From Vulgatibacter incomptus (lineage in GTDB: Bacteria > Myxococcota > Myxococcia > Myxococcales > Vulgatibacteraceae): DNA of 64,000 nt. The stretch covers positions 2,477,501-2,541,500 of the forward strand of contig NZ_CP012332.1 in the NCBI RefSeq assembly GCF_001263175.1. The letters run 5' to 3'. The first letter of the stretch is position 1. Every line of letters begins with the position of its first letter. The position numbers were made by a program, and so were the translations under genes. The notes under the pieces are model-generated. The model saw nothing but the letters and a program-made list of their open reading frames with translations. It searched no databases and was not told the origin of the DNA. This document shows, piece after piece, positions 1-64,000 of this stretch.

Positions 1-2459
1 CCCTCCCTGCCACCCACGGCGGCTCCACCCACGCCTACGCACTGCTGGCCTCGGGAGAGGGGCAGACGCTCCCTGTAGCGTCCGTCGAGGCGTCGCGAGC
101 AGCGCCCTCGGTGACGGGATTCCGCGTCGAGCGCGACGGCCTTGAGCTGGCCGTGCTCCCGCCGGAAGCGAGGTTCGTGGTCGATTCCAACGCGGAAGCG
201 GGATGGCTCGGCATGCCCTCGGACGTCACCGCCAGCGACGGTACGGCCGATCCAATCCGAGTCCAGTGGTCCCCGCCGCCGACGTCTTCGGGAACGGTCC
301 ACGACTACCGCGTCGTGGCGACAACGAACATCGGCAGGGACGCACGTTCCAACGTCCTCATCGGTGGCCGAAGCGCCCCGACCGTGACCGGCTACGAGCT
401 CCAGCGTGACGGAGACCCCTGGATCCCCGTGGGGACCGAGACCTCCTTCGAGGACGACGACGGGCCTCGTGGGACGATCCAGGTCACCTCCACCCTCGTC
501 TCGGATCGGGTGCTGGGCTTCGTCGAGGTGAGCCTCGATGGACAGCCGAACATCGTGCCGCCGTCTCCGAGTCAATTCCGGGTCCGCGCCCTGACGGCGA
601 CCTATGTCGGCCCCGGCTCCGCGCCCGTCTCTGGAATCCGCAAGATCGGCTCGACACTCGAGGTCCAGTGGCAGCGCTCCGCCGGGGATTCCGACGACGA
701 CTACGCCGATCTCCCCGACGCTGTCTTCAGCTCTTCCGTCGACTTGGATGCGTCGACCGCCGAGTCGCGGTTCTATCGTGCGCGACTTCTTACGGAAGGC
801 GCCGAGGGTGTCTCCGTGCCGGTCCGGGGCAAAGCCCACGGCTACATCACCGTCTCCGTGGGCTCATCCAACAGTTGCGGGATTCGAACCGACGGGAAGA
901 TCGCTTGCTGGGGATGGAAGTACGAAGGCCCATCCGCAATCGTGCCGCCCGCGGACGTCTTCTCGAGCGTCGCTTCCGGGCACCATGGCTGCGGCCTTCG
1001 CGCGAGCGACGGCAAAATGCTCTGCTGGGGCGACAACGGTTACGGACAGGCGCCGCCAGGCCCCTCCACCGAGTCCTGGCTGTCCGTGGCCTCGACCTAC
1101 ACCACCACCTGTGGCATCCGCGCCGACGGGGTGCTGGATTGCTTCGGGTTCCCCTATTACCCAAACCTCATCAATCCCCAGGACCGGGAAGGACCCTATC
1201 TCTCGGCATCCTTGGGCGAATCGAACCTCTGTGTCGTGGACGTGCTCGGAACCGCCCGATGCTGGGGCGACAACTATTTCCGCCAGAATTCCCCGCCTCC
1301 GCTGACCTTTTCCAGCGTGGCCGTCGGAGACAACTTCATCTGCGGACTTCTCCAGGACGGGCGGATGAGCTGCTGGGGCAAGAACTTGAACGGGCAAGCG
1401 CCGCCGGGCCCTTCGGCCGAGATCTACTCCGTGGTGGCCTCCGGGGACTCCCACACCTGCGGAATCCTCCAAAGCGGAAAGCTGGTCTGTGTGGGATTGA
1501 ACCAGGTAGGCCAGGCTCCCCCAGGGCCGAGCGTGGACTCGTTCCTGGACGTGAGCGCGTTCGGCCCTTCCACCTGCGCCGTGCGGATCGATGGGAAGGT
1601 GCAGTGCTGGGGCGCGAATGTCGTAGGAGCGGCGCCTGTATTGCCCGTGACGGACGTGCTCTCCTCGGTCTCGTCCAACTGCGGGATCCGTAAGGACGGG
1701 ACGCTCGTTTGCTGGGGGCATGTGTCGAGTGACTGGGCGCTTCCGACCGGCAGGTTCACGTCGATCGCCGTGGGTACCGGCTTTGGGTGCGGATTGCGCA
1801 CCGACGGTCGAATCGTCTGCTGGGGCCGCGACGAAGAAGGCCAAGCCCCCACGGCGCCCTCCGCTGACACGTTCACGAGCATCTCAGCCGGGGCCGCGCA
1901 TGCCTGTGGCGTACGCTCCGACGGCAAGGTGCTTTGCTGGGGGTTCAACAACTATGGCCAGGCGCCGCCTGGGCCCTCCGCCGACTCGTTCACCAGCGTG
2001 AGCTGCGCCCCGGAATCCACATGCGGCGTGCGAGTGGATGGGAAGGTGGTCTGCTGGGGAAACAATTGGTTCGGGGTCGCGCCCAGCGGGCCGAGCGCCG
2101 ACACCTTCACGAGCGTGGCCGCGGGCGGTCACCACTCGTGCGGCGTTCGAACGGATGGGAAGGTCGTTTGCTGGGGCAGCTTCAACACCGATGGCGAAGC
2201 GCCGACCACACCCTCCGCGGAGCTCTACACCCGCGTCGACGTGGGACATTCGCACTCCTGCGGCCTTCGCGTAAACGGCACCGTGAGCTGCTGGGGCTCC
2301 AACTTCTACGGACAGCTGAACATCCCGACGCCAACCGAGACCTTCTCCTCTCTCAGCGTGAACCTATCCAAAACATGCGGCGTGAGCACCCAAGGGAAGC
2401 TGATCTGCTGGAGCGTCGACTGGTACGGCGAGGCTCCGCCCCCGGGGGCCCGGCCCTGA
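1..2459 (+). CDS. RCC1-repeat surface protein, 5' end outside window
   Basis: The frame is open from base 3 to the TGA at 2457-2459, giving about 818 visible residues. A GTG at 111 could be read as a start, but the frame continues upstream without a stop and the residues before it look like protein, so the gene begins outside the window. The first 280 residues hold fibronectin-like segments, seen as two copies of an 'AP-x-VTG-(F/Y)-x(2)-(E/Q)RDG' opening. The rest is about 14 RCC1-like repeats of roughly 36 residues built on 'CG(I/V)R-x-DGKxxCWG' followed by 'GQAPPGPSA(D/E)xFxSV'. Each repeat has two Cys about ten residues apart, which suggests one disulfide per repeat and therefore an exported location. 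RCC1 repeats usually fold as a beta-propeller. The ligand is unknown. The gene converges on the lipoprotein gene at 2596. Confidence 0.85.
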   Translation, partial: LPATHGGSTHAYALLASGEGQTLPVASVEASRAAPSVTGFRVERDGLELAVLPPEARFVVDSNAEAGWLGMPSDVTASDGTADPIRVQWSPPPTSSGTVHDYRVVATTNIGRDARSNVLIGGRSAPTVTGYELQRDGDPWIPVGTETSFEDDDGPRGTIQVTSTLVSDRVLGFVEVSLDGQPNIVPPSPSQFRVRALTATYVGPGSAPVSGIRKIGSTLEVQWQRSAGDSDDDYADLPDAVFSSSVDLDASTAESRFYRARLLTEGAEGVSVPVRGKAHGYITVSVGSSNSCGIRTDGKIACWGWKYEGPSAIVPPADVFSSVASGHHGCGLRASDGKMLCWGDNGYGQAPPGPSTESWLSVASTYTTTCGIRADGVLDCFGFPYYPNLINPQDREGPYLSASLGESNLCVVDVLGTARCWGDNYFRQNSPPPLTFSSVAVGDNFICGLLQDGRMSCWGKNLNGQAPPGPSAEIYSVVASGDSHTCGILQSGKLVCVGLNQVGQAPPGPSVDSFLDVSAFGPSTCAVRIDGKVQCWGANVVGAAPVLPVTDVLSSVSSNCGIRKDGTLVCWGHVSSDWALPTGRFTSIAVGTGFGCGLRTDGRIVCWGRDEEGQAPTAPSADTFTSISAGAAHACGVRSDGKVLCWGFNNYGQAPPGPSADSFTSVSCAPESTCGVRVDGKVVCWGNNWFGVAPSGPSADTFTSVAAGGHHSCGVRTDGKVVCWGSFNTDGEAPTTPSAELYTRVDVGHSHSCGLRVNGTVSCWGSNFYGQLNIPTPTETFSSLSVNLSKTCGVSTQGKLICWSVDWYGEAPPPGARP

Positions 2460-2539
2460 TTCGACGGGCCCGCGGCACGTGCACCGGAGCCCAACCATCC
2501 CGACCAACGGCTGCTGCCAGCCGTGGCGTCGCAGACGGC

Positions 2540-2575
2540 GAAGGCGCCCCGGAGGGCGCCTTCGGTTTGCTTCCG
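2540..2575 (+). terminator. Rho-independent terminator between convergent genes
   Basis: A perfect stem AAGGCGCCC / GGGCGCCTT with a CGGA loop is followed by the T-rich TTCGGTTTGCTT. It lies 80 bases after the RCC1-repeat gene. The palindrome could also serve the opposing gene. Confidence 0.65.
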
Positions 2576-2595
2576 ATTTTCGGCCAGCCGTGCGA

Positions 2596-3885
2596 TCAGT
2601 CGAAGGTGTACGGGCAGCCGTCAGGGTCGTGGACGGGCTGGAGATACGACTTCGCGCCGTTGTTGATCTCGTCGATGAGGTCCTTGACCTTGCCCTCGGC
2701 CGACTTGTTTGCGTCGGGGCGGTTCTTGTCGAACGCGTAGAGGAGCCTGTCGGCCCAGGCCACCAGTCCGTCACCCTGGATCCAGGTCCCGGTCTCGTCC
2801 TTCCCAACGTAGACGGAGGGATCGGTGTAGCCGTGGCGGGTCGCGAGGACCATCGTCGCGAGCTGGGTAGAGAGCATGTAGGCCATCGGATTGGCCTTCG
2901 CTCCCTTGATCCACGCCTTGAACCCGGCGTAGTCGTTCAGCGCGAAGTCCTGATCGTTGCCCTGGCCATTCTTGAGGTTCAAGGCGTTCAACGCGTCGAG
3001 GTCCCCGGCGAGGTCCGTCCTCATGTCCGCCTCGCCATTCTTGTTCTGCCACCAGCCCATGGTGTGGCCGCCGGGCTTGCGAGTGCAGTAGTTGCGGAAC
3101 TCGACCTCGGTCGTCGCGCCTGCGGTGATCTCCACCACCTTGAACGTCTCGGTGGAGTTGTACCAGTTGCTCTCCTTGGCCCTGCGCTCAGTCACCGTAT
3201 AGGTGCCAGGGAGCAGATCGATCTCGACCGGAGTCTCCAGCGGGACGACCGTGCCATCGGAAGCCTCGAGGTCGACATGCCATCCGGAGAGCTCCACATC
3301 GCCTCCGATGGACGGATCGCCAGCGTACGACTTGATCACGTGGAGCTTACCCAGCAGCGGCTCTTCGTGGCCACCGGCGCCACCCTCCCCACCAGCGCCG
3401 CCAGCGCCCCCCGCGCCGCCCTCGCCTCCGCCCCACTCCTTGACCTTGAAGTTCTGCGAGAAGCAGCTCTTCGGCTTGTTCAGATCGCCGCAGACCTCGA
3501 CCTTGAAGACGCCGCCGTTGTTCATCGTCTGGAAGACGTCTCCGAAGATGTCGACCAGCCTGGCGCACTCGCCGCCGTAGGGGCGGATCTGCGGAAGGCC
3601 CAGATCGATCGAGGCCATCGGCGGGCCGTAGAGCTTCACGAAGAACGGCGTGTTCGCGGGAGCGTGAGGAGCGACGACGTGGACCTCCTCCATTCTGTCG
3701 AACGTCGGAGTGTACCGGGCGCAATTGTTCGCCCCGAGAGAGGTATGGACTGCGCCGGGCTCCGGCGTCGCGGTCGCGGCCGCGGCCGCACGGGACTCGC
3801 TCGTGCCTTCCGAATCCCCAACGGATCCGCCACAGCCCACCATCCCCACTGCTGCGATCACGACAGATGCCAGTAACGTTCTCAT
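2596..3885 (-). CDS. lipoprotein with SpaA/Cna-B-like domain and GWWQNKNG module
   Basis: This is a 429-residue exported protein. The signal peptide MRTLLASVVIAAVGMVGC ends in a lipobox with Cys18. After a low-complexity stretch, residues 50-150 form an N-terminal domain. A Gly-rich linker with GGAGG repeats runs from about 151 to 172. A prealbumin-like (SpaA/Cna-B type) domain containing 'LLPGTYTVTE' covers about 178-265. The C-terminal module begins 'CTRKPGGHTMGWWQNKNG' at about 267. Modules with this GWWQNKNG start occur in other bacterial exported proteins, but their function is unknown to me. The ATG at 3885 follows AGGGGG. A longer frame starts inside the adjacent IS element, but it lacks a signal peptide and is rejected. 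The insertion sequence sits directly upstream of the RBS, so the native promoter has been separated from the gene. Confidence 0.8.
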   Translation of the reverse strand: MRTLLASVVIAAVGMVGCGGSVGDSEGTSESRAAAAATATPEPGAVHTSLGANNCARYTPTFDRMEEVHVVAPHAPANTPFFVKLYGPPMASIDLGLPQIRPYGGECARLVDIFGDVFQTMNNGGVFKVEVCGDLNKPKSCFSQNFKVKEWGGGEGGAGGAGGAGGEGGAGGHEEPLLGKLHVIKSYAGDPSIGGDVELSGWHVDLEASDGTVVPLETPVEIDLLPGTYTVTERRAKESNWYNSTETFKVVEITAGATTEVEFRNYCTRKPGGHTMGWWQNKNGEADMRTDLAGDLDALNALNLKNGQGNDQDFALNDYAGFKAWIKGAKANPMAYMLSTQLATMVLATRHGYTDPSVYVGKDETGTWIQGDGLVAWADRLLYAFDKNRPDANKSAEGKVKDLIDEINNGAKSYLQPVHDPDGCPYTFD

Positions 3886-3897
3886 GAATCCCCCTAG

Positions 3898-3914
3898 CAG
3901 GTTGCTGAAGAACT
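3898..3914. repeat. left terminal inverted repeat of the IS
   Basis: CAGGTTGCTGAAGAACT here matches the reverse complement of the right end over the first 12 bases. A single G/A difference follows. Confidence 0.8.
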
Positions 3915-4084
3915 CTGTTTTTGGGCGCGAGTCGCTGCCTGGGCCCGTGGTGGTGCCTGGGTAACGAGAGGTCGAGCGCATGGATTTCGCCGTCCCGCAC
4001 GCTCGTAAATCGGTCCGAGCCTCGCGCCGTACGAATGCGATGCCTCCACGGCGGCGCTCATTGGCGCGCAGCACGGATCGGCGC

Positions 4085-5170
4085 TCACGCCGCGCTCCCG
4101 AGCAGCCGCGAGAGACGCAGCAGGTTGTACGCTGCGCCTGTGAAGTAGGCGCAGAGCTGGGTTCGTTCGACGCCTCGGTAGCGGGTCTTCCTCAGCCCAC
4201 CTACGGTCTTCATCCAGCCGAAGATCTCCTCGACCTTCTTCCTGCATCTCTGACTGTGGCGGTACCCAATCTGGCGCGCTTGCCGCGCGTCGACGTTCGA
4301 GTGCTTTCGCTTTCGGGCGACGTGCGGAACGACACCTTCGACAAAGACGTCGTGCACGAGGTCGGCGGTGTCGTAGCCCTTGTCGGCGCCCAGCGTAGCT
4401 GGCGAGAAGCCTTTTCTCTTCTGACGCTGCAGCATGCGCAGCGCCTCGCGGCGTTCGGCAGTTCCGTCAGCGTGCGAGATCGAGATGTCGATGCAGAGGC
4501 CGTTCCGGTTCTCCATCAGCACGTGGCCCGACAGCGCCAGCTTCGCCTCCTTGCCTGCGCCCTTCCGGGCAAGCCGCGCATCCGGGTCGGTAGACGATTC
4601 GTGCGTGGCGTTGGCGCGCTTCTCGCCGTGGAAATCGATGGTTGGGTTCCCCGGATCGTCTGGCGGCTCGTTATCCTTCGCGCCCTTCTTCTTGAAGCTC
4701 TTCATCGACGCCCACGCCTCGATCAGCGTGCCGTCGACCGTGAAGTGCTCGGCCGAGATCAGCTTCGCCTCCTTCGCCTGGCGGACCACGCCCTCAAAGA
4801 AGAGGCGCGCGACATCCGCCCTGATCAGCCGCTCCTTGTTCTTCGAGAAGGTCGAGGCATCGAAGCTTTCCTCGGTCATGCCCATGTCCAGGAAGAAGCG
4901 GAACATCAGGTCGTAGTCGAGGCGCTCGCAGAACTGCCGCTCGCTCCGGATGCTGAAGAGCGCGATGAGGAGGCAGGCCTTCAGGATGATCTCGGGCGGG
5001 ATCGAGGGGCGGCCGGTGCCGCTGTACATCGACTCGAAGACGGGCGAGAGGCGCTGGAGCTCACGGTCGGCGAGCAGCTTGATCCGGCGGATCGGGTGGT
5101 CCCTGGGCACCCGCTGTTCCGGTCCGATCAGGGTGAGCATCGACGCCTGCCGCTCGAGTTTGCCGCGCAT
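4085..5170 (-). CDS. IS5/IS1182-type DDE transposase
   Basis: This 361-residue protein catalyses transposition of the element that surrounds it. The N-terminal third is a DUF772-type domain ('SIPPEIILKACLLIALFSIRSER', about 56-78). The catalytic DDE residues are readable: Asp146 in 'HFTVDGTLIEAWAS', Asp263 in 'GADKGYDTADL' and Glu314 in 'KKVEEIFGWMK'. The length is normal for the family and no stop or shift is present. The ATG at 5170 follows the RBS GGAGGAAGCG. The gene points towards the lipoprotein gene, so read-through could supply that gene's transcripts. Confidence 0.9.
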   Translation of the reverse strand: MRGKLERQASMLTLIGPEQRVPRDHPIRRIKLLADRELQRLSPVFESMYSGTGRPSIPPEIILKACLLIALFSIRSERQFCERLDYDLMFRFFLDMGMTEESFDASTFSKNKERLIRADVARLFFEGVVRQAKEAKLISAEHFTVDGTLIEAWASMKSFKKKGAKDNEPPDDPGNPTIDFHGEKRANATHESSTDPDARLARKGAGKEAKLALSGHVLMENRNGLCIDISISHADGTAERREALRMLQRQKRKGFSPATLGADKGYDTADLVHDVFVEGVVPHVARKRKHSNVDARQARQIGYRHSQRCRKKVEEIFGWMKTVGGLRKTRYRGVERTQLCAYFTGAAYNLLRLSRLLGSAA

Positions 5171-5246
5171 CGCTTCCTCCGCAAGAGCGCGCGATTCTAC
5201 GGTAGCGATCCTATCGGGTCGATCCCTGCGGTGCGGGGGACCGCAG

Positions 5247-5263
5247 GGTTTTTCAGCAACCTG
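5247..5263. repeat. right terminal inverted repeat of the IS
   Basis: GTTTTTCAGCAACCTG is the complement of the left end and abuts the second CTAG. Confidence 0.8.
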
Positions 5264-5436
5264 CTAGGATCCGGGTCCAGCACTCCCCGCCCGGGGATGT
5301 GCGACAAATTCACACACCAGAAGACCCGTGATTACACGTCAACGGGGGGTGTCGACGAGGCGGTAGACCCTTCCCTGTACCGGTCCCGCTCCCAGGCCGA
5401 CCGGCCAAGGGCTCCGAGTCTCGTTTCCCGCCGAAG

Positions 5437-5991
5437 TCAAACCGCCGGACGGATCTCGCGGCACGGATTGCCGGCGGCGAAGACGCCTTCCGGAACATCG
5501 CGGGTGACGACGCTCCCTGCCCCGATCACCGACCGGGAGCCGATTGTCACCCCGGGCGAGACGATCGCACCGCCGCCGATCCAGACGTCGTCCCCGATCG
5601 CCACCGGCTTGCCGAATTCCCGGCTCCGGCGCAGCTCCGCGTCCATCGGATGGGTCGCGGCGTAGATCTGCACAGCCGGTCCGAAGAGGCAGTGGGCTCC
5701 GATCTCGACCAGGCAGACGTCGAGGATGATGCAGTTGAAATTGAAGAAGCAGCCCTCGCCGAGGCGGGTGTTCACGCCGTAGTCACAGAAGAAGGGCGGC
5801 TGCATCCAGACGGTCTCGCCGCCCGCCGCGAAGAGCGAGCCGAGGAGCCGGCGCCGCTCCATCCGATCGCTCTCGCGGGTGGCGTTCAGTTTCCGGCAGA
5901 TCTCACGGGCGCGGTCCCGCGCCTCGACCAGCTCGGGATCGAGCGGATCGTAGAGTTCGCCGGCGAGCATCTTCTCCCGTTCGCTCTGCAT
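5437..5991 (-). CDS. maa: maltose/galactoside-type O-acetyltransferase
   Basis: This 184-residue enzyme transfers an acetyl group from acetyl-CoA to a sugar hydroxyl in the cytoplasm. The N-terminal 'EKMLAGELYDPLDPEL' is the usual Mac domain. It is followed by left-handed beta-helix hexapeptide repeats ('IGDDVWIGGGAIVSPGVTIGSRSVIGAGSVVTRDVP') and the closing 'AGNPCREIRP'. The catalytic His is in 'AATHPMDAELRR'. The length matches Maa/LacA/NodL proteins. The true acceptor cannot be told from sequence. The gene is monocistronic. The 170 bp between its stop and the IS probably held the displaced promoter of the lipoprotein gene. Confidence 0.88.
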   Translation of the reverse strand: MQSEREKMLAGELYDPLDPELVEARDRAREICRKLNATRESDRMERRRLLGSLFAAGGETVWMQPPFFCDYGVNTRLGEGCFFNFNCIILDVCLVEIGAHCLFGPAVQIYAATHPMDAELRRSREFGKPVAIGDDVWIGGGAIVSPGVTIGSRSVIGAGSVVTRDVPEGVFAAGNPCREIRPAV

Positions 5992-6094
5992 CGGATCCTC
6001 CGTTTGCAGTGGCGGGACCTCGCTCGGGAGATGCGCATGCTCGTGCGCGAAATCTCGCCCGTCGGCGGACCGCGTCCGTGCGGGCTCGAAGAGC

Positions 6095-6615
6095 TCATCG
6101 ACGCACGAGCGCGCGCTCCCGCGACAGGCTCAAGGCCGTCGCGAGCCCGAACACCGTGTGTGCAAGGTAGCCCTTGAGGTTGGCGCCGAGCGGATAGCGC
6201 CACGCCCAGTCGCTCAAGCGGAGCGCTCGGCCAGCGAGGTTGTCGCCCACGAGCCAGACGACCGTGCCGAAGGCGAGCCCTCGGAGGAGCCCCGGCCGCC
6301 CCTCGCGACCAGCGCGTAGAGGCCGCCCCAGGCGGCGCCGGTGGCGTAGTGCATGAGGTCGCCCGCCAGCTTGCGGCGCTCGTCCGGGAGCCGCCGTCGG
6401 GTGACCCCCTCGAACAAGCGGCGCGCCGCGGTCTCCGTGGCAACCTCGTCGGCTGCCCTCCGATCGCGGGGAAACCTCGGCGTCCGGCGGGTCGTGCCCG
6501 AGGGGATGTGGGGGAGGACGCGGTCCTGTACCGCGGTCATCACCAGGGTGCCGGCGAGCCCCGCCACGGCCCCTTCCGACGCCCGCTGCCAAGCATGCTT
6601 CCGATGGTTTCGCAT
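6095..6615 (-). pseudogene. DUF1440/YagU-like membrane protein, broken by a one-base frameshift
   Basis: Two overlapping frames together give one protein of about 173 residues. The first part, from an ATG at 6615, starts MRNHRKHAWQRASEGAVAGL and runs to 'MHYATGAAWGGLYALVARGG'. The second part continues 'GLLRGLAFGTVVWLVGDN' to 'LAHTVFGLATALSLSRERAL', ending at 6095. The join is at the CCCC run 6290-6293 (GGGG in the coding strand). Adding one G restores 'RGGRGLLRGLAFGT'. The pattern of hydrophobic helices with a late 'YPL..HxVFG' motif resembles DUF1440 inner-membrane proteins of unknown function. It is either a real pseudogene or a sequencing error. The same kind of lesion occurs in pilW. Confidence 0.65.
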
Positions 6616-6665
6616 GGGGGAAGTTAGGTTCGCGGAGCGACGCCGTGCCGGCCCGATGCGCCGGA

Positions 6666-7247
6666 TCAGGGCTCGCAGGCCGAGGGATCGAAGCCCAGCG
6701 ACGTGCCGGGGAGGATCGCGTCGGGGATCGGCCTGCCCGCGTAGCCCTCACCAGGGCGCGGTGCCTCCTCCACGCCGTCTCCCGCCCGCTGCGCGACGAC
6801 CGCCTCGAGCTGGACGAGGCGAAGATCGTTCGCGAGCGCCTCGAGCTCGGGGGCGAGGCGCCACTGGGCCAGATCGGCGAAGCCCCTCTCCACCGAGCTC
6901 CGGAGGGCGCCGATCGCCTCGTCGCGCCGGCCCTCTCTTGCGTACGCGCGCCCGAGGTGGAAGCGCCCGAGGGCGTCGTCCGGCCGCAGGGTCGCGAAGC
7001 GCTCGAAGCGGGCGACCGCCTCGTCTCCCCGGCCCAGGGCGAGCGCGGCGATCCCGCCGTTGTAGAGGGCGACGAGGTTGTCCGGATCGAGGGCCAGGGC
7101 CCGGCCGAAGGCCTGGTGGGCCGCTCCTAGCTCACCCGCCCGCGCGGCGGCGAGCGCCTCGCGGGCCTCGGTCTCGGCGCGCGCCCCGCCGCGGCCGCAG
7201 CCCGCCGCCGCAACGAGGAAGACCAGCAGAAACGAAGCCAACCGCAC
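6666..7247 (-). CDS. TPR-repeat lipoprotein of the pilus operon
   Basis: This 193-residue protein starts at a GTG one base after the pilY1 stop, so it is almost certainly translated with pilY1. The signal peptide MRLASFLLVFLVAAAGC ends in a lipobox. Residues about 25-125 hold at least two tetratricopeptide units ('AHQAFGRALALDPDNLVALYN' style, 'AVARFERFATLRPDDALGR', 'AIGALRSSVERGF'). TPR lipoproteins of pilus systems, such as PilF/PilW-type pilotins, help secretin assembly, but this one is too divergent for me to equate with them. It is the last gene of the operon. Confidence 0.8.
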   Translation of the reverse strand: MRLASFLLVFLVAAAGCGRGGARAETEAREALAAARAGELGAAHQAFGRALALDPDNLVALYNGGIAALALGRGDEAVARFERFATLRPDDALGRFHLGRAYAREGRRDEAIGALRSSVERGFADLAQWRLAPELEALANDLRLVQLEAVVAQRAGDGVEEAPRPGEGYAGRPIPDAILPGTSLGFDPSACEP

Positions 7248-7248
7248 G

Positions 7249-10200
7249 TCAGAAGATCTCGCGCCAGGAGAGCAGCACCGGCCTCGGCTTGCCCTGGTTC
7301 GGTTCGGACGAATCGCCGACGGGGCCGGCGCCAGTACCCGTGGGATTGCCCACGCGGAGCACGCCGTCGGGGCCGACGGTGTAGAGCTGGCCGTCGGCCA
7401 TGGTGGGCGTGCTCGGCTTCGTGTTGCTCAGGTCGATCCGGACGGCGGTCTCGTCACCGTCACCCCGCAGATTGCCGCAGGGCACGCACCGCTGGGTGCC
7501 GGTGACGTCCACGCAATACAGCGACGAGACCCCGCTTCCGCAGGTGCTCGCCGTCGGCTTCCAGCTCGTGAACGTGAGCAGCCGGCGCTTGTCGGGCAGG
7601 ATCGACAGTGTGGGGGCGCTCAGGAGCCGCTGGCCGTCGTTGAAGATTCCGTTGAAGGTCCAGCCTTTTTTCTTCCCATCGTCCATGGACGCGTCGGTGC
7701 ACATGTTGCCTGCGTTCGGGACCGTTCCGCCATGCACGGGATCCGTCGGACAGGCGAGGCCGCCCTTGTCCTTCAGGTAATAGGCCCGGAAATCCCAGAA
7801 CTTCCCCTCGTTGGTCTGCTGGTCGGGGCCGACGCCCTTGTCCACGCCGGTGCCGACGAAGAGATAGAGCTCGCCGTTCCCCCGGGGATCGGCGTAGGCC
7901 GCCGGGCGGGAGGTGATCGGGTTGTTGTTTCCGAAGTGGAAGACGTCCTTGCAGGCGTTCGACCACTCATCGGGGCTCGTCGACTTGTACGTGTTGCCAG
8001 TCACCTTCGAGGAGACGAGGGCAATCCGGTCCATCTGCCCCTGGTTCCACCCGCCGACGTAGATGGCGTCCGAGAACGAGTCCTGGTCGAGATCGACCAC
8101 GGGGAGGTCCGCGAGGATCGCGCCGAGGCCGTGCTGGTGGAAGACCTTGAGGAAGCGCCCGGACGCCATGTCCTGGATGAAGACGTGGGCCTGCTCCCCT
8201 TGCGTGCCGGCGCCATGCTCCGGGTACACCCCGGCGAAGGGCATGTTGAGCAGGCGGTAGGAAGACGAGTGGTACCCGGAGGCGTCCCGGAGGGCGGTGT
8301 TGTAGCCGCTGCCGAAGATCGAGAGCCAGGTGGGGAGCGGCGACTTGCCGTCCCGCTTCATGTTCACCACCGCGATGCTGGGGACGCCCCAGGTGCGCCC
8401 GAGGCCGTAGGGCTCGGTCGACAGGCCGTTCACGACGCCTTCGTGGGTCGCCTCCCACAGCGGCTTCGGCTTTAGTGGATCGGTGACGTCGAGGGCCACG
8501 TACCAGGAGCCACCCCACCCCTGCCCGCAGACCAGGACGGTCTTCCAACCGCAGTCGGGATCGCCTTTGCAGGCGAGCATGCCGTCGCCGCCGTTGTCCA
8601 CCGTGAGGACGTCATCCACCCGGCAGGAGAGATCCTGGGAGAAGACGCGCTTGGGAGCGGGATCCGTCAGCGCGGCCAGCGAGACCTTCGCCGCCATGTT
8701 GAACGGCAGGTAGGCCCAGGCCTCCTCCCCGGCCTTCCACTCGGGATCGGTGGAATGCTGGAGGTCGGGGCCCGCGTGGAAGGCGTGGATCATCCCGTCG
8801 TTGGCGCCCACGTAGATCATCGCCGGCCGGTCCCGCCGCGAGGCCTTGAACTCGGGGTAGCCCCAGCGACGGTAGGCGTAGGGCGGCGTGGAGACGATGG
8901 CCGGCGCCGAGTGGTAGAGGTCGCCGAGGGCGTTGCCGCGAGAAGCGCCGTGGAGCCAGTCGACCACCCTCGCCGCGCTGGCCCTGCCGGCGGTGTCGCT
9001 CCGGGCGAGGTTCGTGAGCGCGAGCTGATCGGGGCTCGAGAGCCCGCCGAAGCCCTTCCCGAGGGCATCGCTCCGGAGAACGGCGCCGACCACGCTCTGC
9101 AGGTTCGCGCTCCCGGTGCTGGACGCCGCGACCACGAGCTGCGTGCCCATGTCCAGGGTGACCCCGCCGTCGATCGCGGCAGAGTCTCGCGGGACGGCAG
9201 AGAAGATCCGCCGCGGCTTGGACGAGGGGCGCTCCTGCAGCATCTGCCCGGCGTCGAAGAGACAGGGATTTCCCGCCTGGCCGCAGGCCTTGAGATCGAG
9301 ATGGTTGAAATCGGTGAACGCCCATTCCCCGGGAGGGGAGGTCTGCTCCTGGAAGAGCTGGATCCCGTAGAGGTGCCCCTTGTAGCCGGGCTGCTCGAAG
9401 GCCGAGTAGGCCAGGAAGTTGCGGGAGACCCGGTCGACCTCGGTCCGGGCCTGCGCCACCGTGGAGACGATCGGCGGCATGGGGCTGAACTGGCCCTTCT
9501 GGATCTCGTCGAAGGCCAAGGTCAGCACCTCGGTGAGCTCCCCGGCGCTGGTTGCCTGGAGCGCGACGCCATTGGAGCATCCTCGTCCGATGTCGTTGCA
9601 CCACTCGCCGCCGATGCGGGCCGTCCCGCCCCGCTGCGCGAGCTCGTTCAGGATGGTCGCGCCCTTGACCTCCTTGCCGAAGCCAATCACGTATGCCGGG
9701 AAGCCGGCATCTCGCAGCGCCGTCATCTGATCCTTGGCGTAGTCGGCCTGCGTCTTTCCCTTTCCGCCTTCGTTGGCGCAAGACTCGGGCACACCATCGG
9801 TGAGGAGGATCACCACGTACTTGCGGCACGTCTTTCCTTCCACGTCCGCGGCCTTCACCTTGTCCAGATGCTCCTTCGCCATCTTCAGCGAGGAACCCGT
9901 GGGCGTGCCTCCGCCGAACTGGAGGTTCGTCACCAGCGCGAGGAGCTCGCTCTGGGTGAGGGCCTTGGTGCCGCCGCCTGTGGGCAGTGCCCCGATCACC
10001 TCCGATGCACACGAGTCGCTCGTCGCCTTCGACCCGCCGGTCCCGCGCTTGGTGCTCTTCGGGAACTCCTCGAGGCCAAGCGTGATCCCGTCCAACGTGG
10101 GGATGAGCTGGAGGAGCGTGGAGCGGAGGGCCTCCATGCGCGACTGGTTCTTGGCCTTGCTGCAGAGAGGCAGGCGCCCGCAGACGTTGGAGCACGCCGG

Positions 10201-10596
10201 CTTCGCCAGGCAGGCGCTGGTGCACGCGGTGCCCTTGGTGGGGCACGGCGTGCGATCCTTCGGACAGCATTCGGGCTGGTTCTTGCCTCCGCAATTGCTC
10301 TTGGTCGAGCACTTCGACGAGTCGTAGCAAGTGCTGGAATCGTAGCAAGACGTCCGGTCGCAGCATTCCCATTCGGGCTGGCTCGAGCGGTCCTCACAGC
10401 AAGGCTCGAGCTCCGCATCCTTGGTGTCCATCGAGCCGGACGTGTCAGCGATGAACAGCACGTAGGGAGGCGGGCCCGCCGTCCGCTCCGTGGAGTAGAG
10501 GTAGTCCGCCGACGAGAACCCGGGCAGCAGACACGTCGCGAGAACGATCGCGGTCAGGCTCTTCTCGATCCACCTGGATCCCGAAAATCGATTCAT
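7249..10596 (-). CDS. pilY1: PilY1-type type IV pilus tip/assembly protein
   Basis: This 1115-residue exported protein is the large tip-associated factor of type IV pili, needed for pilus extension and often for adhesion or surface sensing. A signal peptide ends near residue 30 (GFSSA). The VWA domain begins 'PPYVLFIADTSGSM' with MIDAS residues Asp51, Ser53 and Ser55. Straight after it comes an unusual insertion with 16 Cys in residues 66-145. The VWA domain resumes at about 150-400. The C-terminal half is the PilC/PilY1 beta-propeller, including a calcium loop of the form DxDxDxxxD in 'VVDLDQDSFSDAIYVG'. The ATG at 10596 was chosen because it is one base after the pilX stop. A GTG at 10629 would overlap pilX by 32 bases. 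Confidence 0.92.
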   Translation of the reverse strand: MNRFSGSRWIEKSLTAIVLATCLLPGFSSADYLYSTERTAGPPPYVLFIADTSGSMDTKDAELEPCCEDRSSQPEWECCDRTSCYDSSTCYDSSKCSTKSNCGGKNQPECCPKDRTPCPTKGTACTSACLAKPACSNVCGRLPLCSKAKNQSRMEALRSTLLQLIPTLDGITLGLEEFPKSTKRGTGGSKATSDSCASEVIGALPTGGGTKALTQSELLALVTNLQFGGGTPTGSSLKMAKEHLDKVKAADVEGKTCRKYVVILLTDGVPESCANEGGKGKTQADYAKDQMTALRDAGFPAYVIGFGKEVKGATILNELAQRGGTARIGGEWCNDIGRGCSNGVALQATSAGELTEVLTLAFDEIQKGQFSPMPPIVSTVAQARTEVDRVSRNFLAYSAFEQPGYKGHLYGIQLFQEQTSPPGEWAFTDFNHLDLKACGQAGNPCLFDAGQMLQERPSSKPRRIFSAVPRDSAAIDGGVTLDMGTQLVVAASSTGSANLQSVVGAVLRSDALGKGFGGLSSPDQLALTNLARSDTAGRASAARVVDWLHGASRGNALGDLYHSAPAIVSTPPYAYRRWGYPEFKASRRDRPAMIYVGANDGMIHAFHAGPDLQHSTDPEWKAGEEAWAYLPFNMAAKVSLAALTDPAPKRVFSQDLSCRVDDVLTVDNGGDGMLACKGDPDCGWKTVLVCGQGWGGSWYVALDVTDPLKPKPLWEATHEGVVNGLSTEPYGLGRTWGVPSIAVVNMKRDGKSPLPTWLSIFGSGYNTALRDASGYHSSSYRLLNMPFAGVYPEHGAGTQGEQAHVFIQDMASGRFLKVFHQHGLGAILADLPVVDLDQDSFSDAIYVGGWNQGQMDRIALVSSKVTGNTYKSTSPDEWSNACKDVFHFGNNNPITSRPAAYADPRGNGELYLFVGTGVDKGVGPDQQTNEGKFWDFRAYYLKDKGGLACPTDPVHGGTVPNAGNMCTDASMDDGKKKGWTFNGIFNDGQRLLSAPTLSILPDKRRLLTFTSWKPTASTCGSGVSSLYCVDVTGTQRCVPCGNLRGDGDETAVRIDLSNTKPSTPTMADGQLYTVGPDGVLRVGNPTGTGAGPVGDSSEPNQGKPRPVLLSWREIF

Positions 10597-10597
10597 C

Positions 10598-11149
10598 TCA
10601 GATCCCGCTGTAGCCGGTGGAGGTCCCACCCGTGGTTTCCACTCCCGTGTTGCCGGCAGTGGAGCCGATGTCTCCGTAGCCGCCGGTGTCGCCGGTCATC
10701 ACGACCACCGCGCTCAAGCGGCTCCTGGCGACGATCCTTTCGCCGCTGAGGATGCGACCCTCGACGATCACCTGCGCCCCGCCTGCTGCCGGGGCGCCCC
10801 CCCACGCCACGTACTCCGCCCGGAGCCCGGGAGGCGCCGGCACCTCCCTGGGCGTCTCCGTGAACGGAGCGCCGGACAAGGGGTCGGAGAACTCCGTTCC
10901 TCCGCTCGCGGCCCGCTGGTCGAGGACGAGCGAAGGCTGGAAGCCGACGAGGAGGTGCGAGAGGCCGGTCTCCGCCGCGGCCCGCGCCAGCGCGGAACGC
11001 TCGCGCGCCTCGGCGGCGAGGCGATCGCTCGAGGCCACGTAGAGGGTGGTGGTGCCCACGATGGTCACCACGACGAGGGCGAGGAGCACGAGCAGGAGCG
11101 TGAAGCCCCTCTCGTCCGCCCGCCGCGATGTCGACGTAGATGCGTCCAC
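10598..11149 (-). CDS. pilX: PilX-like minor pilin
   Basis: This 183-residue prepilin has a short basic leader and a prepilin peptidase site after Gly15 ('DERGFTLLLVLLALVVVTIV'). Position 5 of the mature protein is Leu rather than Glu, as is normal for PilX/GspK-type tip subunits. The rest is a soluble domain of the PilX N-terminal family ('AEARERSALARAAAETGLSH'). It should sit in the priming tip complex with FimT, PilV and PilW. It follows pilW by about 12 bases and runs directly into pilY1. Confidence 0.85.
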   Translation of the reverse strand: MDASTSTSRRADERGFTLLLVLLALVVVTIVGTTTLYVASSDRLAAEARERSALARAAAETGLSHLLVGFQPSLVLDQRAASGGTEFSDPLSGAPFTETPREVPAPPGLRAEYVAWGGAPAAGGAQVIVEGRILSGERIVARSRLSAVVVMTGDTGGYGDIGSTAGNTGVETTGGTSTGYSGI

Positions 11150-11161
11150 GGAAGGGTCCTC

Positions 11162-12219
11162 CTACTGCAAGAAGCTCGAGAGCGCCTTGAGCTCGAAGCT
11201 GCTCTCCATCAGGGAAACCCGCGCCGTCCCCGGCCGGGAGCCACCGAGGTCGACGCCACCGGAGAAATTCGGATCGTTTCTCGGCTCGACCACCTTGAAG
11301 GCCACGCTCACCGCGCGGATCCGGTTGACGTCGAGGACGTAGCGGAGGTCGTCGGCGAAGCTCGGCGTCAGCAGGGTGGCGCTCGAGGTGGTGTCCCTTC
11401 GCAGGCCGACGATCTGCGGGGCGTAGCCCGGCGACGTCGTCGGCGGCAGGTAGGGCGGCACCGCCGACACCGGCGCCGCCGCCCAGACCGTGGCGTCGGC
11501 GGGGAAGGCGAAGAAGCGCACGGGCGGAAGCAGGAAGGAGCGCGTCCTCGTCGCACGCTGGGTGAATGCCGGGTCGCCCACGTAGACGTCGCCGGGGACG
11601 CTCATCACCTGATAGAGGAAGACCGAGTAGTCCCGGCGGTTGTCGAAGGTGACGCCGTCCGGGCTGGAGCGCATCTGGTTGTCGACCACCACGTCGTCGA
11701 GGAGCACCTCGACCCTGGGTGCCTGTCCCCGAACGAGAAGGGATTCGAGATCCTCTCGAGGCGACCCACGTAGCCCGTGCGCGTGCCTCCCAGCGAGACA
11801 GGCCCTGCGGTCCTGGGCACGAACTGGTAGGTCACGACGTTGTCTCCGTTGGCCGCGAACGGTCCGGACGGGAGGACGTCGTCGGCGGTCCCGAGGATGC
11901 CGTCCGGTCCTGCGCCCCACGCGTAACGGGCGATGGTGATCCGCCAGGGGTGGGGCTCGAGGATCGCGGCGCAGCCAAAGGGCGCGCCCGCCCCGAGGCA
12001 GGGATCGGGGAGGAGCTGCACCGAATCGCCGGCGGAGCGGATGTCCCTGCCGATCAGGTCCAGGGCGATCCGCCCGCGGGAGGTGAGCTCCGTGGCGCGC
12101 TCCTGGGCGGCGGAGGCCTCGCTCGCGCGGGTGATGAAGGCGAACGCCGCCGCGACGACCACCAGGGAGATCGTGCCGGCGACCATCAGCTCGATGAGAG
12201 AGAAGCCACGCTCCCGCAT
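11162..12219 (-). pseudogene. pilW: PilW-like minor pilin, interrupted by a one-base frameshift
   Basis: The ATG at 12219 begins MRERGFSLIELMVAG, a type IV prepilin leader cleaved after Gly5 with Glu at mature position 5. This frame runs through 'RTGYVGRLERISNPFSF'. The sequence then continues in another frame as 'GQAPRVEVLLDDVVVDNQ' to the stop at 11162. The join is the CCCC run 11727-11730 (GGGG in the coding strand). One extra G gives 'FGGQAPRVEV' and an intact protein of about 352 residues, the usual PilW size. The start overlaps the pilV stop by one base (TGATG). All other genes of the operon are intact, so an assembly error is at least as likely as a mutation. Confidence 0.8.
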
Positions 12220-12773
12220 CACCAGCTCCCGACCAGTACGGCGGAGACGTGGCGTGCCTGTACGCCGCTCGTCCCCTGCCAGAGCACCTTGACCAGCGCG
12301 TCGATGGAGCCCGTCGGATAGCCGGCGGGGGCCGCGGCGAGGCGGTAGCACACCCAGTACACGTTGCCCTCGAAGCGGAACGCCAGGGGGCCCACCCCGT
12401 AGTTCGTCCCGGGCCCGGGGTCGACCGCGCCTGCGGGGTTGCAGCCCGCGATGGCGCCTCCGTTCCCGTTGACGGCCTCGTCGATCCGGTAGGGGAGCCT
12501 GTCGGCGGCCCAGGCGTTGGCAGCGGTGACGGCTACACCCTCGGAGAGACCGGACACCGGCCCGGCCATGCCGCCGTCGAAGCGCACCTCGGTTCGCAGC
12601 CGCTCCAGGATCTCGTTCCCGAGATGCTGGGCGGCGGAGACCTTGCGCGCCTGCACCGAGCGGGCGATCGAGTAGCCGATGAGCTGGGCGCTGCCGACGA
12701 GGCCGATGGCCAACACGGCCATGGCCACGAGGACCTCCACCAGTGTGAAACCTCGTTTCACGGACAGACCCAT
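12219..12773 (-). CDS. pilV: PilV-like minor pilin
   Basis: This 184-residue prepilin starts MGLSVKRGFTLVEVLVAM. Cleavage is expected after Gly8, giving N-terminal Phe and Glu5. The hydrophobic N-terminal helix is followed by the PilV-type soluble domain ('AAQHLGNEILERLRTEVRF'). The ATG at 12773 lies inside the end of fimT (16-base overlap), which supports translational coupling. It is a subunit of the minor pilin complex that primes pilus assembly. Confidence 0.85.
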   Translation of the reverse strand: MGLSVKRGFTLVEVLVAMAVLAIGLVGSAQLIGYSIARSVQARKVSAAQHLGNEILERLRTEVRFDGGMAGPVSGLSEGVAVTAANAWAADRLPYRIDEAVNGNGGAIAGCNPAGAVDPGPGTNYGVGPLAFRFEGNVYWVCYRLAAAPAGYPTGSIDALVKVLWQGTSGVQARHVSAVLVGSW

Positions 12774-13315
12774 CCGTTCCCCTCGCGGCGATAGGTCCGG
12801 GTCATCCCGAGGCCGCTCCGGACGCCGACCGCCCGGATGTTCCGAGTCGGCCCCTCGCGAGGGACGAAGACCAGGGAGTCGCCGGTGAGGGCCGAGGTCT
12901 GGACCTCGCCGGACGGCAGGAAGGTGATCGCGCCGCCCGCGCAGAGGGAGCAGGCCGGGAGCGCCGCCTCCCCCTGGCATCCGAGCGCGATCGCGTTCGG
13001 CCCGAGGAGGATCCCGGTCTCGAAGCAAGCGGTGTCGAACACGCGGCCGGCGGCGCCGACGTCGGCGATCGAGTAGCTCGAGGCACACGCGCCGGATCCA
13101 CCGGTGACGACCGTGAGGCGGACGGGGCGGTTCGTGCGGGCCGCGATCGCCGAGGCGCTGCGCACCGCTCCCCGAAATCGTGCCGCGGCGCCCGCCGCGC
13201 GGTAGCCGGGCAGCGTGCTCTGGATCGCCCAGGTCGACACGCCGAGCAGGATCCCCACGATGGTGATCACGAGCGCCAGCTCGATCAGGGTGAATCCGTG
13301 ATCCCGACTTGCCAT
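12758..13315 (-). CDS. fimT: FimT/GspH-type minor pilin
   Basis: This 185-residue prepilin, MASRDHGFTLIELALVITIVG, is cleaved after Gly7 and has Glu at mature position 5. The rest matches the GspH/FimT fold, with 'RFRGAVRSASAIAARTNRPVRL' after the helix and a late 'FLPSGEVQTS' strand. It is the first gene of the pilus operon fimT-pilV-pilW-pilX-pilY1-TPR. The 191 bp upstream should carry the operon promoter. Confidence 0.87.
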   Translation of the reverse strand: MASRDHGFTLIELALVITIVGILLGVSTWAIQSTLPGYRAAGAAARFRGAVRSASAIAARTNRPVRLTVVTGGSGACASSYSIADVGAAGRVFDTACFETGILLGPNAIALGCQGEAALPACSLCAGGAITFLPSGEVQTSALTGDSLVFVPREGPTRNIRAVGVRSGLGMTRTYRREGNGWVCP

Positions 13316-13446
13316 GGGCCGCCTCTGCCCGCCTGGCCAGTGGAAGCGCTTTTTCGAGGAACGGCGGTTCCAAACCGTCCACTACCAGGCGATCCGGTGC
13401 ACCATTCCCGAGGCATGGAGGGGAATCAACCCCATGTTTTATGAAA

Positions 13447-13462
13447 TCACACATTCATGTGA
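13447..13462. repeat. inverted repeat upstream of the pilus operon
   Basis: TCACACATTCATGTGA has perfect 5-bp arms (TCACA / TGTGA) around six bases. Related CACAT/ATGTG words recur nearby at 13470-13500. It may be an operator for the pilus operon. No clear -35/-10 or -24/-12 pair was seen in the same gap. Confidence 0.35.
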
Positions 13463-13506
13463 GGCGACACATTCGCCCATCGCCCCACATGAAACCACAT
13501 GCGATC

Positions 13507-14727
13507 TCAGGCCCGGCGCAGGCGGCGCGCTGCCTCGGCCACCTTCGCGACGCCCTCGTCGAGCTCCGCGTCCGAGAGGTAGGGGGCCGGCCCGAGCCGC
13601 ACGATCTCGCCGCGGGCGTCGACGAAGACTCCCGCCTCGCGGAGCGCACCCACGAGCTCCTGCGGGAACGCGCAGCGGAGCGCGACGAAGCCGCCACGGC
13701 GCTCGGGATCCCGCGACGAGACGACCTCCAGGCCGGCCTCCTCCGCTTTGAGCTCGCCCAGGCGATCGAGGATCCGCGAGGTCTGCCGGAGCGAGATCGC
13801 CCGCAGGCGCTCCGGCGTGAGGCCGTGGCTTTCGAAGTGATCTAGGACTGCGGCGGCACGGTAGAACGGCCCCGCGTCGTACGTGGAGCCGGCGAAGCGG
13901 CTGGAGCCCTTGCCGAAGCCGACGGGGCGCGCCCCCTCGCCGCGGGGCTGAGCCAGATCGGCGAAGTCGGCGAACCAGCCGGTGTAAACCGGCTTGCGGT
14001 CGCTGCCCGGCGGCACCCGCATGAAGCAGCACGCCTCGCCGAACTGCGCGTACTTGTAGCCGCCTGCGACGACGTAGACCTCGCCCGGGAGCGAGGCCAG
14101 GGGCAGCGGCACCACGTTGAACGCGTGGTAGACGTCCAGGAGGAGCGGCGCACCCACCTCCGCGGCTCGTGCGGCGATCGCCTGGAGGTCGCGGAGGACC
14201 CAGCCGTCCTCGAAGAAGACGGCGCTCAGGGCCACCAGCGAAGTGCCCGGCGCGATGGCGTCCACGATCCGCGCCTCGAGGCCCTCGCGTTTCCGTGCGT
14301 CGACCCAGTCCACGCGGACCCCGGCCTCCTGCAGACGCCGGAGCTGCCGGTCCAGGGAGTGGAACTCGCCCGAGGTGGTGACGACCCGGGTCCGGGAGTC
14401 GAAGGGCCAGCAGCTCAGGAGCCGGAACGCCAGCTCGTGGGTGTTCTGCCCGAAGACGAGGGAGGCCGCCTCCGACTCGCCGTAGCCGAGCCTCTGGGCC
14501 ACGCCGCGCGCCACCCTGGCGACCACGGCGTCGACGGCCTCGGACCACTTGTCGTCCACGAAGGCCGCGGCGTCCCCGAAGGCATGGACCAGGGCGTCCC
14601 GGGCGACGTCGGGCCAGGCCTGGTGGGAGTGGCCGGTGAGGAGGATCCGCCCGGGCCGGAGAAAGGACTCGTAGGCCTCGCGGAACGAGGGCGGGGCATG
14701 AGCATCGAGGGAGTCGGTCCGCATCAT
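13507..14727 (-). CDS. kynureninase-like PLP-dependent enzyme
   Basis: This 406-residue protein has an aminotransferase class V fold. The PLP lysine is Lys225 in 'VVAGGYKYAQFGEACCFMR'. Asp198 and His201 in 'LLLDVYHAFNVVPL' match the cofactor-binding stretch. 'QNTHELAFRLLSCW' and 'TTSGEFHSLDRQLRRL' resemble kynureninase. Kynureninase cleaves kynurenine to anthranilate and alanine. No other tryptophan-degradation gene lies nearby, so cysteine desulfurase-like or another beta-elimination activity remains possible. It is monocistronic, on the minus strand, and diverges from the E1 genes at 14830. Confidence 0.7.
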   Translation of the reverse strand: MMRTDSLDAHAPPSFREAYESFLRPGRILLTGHSHQAWPDVARDALVHAFGDAAAFVDDKWSEAVDAVVARVARGVAQRLGYGESEAASLVFGQNTHELAFRLLSCWPFDSRTRVVTTSGEFHSLDRQLRRLQEAGVRVDWVDARKREGLEARIVDAIAPGTSLVALSAVFFEDGWVLRDLQAIAARAAEVGAPLLLDVYHAFNVVPLPLASLPGEVYVVAGGYKYAQFGEACCFMRVPPGSDRKPVYTGWFADFADLAQPRGEGARPVGFGKGSSRFAGSTYDAGPFYRAAAVLDHFESHGLTPERLRAISLRQTSRILDRLGELKAEEAGLEVVSSRDPERRGGFVALRCAFPQELVGALREAGVFVDARGEIVRLGPAPYLSDAELDEGVAKVAEAARRLRRA

Positions 14728-14829
14728 CCCGCCACGATAGCGCAGCGCATCACGAAATCATCTGGGGATGAAGACCGGCGGCATTTGGGCTATAGGGGTT
14801 CCGCCCCTTGAAAGGCCAGGAGATCCAGC

Positions 14830-15837
14830 ATGTCCCGTCCACGTCTCGTAGGAGCCGAAAAATCGGCGCCGTCGCTTGCCCCCGACCTTCTGGTGCGCAT
14901 GCACGACCTGATGGTGAAGGCGCGCGTCCTCGAGGAGCGGCTGATCCAGATGTACAAGCAGGGTGACGGCTACTTCTGGATTGGCGGCCCCGGTGAGGAG
15001 GCGTTCAACGTCCCCCTGGGCCTGCTGATCAAGAAGGGTCAGGGCCCCGCCTTCGACTACCTCCACTTCCACTACCGGCAGTCGGCCACCTTCCTCGCCA
15101 TGGGCGAGGAGCCCATCGGCGCCCTCAGGCAGATGAAGAACACCGCCACCGACCCCTACAGCGGCGGCAGGAACTTCGCGGGCCACTTCTCGAAGCGCGC
15201 ATGGAACCTGGCGCCGGTGACCTCGCCCATCGAGGTGCAGTACGCGATGGCGCCGGGGACCGCGATGGCCCAGAAGCGCCACGGGGGCGACGGTATCAGC
15301 ATCGTCACCGGAGGCGACGCCGGCACGGCCGAGGGCGATTTCGCCTCGTGCCTGGTGTGGAGCTCCCGCCCGGGGAACGAGCTGCCGGTGCTGATGATCG
15401 TGACCCACAACAAGTGGGGCATCTCCACCGCTTCCGACACCCAGCAGGGACCGAAGAACATCGCCGACCGCGCGACCGCCTTCGGGATCCGGAACAAGAC
15501 CATCGAGGGCAACGATCCGGTGGTCGCGTACCAGGAGCTCCAGGAGGCCATGGACTACGTGCGCAAGGAGCGCAAGCCGTTCCTCCTCGAGGCCAGGGTC
15601 TCGCGGCTCTTCGGGCACTCCTCCGCCTCCGGCGCGAACATGGTCGAGGGCGAGCTCGATTGCATCTCGGCCTTCGAGGAGAAGCTCGAGGCCAGCGGCA
15701 TCCTCACCCGTTCGCAGATGGACGAGGTTCGCGAGCGCTACACCGCCGAGATGTCGGCGATGGCGAAGCAGGTCCGCGAGGAGCCTCAGCCGAAGCCCGA
15801 AGACATCTGGAACCACATCTTCTTCGAAGGGAAGTAA
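14830..15837 (+). CDS. 2-oxoacid dehydrogenase E1 component, alpha subunit (orphan pair)
   Basis: This 335-residue thiamine-diphosphate enzyme subunit decarboxylates a 2-oxoacid as half of an alpha2beta2 E1. The ThDP motif is 'GGDAGTAEGDFAS' followed about 30 residues later by 'THNKWGIST'. The RBS is AGGAG nine bases before the ATG. The partner beta gene starts three bases after its stop. It is only distantly like the second E1-alpha at 32.9-34.2 kb, so the two are probably not recent duplicates. A branched-chain 2-oxoacid substrate is plausible, since myxobacteria make iso-branched fatty acids from such precursors, but sequence alone does not settle it. No E2 or E3 gene is adjacent. Confidence 0.82.
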   Translation: MSRPRLVGAEKSAPSLAPDLLVRMHDLMVKARVLEERLIQMYKQGDGYFWIGGPGEEAFNVPLGLLIKKGQGPAFDYLHFHYRQSATFLAMGEEPIGALRQMKNTATDPYSGGRNFAGHFSKRAWNLAPVTSPIEVQYAMAPGTAMAQKRHGGDGISIVTGGDAGTAEGDFASCLVWSSRPGNELPVLMIVTHNKWGISTASDTQQGPKNIADRATAFGIRNKTIEGNDPVVAYQELQEAMDYVRKERKPFLLEARVSRLFGHSSASGANMVEGELDCISAFEEKLEASGILTRSQMDEVRERYTAEMSAMAKQVREEPQPKPEDIWNHIFFEGK

Positions 15838-15840
15838 GCA

Positions 15841-16896
15841 ATGGCCAACATGGCACAGGCCATCCGCATGGCCCTCCACTACGGCGAGAAGCACCTGGGC
15901 GTCACCGACATCTTCGGTGAGGACGTGGGCATGCCCCTCGGCGGCGTGTTCACGCAGACCCAGGGTCTCGAGAAGTCCTGGAACACGCCCCTCGACGAGC
16001 GCGGCATCATCGGCATGGCCATGGGCCTCGCGATGGCCGGTGAGCGGCCCGTCGCCGAGATCCAGTTCGCCGACTACGTCTACAACACCATCGACCTGCT
16101 GAAGCTGGCGGGCAACACCTGCTGGGCGACCAACGGCGACTGGAACCTGCCGATGGTGGTGATGACGCCGGTGGGCGCCGGGATCCGCGGCTCCATCTAC
16201 CACTCGCACTCCTTCGACGCGATGATGACCCACATCCCGGGTTGGAAGATCGTGCTGCCGTCGAACCCCCTCGACGCGTACGGCCTGCTGGTCTCGGCGA
16301 TGCAGGAGCAGAACCCGGTGATGTACCTCCCGCCGAAGGCGCTGATGCGCATCCGGGGCGAGGAGCTGATCCCGGGCGAGCCGGAGGACCAGCGCGAGCT
16401 CTCCAAGATGATCGACGCGCCGCTGGGCGATCGCTCGAAGTGGAAGGCGAAGTGGCCGGCCCTCGAGGGCTACTCGGTGCCGATCGGCAAGGGCAAGATC
16501 GTACGCGAGGGCAAGCAGGTGACGGTGGTCAGCTACGGCCGCACCCTGCTCCTCTGTGCGGACGCGGCCAAGGAGCTCGCCGCAGAGGGGATCGACGCAG
16601 AGGTCATCGATCTGCGCAGCCTCTGGCCGTACGACTGGGAGATGATCCAGGCCTCCGTGAAGAAGACGGGCCGCGTGCTCTTCGTGAACGAGGACACCGA
16701 GGTCACGAACTTCGGTGAGCACCTGATCCGCCGCACGGTGGACGAGCTCTTCTACGAGCTCCTCGCCCCGCCCCGCCTGATCGCGGGCAAGTTCGTCCCA
16801 GGCATCGGCCTCTCGGACGCGCTGGAGCGGGCCTCGGTGCCCCAGCCCGAGGACGTCAAGTCCGCGATCCGCTCCCTAGCGCTCGAGCAGCCCTGA
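15841..16896 (+). CDS. 2-oxoacid dehydrogenase E1 component, beta subunit (orphan pair)
   Basis: This 351-residue transketolase-like beta subunit partners the E1-alpha just upstream. 'FGEDVGMPLGGVFTQTQGL' near residue 25, 'DERGIIGMAMGLAMAGERPVAEIQFADY' and 'NEDTEVTNFGEHLIRRTVDEL' are standard E1-beta landmarks. The RBS GAAGGGAAG overlaps the end of the alpha gene. It contains an extra segment around residues 180-215 relative to the E1-beta at 35.6 kb. Confidence 0.85.
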   Translation: MANMAQAIRMALHYGEKHLGVTDIFGEDVGMPLGGVFTQTQGLEKSWNTPLDERGIIGMAMGLAMAGERPVAEIQFADYVYNTIDLLKLAGNTCWATNGDWNLPMVVMTPVGAGIRGSIYHSHSFDAMMTHIPGWKIVLPSNPLDAYGLLVSAMQEQNPVMYLPPKALMRIRGEELIPGEPEDQRELSKMIDAPLGDRSKWKAKWPALEGYSVPIGKGKIVREGKQVTVVSYGRTLLLCADAAKELAAEGIDAEVIDLRSLWPYDWEMIQASVKKTGRVLFVNEDTEVTNFGEHLIRRTVDELFYELLAPPRLIAGKFVPGIGLSDALERASVPQPEDVKSAIRSLALEQP

Positions 16897-17039
16897 TCAG
16901 GTAACGCGGGCGGTCGTCCCGGCGACCGCCCCGGTCCGGTCGCCCTTGCACCCTTCGTGGGCCTGTTCGCCATCCTACCTTCCCTCCAGCTTTCCTTCGG
17001 ATGGCTGGGGGATGGGCGGGATCCACGAGAGGTGAACGG

Positions 17040-17504
<465 letters not shown>

Positions 17505-17521
17505 CCGCACGTGACTCGACG

Positions 17522-17577
17522 AGGCGCTCGCCCCGACGGCCCGAAGGAACGGGGCCCGAAGGACGAGCGCCTTTTTC
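17522..17577 (+). terminator. Rho-independent terminator
   Basis: The stem AGGCGCTCG (17522-17530) pairs with CGAGCGCCT (17564-17572), followed by TTTTT. It sits 18 bases after the Gly-rich lipoprotein stop. Confidence 0.75.
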
Positions 17578-17603
17578 GTTCGCTCGCCTCCGGCTCGCGA
17601 GTG

Positions 17604-18200
17604 CTACGGCTTCGGGATCCGCAGGGTCTTGCTGATCATGGCCGTGCCGCTGAGGCCCCAGAGCAGCACGAGCCAGTGGATCTCCCAGAACCAGAGCTTG
17701 GTCGATCGCAGCGGCAGGTGATCCCCGACGAGGCCGTTGCCGGCGAGCACCGCCAACAACGCGACGAGCACGAGGCTCGTGGGGATCGGCGTCCCCTCGA
17801 AGTACTTCACCTTGCCCCGCACGTCCGCGAGCTCGGCGGCGGTGGCGTTGAACCGCGCGAGGCGGCTGATCCCGCACCCCACGAAGTAGAGGAGCACCAC
17901 CGCGTCCCAGCCGCCGTCCATCCCCAGGGCGAAGGCGAGCGACGCAGGGGCGACGCCAAACGAGATGAGATCGGCGAGCGAGTCGAGCTCCTGGCCGAGA
18001 GCGGAGACGCGGCCCTGCTTCCGGGCGATCCAGCCGTCCGCCATGTCGAAGATCAGCGCGATCGGCAGGAGGATGAAGGCGGTCCAGAGCGCGTGGACGT
18101 TCCGGTCGCCCTGGTAACGCAGGATCGCGAGCACCGCGCCCATGCCCGAGAAGCCGTTGAGCAGGGTGATCAGGTCCGCGGGCTGGAAGTCGCGGATCAT
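17604..18200 (-). CDS. pssA: CDP-diacylglycerol-serine O-phosphatidyltransferase
   Basis: This 198-residue inner-membrane enzyme makes phosphatidylserine from CDP-diacylglycerol and serine, the first step to phosphatidylethanolamine. The CDP-alcohol phosphatidyltransferase signature is complete: 'DMADGWIARKQGRVSALGQELDSLAD' follows D-x2-DG-x2-AR-x(n)-G-x3-D-x3-D. 'FFVGCGISRLARFN'-like residues and 'GTPIPTS' are typical of bacterial type II PssA. The ATG at 18200 gives MIRDFQPADLITLLNGFSG. No psd gene is visible in the window. Confidence 0.87.
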   Translation of the reverse strand: MIRDFQPADLITLLNGFSGMGAVLAILRYQGDRNVHALWTAFILLPIALIFDMADGWIARKQGRVSALGQELDSLADLISFGVAPASLAFALGMDGGWDAVVLLYFVGCGISRLARFNATAAELADVRGKVKYFEGTPIPTSLVLVALLAVLAGNGLVGDHLPLRSTKLWFWEIHWLVLLWGLSGTAMISKTLRIPKP

Positions 18201-18354
18201 GTTCAGGTGGCGGCGATGTTCGCGGGGCAACGGACCCTCCTCCAGGAGACGGGCGGATACCGCAACAGGCTCCCGTCGAGAACGCCATAGCCGAAGCCGG
18301 GTTGCAAGGACGGCCTTCGGGTTAGAGTGCGCGCCGGACGCTCCTGGAGGAAGC

Positions 18355-19293
18355 ATGACGCTCGCAATCGCCACCGACGCGCAGAAGAAGCAGAGGGATC
18401 GGCTGACCCACGCGGCGTGGGGCCAGCGCCTCTCGCTCGCCGAGTTCCGCTCGCGGGAGGAGCAGCTCCGCGACCACCCGTGGGCCCGGGAGGCGATGAC
18501 GACCTGGTTTTCCATCGACGAGCACGGCGAGCCTCTGGCCTCGTGCGAGACCTTCCGCATGCGGAGCGTCCGGCAGGTGGACGGCGGGCACATCGAAGGC
18601 TCCACCTACGCCATCGCCAGCGTCTACACCGAAGAGGCGCTCCGGGGGAGGGGCCACGCCCGGGCGATGATCGAGGAGGTCTGCACGGCGCTCCAGGCGA
18701 AGGATCCGCAGGCGCAGTCCGCCATCCTCTTCTCGGAGGTCGGGGCCTCGCTCTACCGGCGCGCCGGCTTCCGGGAGCGCCCCTGGCGCGAGAGGCTCTT
18801 CGCCGCCGAGAAGGGGGAGCTGCCGAACGGGGTCGCGCTCCTCGGCGAGGCCGAGCTCGCTCAGGCCCTGGACGCCCTGCCCCTTCCCGACGAGCCCTTC
18901 GTGGTCTGGCCGACCGCCCTGCAGCTCGACTGGCACCTCGAGCGGGAGCGGGCCTACGCCCGCCTGATGGACCGCCAGCGCCCGAAGGCGGTCGGCGCGA
19001 CCTGCGGCGACGCCACGCTCCTCTGGGCGGGTGATCTGAAGAATGGGCGCCTCTCGGTCCTGGTCGGGTGCTCGCCCGATCCGGACGACTCGAAGCGCTT
19101 GATCCGGGCAGCAGCCGCCGTCGCCTGGAACGCGGGGCTCAACGCCGTTCACGTTTGGGAGATGCCCTCGATCCACCTCGCCGGTGGGGAAGGCTTCGCG
19201 CTGGACGCCGACGACCTGCCGATGGTCCGGCCCTTCACGCCGGACCTCGCCGCGCAGGACTGGAAGAGCATCCCGCGCGCACTCTGGGTGTAG
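18355..19293 (+). CDS. GNAT-type acetyltransferase, LYC1-like
   Basis: This 312-residue protein follows GGAGGAAGC with an ATG at 18355. The N-terminal half has GNAT features: 'IASVYTEEALRGRGHARAMIEEV' matches the acetyl-CoA-binding R/Q-x2-G-x-G/A motif (about residues 83-105), and 'SAILFSEVGASLYRRAGF' follows. The C-terminal half is a second domain reminiscent of fungal LYC1 lysine acetyltransferase. The substrate is not known. It is divergent from pssA and monocistronic. Confidence 0.7.
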   Translation: MTLAIATDAQKKQRDRLTHAAWGQRLSLAEFRSREEQLRDHPWAREAMTTWFSIDEHGEPLASCETFRMRSVRQVDGGHIEGSTYAIASVYTEEALRGRGHARAMIEEVCTALQAKDPQAQSAILFSEVGASLYRRAGFRERPWRERLFAAEKGELPNGVALLGEAELAQALDALPLPDEPFVVWPTALQLDWHLERERAYARLMDRQRPKAVGATCGDATLLWAGDLKNGRLSVLVGCSPDPDDSKRLIRAAAAVAWNAGLNAVHVWEMPSIHLAGGEGFALDADDLPMVRPFTPDLAAQDWKSIPRALWV

Positions 19294-19332
19294 CTTCCAG
19301 CCTTCGCGGGAGCGCGTGAATCCTTCGCGCTC

Positions 19333-19866
19333 TCAGTCGATCGAGCAGCCGGAGATCGTGCCTGCCCAGGCGTCGTCCCGCGCCGACCACGCCGCCGTAG
19401 GAAGCCAGCGAACGAAGAAGCCCGAGACCTTCCGCTGGACGTCGAGGTCGCAGCGGGCGTTGAAGCGCTTGAGCTCGTCCCGATTCTTCCCCTGGGGCTG
19501 ATCCCTCTCGAGGCGCGCGGCCAGCGCGGGCTCCGACCAGAGATCCGGGATGAGGACGAGCACGTTGTCGACCGTCATGTACGGCGCGAGGATCCCCTTG
19601 CCCGACTTCGCGGCCTCGGACGGCGAGCCGTCCTTCTCGAAGGCGCAGCGTGCGTCGGCCACCGCCTCCGAACCGGCACAAGCCAGATCGTAGGCGTCCG
19701 CGGACACCAGGGTGATTCGCACCGGCACCTTCTTGCCCGGAGCGAAGTTCGAGGGCGCAGATCGGCCAGCGGTCGGGGCCAGCTCGGTGAATACGAGGAA
19801 GAGCGCGAGCCCGATCGCTGCGGCGAGGATCACCTTCCGCTCGCTCGTCACGGCAGTTTCACTCAA
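19333..19866 (-). CDS. hypothetical membrane-anchored protein
   Basis: This 177-residue protein has one N-terminal hydrophobic segment ('VILAAAIGLALFLVFTELAP', about 12-31) and an otherwise soluble chain, probably periplasmic. Four Cys in the mature part could form disulfides. The first codon is TTG at 19866 with GAGGA nine bases upstream. A GTG five codons later is an alternative. I do not recognise a family. Confidence 0.6.
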   Translation of the reverse strand: MSETAVTSERKVILAAAIGLALFLVFTELAPTAGRSAPSNFAPGKKVPVRITLVSADAYDLACAGSEAVADARCAFEKDGSPSEAAKSGKGILAPYMTVDNVLVLIPDLWSEPALAARLERDQPQGKNRDELKRFNARCDLDVQRKVSGFFVRWLPTAAWSARDDAWAGTISGCSID

Positions 19867-19888
19867 AAGATGGTCCTCTCATTGGGCG

Positions 19889-19924
19889 AAGGGCCGCCTG
19901 CCATCGAGGCGGGCGGCCCTTTTC
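19889..19924. terminator. stem-loop terminator candidate
   Basis: GGGCCGCCTGCC pairs with GGCGGGCGGCCC (one mismatch), followed by TTTT on the plus strand and CTTCG on the minus strand. It lies between two minus-strand genes, so it most likely ends the lipoprotein gene at 19965. Confidence 0.5.
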
Positions 19925-19964
19925 CAACCGCTCCCCCAACCTGCGGAGGAGCGATCTCATTCGA

Positions 19965-22900
19965 TCAACGACCGGCCGGGAAGTTGTTGTAACCGCCGCC
20001 GTCCACGTCGATGTAGACCGGGTTGGCGAAGGCCATCGGCCGCACGCCCTTCTCGCCGTCGAAGAAGAGCGGCGCGAGGTCCGCCGGAACCGGCTCCATC
20101 ACCCTGAGGCCGTCCCTGGTATCCGTCACAGTCCGGACGACCACCACGTAGTAGGTGTCCGCCTCGGGCTGGAAGGTGAAGCTCTTGTTGATCATCTTCT
20201 TCTGGCGCTGGGTGATGAGACCCTCGCTGTCGACGAAGTCCTCGAACTCGTTGCCGTCGGTCGTGGTCATGTCGACCTCGAAGCGGGCGCCCGAGCCGTC
20301 CGCCTGGGTGGCCACGGAGTCGATCGGCCAGGACTCGTTCGGCATGCCGCCGGCGGCCTCACGCCCCGCCTTGTGGGAGTAGACCTCGATGCGGTTGTAC
20401 TTCATCCACATCGGGCTCTGCACCGTGACGTCGAGCCTGACCAGGGCGCCGTTGGAGGCGAGGACCTCGCCGGGGCCCACGGTGTTCCCGCCGCTGGAGG
20501 CCTTGACCGTGATGAACGGACCGTTACCCGCAACGACGCGGCCCGCCTTGAGCGACTGGTAGAAGGTGTCCATCTCCACCTTGTCGGCCGTGTCCTTGCC
20601 ATCGCCGACGTAGACCCAGGTCCTGGGCGTTCCGGGCGACGGGTTCACCCTGCCGTTGGCGCCGGACGAGGCGGTGCCGGTGACGACGAGGCCCTGCGAG
20701 AGGAAGGTGAGCCAGTCGTTCATCATCGTCTTGAACATGGCCGGATCGGAGCTTCCCATGACCTCGAGGGCGTGGAAGTTCTTCGAGAAGAGACCGGTGT
20801 CGTCGGAGCTGGCGCCGTCGACTTGCATCATCCCGAGGGTCCCGGGATCCGCGTGGGTGGCGAGCGTATCGGTGTCGAGCTTCAGGTTGGTGAAGAGGCC
20901 ACCGGGACCACGGGCGTTGTTGATCAGGATCACCTTGGCGTCGCGTCCGAGAGCGGACTCGAAGAGCGCGTTCGGGGAGAGGAGCAGACCGTCGGCACCG
21001 GTCCAGGCGATCGCGCCGTTGCCCGGGAGGGTGGAATCGGCGTTGAGCGGGAATACGGTCATGCGGCCGAGGCCCGTGGGCGCCATCTCCGAGCCGGTTA
21101 CCGTACGGACCCAGCGGTTCGCTTCGAGGAGCTCGGCGGTGGGGCCGAGATCCGTCACCCGGTCGGTGTCCGCCGAGATGGCCAGCTCGATGCCGTCGCC
21201 GACGAGGCCCTGGACGCGGGAGAGCCGGGAGACCTGCGTGCCGCGAGAGTCGTTGCTCCGGGCCCGGAGGTCCGTGCTGATCCATCCCTTGGTGTTGACG
21301 ATCCGGGCCACGATGCCCATCGCGGGCTGCGCGGGCACGCCCAGTTCGGGGGGCGGAGGCGGAGGCGTGAGCTGGCCCGCCGTGACCGTGATCGGCATGC
21401 CCTTTCCGTCGGACGCGAACGACATCGGATAGGACTCGTACTCGGGGCCGCCGGAGAGGATGTAGTCGTAGCTGCCGACCGGGAGATCCACCACCATCGG
21501 CGGGCCGACGGTGTAGCCCACGTAGGCCACGGTGTCGGCGGGGTACCTCACGGTCTCCATGTCGCGGAAGAGCCACTCGCCCTCTCGCGAGGGGCAGGGT
21601 CCGTTCTTGCAGCGGACCACGACGCGGCCGGGGATGGAGGGCGCGGCTTCCACGTTGCGGGGATCGTAGGCACGCATCTTCACCCAGAACCGGCCGGCCG
21701 CAGGGAGCTCGAGGGTCACGTTCGCGTCGTTTTCGGACGAGATGGTCGCTTCCACAGCGGGCGAGACCAGGCCCGGAAGGCTCGCAGAGAGGGTGTAGGT
21801 TCCCACGGGGACGATGGCGTCGAAGCGGCCCTCGGCGTCAGCGGTGAAGACCGTGACGATCTGGCCCTCGTCGACCACGGCCACGCGCGCGCCGGCGCCC
21901 TCGTAGCCGCCGGTCACCTTGCCCGTGACGCGGCCGGTCTGCTCGCGACGCATCGCGAAGATCCCTTCGGTGACGTCCGAGATCGAGGTCCCCACCACGA
22001 TCGAGCGCTCGTAGATGGCGCTCTTCTCCGGGGGAACGACCACCGCGCCCTTGGGCGCCTTCTGCGGATCGAGCGGCTTGGTGTACGGCTGCAGGGAGTT
22101 CGAACCCTGCACCGACGCGATGAAGCCGTCGGTCGAGACGAGCAGGTTCGGGCCCTTGCCGTCGCCAGGCACCAGCGCGTAGGCGGAGTCGTCGCCCTGG
22201 AACGCGATCCAGGGGACATCGTCCCGCTCAGCGGCAGCGCCCCAGCCGCTGGGGCTGAAGCGGTCCTCGATCGTGCCGGGCTCGACGAGGTCGCCGACCG
22301 GGATCACCTTGGTGACCTCGCCGGCGTTGCAGAACGCCGTGACGCTCCGGATCCGGTGCGCGCCCGGTGCGAGGATGTAGTACTGCGTCACCGTCACGTC
22401 TTCGCCGAGCTCGGCCTTCGGATCGACCATGAGCTTGGCGCTCCCGGTGAACGAGCCGTTCACCGAGCGGACGAGATCGACGCCGGGATGCAGGGCGTCG
22501 GCGCCCTCCACCTTGAGGACCACCGCCTTGCCGTCCTTGCCGTCGGCGACGACGGTGAAGGACTTCTCGTCCTTGGGCGCGAGCGTCCGGCCGAAGTTGA
22601 AGAGGGGCGAGACCGCGCCGAGCACGTCCTTGCCCTCGCCGGACGGACGCGCGATGTCGACGTCGACGAGCTTGCCGCCGAGGGCGTCGGCTCCGAACCC
22701 CTTGTGCACGCCCTGGACGACAGCCCGGATCTTCCCGTTCTCGAGGAGCCAGTCGCCGACCCTGCCGCGGCTCGCCGCGCCCTCGACCAGGTCCGCGCCG
22801 CCCTTGATCTGACGGATCGAGGCGGTGCCTTCCCCTTCACGGACCGTGTAGGAGGCGAGATCGATCTCGCAAGTCGGGTCATCGGTCCCCCCGCTCCCAC

Positions 22901-22988
22901 CACCACCACCACCCTCATTTTTGCTACCACCGCAGGCGCCGAGCACGAGTGCCAGGCAGCCGGTTGCGGCCACCAGAAAACGATGCAT
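19965..22988 (-). CDS. large lipoprotein resembling a catalytically dead CehA/McbA-type PHP protein
   Basis: This 1007-residue protein starts MHRFLVAATGCLALVLGAC with Cys19 as the lipid anchor, then a Gly-rich spacer. The RBS GAGGAGC lies eight bases before the ATG at 22988. Around residues 350-430 is a carboxypeptidase-regulatory-like beta domain ('GRVTGKVTGGYEGAGARVAVVDEG', 'VPVGTYTLSASLPG'). The C-terminal 400 residues follow the plan of CehA/McbA metallohydrolases ('NFHALEVMGSS', 'DWLTFLSQGLVVTGTASS', 'GTPRTWVYVGDG', 'SLKAGRVVAGNGPFI', 'GGYNNFPAGR'). The usual metal-binding SDSH is replaced by SGAN, so hydrolase activity is unlikely. It may be a surface or periplasmic binding protein (inference). 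Confidence 0.8.
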   Translation of the reverse strand: MHRFLVAATGCLALVLGACGGSKNEGGGGGGSGGTDDPTCEIDLASYTVREGEGTASIRQIKGGADLVEGAASRGRVGDWLLENGKIRAVVQGVHKGFGADALGGKLVDVDIARPSGEGKDVLGAVSPLFNFGRTLAPKDEKSFTVVADGKDGKAVVLKVEGADALHPGVDLVRSVNGSFTGSAKLMVDPKAELGEDVTVTQYYILAPGAHRIRSVTAFCNAGEVTKVIPVGDLVEPGTIEDRFSPSGWGAAAERDDVPWIAFQGDDSAYALVPGDGKGPNLLVSTDGFIASVQGSNSLQPYTKPLDPQKAPKGAVVVPPEKSAIYERSIVVGTSISDVTEGIFAMRREQTGRVTGKVTGGYEGAGARVAVVDEGQIVTVFTADAEGRFDAIVPVGTYTLSASLPGLVSPAVEATISSENDANVTLELPAAGRFWVKMRAYDPRNVEAAPSIPGRVVVRCKNGPCPSREGEWLFRDMETVRYPADTVAYVGYTVGPPMVVDLPVGSYDYILSGGPEYESYPMSFASDGKGMPITVTAGQLTPPPPPPELGVPAQPAMGIVARIVNTKGWISTDLRARSNDSRGTQVSRLSRVQGLVGDGIELAISADTDRVTDLGPTAELLEANRWVRTVTGSEMAPTGLGRMTVFPLNADSTLPGNGAIAWTGADGLLLSPNALFESALGRDAKVILINNARGPGGLFTNLKLDTDTLATHADPGTLGMMQVDGASSDDTGLFSKNFHALEVMGSSDPAMFKTMMNDWLTFLSQGLVVTGTASSGANGRVNPSPGTPRTWVYVGDGKDTADKVEMDTFYQSLKAGRVVAGNGPFITVKASSGGNTVGPGEVLASNGALVRLDVTVQSPMWMKYNRIEVYSHKAGREAAGGMPNESWPIDSVATQADGSGARFEVDMTTTDGNEFEDFVDSEGLITQRQKKMINKSFTFQPEADTYYVVVVRTVTDTRDGLRVMEPVPADLAPLFFDGEKGVRPMAFANPVYIDVDGGGYNNFPAGR

Positions 22989-23113
22989 GAACGAAGCTCC
23001 TCTCATCCGGGGGAAGGGAGCCTAGCACCAAGCCGCCGAAGACGTCACCACCGAACGGTTGTCCACCTCCTAATGGGGCAGGCCGGCAGGAAGGGGCTCT
23101 CGGCCGGCGGGAA

Positions 23114-23449
23114 TTAGCCGAGGAGCCTCGCCAGCTTGAGGCCCAGGGCCATGTCCATAGGGGCGAGCTTCAGCTTTCCGGACATCGCGGCCATGTTGGG
23201 GTTCAGCCGACCGGTGGCGATGCCCACGAAGTCGGCGTCACCGCACGTGACGGTCATGGCGGGCTTGCCAACCGCCCCGGGAACCACCTGCCCCTCGGGC
23301 CCCGTGCAGTCGAGGGTCCACTCCCCTCCCCCACTTCCCGTGATTCGGAAGAGCACGCGGGCGCCGATCTCCCTCGAAAGGGAGGGCTCGGCGTGCAGGC
23401 GGCCCGGGATGGTCTCCTCGAGGATCTCTCTCACGGTCGGCTGCGCCAT
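23114..23449 (-). CDS. SCP2 sterol-carrier-domain protein
   Basis: This 111-residue single-domain protein has an SCP2-like lipid-binding fold. 'VLFRITGSGGGEWTLDCT', 'PAMTVTCGDADFVGIATGRLNPNMAAMSGKLKLAPMDMALGLKL' matches the conserved core and C-terminal helix. It starts at the ATG at 23449. It is head-to-head with the kinase-like gene at 23547. Its partner lipid is unknown. Confidence 0.8.
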   Translation of the reverse strand: MAQPTVREILEETIPGRLHAEPSLSREIGARVLFRITGSGGGEWTLDCTGPEGQVVPGAVGKPAMTVTCGDADFVGIATGRLNPNMAAMSGKLKLAPMDMALGLKLARLLG

Positions 23450-23546
23450 CGTCCCCTCCGTGGCATCTGGCGTTTCTACCACGCCTGGCCGACCGGGGCT
23501 TTCCACCGGGCCGGCGAGGCAGCAGCTTGAACCCGAGAGGGTCGAA

Positions 23547-24308
23547 TTGGACGAGATCTCGGAAGACATCGAAGCGGGCTCCGAGGAGAGCGAGCGCCTG
23601 CTCCTCGAACGGGCGGAAGCCGGCGAGAGGAGCCGGACGCGCGAGGAGCTCCTCGGGATCGCCAGCCACGACCTCCGCTCGCCTCTGGCGAACATCCGCT
23701 CCTACGCGGGGATGATCCTCATGGGCCGCGGCGCGCCGCTGGATCCGAGGGTCAAGCGCGCGGCCCAGGTCATCGCGAAGAACGCGGATCGCGGGCTCCG
23801 CCAGATCGACGACCTCGTGGACCTGCTCCGGGCGGAGAGCGGCCACCTCGAGCTGGACCGGGACGAGGCACCGCTGGACGAGCTGCTGCGGGTCGCCTTC
23901 GAAGAGGCCCGTCAGCCGGCACAGGAGCGCGAGGTCTCCCTGGAGTGGGCGGCACCAGGCGATCTTCCCACAGTAAACGTGGACGGAGACAAGCTGAGGC
24001 GCGCCGTGCGGGCGCTCCTGGACGCGGCGGTGCGCCGAGCTCCACAGGGATCGACGGTCCGGCTCACGGCGGACGCGAGAAAGGATGAGATCCAGATCGC
24101 CGTGGACGACGAAGGAGATCGCCCCGACCGCGACGAGGTCCAGGCGGCCTTCGATTGGGAGACGCAGGCGGTCGCGTCCCACAAGCTCGCGGCAGGCGTC
24201 TCCCTCGCGCTGGCCAAGGAGGTCGCCAAGGCCCATGGCGGTCGCGCGGGCGTGATCCCCGGCGCCTCGGTCGGGAGCACCTGGTTCCTCGTCGTGCCCA
24301 AAGACTGA
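23547..24308 (+). CDS. degenerate sensor histidine kinase
   Basis: The likely start is TTG at 23547 after GAGAGG. A GTG at 23460 is the alternative. Either gives a soluble protein of about 253-282 residues with no sensor domain. A short coiled region leads into a HisKA domain with His41 in 'LLGIASHDLRSPLANIRSYAGM'. The ATPase domain is altered: the N-box reads 'VRALLDAAVRRAP' and lacks both expected Asn, and the G1 box is 'VDDEGD'. The G2-like 'GVSLALAKEVAKAHGGRAGV' is kept. It may be a pseudokinase or a phosphatase-only or scaffold protein. No response regulator is adjacent. Confidence 0.65.
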   Translation: MDEISEDIEAGSEESERLLLERAEAGERSRTREELLGIASHDLRSPLANIRSYAGMILMGRGAPLDPRVKRAAQVIAKNADRGLRQIDDLVDLLRAESGHLELDRDEAPLDELLRVAFEEARQPAQEREVSLEWAAPGDLPTVNVDGDKLRRAVRALLDAAVRRAPQGSTVRLTADARKDEIQIAVDDEGDRPDRDEVQAAFDWETQAVASHKLAAGVSLALAKEVAKAHGGRAGVIPGASVGSTWFLVVPKD

Positions 24309-24315
24309 GGTCGCG

Positions 24316-25044
24316 CTACCACTTCGAAGGCTGGAGCGGCCGGAGCTGGCGCTTGTCGCCCGAGCTCCGCAGCTTGTCGGCCCTCGCCGTGACCTCGGCC
24401 GCAGCGCGCCGATCGCCGCGGCGGTCGAAGAAGCGGGCGAGCCGGCGCAGCGGCGCCTCCTTTCCCGGCTGCCTCTGCACCAGCCAGTCGAGCTGCGCCC
24501 GCGCCTCTTCGTAGCGCCCTGCCGACTCCAGCGCGTCGGCGTAGCGGCTGCGGAGCGCGTCGTCGAACGGCGTCTGCGTCAGGGCGATGCCGTACTCGTC
24601 CGCGGCCTCCCCGTGGCGGGAGAGGCGCGACAGGATCGCGGCGCGCCGCTCCCGGACCAGGGTCTGCTCGGGGAGCAGCTCCAGGCACCTCTTCAGGTGC
24701 GCCTCGCTCGCTCGATCGTCTCCCGCCAGCTCGGCGAGCTCGCCCAGGAGGCGGTGCAGCCGGGGGATTTCGCGGTTCGCGGGCTCGAGCCGGAGCAGGT
24801 CGGCGCGGGCCTCGTCGATCCCCTCCCGCCGCGCGATCGCGCGCTCGGCCTTCTCCATGTAGGGCAGCGGCCACGTCGGCGCGCGGTGGATGGCTTCGTC
24901 GAAGCCGACGTTGGGGGCGGCCCGGGCTTCGCCCGCTGCCGGGAGGTATTTCCCCCAATCGACGGCCGCGCCGTCCTCCGCTGCTGCGGAGGCGGGGATC
25001 AGGAAGAGAAACGTCAGAGCGGCGATTGGACGGAGCTGCCTCAT
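24316..25044 (-). CDS. periplasmic TPR-repeat protein
   Basis: This 242-residue protein has a cleavable signal peptide (MRQLRPIAALTFLFLIPASAAAE). The mature part is helical, with TPR-like units such as 'ASEAHLKRCLELLPEQTLVRERR', 'HGEAADEYGIALTQTPFDDALRSRYADALE' and 'GRYEEARAQLDWLVQRQPGKEAPLRR'. Its role is unknown. It converges on the kinase-like gene with an 8-base gap and diverges from mutS2. Confidence 0.75.
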   Translation of the reverse strand: MRQLRPIAALTFLFLIPASAAAEDGAAVDWGKYLPAAGEARAAPNVGFDEAIHRAPTWPLPYMEKAERAIARREGIDEARADLLRLEPANREIPRLHRLLGELAELAGDDRASEAHLKRCLELLPEQTLVRERRAAILSRLSRHGEAADEYGIALTQTPFDDALRSRYADALESAGRYEEARAQLDWLVQRQPGKEAPLRRLARFFDRRGDRRAAAEVTARADKLRSSGDKRQLRPLQPSKW

Positions 25045-25128
25045 GCGGGCGCGGATCATACACGAGGTCCGATTCGGGCGAGCGGACCGCGGAACGGTCG
25101 GTATAGTTCGGGCCCTGGAGAACCCAAG

Positions 25129-27543
25129 ATGTTTGCAATCCCTGAGCGGACCCTCCGCGACCTCGGCTGGCGACAGCTCACCACGGCCCTCGCCGAGCGT
25201 ACCTCCACCCCGCGCGGGCGCGCCCTCGCCCAGGCGCTCCCCTTCCTCTCCCGCAAGGACGAGATCGAGCGCTCGCTCTCGCGGATCGCGGAGGCCAGGC
25301 TCCTCCTGCGAAAGGAGCTCTCACTTCCGGTGGGCGGCGCCGAGGACGTGCGCGACCTCCTCTCCTTCGCGGCCAAGGGCGCGACCCTCGAGGCGGCGCA
25401 GCTCGTCGCCTGCGCGCGCCTGATCCGGGCGGCGAGCCGGACGCGCACCTTCCTCCACGCCCAGCGCCTCGAGGCTCCGGCGCTCGCGGCGGAGTCCCAG
25501 GCGCTCGCGGACGCGTCCTCCCTCGCCTCGCGGATCGAGACCTCCTTCGAGCCCTCCGGCCGCCTCAAGGACTCCGCGAGCGCGATGCTCGGATCGCTGC
25601 GCGACCGAGCGCGCGGCCTGCACCACGAGATCAAGGGGCGCCTCGATGAGCTGATGGCGGATCGGGACTTCTCCGCCACCCTCCGGGACGAGTACCTCTC
25701 GATCCGCAACGACCGCTACGTGGTGCCGGTGAACGCGTCCTTCCGCTCGAAGGTGCCCGGCATTGTCCACAACGCCTCCAACTCCGGCCAGACCCTCTTC
25801 ATCGAGCCCCAGACGATCGTGGGCCTGGGCAACGACCTCTCCATCGCCGAGTCGATGGCGGCGGAGGAGGAGCGCCGGGTGCTCCAGGAGCTCTCCTCCG
25901 ACCTGGGCGAGCGCAGCGGGGAGCTGATCGAGGCGGTGGAGCTGCTGGCGAAGCTGGACCTGGCGGAAGCGGCCGGGCGCCTCGCAGACGACCTCGACGC
26001 CTCCGCTCCCCGGCTCACCGAGGGCCGCGGGCGGATCTCGCTGCGCGCCGTGCGGCATCCCCTCCTCGTGCTGCAGGGCAAGAAGGTCGTGGCCAACGAC
26101 CTCTCCCTCGCGCAGGGGGAGCGGGCGCTGGTGGTGTCCGGACCGAACGCCGGCGGCAAGACGGTGACGATCACCGCCGTCGGCCTCTGTGCCCTCCTCG
26201 TCCGGGCAGGCATGCCCATCCCGGCCGAGGCCGACTCGGAGGTCCCGCTCTTCTCGACGGTGTCGAGCGCCATCGGCGACGAGCAGGATCTCGCCCGAGA
26301 CCTCTCCACGTTCTCCGCGCACCTAACGACCCTCAAGGAGATCCTCGCGAGGGCAGGCGAAGGCGCGCTGGTGCTCATCGACGAGATCGCCGCCGACACC
26401 GATCCTCGCGAGGGCGCCGCGATCGCCTCGGCCGTCCTCGGCGACCTGGTGGAAAAGGGCGCCCGGGTGCTGGTGACCACGCACCTGGAGGAGCTGAAGG
26501 CCCTCGGCCTCGCCGATTCGCGCTTCGCCAACGCCCGGGTCGGCCTCGACCCGCGGACCCTCACCCCCACCTTCAAGCTCGAGCTCGGCGCCGCGGGTCT
26601 CTCAAGCGCGCTGGAGATCGCGGCCCGGGTGGGCCTCCCCGCCGCCGTGCTCGACGTGGCCCGAACGCGGCTCCACGGCGGGAGCGCTCTCGCCGTGGCC
26701 CTCGAGCAGCTCGAGGCGGAGAGGCGCGAGGCCCACGGCGAACGGACGCGGCTCGAGGCGGAGCGCCGCGAGGTGGCCACCCTCCGGGCGGAGGTGCAGG
26801 CCGCGCGAGTCGAGGCCGATGCGGCGCGGCGCGAAGCGGAGGCGCGGGTGCGCGACGAGCTGCGCGCGGAGCTCGAGGCGGCGAGGCGCGAGGTCGGCGA
26901 GCTCCTCGCCCGGCTCACGGCGCGGCCCGCGGTCTCCGAGGCCGTCCAGGCGCAGAAGAGCCTGCAGGACAAGGCCGCCGAGCAGGAGCGGGCCTCCGCG
27001 CGGGCGCGTGCCCACGTCCAGGCGATGCGGGAGGAGAAGCAGGTGCTCCCGGCCCAGGCGATCCGGCCCGGCGCCCGGGTGCGGGTAGCCTCCCTCGGCC
27101 GCGACGCCGAGGTGGTGGAGCTCGGCAGGGATCATGCGCTGGTGGCGGTCGGTCCGCTCAAGACCCGCGTGAAGCTCGACGACCTCCTGCCGCTGGCAGG
27201 CAAGGCGCCCTCCCCCACCGCGGGCAGGCCGCCCGGCGGCGGCAAGACGACCCGGGCGGGCAGGGCCGAGGCCCTCGCCGCGGGCGCCATCGCTGGCCCG
27301 GAGGCGCGCTGCGACATCCGGGGCCTCCGCGCCGACGAGGCGGTGCGCGAGATCGAGCTCTTCCTCGATCGGGCGTATTCCGAGGGCCCGGCGGTTGTGT
27401 CGATCCTCCACGGCCACGGCACGGGCGCCCTGAAGAAGACCGTACGCGAGGCCCTCGCCGCCTCGCCCTACGTGGCGGACTCGCGGCCCGGCGACCGCCA
27501 CGAGGGCGGCGACGCGGTCACCATCGTGGAGCTCCGCTCGTAG
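25129..27543 (+). CDS. mutS2: endonuclease MutS2
   Basis: This 804-residue MutS2-family ATPase is linked to control of recombination and, in some bacteria, ribosome-collision rescue. The N-terminal core precedes a Walker A 'GPNAGGKTVTI' at about residues 338-348 and a Walker B/signature region ('ARDLSTFSAHLTTLKEIL', 'GALVLIDEIAADTDPREGAA'). A long charged coiled coil spans about 510-650. The C-terminal Smr nuclease domain starts 'DIRGLRADEAVREIELFLDRA' and includes 'ILHGHGTGALKKTVREAL'. Length and order are normal. The ATG at 25129 follows GGAG. Confidence 0.95.
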   Translation: MFAIPERTLRDLGWRQLTTALAERTSTPRGRALAQALPFLSRKDEIERSLSRIAEARLLLRKELSLPVGGAEDVRDLLSFAAKGATLEAAQLVACARLIRAASRTRTFLHAQRLEAPALAAESQALADASSLASRIETSFEPSGRLKDSASAMLGSLRDRARGLHHEIKGRLDELMADRDFSATLRDEYLSIRNDRYVVPVNASFRSKVPGIVHNASNSGQTLFIEPQTIVGLGNDLSIAESMAAEEERRVLQELSSDLGERSGELIEAVELLAKLDLAEAAGRLADDLDASAPRLTEGRGRISLRAVRHPLLVLQGKKVVANDLSLAQGERALVVSGPNAGGKTVTITAVGLCALLVRAGMPIPAEADSEVPLFSTVSSAIGDEQDLARDLSTFSAHLTTLKEILARAGEGALVLIDEIAADTDPREGAAIASAVLGDLVEKGARVLVTTHLEELKALGLADSRFANARVGLDPRTLTPTFKLELGAAGLSSALEIAARVGLPAAVLDVARTRLHGGSALAVALEQLEAERREAHGERTRLEAERREVATLRAEVQAARVEADAARREAEARVRDELRAELEAARREVGELLARLTARPAVSEAVQAQKSLQDKAAEQERASARARAHVQAMREEKQVLPAQAIRPGARVRVASLGRDAEVVELGRDHALVAVGPLKTRVKLDDLLPLAGKAPSPTAGRPPGGGKTTRAGRAEALAAGAIAGPEARCDIRGLRADEAVREIELFLDRAYSEGPAVVSILHGHGTGALKKTVREALAASPYVADSRPGDRHEGGDAVTIVELRS

Positions 27544-27563
27544 AGAGCCGATTCCGGCCGGTC

Positions 27564-27594
27564 TTGCGCCCCCCGCGTCGGGGGCGCAGGTTTC
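27564..27594 (+). terminator. stem-loop terminator of mutS2
   Basis: TGCGCCCCCC pairs with GGGGGCGCA around GCGTC, followed by GGTTTCCC. It lies 20 bases after the mutS2 stop. The T tract is weak. Confidence 0.5.
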
Positions 27595-27611
27595 CCAATA
27601 AGGGGCGCGCC

Positions 27612-27815
27612 GTGTCGGAGCAGGAATCGAAACAGGCCAAGAAGATCTTCGCCGTCACCACCTCGACGGGTCTGTCCGACCGCGGTTGGACCGAGCTCCT
27701 GCGACCGACGCGAGGGATCCCGGCAGCGGAAAAGGGGATCCCCGAGAGCTCGGGCGAGGAGGCGTGGAACGCCCGGTCGCCGGCCGAGCCCGTCGAGCCC
27801 GAGATCGATCGATAA
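27612..27815 (+). CDS. possible small hypothetical protein
   Basis: A GTG-start frame of 67 codons begins MSEQESKQAKKIFAVTTSTG after AAGGGG. It is highly charged, has no motif, and lies between mutS2 and the convergent rnr. Without it the gap 27544-27899 is 356 bp with only the terminator. I cannot tell whether it is a gene. Confidence 0.35.
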   Translation: MSEQESKQAKKIFAVTTSTGLSDRGWTELLRPTRGIPAAEKGIPESSGEEAWNARSPAEPVEPEIDR

Positions 27816-27899
27816 ACGAGTCGCCTGAAGGCGCGAGCCGAGACAACGGCGGCGACCCTGTTGGCGCAGGGCCGCCTCCCGCGCCGGGCGCGCGCTCGC

Positions 27900-30530
27900 T
27901 CAGCGCTTCTTGGCCGAGCGCTCGCCTTTGCCGGGCCTCGTCTTCGTCTTGGCGCCCTTGGCTTTGCCGCCCTTGGCCTTGGCAGGAGCCTTCCCGCCTC
28001 GGGCGGGAGCCGGTCTCGCCGAAGTCCTGCCCCGCCCTTCCGGCTTCGCCCCTCGCTTCGGCGGGCCCGCCTTCCGCGCGCCTTCCCGACGGGTCTGCCG
28101 CGCGATCGCCATCGAGAGGGGCGAGGTCCCGACGCGGCCGAAGGGAGTCTCGGGGAAGACCGGCGCCTCGCCTTCCTCCTCACCGACGAGGAGAGCGAGG
28201 CTGATTTGCCTCTTCGCGAGATCCACCGAGGCGATCTCGACTCGGACCCGATCGCCCATGCCGAAGGCGCGCCCCGTGGCGGGGAAGACCAGGCGGTAGC
28301 GCTCCTCGTCCAGCTCCCAGCTCGTACCCAGCTCCTCGGCCCGGACCAGGCCCTCGACCGGGAGCTCGTCGAGCTCGGCGAAGAAGCCGAAGTCGGTGAC
28401 GGAGATCACGGTGGCGTCGAACGCCTCGCCGACCCGGTCCCGCACGAACAGGCACTTGAAGTACTGATCGATCTCACGCTCGGCCTCGGTGGCGGCCCGC
28501 TCCCTCTCGGACGACTGGGCGGCGAGCCCGTCGAGGCGCTCCTCCAGCGCGGCCAGCTCGTGGCCCCGAGGCGCGCTCCCGCCCCGCGCCCAGTGCTCCT
28601 TGAGGAGGCGGTGGACGAGGAGATCCGGGTAGCGGCGGATGGGCGAGGTGAAGTGGAGGTAGTGCTCTGCCGCCAGGCCGTAGTGGCCGATGTTCTCGGG
28701 CTGGTAGACCGCCTGCATCATCGACCGCAGGAGCATCGTGTTCAGCGCGCGCTGCTGCGGGGTCCCCTCGATGGCGCGCAGGAGCTCGCCGAGCCTCGTG
28801 GGGGGCATCCCCTCCTCGAGGTCGAAGGAGAAGCCCACCGCCGTGGCGAGGCGGGCGAAGTTCTCGAGCTTCTCCGGATCGGGCTCGCCGTGGACGCGAT
28901 AGACGGACGGCAGCTCCCGCTCGGAGAAGTAGCGCGCCACCGCCTCGTTCGCGGCGAGCATGAACTCCTCGATCATCCGGTGGGCGTCGTTGCGCTCGCG
29001 CCGGACGATCGCGGTGGGGAGCATGTGCTCGTCGAGGATGGCGCGGGACTCCGGGAGGTCGAAGTCCAGCGCGCCCCGCTTGGTGCGCTGCTGGCGGAGC
29101 TTCGCCGCGAGCTCGCCGGCCAGGCGCAGGTCCTTCTCGAGGGGGCGCCCGCGGGCTGGCGGGGCAGCCAGGACCTCCGCGACCTTCTCGTAGGTCCAGC
29201 GCTGGTGGGAGCGCATGACCCCCTCGTAGATCTCCGCCTCCACCGGCTTGCCCTCGCGATCGAGCGCGAGGTCGCAGACCATGCAGAGCCGATCCACGCC
29301 GGGGTTCAGCGAGCAGATCCCGTTCGAGAGGTTCTCCGGGAGCATCGGCAGGACGTGGTTCGGGAAGTAGACCGACGTGGCCCGCGAGACGGCCTCATCG
29401 TCCAGCCTCGTATTCGGGGTGACGTAGTGCGCCACATCGGCGATCGCCACGACCAGCCGGTAGCCGCTGCGCAGCTTCTCGACGAAGACCGCGTCGTCGA
29501 AGTCCCGGGCGTCCTCGCCGTCGATGGTCACCAGGCGCAGCTCGCGCAGATCCCGGCGGCCCGCGTGGTCTGCTTCCGAGACCTCGGGCGGAACGGCTTC
29601 GGCCTCCCGCCGCACCTCGTCGGGGAAGTCCTCGGAGAAGCCGTTCGCGTACGCGACCTCCAGCACCTCGACGATCGGGTCGCCGGGCTCTCCGACCACC
29701 TTCTCGATGGTGCCGCGGAGGGCGCCGGTCTCGTCGGCGTATGAGGTGATGGCGACCTTCACCACCTGTCCGGCCTTCGCTTCGGGAATGGGCTTCACCG
29801 ACACGAAGCGCGGCAGGGTGGGATCCACCGGCGTGACGAAGGCCGCCTTCCCACGGAGCTCGAGGGTGCCGAGGAAGTTCCGGCGCCGGTGCGAGACGAT
29901 CTCCACGAGCACGCCGGCGTCCCTGCCGAACTTGCCGCGGACCACGCGCACCCGGAGGAGGTCGCCGTCCATGGCCTCGCGGAGCTCATGGGGAGGCAGG
30001 AAGACATCGTCGCCCTCGGGGCCCTCGAGCCTCTTCACGAAGCCGTAGCCCTCGGGCCGGAGGGTGAGCCTGCCGACGACCTCGCCGGCGCCTCGAGCCG
30101 GGCGTCCCCCCTCTTCCCTGACGCCCCGGGGCCTCGCTCCGGGCTCGCCGCGCGGCGCCGGGGCACGCTCACGGCGGGCGGGCTTCTCTTGCTTCCACGG
30201 GCGGGCGGGAGGGCCCTCGCGCCTCGCCTCCATCGCCTTGGGTCCGGGCCTCGCGCCCGCCTCGGCCGCTTTGGGGCTTGGCCTGGCGCCCGCCTCGGGC
30301 GGCGCCTTCCTCGGCCGCTCGCGGACCACCACGGGCGCGCCCGAGACCGCGCGTCGGAAGCGTCGGCCATCGCGCTCCAGGGTCCCGGCGCGGGTCAGCT
30401 CGCGCAGCCGGCGCTTGAGCGCGGTGTACTCGCCGGGGTGGATCCCGGCTTTTTCGGCGATCTGCCGGGCGGAGAGGAGCTCGCCCCTCCCCCTATCGAC
30501 CGCCTCCAGAATCGCTTCGTCTCTTGGCAT
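27900..30530 (-). CDS. rnr: ribonuclease R
   Basis: This 876-residue 3'-5' exoribonuclease degrades structured RNA. In order: a winged-helix domain ('LLSARQIAEKAGIHPGEYTALKRRL', about 16-40), an Ala/Arg/Pro-rich linker (about 70-150), cold-shock OB domains ('GFVKRLEGPEGDDVFLPPHEL', 'FLGTLELRGKAAFVTPVD'), the RNB catalytic domain with the Asp cluster 'TIDGEDARDFDDAVFV', an S1 domain ('FDATVISVTDFGFFAELDELPVEGLV') and a Lys/Arg-rich tail. The long basic linker and tail are typical of RNase R but larger than in E. coli. Confidence 0.95.
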   Translation of the reverse strand: MPRDEAILEAVDRGRGELLSARQIAEKAGIHPGEYTALKRRLRELTRAGTLERDGRRFRRAVSGAPVVVRERPRKAPPEAGARPSPKAAEAGARPGPKAMEARREGPPARPWKQEKPARRERAPAPRGEPGARPRGVREEGGRPARGAGEVVGRLTLRPEGYGFVKRLEGPEGDDVFLPPHELREAMDGDLLRVRVVRGKFGRDAGVLVEIVSHRRRNFLGTLELRGKAAFVTPVDPTLPRFVSVKPIPEAKAGQVVKVAITSYADETGALRGTIEKVVGEPGDPIVEVLEVAYANGFSEDFPDEVRREAEAVPPEVSEADHAGRRDLRELRLVTIDGEDARDFDDAVFVEKLRSGYRLVVAIADVAHYVTPNTRLDDEAVSRATSVYFPNHVLPMLPENLSNGICSLNPGVDRLCMVCDLALDREGKPVEAEIYEGVMRSHQRWTYEKVAEVLAAPPARGRPLEKDLRLAGELAAKLRQQRTKRGALDFDLPESRAILDEHMLPTAIVRRERNDAHRMIEEFMLAANEAVARYFSERELPSVYRVHGEPDPEKLENFARLATAVGFSFDLEEGMPPTRLGELLRAIEGTPQQRALNTMLLRSMMQAVYQPENIGHYGLAAEHYLHFTSPIRRYPDLLVHRLLKEHWARGGSAPRGHELAALEERLDGLAAQSSERERAATEAEREIDQYFKCLFVRDRVGEAFDATVISVTDFGFFAELDELPVEGLVRAEELGTSWELDEERYRLVFPATGRAFGMGDRVRVEIASVDLAKRQISLALLVGEEEGEAPVFPETPFGRVGTSPLSMAIARQTRREGARKAGPPKRGAKPEGRGRTSARPAPARGGKAPAKAKGGKAKGAKTKTRPGKGERSAKKR

Positions 30531-30590
30531 TGCTTCCTACATGCGCACGATTCGCAGGAAGCGGGAAGAGGATTCACCGTCGGCTCGCCT

Positions 30591-30938
30591 TCAGCGAATC
30601 GGCTCCGTGGGGCCTCCTGCCCTCAGGAAGGCGTCGAAGCCCCCCTCGATGAGGAAGACGTCGGCGTAGCCGTCACCGAGGAGCTCGAGCGCGACCGACT
30701 CCTGCGCCGCGAGATCGGCCAGCAGCAGGAGCGAGCGGCCCCGCGGGATCTCCGCCTTGTGCGAGAGGATCCCATCGGCGGGGAGGCGGATGGCCCCTGG
30801 CATGGTCTCGCCGCTCGATCGCCTCGACGACTCGGAGCGTGCGTCGATCACGGCGAAGCGCTCTCCGTACGACAGCCTCCTGCGGAGCTCGTCTGGATGG
30901 ATCATCGTGAACGCGAGCCCGCCCTGCGCGACCTGCAT
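30591..30938 (-). CDS. rhodanese-like protein without catalytic Cys
   Basis: This 115-residue single rhodanese domain begins 'MIHPDELRRRLSYGERFAVIDARSESS' after an 11-residue lead. 'PGAIRLPADGILSHKAEIPRG' and 'LEGDGYADVFLIEGGFDAFLRAGG'-like strands follow. Where an active rhodanese has CxxGxRS, this one has 'LLLLADLAAQESVALEL', so sulfur transfer is not expected. The start at 30938 is preceded by GGAGG. It lies 60 bp upstream of rnr on the same strand and may share its transcript. Confidence 0.72.
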   Translation of the reverse strand: MQVAQGGLAFTMIHPDELRRRLSYGERFAVIDARSESSRRSSGETMPGAIRLPADGILSHKAEIPRGRSLLLLADLAAQESVALELLGDGYADVFLIEGGFDAFLRAGGPTEPIR

Positions 30939-31186
30939 GAACGCCTCCAGGTTGTGGGCCGGCCCGAGCGCTCGCCCAGGAACTCTCGATGCCGCCGCCC
31001 CGTCCCGAGCCGGCCCTGACCATGACTTTGTTCACGTGACGAAGAGGCCGCATCCGCCGGGTTCGTGCGCCGCGATCGGGGCGCGCATCCGGGCGGGCGT
31101 GCAGCTGGCGGCTCGACGGGCGTGAAAGAGAGCGGCCGCGCGCCAGGCGGGCGATCCGCCCTACGTCCGGAGCGTCGAAGCCGTCC

Positions 31187-31741
31187 TCAGTCGTCGCCGC
31201 CGCTGGAAGCAGGCGGCACGGAAGGCCCGCCGACGACGACCTTCATGATGCGCGGGGTCTCCGAGCGCGAAAGGACGTCGCACGACGGGCAGGCGTGCGC
31301 GGGAACCGGCGTGCTGCAGGATCGGCAGCTCCCGAGGGCACGGAGCGCGGCGTCGAACTCGGCGCTCAGCCGATGGAGCGCCGCCAGCCTGCGCTGGGTC
31401 CGATCGAGCTGCTCGGCGAGCGCGGAGCCGAAGCGTTCGGATAGCTCCGGCGCGCTCGTGCAGCCTTCGCGCATGCGCAGCAGCTCGCGGATCTCCTCGA
31501 TGGAGAGGTCGAGCTCCCGCAGATCGGCGATCAGCGTGAGGCGCTCGAGGTCCCCCTCGGTGTAGAGCCGGCGGCCGCCCTTGCCCACGACCGAAGGCTC
31601 GAGGAGCCCCGCCTCCTCGTAGAAGCGGACGGTCCGCAGCGTCGTACCCGAGCGCCGGGCGAGATCGCCGGTACTGAGTGTCGCCTCAGAAGGAATGGAC
31701 GTATCCGTCTCCACGTCATCCAGAGATAGCGGCGCGATCAA
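31187..31741 (-). CDS. MerR-family regulator with C-terminal Cys motif
   Basis: This 184-residue regulator has a MerR winged-helix domain ('STGDLARRSGTTLRTVRFYEEAGLLEPSVVGKGGRRLYTEGDLERLTLI', about 22-72) and a dimerisation helix to about 125. The tail 'CRSCSTPVPAHACPSCDVL' has four Cys and one His and probably binds Zn or a sensed metal. The start is uncertain: TTG at 31741 lies six bases after the lipB stop, and GTG at 31714 is an alternative. It is the distal gene of the pdh/lip cluster. The 249 bp downstream, to 30938, holds nothing I recognise. Confidence 0.75.
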   Translation of the reverse strand: MIAPLSLDDVETDTSIPSEATLSTGDLARRSGTTLRTVRFYEEAGLLEPSVVGKGGRRLYTEGDLERLTLIADLRELDLSIEEIRELLRMREGCTSAPELSERFGSALAEQLDRTQRRLAALHRLSAEFDAALRALGSCRSCSTPVPAHACPSCDVLSRSETPRIMKVVVGGPSVPPASSGGDD

Positions 31742-31747
31742 GGCCTG

Positions 31748-32833
31748 TCAAACGGGACGATGCCGCAGAGCAAGGTCGATCGCCCGGCGCAGCCCCCTGA
31801 AGGGGACCGCCGCCTTGGCCTCCTCGAGCGGGAGCCAGGCAGCGCTCACGTGCTCGGCGGGATCGATCCGCACCGCGGCGTCCCGGGGCGCCCAGGCCGC
31901 GAAGGCGTGCTCCTGGACGAAGAGGGGCTCGTCGCCGAAGCCGAACGCGTGGATGTAGCGGAGATCCGTGACGGGGACCGAGAGACCCGTCTCCTCCCCC
32001 AGCTCGCGCGCTGCCGCGTGGGCCGCGTCCTCGCCGGCCTCGATCCGCCCGGTGACGATCTGCTCGAAACCGCCCCGTTCGGGAGTTCGGCGCAGGAGGA
32101 GCACCTCGGGCCCGCTCCGGCCCTCGCGCAGCACCGCGACGGAGATCGTGCGCAGGTCGAAGCCCCGCTCCTCCAGCGGCCACTCGAAGACCTCGCCGAA
32201 CTCGCGGGCCACCCGGACCGCGACCTCGTCGGGATCGATCAGCTTGCCGAGGAGCTGCGACATGCTGCTCACCCCGCGCTCCGCGATTCCGCAGGGGACG
32301 ATCATGCCGAAGTGGGAGAGGTCCGGCATCACGTTCAGGGCGAAGCCGTGGGTCGTGATCCACTTCTTGATGTGGATGCCGATCGCACAGATCTTCACCG
32401 CGTCGGGGTCTTCCTCGCCGCCGACCCATACGCCCGTCCACTTGGGGACGCGGCCGGCGGTGATCCCGTAGCCGGCGAGGGTGCGGATCATCGCCTCCTC
32501 GACGCCGCGCACGTAGCGCCGCACGTCCTGGCGGTCGGGCTTGAGGTCGAAGATCGGGTATCCGACGAGCTGCCCAGGGCCGTGGTAGGTGACGTCACCG
32601 CCCCGATCGGTCTCGAAGACCTCCACTCCCTTCGCCGCGAGCTCGTCAGGCGAGAGCAGCACGTTGGCGGCCTTCGCCGCCCGGCCCATCGTCAGCACCG
32701 GGGGATGCTCGAGGAGGAGGAGCGTGTCGGGCGCGCGGCCCTGGTCGCGGGCCTTCGCCAGCGCCTGCATGAGGGCGAGGCCGTCCTCGTATTCCACGCG
32801 GCCGAGGCGCCGCACCACGAGCTTGCGATCCAT
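31748..32833 (-). CDS. lipB: octanoyltransferase LipB fused to a NUDIX hydrolase domain
   Basis: This 361-residue protein has two domains. Residues 1-215 are LipB, which moves octanoyl from acyl carrier protein to lipoyl-domain lysines. 'RGGDVTYHGPGQLVGYPI' (77-94), Lys147 in 'VKICAIGIHI' and Cys181 in 'MIVPCGI' are the conserved and catalytic positions. Residues about 228-350 are a NUDIX domain with a full box GRIEAGEDAAHAAARELGEETGL (262-284, fitting G-x5-E-x7-RE-x2-EE-x-G). LipB alone is usually 210-240 residues, so this is a fusion. The NUDIX substrate is unknown. It is the last enzyme gene of the operon lpd-lipA-pdhB-pdhC-pdhA-lipB. Confidence 0.92.
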   Translation of the reverse strand: MDRKLVVRRLGRVEYEDGLALMQALAKARDQGRAPDTLLLLEHPPVLTMGRAAKAANVLLSPDELAAKGVEVFETDRGGDVTYHGPGQLVGYPIFDLKPDRQDVRRYVRGVEEAMIRTLAGYGITAGRVPKWTGVWVGGEEDPDAVKICAIGIHIKKWITTHGFALNVMPDLSHFGMIVPCGIAERGVSSMSQLLGKLIDPDEVAVRVAREFGEVFEWPLEERGFDLRTISVAVLREGRSGPEVLLLRRTPERGGFEQIVTGRIEAGEDAAHAAARELGEETGLSVPVTDLRYIHAFGFGDEPLFVQEHAFAAWAPRDAAVRIDPAEHVSAAWLPLEEAKAAVPFRGLRRAIDLALRHRPV

Positions 32834-32919
32834 CTCGATTCACCGAAACCGCGGACGAGCGGGCTCCGCCTGCCGTCCGCGACGCTCGAACGCACGCGGA
32901 CGGCCTGGCATTCGCCGAC

Positions 32920-34170
32920 TCAGGCCCCTGCCTTCTCCCGGGCGAGGGAGGCCAGGCACTCGTCGCGCTGCTCGCGCAGGTGCCACGGCAGCTCGCCGAA
33001 GACGTCGTCGAAGAGGGTCTCGGGCTCCGGATCCGGCCCGGCCTCCGCCGCCGCGATCGCCTCGTTCACCTCGGCGAGGAGCTCGTCGCGAAGCGCCTTG
33101 TCCTTCTCCTCGCTCCAGAGGCCGCCTTCGCAGAGCTCGCGGAAGAGGGCCTGGATGGGATCGCGCTTCGCCCAGGCGTCGACCTCGGCCTGGTCGCGGT
33201 AGCGCGAGGGATCGTCCGAGGACGAGTGCGCGCCCATGCGGTAGGTCTCGCACTCGAGGAGGGTCGGTCCCTCGCCCCGCCGGGCCCGGGCGATCGCCTC
33301 GGTGGCGGCGGCGTAGACCGCCTTCGCGTCGTTTCCGTCGACCTTCACGCCGGGGAAGCCGTAGGCCGCCGCCTTCATGGCGTAGGTCTCGGAGGCGGTC
33401 TGGCCCTTGGTGCTGATCGAGATCGCCCAGTGGTTGTTCTGGCAAATGAAGACCACCGGCACCTTGAACACGCCGGCGAAGTTCAGCGCCGTGTGGAAGT
33501 CCGCCGCAGAGGTGGCGCCGTCGCCCATGAAGGCGAGGACCACCGTGGAGTCGCCGCGGAGCTTCGCCGCCCAGGCGGCGCCCACCGCCTGCGGGAGCTG
33601 GGTGCCGATGCAGCTCCCCCAGGAGACCTGGTTCACGCTGCGTGAAGCCGGATGAGACGGCATCTGCCGTCCCTTGGTCTCGTCGAGGGCGTTGCCGAAG
33701 ACCTGTGCCAGGTAGGGCACGAGCGGGAAGCCCCGCATCAGCATCGCGGAGGACTCGCGGAGCGCCGGGAAGATCCAGTCGGAGGGCTCGAGGGCGATGG
33801 CCGCCGCGAGGTAGGCCGCTTCCTGGCCCGTGCAGGCGCCGTAGAAGCCGATGCGGCCCTGGCGCTGCAGGGTCATCATCCGCTCGTCCACCGTGCGGAT
33901 CCGCAGCATCGAGCGGTAGAGGCGCAGGGCCACGTCGTCCGGGAGACCCACGCCCTTCGCGCGATCGGCGCCGCGGGCGGTCTTCGCCATCATCGGCTGC
34001 GCGCCCGCCGTCTTCGCCTTCGGAGCGGGCGGCGCCTTCACGGCCTTCGCCTTCGCGGCCACAGCGGCGGCCGGCGCCTTTGTCGCCTTCGCGACGGCGG
34101 CTGCCTTCGCCTTCGGGGCTGCTGCCGGCTGCGCCTTCGCCGCCTTCGACCTTCCAACCGCCTTTGCCAT
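32920..34170 (-). CDS. pdhA: pyruvate (2-oxoacid) dehydrogenase E1 alpha with Ala/Lys-rich N-terminal tail
   Basis: This 416-residue protein starts at the ATG at 34170 after GGAGGA. The first 65 residues are a tail of Ala, Lys and Pro (MAKAVGRSKAAKAQPAAAPK and on) of the kind seen in histone H1-like proteins or E2 linkers. The rest is a standard E1-alpha: 'GFYGACTGQEAAYLAAAIAL', 'LPQAVGAAWAAKLRGD', the ThDP motif 'GDGATSAADFHTALN' to 'QNNHWAIS', and the phosphorylation-loop-like 'HSSSDDPSRYR'. It pairs with the beta subunit at 35577. The operon context favours pyruvate, though a branched-chain acid is possible. Confidence 0.9.
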   Translation of the reverse strand: MAKAVGRSKAAKAQPAAAPKAKAAAVAKATKAPAAAVAAKAKAVKAPPAPKAKTAGAQPMMAKTARGADRAKGVGLPDDVALRLYRSMLRIRTVDERMMTLQRQGRIGFYGACTGQEAAYLAAAIALEPSDWIFPALRESSAMLMRGFPLVPYLAQVFGNALDETKGRQMPSHPASRSVNQVSWGSCIGTQLPQAVGAAWAAKLRGDSTVVLAFMGDGATSAADFHTALNFAGVFKVPVVFICQNNHWAISISTKGQTASETYAMKAAAYGFPGVKVDGNDAKAVYAAATEAIARARRGEGPTLLECETYRMGAHSSSDDPSRYRDQAEVDAWAKRDPIQALFRELCEGGLWSEEKDKALRDELLAEVNEAIAAAEAGPDPEPETLFDDVFGELPWHLREQRDECLASLAREKAGA

Positions 34171-34256
34171 CGGCGAATCCTCCAAAGGATGGCGGGACCG
34201 CAAAAGACCCCGCCTCTTCACCGCCGCGCGCACGGCGCGCTGGCGGCGATCGACCG

Positions 34257-35510
34257 TCAGGCCATCTCGAGCATCAGCTTGTCGGGATCGGTCACGAGAT
34301 CGATCACGTCGTACGCGAACTTCGCGCCCTCGGCGCCGTCCACGTTCCGGTGATCGAAGGCCCACGAGAGGTTCATGATGTCGCGCACCACGATCTCGCC
34401 CGCGTCGTTCACCACCGGCCGCTTGCGCATCCGGTGCACGCCCATGATCGCCACCTCGGGGTGGTTCAGGATCGGCGTGGCGAAGAGCCCGCCCGTCTGC
34501 CCGAGGGAGGTGATCGTGAACGTGCCGCCACCGATGTCCGCCTGGGAGAGCTTGCGATTCCGCGCGGCGTCCGAGAGGCGCACGATCTCCTTCGCGATCT
34601 CGCGCATCGAGAGCTTGTCCGCGTGGTGGATCACCGGCACCACCAGGCCATCGTCCGTGGCGACGGCGATGCCGATGTTGTACTCGCCGCGGATCACCAG
34701 CTCCTGGGCCGCCTCGTCCATCACCGCGTTGCAGCGGGGGTTCTTCTTGAGGGCGCCGATCACGGCCTTCACGATGAAGGGCAGGAAGCTGAGCTTCTCT
34801 CCGCTCTTGGCGAGCTTGGCGTTCAGGCGGTCGCGGAGGGCCACGAGGTCGGTGGCGTCGACCTCCTCCACGAAGTGGTAGTGCGGCGCGCTCTGCTTCG
34901 ACCGCACGAGGTTCTCGGCGATCTTGCGGCGCAGGCCCCGGATCGGGATCCGCTGGTCCGCCGCTGTGGCGACGACGGCCGGCGCGGGCGGGAGCTGCAT
35001 GCCCGGCTGCGCCGCGGGGACGGCCTGGTTCGCGGCTCCCCCGGAGACGAAGCCCAGGAGGTCTTCCTTGGTCACCCGACCCTGGGGGCCGGTGCCGACG
35101 ACGGCGGCCAGGTTGACGCCGTGCTCGCGGGCCATGCGCCGGGTCACGGGCGTGGCGAGGACGCGCCGGCCCTCCTCCGCTGCAGGCGCCGCCTTCGGCG
35201 CGGCGGCCGCGGCGGGCGCGGGAGCGGCGGCGTGGGCGGCGGCAGGAGCCGGAGCCTCGGCGGCGCCGCCCTCGGTCTCGAGGACCACGAGGGTCCCGTG
35301 GACCTTGGCGATCTCGCCCTCGTTGCCGTGGCGCTCCACGACCTTGCCGGCCTTCGGCGACGGGATGGTCACGGTGGCCTTGTCGGTCATCACCTCGACC
35401 AGCGCCTGGTCCTCGGCGATGGTGTCACCGACGCTCACCAGCCACTTGACGATCTCGCCCTCGACGACGCCCTCGCCGATGTCCGGGAGCCTGAACTCGA
35501 ACTTTGCCAT
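34257..35510 (-). CDS. pdhC: dihydrolipoamide acyltransferase E2
   Basis: This 417-residue core enzyme passes the acyl group from E1 to CoA. One lipoyl domain (MAKFEFRLPDIGEGVVEGEI to about residue 78) carries the lipoylated Lys44 in 'VMTDKATVTI'. An Ala/Pro-rich linker follows. The peripheral-subunit-binding domain reads 'VLATPVTRRMAREHGVNLAAVVGTG'. The catalytic domain ends with the active-site 'FDHRNVDGAEGAKFAYDVIDLV'. The ATG at 35510 was chosen over one three codons earlier because it matches the conserved N-terminus. Its lipoyl group would be installed by LipB and LipA of the same operon. Confidence 0.93.
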   Translation of the reverse strand: MAKFEFRLPDIGEGVVEGEIVKWLVSVGDTIAEDQALVEVMTDKATVTIPSPKAGKVVERHGNEGEIAKVHGTLVVLETEGGAAEAPAPAAAHAAAPAPAAAAAPKAAPAAEEGRRVLATPVTRRMAREHGVNLAAVVGTGPQGRVTKEDLLGFVSGGAANQAVPAAQPGMQLPPAPAVVATAADQRIPIRGLRRKIAENLVRSKQSAPHYHFVEEVDATDLVALRDRLNAKLAKSGEKLSFLPFIVKAVIGALKKNPRCNAVMDEAAQELVIRGEYNIGIAVATDDGLVVPVIHHADKLSMREIAKEIVRLSDAARNRKLSQADIGGGTFTITSLGQTGGLFATPILNHPEVAIMGVHRMRKRPVVNDAGEIVVRDIMNLSWAFDHRNVDGAEGAKFAYDVIDLVTDPDKLMLEMA

Positions 35511-35576
35511 GGGTTGCATCTCTCCCTGCTGCGATTGCTAGAGCCGGCTGCCGCGGCGGGCGCCGACGAAAAATGG

Positions 35577-36560
35577 CTAGGCGACGAACTCGACCACGTC
35601 GTGGATCCCCTGGAGGATCCGCGGAGCCCGCGGAAGATACGCGTCGTCGAGCGTATAGGGAAACGGGGTGTCCCAGCCGGTGACGCGCTTGACCGGGGCT
35701 TCCAGGTGGACGAAGGCGCGCTCCTGGATCAGGGCGCTGATCTCCGCGCCGAGGCCGCAGGTGCGCGCCGCCTCGTGCACCACCACCACCCTGCCCGTCT
35801 TCTTCGCCGACGCCACCACGGCGTCGATGTCGAGGGGCCAGAGGGTGCGGAGATCGAGGAGGTCGCAGCGGATGCCGGACTTCTTCTCGGCCTCGTCCAC
35901 CGCGGCGACCGCCTCGTGGAGCATCGCGCCCCAGGCGATCACCGTCACGTCGTCGCCCTCGCGCAGGAGCGCGGCCTTCTCGAGGGGGACCGTGTAGTCC
36001 TCCTCCGGCACCTCGCCCTTCGCCGCGCGGTAGATCCGCTTCGGCTCCATGAAGAGCACCGGATCCTCCTGGCGCATGGCGGAGAGGAGCAGGCCCTTGG
36101 CGTCGTAGGGGTTCGACGGGACCACCACCTTCAGACCGGCGTGGTGGATGAAGACCGACTCCGGCGACTGGGAGTGGTAGAGGCCGCCCTTGATGCCGCC
36201 GCCGTAGGGCGTGCGGATCACCATCGAGCAGGGATACTGGCCGCCGGAGCGATAGCGGAACTTGGCCAGCTCGCTCACGATCTGGTCGTAGGCGGGGTAG
36301 ATGAAGTCCGCGAACTGGACCTCCGGCACCGGGCGCATCCCGTAGAGGGACATGCCGATGGCCGCGCCGACGATGCCGCCCTCGGCGAGGGGCGTGTCGA
36401 TCACGCGGTTCTCGCCGAACTCCTCGTAGAGGCCGGCGGTGGCGCGGAACACGCCGCCGAACTTGCCGACGTCCTCGCCGAGGACGACGACGCGATCGTC
36501 CCTGCGCATCTCGGTGCGCAGGGCGTCGTTGACAGCCTGGAGTAGGTTCAGAACGGGCAT
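35577..36560 (-). CDS. pdhB: pyruvate (2-oxoacid) dehydrogenase E1 beta
   Basis: This 327-residue beta subunit starts MPVLNLLQAVNDALRTEMRR at the ATG at 36560 after GAGGA. 'VLGEDVGKFGGVFRATAGL', 'ADFIYPAYDQIVSELAKFRYRSGG' and the terminal 'YTLDDAYLPRAPRILQGIHDVVEFVA' are typical. It lies between lipA and pdhC with short gaps, so the E1 genes are split around E2 in this operon. Confidence 0.92.
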   Translation of the reverse strand: MPVLNLLQAVNDALRTEMRRDDRVVVLGEDVGKFGGVFRATAGLYEEFGENRVIDTPLAEGGIVGAAIGMSLYGMRPVPEVQFADFIYPAYDQIVSELAKFRYRSGGQYPCSMVIRTPYGGGIKGGLYHSQSPESVFIHHAGLKVVVPSNPYDAKGLLLSAMRQEDPVLFMEPKRIYRAAKGEVPEEDYTVPLEKAALLREGDDVTVIAWGAMLHEAVAAVDEAEKKSGIRCDLLDLRTLWPLDIDAVVASAKKTGRVVVVHEAARTCGLGAEISALIQERAFVHLEAPVKRVTGWDTPFPYTLDDAYLPRAPRILQGIHDVVEFVA

Positions 36561-36599
36561 GGAGGGATTCCTCGTCGAGGGACGGGTCCGAGTCAACCG

Positions 36600-37574
36600 C
36601 TATCCGGCGATGGGCACGCCGAAGGAGGTCACCTGGCGCGCCTCGCGGTCGCGCTTGACCAGGCCGGCGACGAAGAGCTCGGCTGCCTTGTAGGAGGAGC
36701 GGACCAGCGGCCCCGAGGCCACGTAGAGGAAGCCCATCCCCTCGGCGATCGCCTGCAGCTCGGCGAAGCGCTCGGGGGTGATGAACTCCTTCACCTCCAG
36801 GTGCCACTGCGAGGGCTGCAGATACTGGCCCAGGGTGAGCACCGACACCCCAACCTCGCGCAGGTCGCGGAAGGCCTGGAGGAGCTCGTCCTCCTGCTCG
36901 CCGAGGCCGAGCATGATCGACGACTTGGTGTGGATGTGCGGGTAGGTCTGCTTCACGTAGCGCAGAACTTCGAGGGACTGGCGGTAGCCGGCGCGGCGGT
37001 CGCGCACGGTGGGGGTGAGCCGCTCCACCGTCTCGATGTTGTGGGCGATCACTGCCGGGTTCGCGAGGCCGATCTTGTCGAGGAAGTCGGTCCGCCCGGT
37101 GAAGTCCGGGATCAGCACCTCGAGGATCGTGCTCGGCGTTCGGGCGAGGAGCTCCGTGATGCACTCCGCGAAGTGCGACGAGCCCTGATCCGGGATGTCG
37201 TCGCGGTCGACCGAGGTGACCACGAGGTAGTGGAGGCCGAGCTGGGCCACTGCCGTGGCGAGGTTGCGCGGCTCGTCCGGATCCAGGGGCGCCGGGCGCT
37301 TCTCGCTGGCGATGTTGCAGAAGCGGCAACCGCGGGTGCAGGTGTCGCCCATCACCATCACGGTGGCGGTGCCCCCGCCCCAGCACTCGCCCACGTTCGG
37401 GCAGCGGGACTCCTCGCACACCGTGTGGAGCTTGAGGTCGTGGAGGGTGGCCTTCACCTTCTCGTAGGTGGCCCCGCTCGGCAGGCGGACCTTGAGCCAC
37501 TCGGGCTTCTTCTGCTTCGGCTTCGCCGCCTTCTGCGCGGGCGGCGTGCCGAGCGCGACCAGCTTCTCGCTCAT
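36600..37574 (-). CDS. lipA: lipoyl synthase
   Basis: This 324-residue radical-SAM enzyme inserts two sulfurs into octanoyl-lysine on E2. The auxiliary cluster Cys are 53, 58 and 64 ('CEESRCPNVGEC'). The radical-SAM Cys are 79, 83 and 86 ('CTRGCRFCNI'). 'TKSSIMLGLGEQEDEL' and 'QYLQPSQWHLEV' are family landmarks. A Lys-rich N-terminus precedes the core. The ATG at 37574 follows a GGAGGGATGAGG region. Clustering with lipB and the E2 gene matches its role. Confidence 0.95.
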   Translation of the reverse strand: MSEKLVALGTPPAQKAAKPKQKKPEWLKVRLPSGATYEKVKATLHDLKLHTVCEESRCPNVGECWGGGTATVMVMGDTCTRGCRFCNIASEKRPAPLDPDEPRNLATAVAQLGLHYLVVTSVDRDDIPDQGSSHFAECITELLARTPSTILEVLIPDFTGRTDFLDKIGLANPAVIAHNIETVERLTPTVRDRRAGYRQSLEVLRYVKQTYPHIHTKSSIMLGLGEQEDELLQAFRDLREVGVSVLTLGQYLQPSQWHLEVKEFITPERFAELQAIAEGMGFLYVASGPLVRSSYKAAELFVAGLVKRDREARQVTSFGVPIAG

Positions 37575-37639
37575 CTGCGCCTCATCCCTCCCCGGATGCT
37601 CGAATCGGACCCCGCCGGAGCGGGGCCCAGTTGATACGA

Positions 37640-39043
37640 CTAGATGTGCAGCGGGTGGCCCAGCGTGGCGTGGGCGGCCTCGCCGATGATCTCGGAGAGC
37701 GTCGGGTGCGGGTGGATCGTCTTCGCGAGATCCTCCGTGGTGCTCTCGAGGCGGAGCGCCGCGCAGGCCTCGGCGATGAGGTCCGTCGCGTGGGGGCCCA
37801 CGATGTGGACGCCCAGGACCTCGTCGTACTTGTTCTCCGAGACGATCTTCACCATGCCCTGCGTCTGGCCGAGGATCCGGGCCTTGCCGATGGCCGCGAA
37901 GGGGAACTTGCCCACCTTCACGTCGTAGCCCTTCTCGCGGGCGGCCTTCTCGGTGAGACCCACCGAGGCGACCTCCGGCGAGCAGTAGGTCGCGCCGGGG
38001 CAGCGGTCGTAGCGCAGGGGCTGCGGGTTCTTGCCGGCGATGTCGTCCACCGCCAGGAGCGCCTCCTGGGTCGCCAGGTGCGCGAGCATCTGGGTCGGCA
38101 CCACGTCGCCGATGGCGTAGATGCCGTCCGCGGAGGTCCGCATCATCGAATCCACCGGGATGAAGCCGCGCTCGGTCTTGACGCCGACCGACTCCAGGCC
38201 GATCCCCTCGGTGACCGGCTTGCGGCCGATGGCGGAGAGCAGCATCTCGGCCTCGATCACCTCGGTCTTGCCGTCCTTCGAGGCCAGGTGGGCCTTCACC
38301 CCGCCGGAAAGGCGCTCGAGCTTCTCCACCTTGGTCTCGACGCGGAAGTCGATCTTGCGCTTGCGGTAGGCGCGCTCGATCTCCTTGCTGATCTCCTCGT
38401 CCTCGAGGGGGAGGAGGTGCGGCAGCAGCTCGACGATGGTGACCTTGCTGCCGAAGGCGGCGAAGACCGACGCGAACTCCATGCCCACCGCGCCGGCGCC
38501 CACCACGATCAGGCTCTTGGGCACGCGGTCGAGGTCGAGGATCTGGTCCGAGTTCAGCACGACCTTGCCGTCGGACTCGAGGCCCGGGAACTCGCGGACC
38601 ACCGAGCCGGTGGCGACGATGAGCTTCTTGAAGAGGATCTCCTGCTTCGCCCCGCCCTCGCCGGCGACCTCGAGCTTGCCCTTGCCGGCGATCTTCCCGA
38701 AGCCGGTCACGACCGTGACCTTGTTCTTCTTCATCAGGAAGCTGACGCCGTTGGTGCTCTGGTCGACGATCTTGTTCTTGCGCGCGAGGACCCCGGCCAT
38801 GTGGACGCTGGGGCTGCCCGAGATCTGGATCCCGTGCTCGGCCGCGTCGCGGATCTCCTCGACGAGGTCCGCCGAGTGGAGGAGCGCCTTGGTGGGGATG
38901 CACCCGACGAGGGTGCAGGTGCCGCCGAGCCGCTTCTGCTTCTCGATCAGGACGGTCTTCAGCCCCGCCTGTCCCGCGTGGATGGCGGCAGCATAGCCGC
39001 CGGGACCGCTGCCCAGGATTGCCACATCGAAAACGTCAGCCAA
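37640..39043 (-). CDS. lpdA: dihydrolipoyl dehydrogenase E3
   Basis: This 467-residue flavoprotein reoxidises dihydrolipoyl groups with NAD+. It begins MADVFDVAILGSGPGGYAAA from a TTG at 39043, placed by GGGAGG seven bases upstream and by the FAD motif that follows at once. The redox disulfide is Cys43/Cys48 in 'GGTCTLVGCIPTKALL'. 'GAGAVGMEFASVFAAFGSKVTIVE' is the NAD site. The C-terminus 'TIHPHPTLSEIIGEAAHATLGHPL' carries the catalytic His-Glu pair. It is the first gene of the pdh/lip operon. Confidence 0.94.
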   Translation of the reverse strand: MADVFDVAILGSGPGGYAAAIHAGQAGLKTVLIEKQKRLGGTCTLVGCIPTKALLHSADLVEEIRDAAEHGIQISGSPSVHMAGVLARKNKIVDQSTNGVSFLMKKNKVTVVTGFGKIAGKGKLEVAGEGGAKQEILFKKLIVATGSVVREFPGLESDGKVVLNSDQILDLDRVPKSLIVVGAGAVGMEFASVFAAFGSKVTIVELLPHLLPLEDEEISKEIERAYRKRKIDFRVETKVEKLERLSGGVKAHLASKDGKTEVIEAEMLLSAIGRKPVTEGIGLESVGVKTERGFIPVDSMMRTSADGIYAIGDVVPTQMLAHLATQEALLAVDDIAGKNPQPLRYDRCPGATYCSPEVASVGLTEKAAREKGYDVKVGKFPFAAIGKARILGQTQGMVKIVSENKYDEVLGVHIVGPHATDLIAEACAALRLESTTEDLAKTIHPHPTLSEIIGEAAHATLGHPLHI

Positions 39044-39175
39044 GGCGAAGCCTCCCGAAAGATCGGTTTTGGACGCGGTAGCTAACGCTCCGGGCGGTAG
39101 ACCGTCAAGCAGAAGGGGCGTGCCGCGCCGCGCCATCGCGTGCGAACCGCGAAAGGCGGGCGCGGGCCCTCCGCG

Positions 39176-40723
39176 CTACCGCGTGCTCAGCGGCTGGAAG
39201 ACGACCTTTCCGCCGTCGGCGTAGGCCAAGCCGCCTGCAGCGACGGCGTATTTCTCAATTCGCGAAGCACTTGCCACCAGTCTCGGAGACCCGGGCTGTC
39301 GGAGGTCCGCGAGGCGGAGACGGGCCTCCCAGTCGGAGCGGCGAAGCCGGTCCTTCCCGTTGAACTCGTACTCAGCGAAGGCCACCAGCCGCCCCTGATC
39401 TCCGAACTCGAAGTTTCCGACGAACGCCTCGTCGACGTCCGTGAGCGCCCAGGTGAGCTCCCGATCTCGATCGAAGGCGTGGACCGCGCCTTTCCACGAA
39501 GCGACGAAGACCAGGAAACGACCGTCGTCCGAGAATCTCGGCTCCGGCATCGTCGAGATTCGAAAGCTGCTCCAGTCGCGAACGTCTGCCTCGGGTTCGA
39601 CGACCCAGGTCTTGCCCGATGCGATCTCATGGACGCGGAGATCGCTTCGACGCCCCTGCCCGTCCGGAACCTTCGCGACGAAGGCGATCATGGAGCCGTC
39701 GACCGAGAAGTAGGGGGCGTGGGCGGAGGGGGCGAGCGGGATGGTACGATCGCCATCAGAGAGCCGTGTGAGCTGCAGGGCTCCCGGGTCACCGAACGAA
39801 GCCCCGGAGGTCCACGCCACGGAGCTGCCATCAGGGGACAAGGAGAAGAGGTAGACGTCGGACGCGATCTCCCGCACCGAAGCGAGAGCCGAGGGCGCGA
39901 CGCGCAAGGACGCGCCGACCATGGTGCGGCCCGACATGTAGGGGGTCGCCGAAAGGAAGGCCACGCCGCCCGATCCGTTCCCGGTGTGGAAGAGCCGGCC
40001 GTCGAGATCCGTCTGGAGACCCGTCTGAACGTCGAGACGAACGAGAGTCTGCGCCTCTGAAAGGAAGTAGAGCGACCCGCAATCGCCAGAGAACGAGCTG
40101 TACGGCATGAACTCTTCGAGGGGAACCCGCAGGCCACAGTCCTTCTCGAAGGCGGTCTCCCGTTTCGTGGCCAGGTCGATTACCTTCGCGCCGGGGCAGC
40201 CGGTGTCGAGCCAAACCTCGTTCCCGCAGATGCCCAGCAATGGGTTGGACCTGCGCTCCGAGACCTCGAGGTAGCGCTCTCCAAGGAGCGAATCCCAGAA
40301 CAACAGCTTGGAGCTGTGGTCGCTCGGGTCGACCTGCCCAAGGAGAACCGTCCGGATCCGGCCCGGAGACGAGCCCCGTCCCACCACGGTCTTCACACCA
40401 TTCGGCTCCCAGCGCTCGAGGCCGCGCGAGGTCTCCACGTAGAGCTGGTCCCAAGCGCCCGCGCGAAGCAACGTCTTCTCGCCGGTCGCCGGCCTCCACT
40501 CCTCCAGCCCGTCGGCGGTGCGAACCAGGAGCCGATCCGCGTCCACGGGAAATCCGAGAACATCGCCAGCGCCCAGGACTCGCCGAGAGGCACAGAGCTC
40601 CCGCCCGAGCTCGCAATCGGAGACCGCGACCTCGGCAGGCGGCTCGGATGTGCCGCCGCAGCCCGCTCCCGTCGACAGAAACCCAGAAACTACGAGCCCA
40701 GCCACCCACTTGGACACGCGCAT
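39176..40723 (-). CDS. TolB-like beta-propeller lipoprotein
   Basis: This 515-residue protein starts MRVSKWVAGLVVSGFLSTGAGC with a lipobox at 'GAGC'. The rest is rich in PD40/WD40-like strands: 'LFSLSPDGSSVAWTSG', 'YFSVDGSMIAFVAKVPDG', 'RFSDDGRFLVFVASWKG' and 'FGDQGRLVAFAEYEF'. The pattern fits an outer-membrane or periplasmic propeller with an unknown partner. The RBS GGGAGGG lies inside the 3' arm of a perfect stem-loop just upstream (40729-40756). Confidence 0.8.
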   Translation of the reverse strand: MRVSKWVAGLVVSGFLSTGAGCGGTSEPPAEVAVSDCELGRELCASRRVLGAGDVLGFPVDADRLLVRTADGLEEWRPATGEKTLLRAGAWDQLYVETSRGLERWEPNGVKTVVGRGSSPGRIRTVLLGQVDPSDHSSKLLFWDSLLGERYLEVSERRSNPLLGICGNEVWLDTGCPGAKVIDLATKRETAFEKDCGLRVPLEEFMPYSSFSGDCGSLYFLSEAQTLVRLDVQTGLQTDLDGRLFHTGNGSGGVAFLSATPYMSGRTMVGASLRVAPSALASVREIASDVYLFSLSPDGSSVAWTSGASFGDPGALQLTRLSDGDRTIPLAPSAHAPYFSVDGSMIAFVAKVPDGQGRRSDLRVHEIASGKTWVVEPEADVRDWSSFRISTMPEPRFSDDGRFLVFVASWKGAVHAFDRDRELTWALTDVDEAFVGNFEFGDQGRLVAFAEYEFNGKDRLRRSDWEARLRLADLRQPGSPRLVASASRIEKYAVAAGGLAYADGGKVVFQPLSTR

Positions 40724-40728
40724 CGTCC

Positions 40729-40756
40729 CTCCCGCTACGATTGATCGTAGCGGGAG
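40729..40756 (-). promoter_or_regulatory. perfect 12-bp stem-loop masking the RBS of the propeller lipoprotein
   Basis: CTCCCGCTACGA and TCGTAGCGGGAG form a perfect 12-bp inverted repeat with a 4-base loop. On the minus strand the 3' arm ends in GGGAG, directly followed by GGACG and the ATG at 40723, so the Shine-Dalgarno bases are paired in the stem. It could be a translational switch or a protein operator. It does not look like a terminator, having no T tract and lying in front of a start. Confidence 0.6.
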
Positions 40757-40860
40757 ACGAGCGAGTTCAAGTTTTATTCACGTGGGTCAGGATCCCGCCA
40801 TTTGGGGGAAGCTCGGGGTCCTCCGGCCCTGTGATCCTTCTGAATTTCTTCAAAGAATCG

Positions 40861-42405
40861 TCAGCCGAGCGGGCCTCGGAAGAGCTTGCGCATCCCGTAG
40901 CGGAAGGCGCGGAAGGTGCGCTCGCGGTACGGGAACATCCACAGGGGGACCATCGGCAACCGGGGCCGGTTGACGTGACGGACCTCGCAGAGATCCTTGA
41001 GGCCCTGGATGCCGTGGACCCTGCCGATCCCCGACTGCTTCACCCCGCCCCAAGGCGTCTCCGGGAGAGCGTGGGTGTAGAGAACGTCGTTGATCATCAC
41101 GGTGCCCGCCTCGAGGCGCCGGGCGACTGCGTCCGCACGTGAGACGCTCCGGGAGAAGACGTAGGCGGAGAGGCCGAAGGCGCTGTCGTTGGCCTCGCGG
41201 ATCGCCTCCTCGACGTCGCGATACGGTCGGATCGGCAGGCAGGGTCCGAAGGTCTCGTCGCGCCAGATCTCCATGTCGGATGTGACATCGACGAGCACCG
41301 TGGGTTCGATGAAGCGCGCCCCGCCCTCGCCGTGGACGCCGCCGCCGACGAGGATCCGGGCGCCCTTCGACTTCGCGTCGTCGAGCTGGCGCTGGACGAG
41401 GTCCACCTGGCTGGGGACGACCATCGCGCCCACGTCCACGTGGGCCTCGCCTGCCGCCGCCGGATCGCCCTGGCGCACGGCGCTGGCGAGCTCGACCACC
41501 TTCGCCACGAAGGCGTCGTGGATCGACTCGTGGACGAGGACCCGCTCCACCGAGGCGCAGATCTGCCCCGAATTCGCGAAGGCGCCCCAGACCACCTGCC
41601 GGGCGGCGTGGTCCAGGTTAGCGTCGGGCAGGACGATGGCGGGATCCTTGCCGCCGAGCTCGGCGACGTAGGGGATCAAGCGCCGCCCGCAGGCCTCTCC
41701 GACCTTGCGGCCGGTGGCCACCGATCCGGTGAAGATCACCATGTCGACGTCGGCCTCCACCAGCGCCGCGCCGGTCTCGCCGCCGCCCGGGACCACGCCG
41801 ACGAGGTCGGGATCGATCCCCGCCTCGACCAGGAGCTCCTTTGCCAGGAGGAGGATCCGCGGCGTCCACTCGGAGGGCTTCACCACCACGGCGTTCCGGG
41901 CGGCGAGCGCCATGATCACGTCGCCCATCGGGATGGAGAACGGGAAGTTCCACGGGCTGATGACGCCGATCACGCCGCGCGGCTCGTGCCGCAGCCGACT
42001 CGCCTTCAGCGGGCCGAAGAGGTGGAGCGGGATCTTCTCGTCGCGCAGGACGCGGCGGGCCCGCTTCGCGAAGAAATTGGTGAGATCGACGATCGGGAAG
42101 ATCTCGTGGGTGAGCGCCTCGAAGCGCGCCTTGCCGTTCTCGCGGACGAGGAGGTCGACGACTTCGTCGGTGCGCGCGATCAGGCGATCCCGGAAGGCCA
42201 GGAGCTTCTTCCTGCGCTCGCCCCAGTCGAGCGCGGCCCAACGGCGCTGCGCCTCCCTCGCCCGCCCGACGACCTCCCGCACCTCGGCCGGGCTGGTGAT
42301 CGGCAGGTCCGGAAAGGGGCGACCCGTCGCCGGCTCCGTGTTGCGGATCGCGCCGTCGACGAGGTTCGAAGGCCTGGCGAATGCGGGGCGGATGAGGGGT
42401 TCCAT
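40861..42405 (-). CDS. NAD(P)+-dependent aldehyde dehydrogenase
   Basis: This 514-residue ALDH-superfamily enzyme oxidises an aldehyde to the acid. The catalytic Cys283 is in 'NSGQICASVERVLVHES', the general base Glu249 in 'VAELGGKDPAIV'. 'VISPWNFPFSIPMGDVIMALAARNAVVVKPSEW' is the cofactor stretch. The closest style is the succinate-semialdehyde/benzaldehyde type, but the substrate is unclear. The C-terminal 30 residues ('PRLPMVPLWMFPYRERTFRAFRYGMRKL') form an extra basic/aromatic tail that might touch membranes. It diverges from the ThiO-like gene. Confidence 0.87.
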   Translation of the reverse strand: MEPLIRPAFARPSNLVDGAIRNTEPATGRPFPDLPITSPAEVREVVGRAREAQRRWAALDWGERRKKLLAFRDRLIARTDEVVDLLVRENGKARFEALTHEIFPIVDLTNFFAKRARRVLRDEKIPLHLFGPLKASRLRHEPRGVIGVISPWNFPFSIPMGDVIMALAARNAVVVKPSEWTPRILLLAKELLVEAGIDPDLVGVVPGGGETGAALVEADVDMVIFTGSVATGRKVGEACGRRLIPYVAELGGKDPAIVLPDANLDHAARQVVWGAFANSGQICASVERVLVHESIHDAFVAKVVELASAVRQGDPAAAGEAHVDVGAMVVPSQVDLVQRQLDDAKSKGARILVGGGVHGEGGARFIEPTVLVDVTSDMEIWRDETFGPCLPIRPYRDVEEAIREANDSAFGLSAYVFSRSVSRADAVARRLEAGTVMINDVLYTHALPETPWGGVKQSGIGRVHGIQGLKDLCEVRHVNRPRLPMVPLWMFPYRERTFRAFRYGMRKLFRGPLG

Positions 42406-42589
42406 CGTTTCTCCTTGGGCCTTCGCCGAGACGAGGAGGCCGGATCATGCAACAGCCGAACGGCGCCCCGCCATTGCGACGCTCTCGGCGTCGGAAACGA
42501 CGTGCCCGGATATTGGCCAGCCTGTTGCGCCGATGAAGCCAAGGTCCGCGTCGTTGACAGGGTCCCTCGAGGGGCTCTAGGAACGCCCC

Positions 42590-43693
42590 ATGGTCTTCGA
42601 CTGCGCGGTGATCGGCGGCGGTGTGATGGGGAGCGCCATCGCGCTCCGGCTGGCCCAGGCGGGCCAGAAGGTGGTCGTCCTCGAGAAATCCATCCCGGGC
42701 GCCGAGGCGTCCAGCGCGGCCGGCGGAATCCTCGGCCCTCAGATCGAGGGCGATCACGACGACCCGCTCTTTCGCCTCTGCCTGGCTTCCCGCGACGCCT
42801 ACGGGCCCCTGGCCCTCGAGCTGATCGAACGCGCCGGGATCGACGTGGGCCATCGGCGCTCCGGCCTCCTCCTCGTGAAGTACGCCGGCGAGGACGTGGG
42901 CCCCCTCGACGCCCGCCTCGCCTGGCAGCGCGCCGCCGGCCTGGAGGTCGAGCGCCTTGACGGCGACCAGGCTCGGAGCCTCGAGCCGGCGCTCTCACCC
43001 GAGGTGGCGGCTGCCCTTCACTTCCCCAACGAGGCCCGCCTCGAGCCCAGGAAGCTGGCGCAGGCCCTGGCCCTCGCCGCCCAGCGCGCCGGCGCCGCGT
43101 TCCGCAAGGGCATCGTGCGCGGAGTGGCGGTCGAGGACGGCAAGATCGCTGGTGTCGATCTCGACGACGGCCGGCTCCCGGCGGGCGCGGTGGTGGTCGC
43201 CGCCGGCGCGTGGACCTCGAAGGTCGCGGGAACCGGGCTCGCCGCGGACGTGGTCCGCCCTGTCCGCGGCCAGATGACGGAGCTCCACCACCCGGAGCTC
43301 GTGCTCGAGAGAGTTGTCTTCACCTCTCGGGGCTACCTCGTTCCCCGCGGCGGAGGGACGGTCGTCACCGGCTCCACGATGGAAGAGGCGGGGTACGAGA
43401 AGAAGGTTACGGCGGCGGGGCTCTCTCGCATCCTCGCCAACGCGGTCGCCGCGGCGCCGCTCCTGGGATCGGCGGAGGTGGTCTCGTCGTGGTCGGGTCT
43501 GCGGCCCTGCCCCAAGGACGGCCTCCCCGTCATCGGCGCGGGCGCGGTTCCCGGGCTCTACGTGGCCAGCGGCCACCACCGGAACGGGATCCTCCTCGTG
43601 CCGGAGACCGCCCGGCTCCTCGCCGCGGCCGTCCTCGCTGGACGGGATCCGGAAGAGCTCGCGCCCTTCTCCCCTCTTCGCTTCGCCCGCTGA
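42590..43693 (+). CDS. thiO: ThiO-like glycine oxidase / FAD-dependent amine oxidoreductase
   Basis: This 367-residue protein belongs to the DAO family. The FAD motif 'CAVIGGGVMGSAIALRLAQAG' starts at residue 5. 'SSAAGGILGPQIE' and the C-terminal 'SWSGLRPCPKDGLPVIGAGAVPGLYVASGHHRNGILLVPETARLLAA' match ThiO, which oxidises glycine to the iminoacetate used in thiazole synthesis. No other thiamine gene is adjacent, so the symbol is tentative. AGGA lies seven bases before the ATG. Confidence 0.8.
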   Translation: MVFDCAVIGGGVMGSAIALRLAQAGQKVVVLEKSIPGAEASSAAGGILGPQIEGDHDDPLFRLCLASRDAYGPLALELIERAGIDVGHRRSGLLLVKYAGEDVGPLDARLAWQRAAGLEVERLDGDQARSLEPALSPEVAAALHFPNEARLEPRKLAQALALAAQRAGAAFRKGIVRGVAVEDGKIAGVDLDDGRLPAGAVVVAAGAWTSKVAGTGLAADVVRPVRGQMTELHHPELVLERVVFTSRGYLVPRGGGTVVTGSTMEEAGYEKKVTAAGLSRILANAVAAAPLLGSAEVVSSWSGLRPCPKDGLPVIGAGAVPGLYVASGHHRNGILLVPETARLLAAAVLAGRDPEELAPFSPLRFAR

Positions 43694-43775
43694 CGTTCGG
43701 GCGGCAGAGCGCCCGGGAGATGATTGCCTCTCCTTCGCCTCGCCACACTGCGGGCGCGGAGCGCGCCGTCACCGC

Positions 43776-44888
43776 CTAGCCGATGGCGAGATGGAACCGG
43801 TCGTCGGCGTTGTCGGCCGCGTCGTCCTCCTGCCGACGGCGCCGGAGCTCCGCCCAGGTCTCGTCGGAGATCGCCGCGAACGCACGGACCGCCTCCGGAT
43901 CGAACTGGGTGCCGGAGCAGCGGAGGATCTCGCCGCGGGCCGTGTTCCAGTTCGTGCCCTTTCGATAGGGCCGATCGCAGAGCATCGCGTCGAGGGTGTC
44001 GGCGATCGCGAAGATCCGGGCGCCCAGCGGGATCTCGTTGCCTCGAAGGCCGTGGGGATAGCCCTTGCCGTCGAAGCGCTCCTGGTGGGAGAGGACGATC
44101 TGCGACGGATGCTCGAGGAAACGGATGCCCCGGAGGATCTGGAAGCCGATCTCCGGATGGCGGCGCATCTCCTGCCACTCCGCGGGCGTGAGGGGGCCCG
44201 GCTTGAGCAGGATCGCGTCGGGGACGCCGATCTTGCCGATGTCGTGGAGGAGCGCTCCCCGGCAGATCTCGCCGAGCTCGGGGCCGCGGACCCCCATCTG
44301 CTCGGCGATGGCGCGAGTGTAGCGGACCACCCGCTGCGAATGATCGGAGGTCTCGTGCTCGCGCGCGTCGAGGGCGGCGACGAGGGCGGAGAGCGTGTGC
44401 GTGTACGCCACTTCCACGGCGCGGAGGGCGCCCTGGAGCTCGGTGGTCTTCTCCTCCACCCGCTGCTCCAGCTTGAGCTGGTACCGCCGGCGGGCGAGGT
44501 CGATCCGGCGCCTTCCGAGGGCGCGCTCGATCGAGCGGATGAGCTCGGTGAGCTTCGGCGGCTTGAGCAGGTAGTCGGCCGCCCCCCTGCGGAGGCACTC
44601 GACGGCGCTCTCGGTGTCGCCGAAGCCCGTCAGCATGATCACCGCGATGTCGGGGTGCTCCCGCCGCAGCCGATCGAGAAGCCAGAGACCGTCGCGAGCC
44701 GGCATTTTCAAATCGCAGATCGCGAGATCCGGCTCGGTGATCGCCACGTGGGCGAGAGCGCTCTCGGCGTCCGCCACGGTCATGCAGCGGTAGCCCTCCT
44801 CGACGAGGAGAGCGGAGAGGACGTCGCGCACCGCCGGATCGTCGTCGACGATCAGGATGCTCGGAGCATGGGGAGGAGCCGGCTGCAT
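43776..44888 (-). CDS. response regulator with HD-GYP phosphodiesterase domain
   Basis: This 370-residue protein has a receiver domain with Asp59 in 'PDLAICDLKMPARDG' (about 9-125), a coiled linker, and an HD-GYP domain. The metal and signature residues are present: 'REHETSDHSQRVVRYTRAIA', 'GALLHDIGKIGVPDAILLKPG' and 'HQERFDGKGYPHGLRGNEIP'. HD-GYP proteins hydrolyse cyclic di-GMP to control motility or adhesion. The ATG at 44888 was chosen over an upstream in-frame codon that would lie almost at the transcription start. A good promoter is 50 bases upstream. The cognate kinase is not adjacent. Confidence 0.9.
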   Translation of the reverse strand: MQPAPPHAPSILIVDDDPAVRDVLSALLVEEGYRCMTVADAESALAHVAITEPDLAICDLKMPARDGLWLLDRLRREHPDIAVIMLTGFGDTESAVECLRRGAADYLLKPPKLTELIRSIERALGRRRIDLARRRYQLKLEQRVEEKTTELQGALRAVEVAYTHTLSALVAALDAREHETSDHSQRVVRYTRAIAEQMGVRGPELGEICRGALLHDIGKIGVPDAILLKPGPLTPAEWQEMRRHPEIGFQILRGIRFLEHPSQIVLSHQERFDGKGYPHGLRGNEIPLGARIFAIADTLDAMLCDRPYRKGTNWNTARGEILRCSGTQFDPEAVRAFAAISDETWAELRRRRQEDDAADNADDRFHLAIG

Positions 44889-44939
44889 GATCAAGCGTCC
44901 TGGGGGATCGGCCGCGGGTGAGAACGGCAACCGGCGCAC

Positions 44940-44969
44940 ATTTTACCCGCGGTGCGAGCCACCTTTCAA
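44940..44969 (-). promoter_or_regulatory. sigma-70-type promoter of the HD-GYP gene
   Basis: On the minus strand TTGAAA, an 18-base spacer and TAAAAT are visible. The predicted start near 44933 gives a leader of about 45 bases to the ATG at 44888. The gap 44889-45195 otherwise contains only the clpX terminator. Confidence 0.6.
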
Positions 44970-45084
44970 CCGGTCGTCTCGCATTCTCCACAGCCGATCC
45001 GAGCCATGGAGTGACGAAAGCGCGCCACGTTCCCCACATCCCGGTGACTCCGGGGCACGCAGGAAACGGGCGCGCAGAGCGTAT

Positions 45085-45122
45085 GAAGAAACCGGCCCCG
45101 CCAGGGCGGGCCCGATTTCTTC
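45085..45122 (-). terminator. Rho-independent terminator after clpX
   Basis: GAAGAAA at 45085 and TTTCTTC at 45116 close a long GC-rich stem around a short loop. On the minus strand the stem ends in GGTTTCTTC. It lies 75 bases after the clpX stop. Confidence 0.65.
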
Positions 45123-45195
45123 AGCCGCGCTCCGCGCGGAAACGCTCTTCTTTTCGTTTGCTCCGCCTACGGCTCCGCGCGAGCGCCATGAGCGC

Positions 45196-46473
<1,278 letters not shown>

Positions 46474-46664
46474 GTTCGCCTCCGGGCTCCCCCGCTGGGA
46501 GAAGCGCCCTTACAAACCCTACTACAGGCCATCAACGGCCGATATTCGTTCGTGCCACGAGCGGAGCCCGTCACGATCCAAGTATAAGCCGCGGCAGCGG
46601 CCGAACCCATGGAACCTTGGGCGAGGGGCGGGGCCGGAAGGCCCCATCCGGGGGGCCCGAACGA

Positions 46665-46703
46665 GCCGCACCCCGTCTCGAGTAATCCCTCGACCGGTGC
46701 GGC
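46665..46703. repeat. inverted repeat downstream of 46705 gene
   Basis: GCCGCACC and GGTGCGGC form a perfect 8-bp stem one base beyond the stop of the minus-strand gene. It could be a weak terminator, though no T tract follows. A second GGGGCC/GGCCCC hairpin is at 46630-46645. Confidence 0.35.
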
Positions 46704-46704
46704 G

Positions 46705-47316
46705 CTAGCCGCAGAGCCCCTCGACGTCTTCCGCGAGGGCCGCGGCCCTCTCGGCGATCGCGCGGGGGATGCGCGACGAGCCGCCCAGGTCCCTGGCCAG
46801 CTTGCGCGCCTGGGCCGCGAAACGCCGCAGCTCCAGATCCACCGGCGGCTCCTCGGGCTCCGGCTCCGGGAAGCGCTTCGCGAGCTCGCGCTTGAGGTCC
46901 GCCGCCTCTACCGGGCGCTCCCAGAGCGACTCGCGAACGTCGCGATAGGCGGCCTCGTCGAGCTGGCCCCGCTCCTCCGCACGGGAGAGGACCTCGATCA
47001 CCTCGACCGGGGGGACCTTGCGAGCGGTCTCCTCGTCGTCCAGCGCCTCGGGCTCGTGCTTGGCCAGGAAGCCGTAGCTCGTCACGAGCTTCTGGGCCGT
47101 GGCCTTCTTGATCCGCAGCTCCTTGGCGCAATAGGCCTCGAAGGTCGCGAAGCCCCACTCCTGCCAGCTCCCCTCGCCGCGCACGCGCACCAGGTGTCGC
47201 GCGAGGTCGAGCCAGGAGGCCTTGAACCGCCTGGCGCTCTCCTGCACGGCGGCTCGGAAGCTACCTTCCGGGATCCGATCGATCGCCTGATCGTTTGCCA
47301 CCTTCGCCGCCTGCAT
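46705..47316 (-). CDS. hypothetical protein, helical, no recognised family
   Basis: This 203-residue cytoplasmic protein starts MQAAKVANDQAIDRIPEGSF at the ATG at 47316 after GGGAG. An in-frame start 23 codons earlier has no RBS. The middle 'WGFATFEAYCAKELRIKKATAQKLVTSYGFLAK' looks like a helix-turn-helix-like segment. The C-terminal part is rich in charged residues ('RFPEPEPEEPPVDLELRRF'). It might bind nucleic acid, but I cannot name a family. It probably has its own promoter in the 100 bp upstream. Confidence 0.7.
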   Translation of the reverse strand: MQAAKVANDQAIDRIPEGSFRAAVQESARRFKASWLDLARHLVRVRGEGSWQEWGFATFEAYCAKELRIKKATAQKLVTSYGFLAKHEPEALDDEETARKVPPVEVIEVLSRAEERGQLDEAAYRDVRESLWERPVEAADLKRELAKRFPEPEPEEPPVDLELRRFAAQARKLARDLGGSSRIPRAIAERAAALAEDVEGLCG

Positions 47317-47419
47317 CCGCTGCTCCCTTCGAACGGGTCGGAATGTAACAGCAAGGTCCGACGATGGGCGGCCGATCGTCCCCACCCCGGGCGAAAAACT
47401 GCGCAGGTTCGGCCCGCCG

Positions 47420-48304
47420 TCAGCCGTTCACCCGGAAGGAGAGCGAGACCGAGGGACGCTCGCCCTCGAACTTCGGGAAGCTCCACTGGCCCAGCTTCTC
47501 CGCCATGCAGTCGTGGAGCGGGCCGCTCGCGTAGCCGGCGCGGTCGATCCAGAGCTTCACGACCCTGCCCTGGTTGCCGACCGTGAACGTGAAAGGAACC
47601 TCGCCGCGGAAGGAGGGCTCTCGGGCTACTTGCTCCTTCAGGCAGGGGAAGAGCTTCGCCTGGTTGGCCGCGACCACCGCATGGATCGCCCCGCGATCGT
47701 ATTTCGACTCGACGGCCAGGCCGTCCTTTTCGGCAGGCATCGGGGATCCCGCGGGGCCCGCGGGACGAGACGCCTTCGACGGGCGAGGCGCAGCCTTTCC
47801 ACCGGTCGCCGCCGGCTCGTCTTCCGCGTACTCCAGATCCTCGTCGCCCAGCGACCGCGCGTCGGGCCGCAAGGCCACCAGCGGAGGCGACGCGACGATC
47901 TCGAGGTCCGCGAGCTCCTCGTAGCTCTTCTCGAAGAGGTGTGCGCGGGCCGCCCAGAGCACCGCCGCCACTGCGCCGACGGACGCCACCGTCCCGAGGG
48001 CGAGGAGCGCCGCCAGCCGCGCCATCCGCCGCCGGGACCGCTTCCGCTGCTCCTCGCGCGCCTGGGCCTCGACCCGGGTTCGCGCCGACGCCTTCGCGGC
48101 GTGGGTCATGAAGACCGTGGTCTCGGTCATGGGCGAGAACGCGCCGCCCTCGCGCGCCACCAGGGTGTCGCTCGGCAGGTCCCCGCGCTCGAGCTTGTCC
48201 ACGAGCATCGCCTCGGGGATCGGGCCGAAGACGAGATCTCCCTGCTTGAAGAGCCACTCGCTCTCCGGCTCCGGAGCTGCGATTTTCCGCGCGGGCGCCG
48301 CCAT
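47420..48304 (-). CDS. GYF-domain membrane protein with AgmX/TonB-like C-terminus
   Basis: This 294-residue protein starts at the ATG at 48304 after GGAGGGG. Residues 16-60 are a GYF_2-like domain ('EWLFKQGDLVFGPIPEAMLVDKLERGDL'). A basic stretch (86-94) precedes one membrane helix at about 96-118. A Pro/Ala linker leads to a C-terminal domain (about 205-294) with two Cys ('KLFPCLKEQV', 'LHDCMAEKLGQWSFPKFEGE') of the AgmX/PglI type. AgmX-like proteins belong to myxobacterial gliding-motility and polarity gene sets. The same domain occurs in many envelope proteins, so a motility role is only a suggestion. Confidence 0.8.
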   Translation of the reverse strand: MAAPARKIAAPEPESEWLFKQGDLVFGPIPEAMLVDKLERGDLPSDTLVAREGGAFSPMTETTVFMTHAAKASARTRVEAQAREEQRKRSRRRMARLAALLALGTVASVGAVAAVLWAARAHLFEKSYEELADLEIVASPPLVALRPDARSLGDEDLEYAEDEPAATGGKAAPRPSKASRPAGPAGSPMPAEKDGLAVESKYDRGAIHAVVAANQAKLFPCLKEQVAREPSFRGEVPFTFTVGNQGRVVKLWIDRAGYASGPLHDCMAEKLGQWSFPKFEGERPSVSLSFRVNG

Positions 48305-48375
48305 CTGCTTTTTCCCCTCCCCAAGTCGAGTACTCGACGATAGCACGGCGGTCCGGCCCGGAGTACGTTCCGGCG

Positions 48376-49221
48376 GTGGGAAACAAACGATGCTACGCGC
48401 TCCTCTGCGCCTATGACGGAGGCGCCTTCTCCGGCTTCCAGCGGCAGCCCCCGCTGCCGACCGTCCAGGGCGCCCTGGAGGACGCGCTCCTCGCCATCGG
48501 CTGCAAGGTGCGGATCGAGGGCGGCGGCAGGACCGACGCCGGCGTCCACGCTCGCCGGCAGGTGGTGACCTTCCGTACCGCGATGGAGCTCCCCGTCGGC
48601 GAGCTCCCTGCCCTGCTCGCGCCGCACCTCCCCGAAGGCCTGCAGGTCCCCGACGCCGTGCAGCCGCCCTGGTCCTTCCACGCCCGGTTCTCGGCGGTCG
48701 GCAAGGTCTATCGCTATCGGATCGCGGCGGTGGCCGAGCCGAGCGAGGAGGACCGCCGCTTCGCCTGGGCGCTCCCCGATCTCCGGGGCTTCCCGGACGT
48801 CACGGGCCCGGTGCTGGAGCTCGACGAGGGCGCGATGCGGTCGGTGCTCACGACCTGTACCGGGCGTCACGACTTCTCGAACCTGGTCCACCCCAACGCG
48901 GAGGGCGACCGAAAGCGGCTGCTCACCCGGGCGGAGCTTCGCTCCACCTCCGAGCGGGGAGGGACGACCTACGAGATCACCTTCGGGTCGCCAGGGTTCA
49001 TCCGCCACCAGCTCCGCAACATCGTCGGCGTCGCGGTGTCGGCAGGCCTGGGCAAGCTCCCGCCCGGCCTCCTGGAGCAGCTCCTGTCCGGACAGGGCGA
49101 TAGGTGGCGCGGGCCGCGTGCCCCGGGCAGGGGCCTCTGCCTCTGGGAGATCCAGTACCGCCGCGGCGAGGATCCGTTCCGGCGCGCGGACGCTCAATCG
49201 AGCGAGCCCGAGCCTCGGTAG
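48376..49221 (+). CDS. truA: tRNA pseudouridine synthase A
   Basis: This 281-residue enzyme modifies U38-40 of tRNA anticodon arms. It starts MGNKRCYALLCAYDGGAFSGFQRQP from a GTG. The catalytic Asp is in 'IEGGGRTDAGVHARRQVVTF'. 'VYRYRIAAVAEPSEEDRRFAW' and 'FIRHQLRNIVGVAV' are further family blocks. It is head-to-head with the GYF-domain gene and monocistronic. Confidence 0.94.
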   Translation: MGNKRCYALLCAYDGGAFSGFQRQPPLPTVQGALEDALLAIGCKVRIEGGGRTDAGVHARRQVVTFRTAMELPVGELPALLAPHLPEGLQVPDAVQPPWSFHARFSAVGKVYRYRIAAVAEPSEEDRRFAWALPDLRGFPDVTGPVLELDEGAMRSVLTTCTGRHDFSNLVHPNAEGDRKRLLTRAELRSTSERGGTTYEITFGSPGFIRHQLRNIVGVAVSAGLGKLPPGLLEQLLSGQGDRWRGPRAPGRGLCLWEIQYRRGEDPFRRADAQSSEPEPR

Positions 49222-49233
49222 CGTGTGAGGAAA

Positions 49234-49262
49234 GCGGGCCCGCCGGGAGCTGGGCCCGTTGG
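49234..49262. terminator. possible bidirectional terminator
   Basis: CGGGCCC (49235) pairs with GGGCCCG (49252) around a ten-base loop between convergent genes. On the minus strand CTTTCC follows. Confidence 0.4.
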
Positions 49263-49264
49263 GT

Positions 49265-49807
49265 TCAGCCCGGATCCCCGAAGCGGAGCTGAAGGCCCAA
49301 TCCCACGTCGAAACCGACCTGGAGGCCGTCGCCGTAGGCCGCAGAGCCGCCGGTGGCGACGAAGAGGCCCGCGTTCTCGGAGAGCTCGTACTGTACGCCG
49401 ACGCCCAGGCGCGCGCCGGCGCCCCAGACCGGGAGGAGACGGGCGAAGGCGCCGATATCGAAGAAGGTCTTCCACTCGTCGTAACCGGCAAAGACACGGT
49501 ACGCGAGGTAGGGCGCCACGAGCCTCGTCCCCTCGTCCGGGCCCGTGCCGATCCGCAGGCCCAGGATGCCCTCCCCTCCCTCGTCGGAAGCGGGGAGCCC
49601 GAAGGCCAGGTCGGCGAAGGCGCCAGGCTCGGAGGAGGTGCGATCCGAGGACTTGCGCCCCGAGAGCACGAGGTGCTCGAAGCCGGACGTCAACGTCAGC
49701 GAGGGCTGATCGCGGTGGTCGAGGATGGGGAGGTACGAGACCGCCTGGCCGCTGGCGGGTAGCGCGAACCCCACCGTGATCAAGGCGATGGCGAGCCCGA
49801 GCCTCAC
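49265..49807 (-). CDS. small outer-membrane beta-barrel-like protein
   Basis: This 180-residue protein starts from a GTG at 49807 that overlaps the larE stop (GTGA), so it is translationally coupled. The signal peptide MRLGLAIALITVGFALPASGQA is clear. The mature chain alternates in a beta-barrel fashion ('LTLTSGFEHLVLSG', 'LVAPYLAYRVFAGYDEW', 'ARLGVGVQYELSENAGLFVATGG') and ends 'VGFDVGLGLQLRFG'. A lipid A deacylase- or OmpA-like 8-strand barrel is possible. No function is known to me. Confidence 0.7.
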   Translation of the reverse strand: MRLGLAIALITVGFALPASGQAVSYLPILDHRDQPSLTLTSGFEHLVLSGRKSSDRTSSEPGAFADLAFGLPASDEGGEGILGLRIGTGPDEGTRLVAPYLAYRVFAGYDEWKTFFDIGAFARLLPVWGAGARLGVGVQYELSENAGLFVATGGSAAYGDGLQVGFDVGLGLQLRFGDPG

Positions 49808-50676
49808 GGGAGGACCGGGAGGGAAACGGGGATCGCCCGGCTCATGCCTTCGTGGAGGCTTCCGGTGCGGAACGGCGCCAGATCCAGCGCCACGAAGCGG
49901 AAGCCCGCGGCCTTGATCGAGCGGTCCATTGCCTCCCGGAGCGCCGCGTCGGCGAGGAGGCGGGGGAGCTCCTCCCCTCCCAGCTCGACCCGCGCGACCT
50001 CGCGGTGGTAGCGCACCCGGAAGATCCGGAAGCCCAGATCCTGCATCGCCTCTTCCGCACGGGCGACTTGGCCGAGGCGCTCCTCGGTGACCTCCGTGCC
50101 GTAGGGGATCCGCGACGCGAGGCAGGCGAGCTGCGGCTTGTCCCAGGTGGACAGGCCCAGGCGGTGGGACCAGGCGCGGATCTCGTCCTTGCCGAGGCCT
50201 GCCAGGAGCAACGGCGAGATTACGCGATGCTCGTCGCCGGCCACCCGGCCCGGGCGGTGGCCGCCGGCCTCGTCGGCGTTGAATCCGTCGAGGATCGCGT
50301 CGATCCCGCGCTCGTCGGCGACCTTTCGACACAGGTCGTAGAGCTCGCTCTTACAGAAGTAGCAGCGGTCGACCGGATTCTTGGCGTAGTTGGGGTCGTC
50401 GATCTCGGAGGAGGCGACGACCACGTGCTCCGCGCCAAGCTCGGCGGCGAAGCGCTCCGCCGCCGCCCGCTCGCGCGGCGCGACGGACGGCGAGATCGCG
50501 GTGAGGGCGATGGCCTTGGACCCCAGCTCCTCGAGCGCCACCTTGAGGACGAGCGCCGAGTCGACGCCCCCAGAGAAAGCGACGATGGCGCTCGGCTGCG
50601 CGCGGATGATCCCGCGCATCTTCTCGAGCTTGCCGGCGCTGGCTTCGCAGAGCGCAGAGACTTCGGACTCGTTCAT
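49804..50676 (-). CDS. larE: LarE-type ATP-dependent sacrificial sulfur transferase
   Basis: This 290-residue PP-loop enzyme adenylates its substrate and donates sulfur, in known cases to the nickel-pincer cofactor precursor of lactate racemase. The PP-loop is 'AFSGGVDSALV' (33-43). 'NPVDRCYFCKSELYDLC' contains Cys105 and Cys108. The sulfur-donor position corresponds to Cys185 in 'PQLACLASRIPYG'. No larA, larB or larC lies in the window, so the acceptor here is unknown. It is followed by the coupled barrel protein and lies near TusA and E1-like genes. Confidence 0.87.
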   Translation of the reverse strand: MNESEVSALCEASAGKLEKMRGIIRAQPSAIVAFSGGVDSALVLKVALEELGSKAIALTAISPSVAPRERAAAERFAAELGAEHVVVASSEIDDPNYAKNPVDRCYFCKSELYDLCRKVADERGIDAILDGFNADEAGGHRPGRVAGDEHRVISPLLLAGLGKDEIRAWSHRLGLSTWDKPQLACLASRIPYGTEVTEERLGQVARAEEAMQDLGFRIFRVRYHREVARVELGGEELPRLLADAALREAMDRSIKAAGFRFVALDLAPFRTGSLHEGMSRAIPVSLPVLP

Positions 50677-50709
50677 CGCCGGCCTTCTACCACGGGCAGG
50701 CCGGCGGGC

Positions 50710-51966
50710 CTACCGTCGCGACGGCTTCGCGACCTTGGCTGCCGCGGACTTCGGCGCGGTCTTCCGGCCGGTCTCGGGCGGAGTCTTCGCTGCCGCCTTT
50801 TCCGCGGCAGGCTTCGCCGCCTTGGCCGGAGCCGACTTCGCGGCGGCGGGCTTCGACGCCTTGGCAGGAGCCGCCTTCGCCGCGGCCGGCTTCGAGGCCT
50901 TGGCGGGCGCCGCCTTCGCCTCGGCAGGCTTCGGCGCCTTGGCGGGAGCCGTCTTCGCCTCGGCCGGCTTCGACGCCTTGGCGGAAGCCGCCTTCGCGTC
51001 GGCGGGCTTCGAGGCCTTGGCAGGAGCCGCCTTCGCTTCGGCGGGCTTCGACGCCTTGGCGGGAGGGGTCTTCGCCACTGCCGGCTTCGCCGCCTTGGCA
51101 GGAGCAGCCTTCGCCGCGGCAGGCTTCTCCACCTTGGCCGAACCCTCCTTCGCGGCTGCAGGCTTCGACGCCTTCGCGGCCGCTGCGGGCTTCGCCGATT
51201 CAGCCTGCTTCGACGCCTTCGCAGGCGCCGCCCTGGCCTCCGCGGGCTTGGACGCCTTGGCCGGACGAGCCTTCGCGCCAGCGGCCTGCGACGCGTCCGC
51301 CGGCTCGACCGGGAGTCGCATCTGGATGGCCGCGACGGGCTTGGCCTTGGCCTTCTTCGCCTTCGGCGGCTCGGGGACGGCCTGGATCTCGACAGGCGGA
51401 GCGCTGCCGTTCACGAGCACGTCGCGATCCTGCTGGGTGATGTAGCCGAGGTTCGCGAGGCGATCGAAGACCTGCGCCGCAACCGCCTCCACCCCGCCGA
51501 CTCCCATGTCGACCTGGATCTCCGGGCTCACCGGCGGCTCGTAGGGGGACTGGACCCCGACCACGTCCTGCAGCTCGCCGGCGAGGGCGCGCCGGTAGAT
51601 CCCGCGGGTGTCGCGCTCCAGCAGCGTCTCGAAGGGGCTGTCGACGAAGAGCTCGACGAAGCGCCCGATGGCGCGGCGCTGCTCGTCCCGGACCTCGCGA
51701 TGGGGGCTGACCGACGCCACCACCGGGATCGCGCCGCTGCGCGTCAGCAGGCGCGCCACCCAGCCGAGGAGCCGAACGTTGCGGTCGCGGATCTCGTTGC
51801 TGGCGTCAGGGCCTTCGGGCGCGAGATCCTCGAGCTCGCTCATGTCGAGGAGCTCGACCCGCCGTCCGATCAGTGGAAACCGCCGAGCCACGTAGCTTGC
51901 GAGCGTGCTCTTCCCCGCGCCGCTCATACCCGTCAACCAGAGGGTGAATCCCTGCTGCGTCTCCAT
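50710..51966 (-). CDS. adenylylsulfate-kinase-like protein with histone-H1-like tail
   Basis: This 418-residue protein has an N-terminal APS-kinase (CysC) fold of about 180 residues. Its P-loop is 'TGMSGAGKSTLA' (12-23), and 'DRNVRLLGWVARLLTRSGAIPVVASVSPHREVRDEQR' and 'EPPVSPEIQVDMG' follow the family. APS kinase phosphorylates adenylylsulfate to PAPS. From about 200 to 418 the chain is a basic tail of Ala, Lys and Pro built on a 13-residue repeat AKASKPAEAKAAP. The tail resembles bacterial histone H1-like proteins and may bind nucleic acid or polyphosphate. No sulfate-reduction genes are adjacent. Confidence 0.8.
   Translation of the reverse strand: METQQGFTLWLTGMSGAGKSTLASYVARRFPLIGRRVELLDMSELEDLAPEGPDASNEIRDRNVRLLGWVARLLTRSGAIPVVASVSPHREVRDEQRRAIGRFVELFVDSPFETLLERDTRGIYRRALAGELQDVVGVQSPYEPPVSPEIQVDMGVGGVEAVAAQVFDRLANLGYITQQDRDVLVNGSAPPVEIQAVPEPPKAKKAKAKPVAAIQMRLPVEPADASQAAGAKARPAKASKPAEARAAPAKASKQAESAKPAAAAKASKPAAAKEGSAKVEKPAAAKAAPAKAAKPAVAKTPPAKASKPAEAKAAPAKASKPADAKAASAKASKPAEAKTAPAKAPKPAEAKAAPAKASKPAAAKAAPAKASKPAAAKSAPAKAAKPAAEKAAAKTPPETGRKTAPKSAAAKVAKPSRR
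50785..51261. repeat. 39-bp degenerate coding repeat array
   Basis: The tail of the APS-kinase-like gene is an array of about ten imperfect 39-bp units encoding AKASKPAEAKAAP. Such arrays can change length by slippage or recombination. Confidence 0.75.
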
Positions 51967-52159
51967 GATGCCTCCGAAGCGTCGTCGAACCCCATTCGCG
52001 GATCGGCATTGCCTCGGGATGGGTCGCCTGCTGGCGGCCCGGCAGAGTGCGGCAGATCCTTGATTTATCGACGTTTATACCGGACCTCCACGCCGAGTGC
52101 AAGATGGGGCCACTCGGTGGCCCGGCTCCGAGGCGGCCGGGCGAGCCCCCGATACCTGC

Positions 52160-52810
52160 CTACGCCCCGGCGGTGATACACGCGCCGGATGCGACGGGCT
52201 CGTGGTTGCAGGCCGGGAGGCTGCTGGCGGCGCCGCCATCCCACGCCCACAATCCGGCGACGGGCGCTTCGATGCCGAGGATCGCGGCGAGCGCGCGGCT
52301 GGCTGCCAGGGAGCCGGCGAGGGACGCGGCCTCCGGCGACGCGGGCAGGCCGGGACGCAGCGGCGGGCAGGCCGAACACGGCAGCCGGGCGCCCGGCTCG
52401 AGCCAGCCGACCACAGCGGCCTCCCCCGCCGCGGCGGCAACGAGCACGGGTCCTTCGCCAAGCCAAAGCTCGGTCGAATCGTCCGTGATCCGCGCGCTGG
52501 AAGTCTCGATCGACGCCGCCACGTCCGGATTGAAAGCCGAGAGGGCCGAGGCGGCCGCCCGGTCCCGGGGCCGCCCGGAATCCTCCGCCCCGAGGAGCGG
52601 AAGGAGGCCGGTCGCCGGCACGGGACGGGGGTCGGAGAGGATCAGCCGCCCGACGCCGGCCAGGCCGAGGTAGGTCACCGCCCAGCAGCCGACCTCGCCG
52701 AGGCCGGAGACGTGGATCCGCGACGAGAGGATCTTCTCCTGGCCGACGCCCCCTACCTCCTGGAGGAGGATGTGGCGGGCGTAGCGCTCGATCTGCGGAT
52801 CGTCCAGCAC
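52160..52810 (-). CDS. degenerate E1-like (ThiF/MoeB-type) protein
   Basis: This 216-residue protein begins like MoeB/ThiF: 'IERYARHILLQEVGGVGQEKIL' then a Rossmann 'VSGLGEVGCWAVTYLGLAGVGRLILSD'. After that Asp, the conserved D-x-V-x-x-SNLxRQ stretch is missing and replaced by 'PRPVPATGLLPLLG'. The remainder is Ala-rich and keeps only one 'PCSACPPLRPG' Cys pair. Adenylation activity is therefore unlikely. It starts one base after the stop of the TusA-like gene. It may act as a pseudo-enzyme partner of the complete E1-like protein two genes upstream. Confidence 0.72.
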   Translation of the reverse strand: MLDDPQIERYARHILLQEVGGVGQEKILSSRIHVSGLGEVGCWAVTYLGLAGVGRLILSDPRPVPATGLLPLLGAEDSGRPRDRAAASALSAFNPDVAASIETSSARITDDSTELWLGEGPVLVAAAAGEAAVVGWLEPGARLPCSACPPLRPGLPASPEAASLAGSLAASRALAAILGIEAPVAGLWAWDGGAASSLPACNHEPVASGACITAGA

Positions 52811-52811
52811 G

Positions 52812-53051
52812 CTATCGCTTCTTTCTGAGGACGAGGCGGTGCTCGCCGTCGGCGTGGCCGGGCCCGCTGGAGACGAGCTCGTGCCCTTCGCCGGCGGCGC
52901 TCCGCGGGATGTTTCGCAGCGGCTCGTCGCCCCGCAGCAGCACCTCGAGGAGCGCGCCCGAGTCGACCCGCTCGAGGGCGAGCTTCACGCGCACCCAGGT
53001 CATCGGGCAGACGTGTGCGCGGATGTCCACCGATGTCAGCTGTTCGCTCAT
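52812..53051 (-). CDS. TusA/SirA-family sulfur carrier
   Basis: This 79-residue protein fits the family size. The motif 'DIRAHVCPMTWVRVKLALERV' contains the CPxxxxR signature with Cys15 as the persulfide site. 'LLEVLLRGDEPLRNIPRSAAGEGH' follows. TusA proteins relay sulfur to tRNA thiolation, molybdopterin or other targets. Its start overlaps the stop of the upstream E1-like gene (ATGA), so the three genes are coupled. Confidence 0.87.
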   Translation of the reverse strand: MSEQLTSVDIRAHVCPMTWVRVKLALERVDSGALLEVLLRGDEPLRNIPRSAAGEGHELVSSGPGHADGEHRLVLRKKR

Positions 53052-53767
53052 GCGGCGCAGGCCTCCGCGCCGTACCGGGCGGCGTCCAGGGCACGGATCG
53101 TGGGCTCGTCGCCGCAGACCGCGCAGGAGGGGTCACGGCCCAGCTTCACGCCGCGGTCACGGCCGGTGAGGGCGTCGTGAACCAGGAGGAGGTCTCCTAC
53201 AGGGGCGCCCGACAGGATCGCGCCCGCCGCCGTCGCCATCCGCGCGCCCACGATTCCGCATAGCGCGCCGAGGACGCCGGCCTCGGCGCAGGAGGGGACC
53301 ACCCCCTCCGCAGGAGGCGCCTCGAACAGACAGCGGTAACATGAGGTAACCTTGGGCATGACAGCGAGCACTTGACCGGTGAAGCGGAGGATCCCGCCAT
53401 GGACCAGGGGCGTTCCCACGAGGACGCAGGCGTCGTTCACGAGAAAGCGCGTGGCGAAGTTGTCGCTGCCGTCAAGGACCACGTCGGCATCGCCCGCGAG
53501 GGCCTCTGCGTTCTCGACGGTGAGGCGCTCGCGGATCCCCTCCACGCGGGCGCCGGGTACGAGGGCGGCGAGCCGCTCGAGTGCGACGTCGACCTTGGGC
53601 CGGCCCACGTCTCGGGTGCGGAAGAGGAGCTGACGCTGCAGGTTGCTCAGCGAGACGACGTCGTCGTCGAACACGCGGAGCTCGACGCCCGAGCGGGCCA
53701 ACAGCGGCAAGGTCGCGCTCCCCAGCCCTCCCGCTCCAATCACCAGCGCCCGCTTCGTCCTGCCCAT
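53048..53767 (-). CDS. ThiF/MoeB-type E1-like adenylyltransferase
   Basis: This 239-residue protein has an intact nucleotide-binding core: 'ALVIGAGGLGSATLPLLARSG', 'VFDDDVVSLSNLQRQLLFRTRDVGRPKVD' and 'VLDGSDNFATRFLVNDACV'. Zinc Cys pairs appear as 'SCYRC' and 'CAVC', and 'VPSCAEAGVLGALCGIVG' is the crossover-loop region. It adenylates the C-terminus of a ubiquitin-like sulfur carrier. The N-terminal RYxRH helix is missing here and is found instead in the degenerate protein at 52160. No ThiS/MoaD gene is adjacent. It is the first gene of the trio. Confidence 0.86.
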   Translation of the reverse strand: MGRTKRALVIGAGGLGSATLPLLARSGVELRVFDDDVVSLSNLQRQLLFRTRDVGRPKVDVALERLAALVPGARVEGIRERLTVENAEALAGDADVVLDGSDNFATRFLVNDACVLVGTPLVHGGILRFTGQVLAVMPKVTSCYRCLFEAPPAEGVVPSCAEAGVLGALCGIVGARMATAAGAILSGAPVGDLLLVHDALTGRDRGVKLGRDPSCAVCGDEPTIRALDAARYGAEACAA

Positions 53768-53823
53768 CGGCGCGCATCCTACCGGTTCGCGGCGCCTTGA
53801 GAAAGCCGGGCGACGAGCGCGCG

Positions 53824-55119
53824 ATGGCGCATCCCGCTCGGGCCCTCACGAGCCCCCGTGCGCCGGTGTCGATCGATGCCGGCGATCGCGCGTCCACCGG
53901 GGTGCTTCCCGCGGACCTCCTCTCGAGCTGGCGGGAGCGACGCCTGGCGGCCCACTCGCGCACCCTCTCCTTCCTCCGGCTCGCCGCCATCATTGTCGGC
54001 GTCTGTGTCGCTGCCGTGCCCGGGTGGGCGGCGGCGCTCGGCCTCGACGGCGTCTCCTTCCGCCTCGTCCTCGGGGCGATGGTCGCCTACACGCTCGCGG
54101 CGGCTGCCGCGATTCCCCGAGGCGGCAGCGAACCCGGCCGGCTCTCCACCGCAGTCACCTACGCTGCCCTCTGCCTCGACGCCGCCGTCGCCGCCTACGT
54201 GATCGCGGCCACGGGCGGCCTCCGCTCGCCGCTGCTCGCGGTCCAGGTGGGGCTCGCCGCGAGCTTCGCCCTCCTCTTCCCGAGGCCGCTCCTGGCCGCG
54301 CCGGCGTTCCTCGTGCTTCCGGCCCTCGCGCGGATCGACCGGGCGCTGGGCACCACGGGCGGCTCGCTCTTCGAGATCCTCACCGTGGTGGGCTACGGCG
54401 CCCTCGACCTCGCGATCGTCCTCCTGATCGTGGAGGCGAACCGCCGCGAGGAGGAGCGCCTCGAGCAGCTCGTACGCCTCGAGCGCGCCTTGGGCGAGCT
54501 CGCCGTGGCCAACGAGCGCGCCCGCCTCTCCCGGGAGATCCACGACGGCCTCGGCGCGTCGCTCTCGAGCCTCTCGCTCCAGACCCAGTACCTGCTGCAG
54601 CTCTGTCCCGACGGCGCCCTCCGCGCCGAGATCGAGGAGCTCCGACTGGCGTCCGGCGACGCCCTCGAGGAGCTGCGCCACGCCCTCCACGTGATGCGCG
54701 GCGACTTCGATCTGGCCCGCGCGTCCCGCGAGCACTGCGCCGCCATCGAGCGCCGTTGCCGCCTGCCGATCCGCTTCGAGCAGGAGGGCGAGGCTCCCGC
54801 GGCCGGAGAGGCGGGCGAGCTACACCTCACCCTCTTCCGCCTGCTGCAGGAGGCGGTCTCGAACGCGGTGAAGCACGCGGGGCCGACCCGGATCGAGGTC
54901 CGACTCGCCTTCGCGCCGGGGTCGAGCTCGCTGACCGTGCGCGACGACGGCGCCGGCTTCGATCCCGACGCGCCCAAGGCGGGACACTACGGGCTCCGCG
55001 GCATGAGGGAGCGGGCAAAGCGCTGCGGTGGCGAGGTGTGGATCGAGAGCAGTCTGGGCGCGGGTGCGTGCGTCCGAGTCGAATTTCCCAATCGAGAGAG
55101 GCCGCCGGCGGCGGCGTGA
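53824..55119 (+). CDS. NarL-type membrane sensor histidine kinase
   Basis: This 431-residue kinase has about six membrane helices (residues 50-205) with almost no periplasmic loops. A coiled linker leads to a HisKA_3 domain with His240 in 'ARLSREIHDGLGASLSSLSLQTQYL'. The ATPase domain has the N-box 'LLQEAVSNAVKHAGPTRI' and G-box 'VRDDGAGFDPDAPKAGHYGLRGMRERAKRCGG'. It sits 15 bp before its probable response regulator. The input is unknown, perhaps a membrane or intracellular signal. Confidence 0.9.
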   Translation: MAHPARALTSPRAPVSIDAGDRASTGVLPADLLSSWRERRLAAHSRTLSFLRLAAIIVGVCVAAVPGWAAALGLDGVSFRLVLGAMVAYTLAAAAAIPRGGSEPGRLSTAVTYAALCLDAAVAAYVIAATGGLRSPLLAVQVGLAASFALLFPRPLLAAPAFLVLPALARIDRALGTTGGSLFEILTVVGYGALDLAIVLLIVEANRREEERLEQLVRLERALGELAVANERARLSREIHDGLGASLSSLSLQTQYLLQLCPDGALRAEIEELRLASGDALEELRHALHVMRGDFDLARASREHCAAIERRCRLPIRFEQEGEAPAAGEAGELHLTLFRLLQEAVSNAVKHAGPTRIEVRLAFAPGSSSLTVRDDGAGFDPDAPKAGHYGLRGMRERAKRCGGEVWIESSLGAGACVRVEFPNRERPPAAA

Positions 55120-55134
55120 GAGGAGACGAAAGCG

Positions 55135-55800
55135 ATGAGCGATCCCATCCGCGTGCTGGTCGTCGAGGACCAGCCCAAGATCCTGGAGCCGCTGCTCAAG
55201 CTCCTCGGCGGATTTCCCACCGTGTCGATCGTCGGCGCGGCCCGGAGCGGCGAGGAGGCACTCGAGGAGGCCGCACGGCTGCGCCCCCAGGTGGTCCTCT
55301 GCGACCTCGGCCTGCCCGGGATCAGCGGGATCGACGTGACCCGCGTGCTCAAATCGCGCCCGGAGCCCACGGAGGTCCTCGTGTTCACGGTCTTCGAGGA
55401 GGAGGAGAAGGTCCTCGCCGCGATCCAGGCCGGCGCGTCGGGCTACCTCCTCAAAGGCGCACCGGCTGCCAAGGTCGTCGAGGCAATCGAGGAGGTGCAC
55501 GCCGGGGGCACGGTGATCCAGCCTTCCCTGGCCCGCAAGCTCCTCGGGCACTTCCGCGCGCCGGTCGATGAGCCCGCGCCGCCGCCGGCGAACGAAGAGG
55601 GCCCGAACCTCTCGCCGCGGGAGACCGAGATCCTCCAGCTCATCGCGAAGGGGCTGACCAACCCCGAGGTCGCCGAGATCCTCTCGCTCTCCCGTTCCAC
55701 CATCCGTACGCACCTCGAGCACATCTACATGAAGCTCGAGGTCACGAACCGGGTCGAGGCCGTGACCGAAGGCCTCCGCAAGCGCCTGATCGAAGCATGA
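55135..55800 (+). CDS. NarL/LuxR-type response regulator
   Basis: This 221-residue protein has a receiver domain with phospho-acceptor Asp57 in 'PQVVLCDLGLPGISGIDV' and a C-terminal LuxR HTH 'LSPRETEILQLIAKGLTNPEVAEILSLSRSTIRTHLEHIYMKLEVTNRVEA' (about 157-207). The GGAG RBS lies before the ATG. It forms an operon with the kinase just upstream. Targets are not evident. Confidence 0.93.
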   Translation: MSDPIRVLVVEDQPKILEPLLKLLGGFPTVSIVGAARSGEEALEEAARLRPQVVLCDLGLPGISGIDVTRVLKSRPEPTEVLVFTVFEEEEKVLAAIQAGASGYLLKGAPAAKVVEAIEEVHAGGTVIQPSLARKLLGHFRAPVDEPAPPPANEEGPNLSPRETEILQLIAKGLTNPEVAEILSLSRSTIRTHLEHIYMKLEVTNRVEAVTEGLRKRLIEA

Positions 55801-55815
55801 GGCCTCGCGGCGACT

Positions 55816-56439
55816 CTAGAAAAGCGCCCCCAGCCTCAGGGTGACCGCGAGTTCGTCGCCCGTGCGGCCGGGCGTGCCGTCGCGGAAGACGAAGTCGTAG
55901 GTCGCGCGGAGACCGACCGTGAAGTACCGGAGCGTCAGATCGGAGCCGATGCCCAGAGGCACCCTGAAGAAGGTGCCCGGCTGGATTTCGTCGGCTGCCT
56001 CCGTGCCGACCAGCCGCCGATGGGTGAGCCCAAGGCCCGCGAGGACGTAGGGCGCCGCCGGCCAGTCGAAGGGATAGACCAGTGCCGCGGAATATCCTCC
56101 GTTCTCCACCGCCGCCAGGTTCGCACCGGTCGGGAGCTCCACGGTGAAGACGGAGCCTGAGTAGCCCGCCTCGAGGCCAATGGTCGGGATTGGCCCCCAA
56201 CTGACGCTCAGGCCGAAGGACGCGCCAGCGTTCAGCTCCTTCGAGCTCGGGAACGCGATCACGCCACCGGCGAGCTGGACGAGGATGCGGCGATCGGGCC
56301 GCGCGGCCCGGGCGCCCGAAGGGACCGCGACGAACATCAGCGCCGCGAGCGCGACGAGACGCGGAAGCGCCCCGCCCTCGGTCCACCGGGACGCCCCCCG
56401 GCAGGGCACACGGCGACCCGAGGCCATGCCGCTCCGCAT
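55816..56439 (-). CDS. outer-membrane beta-barrel protein
   Basis: This is about 207 residues with a signal-like segment 'LPRLVALAALMFVAVPSGARA'. The mature part shows barrel strands ('ILVQLAGGVIAF', 'SFGLSVSWGPIPTIGLEAGYSG', 'APYVLAGLGLTHRRLVG', 'YFTVGLRATYDFVFRDG') and a terminal 'LAVTLRLGALF' ending in Phe, as outer-membrane proteins do. The start is uncertain between ATGs at 56460, 56439 and 56427. No specific family is recognised. Confidence 0.7.
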   Translation of the reverse strand: MRSGMASGRRVPCRGASRWTEGGALPRLVALAALMFVAVPSGARAARPDRRILVQLAGGVIAFPSSKELNAGASFGLSVSWGPIPTIGLEAGYSGSVFTVELPTGANLAAVENGGYSAALVYPFDWPAAPYVLAGLGLTHRRLVGTEAADEIQPGTFFRVPLGIGSDLTLRYFTVGLRATYDFVFRDGTPGRTGDELAVTLRLGALF

Positions 56440-56638
56440 CGGTCGACCGCGCTCCACCATCGAAAGCAATGGCCACGCGGGAACCGCTGGGCACCCTGGA
56501 CCGAAGGTGCACACGCGCCAGGTCGCTTGGTGTCGCTCCGAAACGTCCTGGCGTGTGCAGATCGAAACGCCGCGCCCTTCCTTCGGGTCGGATTCGGCCC
56601 CATCTTCCGGCCTCGATCGCGTTCGAAGGGAGCACGCC

Positions 56639-57079
56639 ATGGAGACCTCCGCCGAACGAGCCGCCCGCCCGAGGTCGTCGCCGGAGACCACCCTGGGGGG
56701 CGAGCTCCGCTCCGCGATCGACGCCGTCGGTCGCCTCGTCCGCGATCACATCGACCTGGCGAAGCTCGAGATCCGCGAAGAGGCCAAGAAGGCCTCGATC
56801 GACGTGGGGCTGGGCCTTGCGGCCATCCCATTCGGGCTCGCGGCGCTGATCATGCTCGACGTCGCCCTCGCGATCGGGCTCTCGAGCTGGGTCCACGGAG
56901 CGTGGGCCTTCCTGATCGTCGGAGGGCTCAACCTGATCATCGGCGGCGGGCTCGGGACCTTCTCGGCGGCGCGGCTGAGCCGCAAACGCCGGCTCGAGGC
57001 GCTCGAGGCGGAGCTCGACAACAATCGGAGCTTCGCGGCGCAGCTCCGGTCCCGGCTCCGCGCCGGACGGCTCCGGTAG
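56639..57079 (+). CDS. holin-X/YqjE-like two-helix membrane protein
   Basis: This 146-residue protein starts [20 protein letters not shown] at the ATG at 56639 after GGGAG. An amphipathic N-terminal part ('[32 protein letters not shown]') precedes two membrane helices ('[23 protein letters not shown]', '[20 protein letters not shown]'). This is the layout of the phage holin superfamily III / YqjE domain proteins, which are mostly chromosomal and not phage related. No phage genes are near. Function unknown. Confidence 0.75.
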
Positions 57080-57217
57080 GAGCGCTCGCTCTGCCTCGAA
57101 ACGCGAACGGCGCGCCCGCCCTCCTCGCCCAAACTTCGGGCGATCGAGCGCGAGCACGCCGTTCGAGACGCTTCGAGCCGGCGACCGCGAGCGGCCGCCA
57201 ACCTCTCCGCCATCCAG

Positions 57218-58183
57218 TTACTTCGCGGCCTTGATGGCCTCCTGGAGCTGGGGCGCGATCTGGAAGAGGTCGCCGACCAGACCGTAGTCGGCGATCTGGA
57301 AGATCGGCGCGTCCGGATCCTTGTTCACCGCGACGATGACCTTCGAGCCCTTCATGCCGGCGATGTGCTGGATCGCGCCGGAGATGCCGAGGGCGATGTA
57401 GAGCTCGGGGGCCACGGTCTTGCCGGTCTGGCCGACCTGGTAGTCGTTGGGCACCCAGCCCGCGTCCACCACGGCGCGAGACGCACCCACGGCGGCGCCC
57501 AGCTCGTCGGCGAGGCCGTCCACGGGCTTGAAATCGCCCTTGGTGCCACGGCCGCCGGAGACGACCACCCGGGCCTCGGTGAGCTCGGGGCGGGCGCTCT
57601 TCACCTGGCGGAACTCCACGAAGCGGGTCTTCGGCGCGCCCAGGTCGGGGAGCGCGAAGGCCTGCACCGGGGCGGCGGCCGCCGCCTTCTGCGCCGCAGG
57701 GAACTCGGTGGTGCGGATGGTGAGGAGCTTCACCGGAGTGGAGATCTCCACTTCGGCGATCACCGAGCCGGCCCACATCGGACGCTTGAAGAGCACCTCG
57801 GCGCCGTTGCCGCCGAAGCCGAGCACGTCGGAGGCCATGCCGGCGGAGAGCCGGGCGGCCACGCGGGGCAGGACGTCCTTTCCAATCGAAGTGGAAGCGG
57901 AGACCACGAAAGCGGCGCCCGAGTCCTTGGCGGCCTTCTCGATGGCCTTCGACCACGTCTCGGCGAGGGCGTGCTCCACCTTCGCGTCGTCGGCGGCCCA
58001 GACCTCGGCAGGACCGTGAGCGGCGAGCTCCGCCGCCGCAGCGCCGATCCCCTTGCCGAGGAGGAGCGCGATCACCTTGCCGCCGGAGCGGCCGGCGAGC
58101 TGCTGCCCTGCCGCGAGGGCGTGGAGCGATGCCTTCTTCAGCTTGCCTTCGAGCTGCTCGGCGATGACCAGTACGTTCGACAT
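57218..58183 (-). CDS. etfA: electron transfer flavoprotein, alpha subunit
   Basis: This 321-residue FAD-binding subunit carries electrons from acyl-CoA dehydrogenases to ETF:quinone oxidoreductase. The FAD domain reads '[67 protein letters not shown]' (about 185-255) and closes with '[14 protein letters not shown]'. The RBS GGAGG precedes the ATG. It is the last gene of the tetR-acd-etfB-etfA operon. Confidence 0.95.
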
Positions 58184-58216
58184 CTTGTACCTCCTACTTT
58201 CACTAAGCCGAGCTGG

Positions 58217-59011
<795 letters not shown>

Positions 59012-59091
59012 TGCTGGCCTCCTCTAAGACCCAAACGCTCGTTCCGAGCTGGTATCGCGGCACCGGGAGATAAGGCCGCGGGTTTGCTGAA

Positions 59092-60231
<1,140 letters not shown>

Positions 60232-60251
60232 GTTCCGTTCTCCTTTGGTTT

Positions 60252-60866
60252 TCAGGTCCCTGCTGCGAGGCCACGGGCGAAGAGCTCGGCGAGCTGCTCC
60301 GCGTTCTTTTCCAGATCGAAGCGCCGACCGCCCAACAGCCACGAGAGCGCCACCTCGTCCAGGGCGCCGAAGATGGCGCGGCGGAGCGAGCGGGTGTCCA
60401 CGCCAGCCCGCACGCTCCCGTCGGCGGCCCCGGCCTCGATGATCCGGCCGAGGATGTCGAGGTAGGAGGCGAAGCCGGCGGCCTTGTGGGCCTTCACCAG
60501 CCGCGCAGACTGGCGAAGCTCGACGATCAGGACCTGCGCCAGGGCGGGCCGCTCCTGCACCATCCGCAGGTGGGTGCGAACGAAGGTGCGGAGCTGCTCG
60601 AGGGCGCCGTCGGTCTTGGCCAGCTCGGCGGACATCAGGGCGTTCAGCTCGACCATCCGCTCCTCGAAGAGGCAGGCGAGCAGATCGTCCTTGTTCTTGA
60701 AGTAGAGGTAGATGGTACCGTCGGCGACGCCGGCCTCCCGAGCGACCTCCGCCACCGTCGCGAGGTGGAAGCCCTTCTCGGCGAAGACGCGGATCGCGGC
60801 GTCGACGATGCGGGCGCGCTTGTCGCCCTTCGCCTGCTCACGTGCGCTGATCGTCCCGTCTGCCAC
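60252..60866 (-). CDS. TetR-family regulator of fatty-acid oxidation (FadR-like)
   Basis: This 204-residue repressor has a TetR HTH 'RARIVDAAIRVFAEKGFHLATVAEVAREAGVADGTIYLYFKNKDDLL' and an all-helical ligand domain. I place the start at the GTG at 60866, behind AGAGGA. An in-frame ATG at 60896 lacks an RBS and would lie upstream of the transcription start predicted from TTGACG-N17-TATCTG. The gene heads an operon with acyl-CoA dehydrogenase and etfBA. The perfect operator over its promoter has the Bacillus FadR consensus, so it probably represses the operon and is released by long-chain acyl-CoA (family knowledge plus inference). Confidence 0.87.
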   Translation of the reverse strand: MADGTISAREQAKGDKRARIVDAAIRVFAEKGFHLATVAEVAREAGVADGTIYLYFKNKDDLLACLFEERMVELNALMSAELAKTDGALEQLRTFVRTHLRMVQERPALAQVLIVELRQSARLVKAHKAAGFASYLDILGRIIEAGAADGSVRAGVDTRSLRRAIFGALDEVALSWLLGGRRFDLEKNAEQLAELFARGLAAGT

Positions 60867-60881
60867 CGGCCTCGAATCCTC

Positions 60882-60899
60882 TGAATGAAGGCTCATTCA
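60882..60899 (-). promoter_or_regulatory. FadR-type operator TGAATGA-N4-TCATTCA
   Basis: A perfect inverted repeat TGAATGA AGGC TCATTCA, extended by a C/G pair on each side, overlaps the predicted -10 box and transcription start of the tetR-acd-etfBA operon. It matches the published type of FadR site from Bacillus. Confidence 0.85.
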
Positions 60900-60926
60900 G
60901 ATACCGGTGCGGCCCCGCGTCGTCAA
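60898..60926 (-). promoter_or_regulatory. sigma-70-type promoter of the fatty-acid oxidation operon
   Basis: On the minus strand TTGACG, a 17-base spacer and TATCTG are visible. The start would fall near 60891, inside the operator, with a leader of about 25 bases to the GTG at 60866. Confidence 0.6.
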
Positions 60927-61110
60927 GCGCCGCGGCGGACCGTGGAAGCAAGCGGCCCCTTTGCTGTTTCCCGGATTGCAGTGAAACGATCCCCGGCTCG
61001 AGGAGCAATCAGCGCACACCGAGGAGACGGTCCCATCACAAATGGAGCGACGAATCGAACCGGACGACCTAGTATGTGACGATCGCCGAGCATACCGGGG
61101 CCGCTCGCGC

Positions 61111-61126
61111 TGGCGCTTCTTTGGCA
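61111..61126 (+). promoter_or_regulatory. candidate sigma-54 promoter of the propeller lipoprotein
   Basis: TGGCGC-N5-TGGCA has GG and GC dinucleotides at the -24/-12 spacing, with one mismatch to consensus in each half. It lies 60 bases before the ATG at 61187. The rest of the gap 60927-61186 shows nothing else I recognise. Confidence 0.4.
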
Positions 61127-61186
61127 AGAGCGCTTCCGATGCTCGACCATTTCCGTTCTCGGTTCATCGCGACAAAGGGATCTTCC

Positions 61187-63505
61187 ATGACGTCGGTTCG
61201 TTGGATCTTCGCTTTCTCGACGTGCCTTGCCCTACTTTCGTCCTGCGCCTCCGATGGGCCTGGAACGACCGATCCAGGCGAGCTCGCCGTGCGGCTCACC
61301 GTCGATCTGGCGCCCGATGGAGACGGCGCCTTCCATGCCAACGGGAAGGTGGGCTTCTCCGTCGAAGTCGAAGGATCACCCGACTCCGTCGAGCTCCTCG
61401 GCAACGGCAAGCCCTTGCTCTCAGCCGACCCTTCCCGTCCGTTCGATTGGGACACGACGGCGGACGCGGAGGGGGTCTATACGGTCCAGGCCGTGGCGCG
61501 GCGTGATGGCCTCTGGGCCGCGAGCGAGCGGCTTAAGGTCGTCGTCGATCGAACCCCGCCTACTGCCCTGCTTCGCTCTCCCGCTCCGGGAGCCGTGGTC
61601 GCGGAGGGCTTCACCGTCGAAGTGGTGTTTTCGGAGCCCGTCCTTCCGCCGACCATCGATGGAGCGTCGGTCCGCCTGACCGCCGGGGGAACCGAGGTCC
61701 CGGCCTCGCGCATGCTCTCGTTCGACGGCAAGCTCCTCAGCATCGGTTCTTCGGCGAGGCTGGAGGGGACCGTCGAGATTGCGCTGGAGCTCTCCGACCG
61801 GATCTCCGACCTCGCCGGGAACGCGCTCTCCCCCGTGCGCTGGACGTGGATCTCGCCGCCCGATCGCGTGGAGCTGAAGGTCCTCGGCGCCACGAGCTCC
61901 TTCGTCTATGCCAATCGCCTCGTCGAATTCCAGCTCTCCTACACCGGGAGCCCCGACGAGCTCGCGCTGGTACGAAGTGGAAGCCTCTGGCAGGAGCTTT
62001 CGGGCGATTCCTTCACGTGGGACGTGACGGATGTGCCGGACGGTGAGTTCAAAATCTCCGGGATGGCGACCTATGGCGGTCGCCAGGTCCTCAGCGATCC
62101 CATCACGGTCCGCGTCGATCACCAGCGGCCGACGGCAACCCCGACGAGCCCACTCGAGGTGTGGCCGACAGGCCCCTCGACCCTGCGGATCGACTTTTCC
62201 AAGGACATCCTCCCGGCTTCGATCACGGAGGCGTCGGTGCGGACCGAGTCCGAGCGCGGGTCGTCGATTCGAGCGACCGCATCGCTCGAATGGAACAGAA
62301 CCACGATGACCGTCTCGATCGAGGGCGTCGAGGTCGCAGACCGGCTTACCCTTCACCTCACGGACTCCATCACGGATAAGGCCGGAAACCCCCTCGTGCC
62401 CGCCACCTTCCAGTTCGTCGCCTCCGCTTGGAACACGGTGGGGGGGAGGCTCGTCGCCCAGGACAAGCGGGGCTTTGGGTCCACCATCACCGCCCGCTCG
62501 GGCGGTCGGCCTATCGTGGCCTGGACAGAACGGGTGGGCAGGGCGAGCTCAACCGGCGTCGTGCGCATGAGGCAGTGGAGTGGCAGCTCGTGGACCCCGA
62601 TGCCCGAGCCCACCGGCGCGCGCTCCTTCGAGCCGGTGCTGGCGTCGACCTCCGACCATCGGCCGGTCGTCGCATGGACCGAGCGCTCGGATCAGATCGG
62701 ACTGGGCTCCCAGCTCTACGTCAGCACGTGGGATGGTTCGAGCTGGCAGCCCCTCGGCGACTCGAGCCTGAACATCGATCCCGGCTTCGACGCCAAGGAG
62801 CCGGCGCTGGCCCTCGACGACTCGGACAGGCCAGTCGTAGCGTGGCGGCAGCAGGTGAACGGCAGCCCTTCGGGGTTCGGCGATACCCATGTATTCGTGA
62901 AGCGCTGGACCGGATCGGAGTGGGAGCAGCTAGGGACGAGCGCGCTGGCGACCGATGGATCGAGCATCAGTGTCTCTGTCGCGGTCGACGCGGAGGGCTC
63001 GCCCGTGGTGGCCTGGTCCCAGGGCGGCCTGCAGGTTCGGCGGTGGGATGGGGAGGCGTGGGTCCCGGTGGGGAGCGGACCGTCGGCGCCGAACGCGTCC
63101 TTGCCCAAGCTCGTAACGGATCCAGCGGGCGGCCTCGTGCTCGCGTGGATCGAGTCAGGCACCGGCTGGACCTCTCTCATCCAGGCGAGACGATGGAACG
63201 GCTCGGAGTGGAATCTGCTCGGCGACGGGCCGGTGAATGTCGCAGGCAGAAGTTGGATTGGCACACTGTCCCTGGCGCTCGATCCCGCGGGCAAGCCCAT
63301 CCTCGCGTGGGGCGAGAATCGCGGGCACACCGGATACCTCTATCTCGCGCGATGGGACGGGAGCACCTGGACAGACGTGGGGACCGAGGGCTACACCTAC
63401 GGGGAACTCTGGCAAGGGCTTTCCCTCGCGATGGACGGTGAGCGGCCTCTTGTCGCCCTCGGGCTCGGCGACGGCACGATCCTGGTCCGCAGTCCAGTGC
63501 GCTGA
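61187..63505 (+). CDS. lipoprotein with Ig-like domains and seven-repeat propeller
   Basis: This 772-residue protein starts MTSVRWIFAFSTCLALLSSC with a lipobox Cys at about 20. The RBS AAGGGA lies before the ATG at 61187. Residues about 35-440 are Ig-like segments of the 'DRTPPTALLRSPAPGAVV', 'VEVVFSEPVLPPTIDGASVRL' and 'DLAGNALSP' kind, found twice. From about 450 on come seven blocks ending in P-x-(V/L)-A-W and containing 'WDGSSWxxLG', consistent with a seven-bladed propeller. It is a surface or periplasmic protein of unknown ligand and is monocistronic. Confidence 0.82.
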   Translation: MTSVRWIFAFSTCLALLSSCASDGPGTTDPGELAVRLTVDLAPDGDGAFHANGKVGFSVEVEGSPDSVELLGNGKPLLSADPSRPFDWDTTADAEGVYTVQAVARRDGLWAASERLKVVVDRTPPTALLRSPAPGAVVAEGFTVEVVFSEPVLPPTIDGASVRLTAGGTEVPASRMLSFDGKLLSIGSSARLEGTVEIALELSDRISDLAGNALSPVRWTWISPPDRVELKVLGATSSFVYANRLVEFQLSYTGSPDELALVRSGSLWQELSGDSFTWDVTDVPDGEFKISGMATYGGRQVLSDPITVRVDHQRPTATPTSPLEVWPTGPSTLRIDFSKDILPASITEASVRTESERGSSIRATASLEWNRTTMTVSIEGVEVADRLTLHLTDSITDKAGNPLVPATFQFVASAWNTVGGRLVAQDKRGFGSTITARSGGRPIVAWTERVGRASSTGVVRMRQWSGSSWTPMPEPTGARSFEPVLASTSDHRPVVAWTERSDQIGLGSQLYVSTWDGSSWQPLGDSSLNIDPGFDAKEPALALDDSDRPVVAWRQQVNGSPSGFGDTHVFVKRWTGSEWEQLGTSALATDGSSISVSVAVDAEGSPVVAWSQGGLQVRRWDGEAWVPVGSGPSAPNASLPKLVTDPAGGLVLAWIESGTGWTSLIQARRWNGSEWNLLGDGPVNVAGRSWIGTLSLALDPAGKPILAWGENRGHTGYLYLARWDGSTWTDVGTEGYTYGELWQGLSLAMDGERPLVALGLGDGTILVRSPVR

Positions 63506-63636
63506 CCAGCAACTCGGAGCGTGGTGGAGATCTGAGGTGGAGCGCTTGCGACGCTCCACCTCGCGCTGGGCTTGATCCGCCCTCGTGAGCTGGGGCAACT
63601 CCCACACCGGGTTCGCCAGCGGGCAGCGTCCCCAAC

Positions 63637-64000
63637 TCAATTCATAGGATCGCCGAGGTTGTCGAACTGGTCCAAGCGATAGCGATAGACCCTATCGACA
63701 ATGCCTACTTTGCCGGGCTCGTCGAAATCCACGTTGAAGTAGATGTAGGTCTCGTCGACCACGACGCTCGACGTTTTGAGGCTACGACCCGCCGGTGTTG
63801 GAAACATGCGGATCTTCCAATCCGAGAGGCGGACGAGGGCGATACCGACGCTACCGTCATCGGCTTTGAGCCGAGTTGCCGCGAAATCCTCCCAGGTCGA
63901 GAGGACCTCAGCCTGGTAGGCGCGATCGAGAGCCGGACTCTGCCTCAGGTCCCCGCCAGTTCGCGAGAGAGTGAAGAACTGGGGGCTTAGGAGCGGCTTC
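63637..64000 (-). CDS. C-terminal part of an unrecognised protein, 5' end outside window
   Basis: A minus-strand frame is open from the right edge to the TGA at 63637-63639, giving 120 residues. It reads as real protein ('SDWKIRMFPTPAG', 'VVVDETYIYFNVDFDEPGK', 'VYRYRLDQFDNLGDPMN'). Its style (short strands, YIYF, YRYRLD) resembles the propeller lipoproteins elsewhere in the window. Family and start cannot be judged. Confidence 0.7.
   Translation of the reverse strand, partial: KPLLSPQFFTLSRTGGDLRQSPALDRAYQAEVLSTWEDFAATRLKADDGSVGIALVRLSDWKIRMFPTPAGRSLKTSSVVVDETYIYFNVDFDEPGKVGIVDRVYRYRLDQFDNLGDPMN

Follow-up and report, generated by a model that had tools for sequence, protein, structure and literature searches.

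In the window analyzed here (the whole stretch of 64,000 nt from Vulgatibacter incomptus), an E1-like enzyme of the MoeB/ThiF type appears to be divided between two neighboring genes, of which one encodes a chain with a complete adenylation site and the other a catalytically degenerate homolog, hereafter pseudo-E1, carrying the N-terminal arginine-finger helix that is missing from the first. We propose that both chains assemble into a heterodimeric E1 in which the finger acts in trans, that TusA donates sulfur for a ubiquitin-like carrier, and that the gene pair arose by tandem duplication. For this reading as a whole we estimate a probability of about 70%, the heterodimer itself being on firmer ground than either the sulfur donor or the carrier. 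The proposal bears on how E1 enzymes evolved, as the canonical eukaryotic E1s have a dead half whereas the bacterial MoeB/ThiF enzymes are symmetric. A lineage of soil bacteria would have taken the same step in simple sulfur-carrier enzymes, with pseudo-subunits ranging from full length to 92 aa, and such small proteins would allow a direct test of the need for a dead half and of the disputed arginine finger. Annotation pipelines would name the pseudo-E1 a ThiF-family adenylyltransferase, almost certainly wrongly.

Organization of the gene trio and its neighbors

The active E1 gene (53048..53767, minus strand) encodes 239 aa that match Pfam ThiF (E 4.9e-64) from profile position 20 onward, and its nucleotide-binding core (53630..53737, minus strand) extends from GAGGLG (residues 11-16) to DDDVVSLSNLQRQ (residues 34-46). 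It overlaps by 4 nt (ATGA) with a gene for a TusA-type sulfur-relay protein (52812..53051, minus strand; 79 aa, CPMT motif, Pfam TusA E 5e-16), whose stop codon TAG is separated by 1 nt from the GTG start of the pseudo-E1 gene (52160..52810, minus strand). For the 216-aa pseudo-E1, the Pfam ThiF match (E 5e-18) is confined to profile positions 1-106. A sequence-only reading of this DNA had described a TusA gene placed between two E1-like genes that overlap or abut, with a LarE-type sulfur transferase and an APS-kinase-like gene nearby, and these junctions and domain matches bear it out: the LarE gene (49804..50676, minus strand) scores 294 bits with TIGR00268 against a cut-off of 150, and the gene at 50710..51966 (minus strand) encodes an APS-kinase domain. 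Both also adjoin the E1/pseudo-E1 pair in relatives.

Several features of these neighbors were observed in passing. The APS-kinase domain protein has a long, repetitive Lys/Ala/Pro-rich tail reminiscent of nucleic-acid-binding or histone-H1-like tails, and a similar one occurs in a relative with a reduced genome (L098, 6732-7760). In the window LarE, a CYFC pair is joined by a third Cys in LACLAS, a three-Cys pattern as in cluster-type LarE, and elsewhere in the genome (3987113-3988228) there is a LarC-family gene. Divergent from the E1 gene are a NarX/NarL-like histidine kinase and a response regulator (53581-55800, plus strand); in L063 and L072, too, the pair is flanked by histidine kinase or response regulator genes.

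Complementary residue loss in the two chains

The window E1 retains the Gly loop, DxD, SNLQRQ, the Lys, the Asp, the catalytic Cys160 and four zinc Cys, while no RYxRH helix is encoded in the 26 in-frame codons upstream or in the other two frames; sequence and alignment thus agree with the earlier description of a protein that keeps the ATP-binding and SNLxRQ residues and lacks the N-terminal helix. In the pseudo-E1, the predicted arginine-finger helix (52769..52801, minus strand; residues 4-14, DPQIERYARHI) places Arg12 at the position of MoeB Arg14 and ThiF Arg11. Here the sequence-only reading, which had the helix and a Rossmann core kept and the catalytic stretch lost, was right about the RYARH helix on a ThiF fold but understated the loss, which exceeds one catalytic stretch: across the pseudo-E1 family the Gly loop, Asp64, Asn70, Arg73, Lys86, Asp130 and the catalytic Cys187 are either missing or not conserved.

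The partition was quantified in a joint alignment of 34 E1s and 33 pseudo-E1s, numbered by an E. coli MoeB sequence that is consistent with the PDB alignments to 1jw9. Gly38/40/41/43, Asp64, Asn70, Leu71, Arg73, Gln74, Lys86 and Asp130 were kept in all E1s (34/34), as were the zinc Cys (with Cys244 not read in one E1), and Cys187 in 33/34, while the N-terminal helix was found in none of the 34. In the pseudo-E1s, Arg73 was found in 0 and Lys86 in 1 of the 33, Asp130 and Cys187 were lost, and Arg11, Arg14 and Gln26 were invariant (33/33), the invariance of Arg14 being partly by construction because the helix motif had served in part to find these pseudo-E1s. The pseudo-E1s of L064, L098 and L203, located without that motif, keep YxRQ too. 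MoeB and ThiF are homodimers with both subunits working (PMC12355090), and ThiF Arg11 and MoeB Arg14 form an arginine finger entering the active site of the neighboring subunit (PMC13139853). Since this finger acts across subunits, the two window genes would each supply what the other lacks of a single composite active site.

Linkage and distribution of the split pair

Through comparing the genome (4,350,553 bp, one contig) with 60 relatives, a helix-less E1 was found in 33 relative loci, and each of these E1s is followed immediately by a pseudo-E1 within its operon-like run; conservation of the trio in other Myxococcota, a check proposed with the sequence-only reading, came out positive in these relatives. 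Together with the window, L098, L099 and L203, they make up 37 split-clade E1s, and a pseudo-E1 adjoins the E1 in 37/37, including L098, a reduced genome of 2.7 Mb, so that coincidence does not explain the pairing. In L203 (Polyangiaceae), ORFs read by eye gave the order cysteine synthase, E1, carrier, a 92-aa pseudo-E1 (PYSRQ), cysteine synthase and a JAB-like protein. The pseudo-E1s vary from 92 to 233 aa, and forms of 92-123 aa, found in several genomes, still hold the helix.

With a pseudo-E1 profile, E values <=1e-37 were obtained among 195 genomes of the phylum only within the same order, intact E1s scoring near 1e-25. A search for short pseudo-E1s in the same 195 genomes gave weak matches, and the ones inspected outside the order (L226, L233, L252) were rejected because they fall on ThiF-type proteins that are intact and carry the helix in cis. 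Among the best 80 E1 loci of the genome collection, 79 were parsed and 77/79 have the helix in cis (L206 being counted by its LYSRQ helix); the exceptions listed are the split L203 and the helix-less L155. As L203 is the one further split locus among those best 80, a widespread split E1 in bacteria is unsupported. L155 (Planctomycetota MAG, 5986-6708), whose helix-less E1 does not belong to the split clade, counts against our reading in that no pseudo-E1 was seen there, though its contig ends 868 bp downstream. A second E1/pseudo-E1 pair, L074 (G022:C1:3603054-3604420), has no TusA, and catalytic residues have been lost from its E1 copy as well (GGPGG loop, DLTRQ, DGGGD).

Predicted folds and a proposed heterodimeric adenylation site

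AlphaFold2 predicted the E1 monomer (pLDDT 91.7) with no helix ahead of the first strand and the pseudo-E1 monomer (pLDDT 86.4) as a ThiF fold with helices 4-14 and 20-29 ahead of it. ThiF and MoeB were the top Foldseek matches for both chains (TM ~0.8 for the E1, ~0.7 for the pseudo-E1), and SAE1 was among the matches of the pseudo-E1. The E1 and pseudo-E1 distance matrices are correlated (r = 0.85 over 33 loci), to an extent that shared ancestry alone could yield.

We infer that E1 and pseudo-E1 form an obligate heterodimer in place of the MoeB/ThiF homodimer. The 239-aa chain would bind ATP-Mg as well as the GG at the C-terminus of a ubiquitin-like sulfur carrier, generating the carrier acyl-adenylate, while the pseudo-E1 would pack as the second protomer and insert its helix Arg12 into the E1 site as a finger in trans, so that each dimer would have one active site. 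The likeness to eukaryotic E1s, with an active and an inactive half, had been put forward earlier from the letters of this DNA; the 37/37 linkage, the complementary residue loss, the single clade and the purifying selection (below) are comparative evidence that supports it well.

Alternatively, the pseudo-E1 may serve as a scaffold without catalysis of its own, on which TusA, the carrier or the downstream enzyme would dock, the E1 working as a homodimer or monomer without a finger. The arginine finger is dispensable in MoeB and ThiF and is absent in E. coli TcdA (PMC13139853), and therefore a helix-less E1 could work alone and the role of the pseudo-E1 could differ; carrier::pseudo-E1 fusions in L083 and L087 would suit docking, and the zinc cysteines are retained in many pseudo-E1s. 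Nevertheless, the finger helix is the best conserved part of the pseudo-E1 and outlasts its reduction to 92-123 aa, and exactly the part that the E1 lost is kept by its partner, which makes a scaffold unlikely.

A regulatory role, in which the pseudo-E1 would inhibit the E1 by competing with productive dimerization, was also weighed. Pseudoenzymes are often regulators of their active relatives, and this one is translationally coupled with the E1 operon. An inhibitor, however, would not be needed in every case, yet the linkage is 37/37, and as the window E1 and pseudo-E1 are the only ThiF-family proteins over the cut-off in the genome, it would target the sole E1; we regard this role as very unlikely.

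TusA, the carrier and the sulfur operon

In the proposed heterodimer pathway, TusA, coupled in translation with both chains, would deliver persulfide sulfur to the adenylate to give the carrier thiocarboxylate, substituting for the rhodanese domain of MoeZ/MOCS3. TusA is thus probably the sulfur donor. The sequence-only reading had instead paired the E1s with TusA in place of a ubiquitin-like carrier. In favor of TusA being itself the carrier activated by the E1 pair, its gene lies between the two, the window operon has no carrier gene, and E1 is fused to TusA in L062. The C-terminus of the window TusA is LRKKR, however, with no GG, in relatives TusA shares an operon with a GG-ended ThiS/MoaD carrier, or the carrier occurs alone, and a rhodanese-like role for SirA is already reported as a prediction by Iyer et al. 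2006 (PMC1779556). Such a replacement is therefore highly improbable. Nor is the earlier claim supported that the pairing is unusual, for TusA/SirA stands beside a rhodanese-less E1 in the sulfur operons of row 4e in the same 2006 paper (PMC1779556).

TusA was matched in 22/34 loci (window included), several families being without it, and is missing between the two genes in L066-L068, L070 and others, a point against the proposed pathway. The operons of relatives hold varying sets around the pair, drawn from a ThiS/MoaD carrier ending in AGG, cysteine synthase, JAB peptidase, APS kinase and LarE. The E1 is fused to the carrier in L068, and in L083 and L087 the carrier AGG is directly joined to the start of the pseudo-E1; with the carrier fused ahead, a free carrier C-terminus would need cleavage. 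In most relatives the carrier would be the operon-encoded CysO-like protein, often accompanied by cysteine synthase and JAB peptidase. In the genome of the window, one ThiS was found, in a thiS-thiG-thiE operon without ThiF, and no MoaE and no JAB scored over the cut-off. With this gene content and just two ThiF proteins over the cut-off, ThiS is most likely the client here, judged by the absence of other matches, and would serve thiazole synthesis.

Origin of the pair and selection on both genes

In a tree built without the helix columns, a single branch (SH-aLRT 92) separates the 37 split E1s from 107 intact E1s. Twelve full-length pseudo-E1s group with the split E1s (support 99), tentatively given the long branches. 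Over ten pairs, dN/dS was 0.12-0.37 for the pseudo-E1 and 0.12-0.35 for the E1, and both genes are under purifying selection. The origin would most likely be tandem duplication of one E1 gene followed by reciprocal loss. That the pseudo-E1 is a decaying pseudogene from such a duplication, as its lost catalytic residues and its lengths of 92 to 233 aa might suggest, is contradicted by this selection, by the Arg11, Arg14 and Gln26 held in 33/33 and by the persistence of the pair in a reduced 2.7-Mb genome, and can practically be dismissed. It is somewhat more likely than not that Myxococcota, independently of the eukaryotic heterodimers, gained a two-chain sulfur-carrier E1 when a tandem duplication was followed by reciprocal loss, with some pseudo-subunits cut down to little more than the finger helix (92-123 aa).

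Comparison with known systems

The E1-like superfamily was reportedly surveyed by Burroughs and others in 2009. In our literature search, which covered papers other than subscription ones, no report of a heterodimeric bacterial MoeB/ThiF and no precedent for the two-chain form in the sulfur-carrier branch was found. The window E1 resembles MoeB and ThiF (PDB 1jw9, 1zud) in fold, ATP site with Gly loop, Arg73, Lys86 and Asp130, zinc site and catalytic Cys, with 37-40% identity in structural alignment; the known enzymes, however, are homodimers with the arginine-finger helix in the same chain, while here it sits on a separate dead chain. Among operons, types 4c and 4e of Iyer et al. 2006 share with the present ones a carrier, JAB and an E1 without rhodanese, together with SirA/TusA (4e), cysteine synthase (4c) and APS kinase (4e), but the passages on them describe no second, inactive E1, and no myxobacterium is listed in 4c or 4e (PMC1779556). 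This content recurs in part or whole in relatives, the window operon being without carrier and JAB.

An inactive and an active adenylation unit combined in a bacterium are already shown by BilD (PMC11354881), albeit in a single chain that also has a Cys domain and works in protein conjugation; the HMM resemblance of the window to it is weak. A Bil or E1-E2 antiphage system was rejected, as there were only partial ThiF-domain matches to defense models and the neighbors are sulfur genes. In yeast Tcd1-Tcd2, the inactive Tcd1, a MoeB-family chain, supplies the arginine finger to the active Tcd2, yet these are tRNA ct6A dehydratases located at the outer mitochondrial membrane and not sulfur-carrier enzymes (PMC13139853).

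With SAE1-UBA2 and NAE1-UBA3 the pair shares active and inactive adenylation chains of common origin, the dead homologous chain being conserved alongside the active one. It differs in its sulfur-carrier context and in that no separate catalytic-Cys or ubiquitin-fold domain is seen in the 239-aa E1, which has one ThiF domain; moreover, its origin inside Myxococcota is apparently separate and its pseudo-subunit can be <100 aa. Best supported is a division of labor as in SAE1-UBA2, yet in a divergent MoeB/ThiF branch that lies outside the eukaryotic group.
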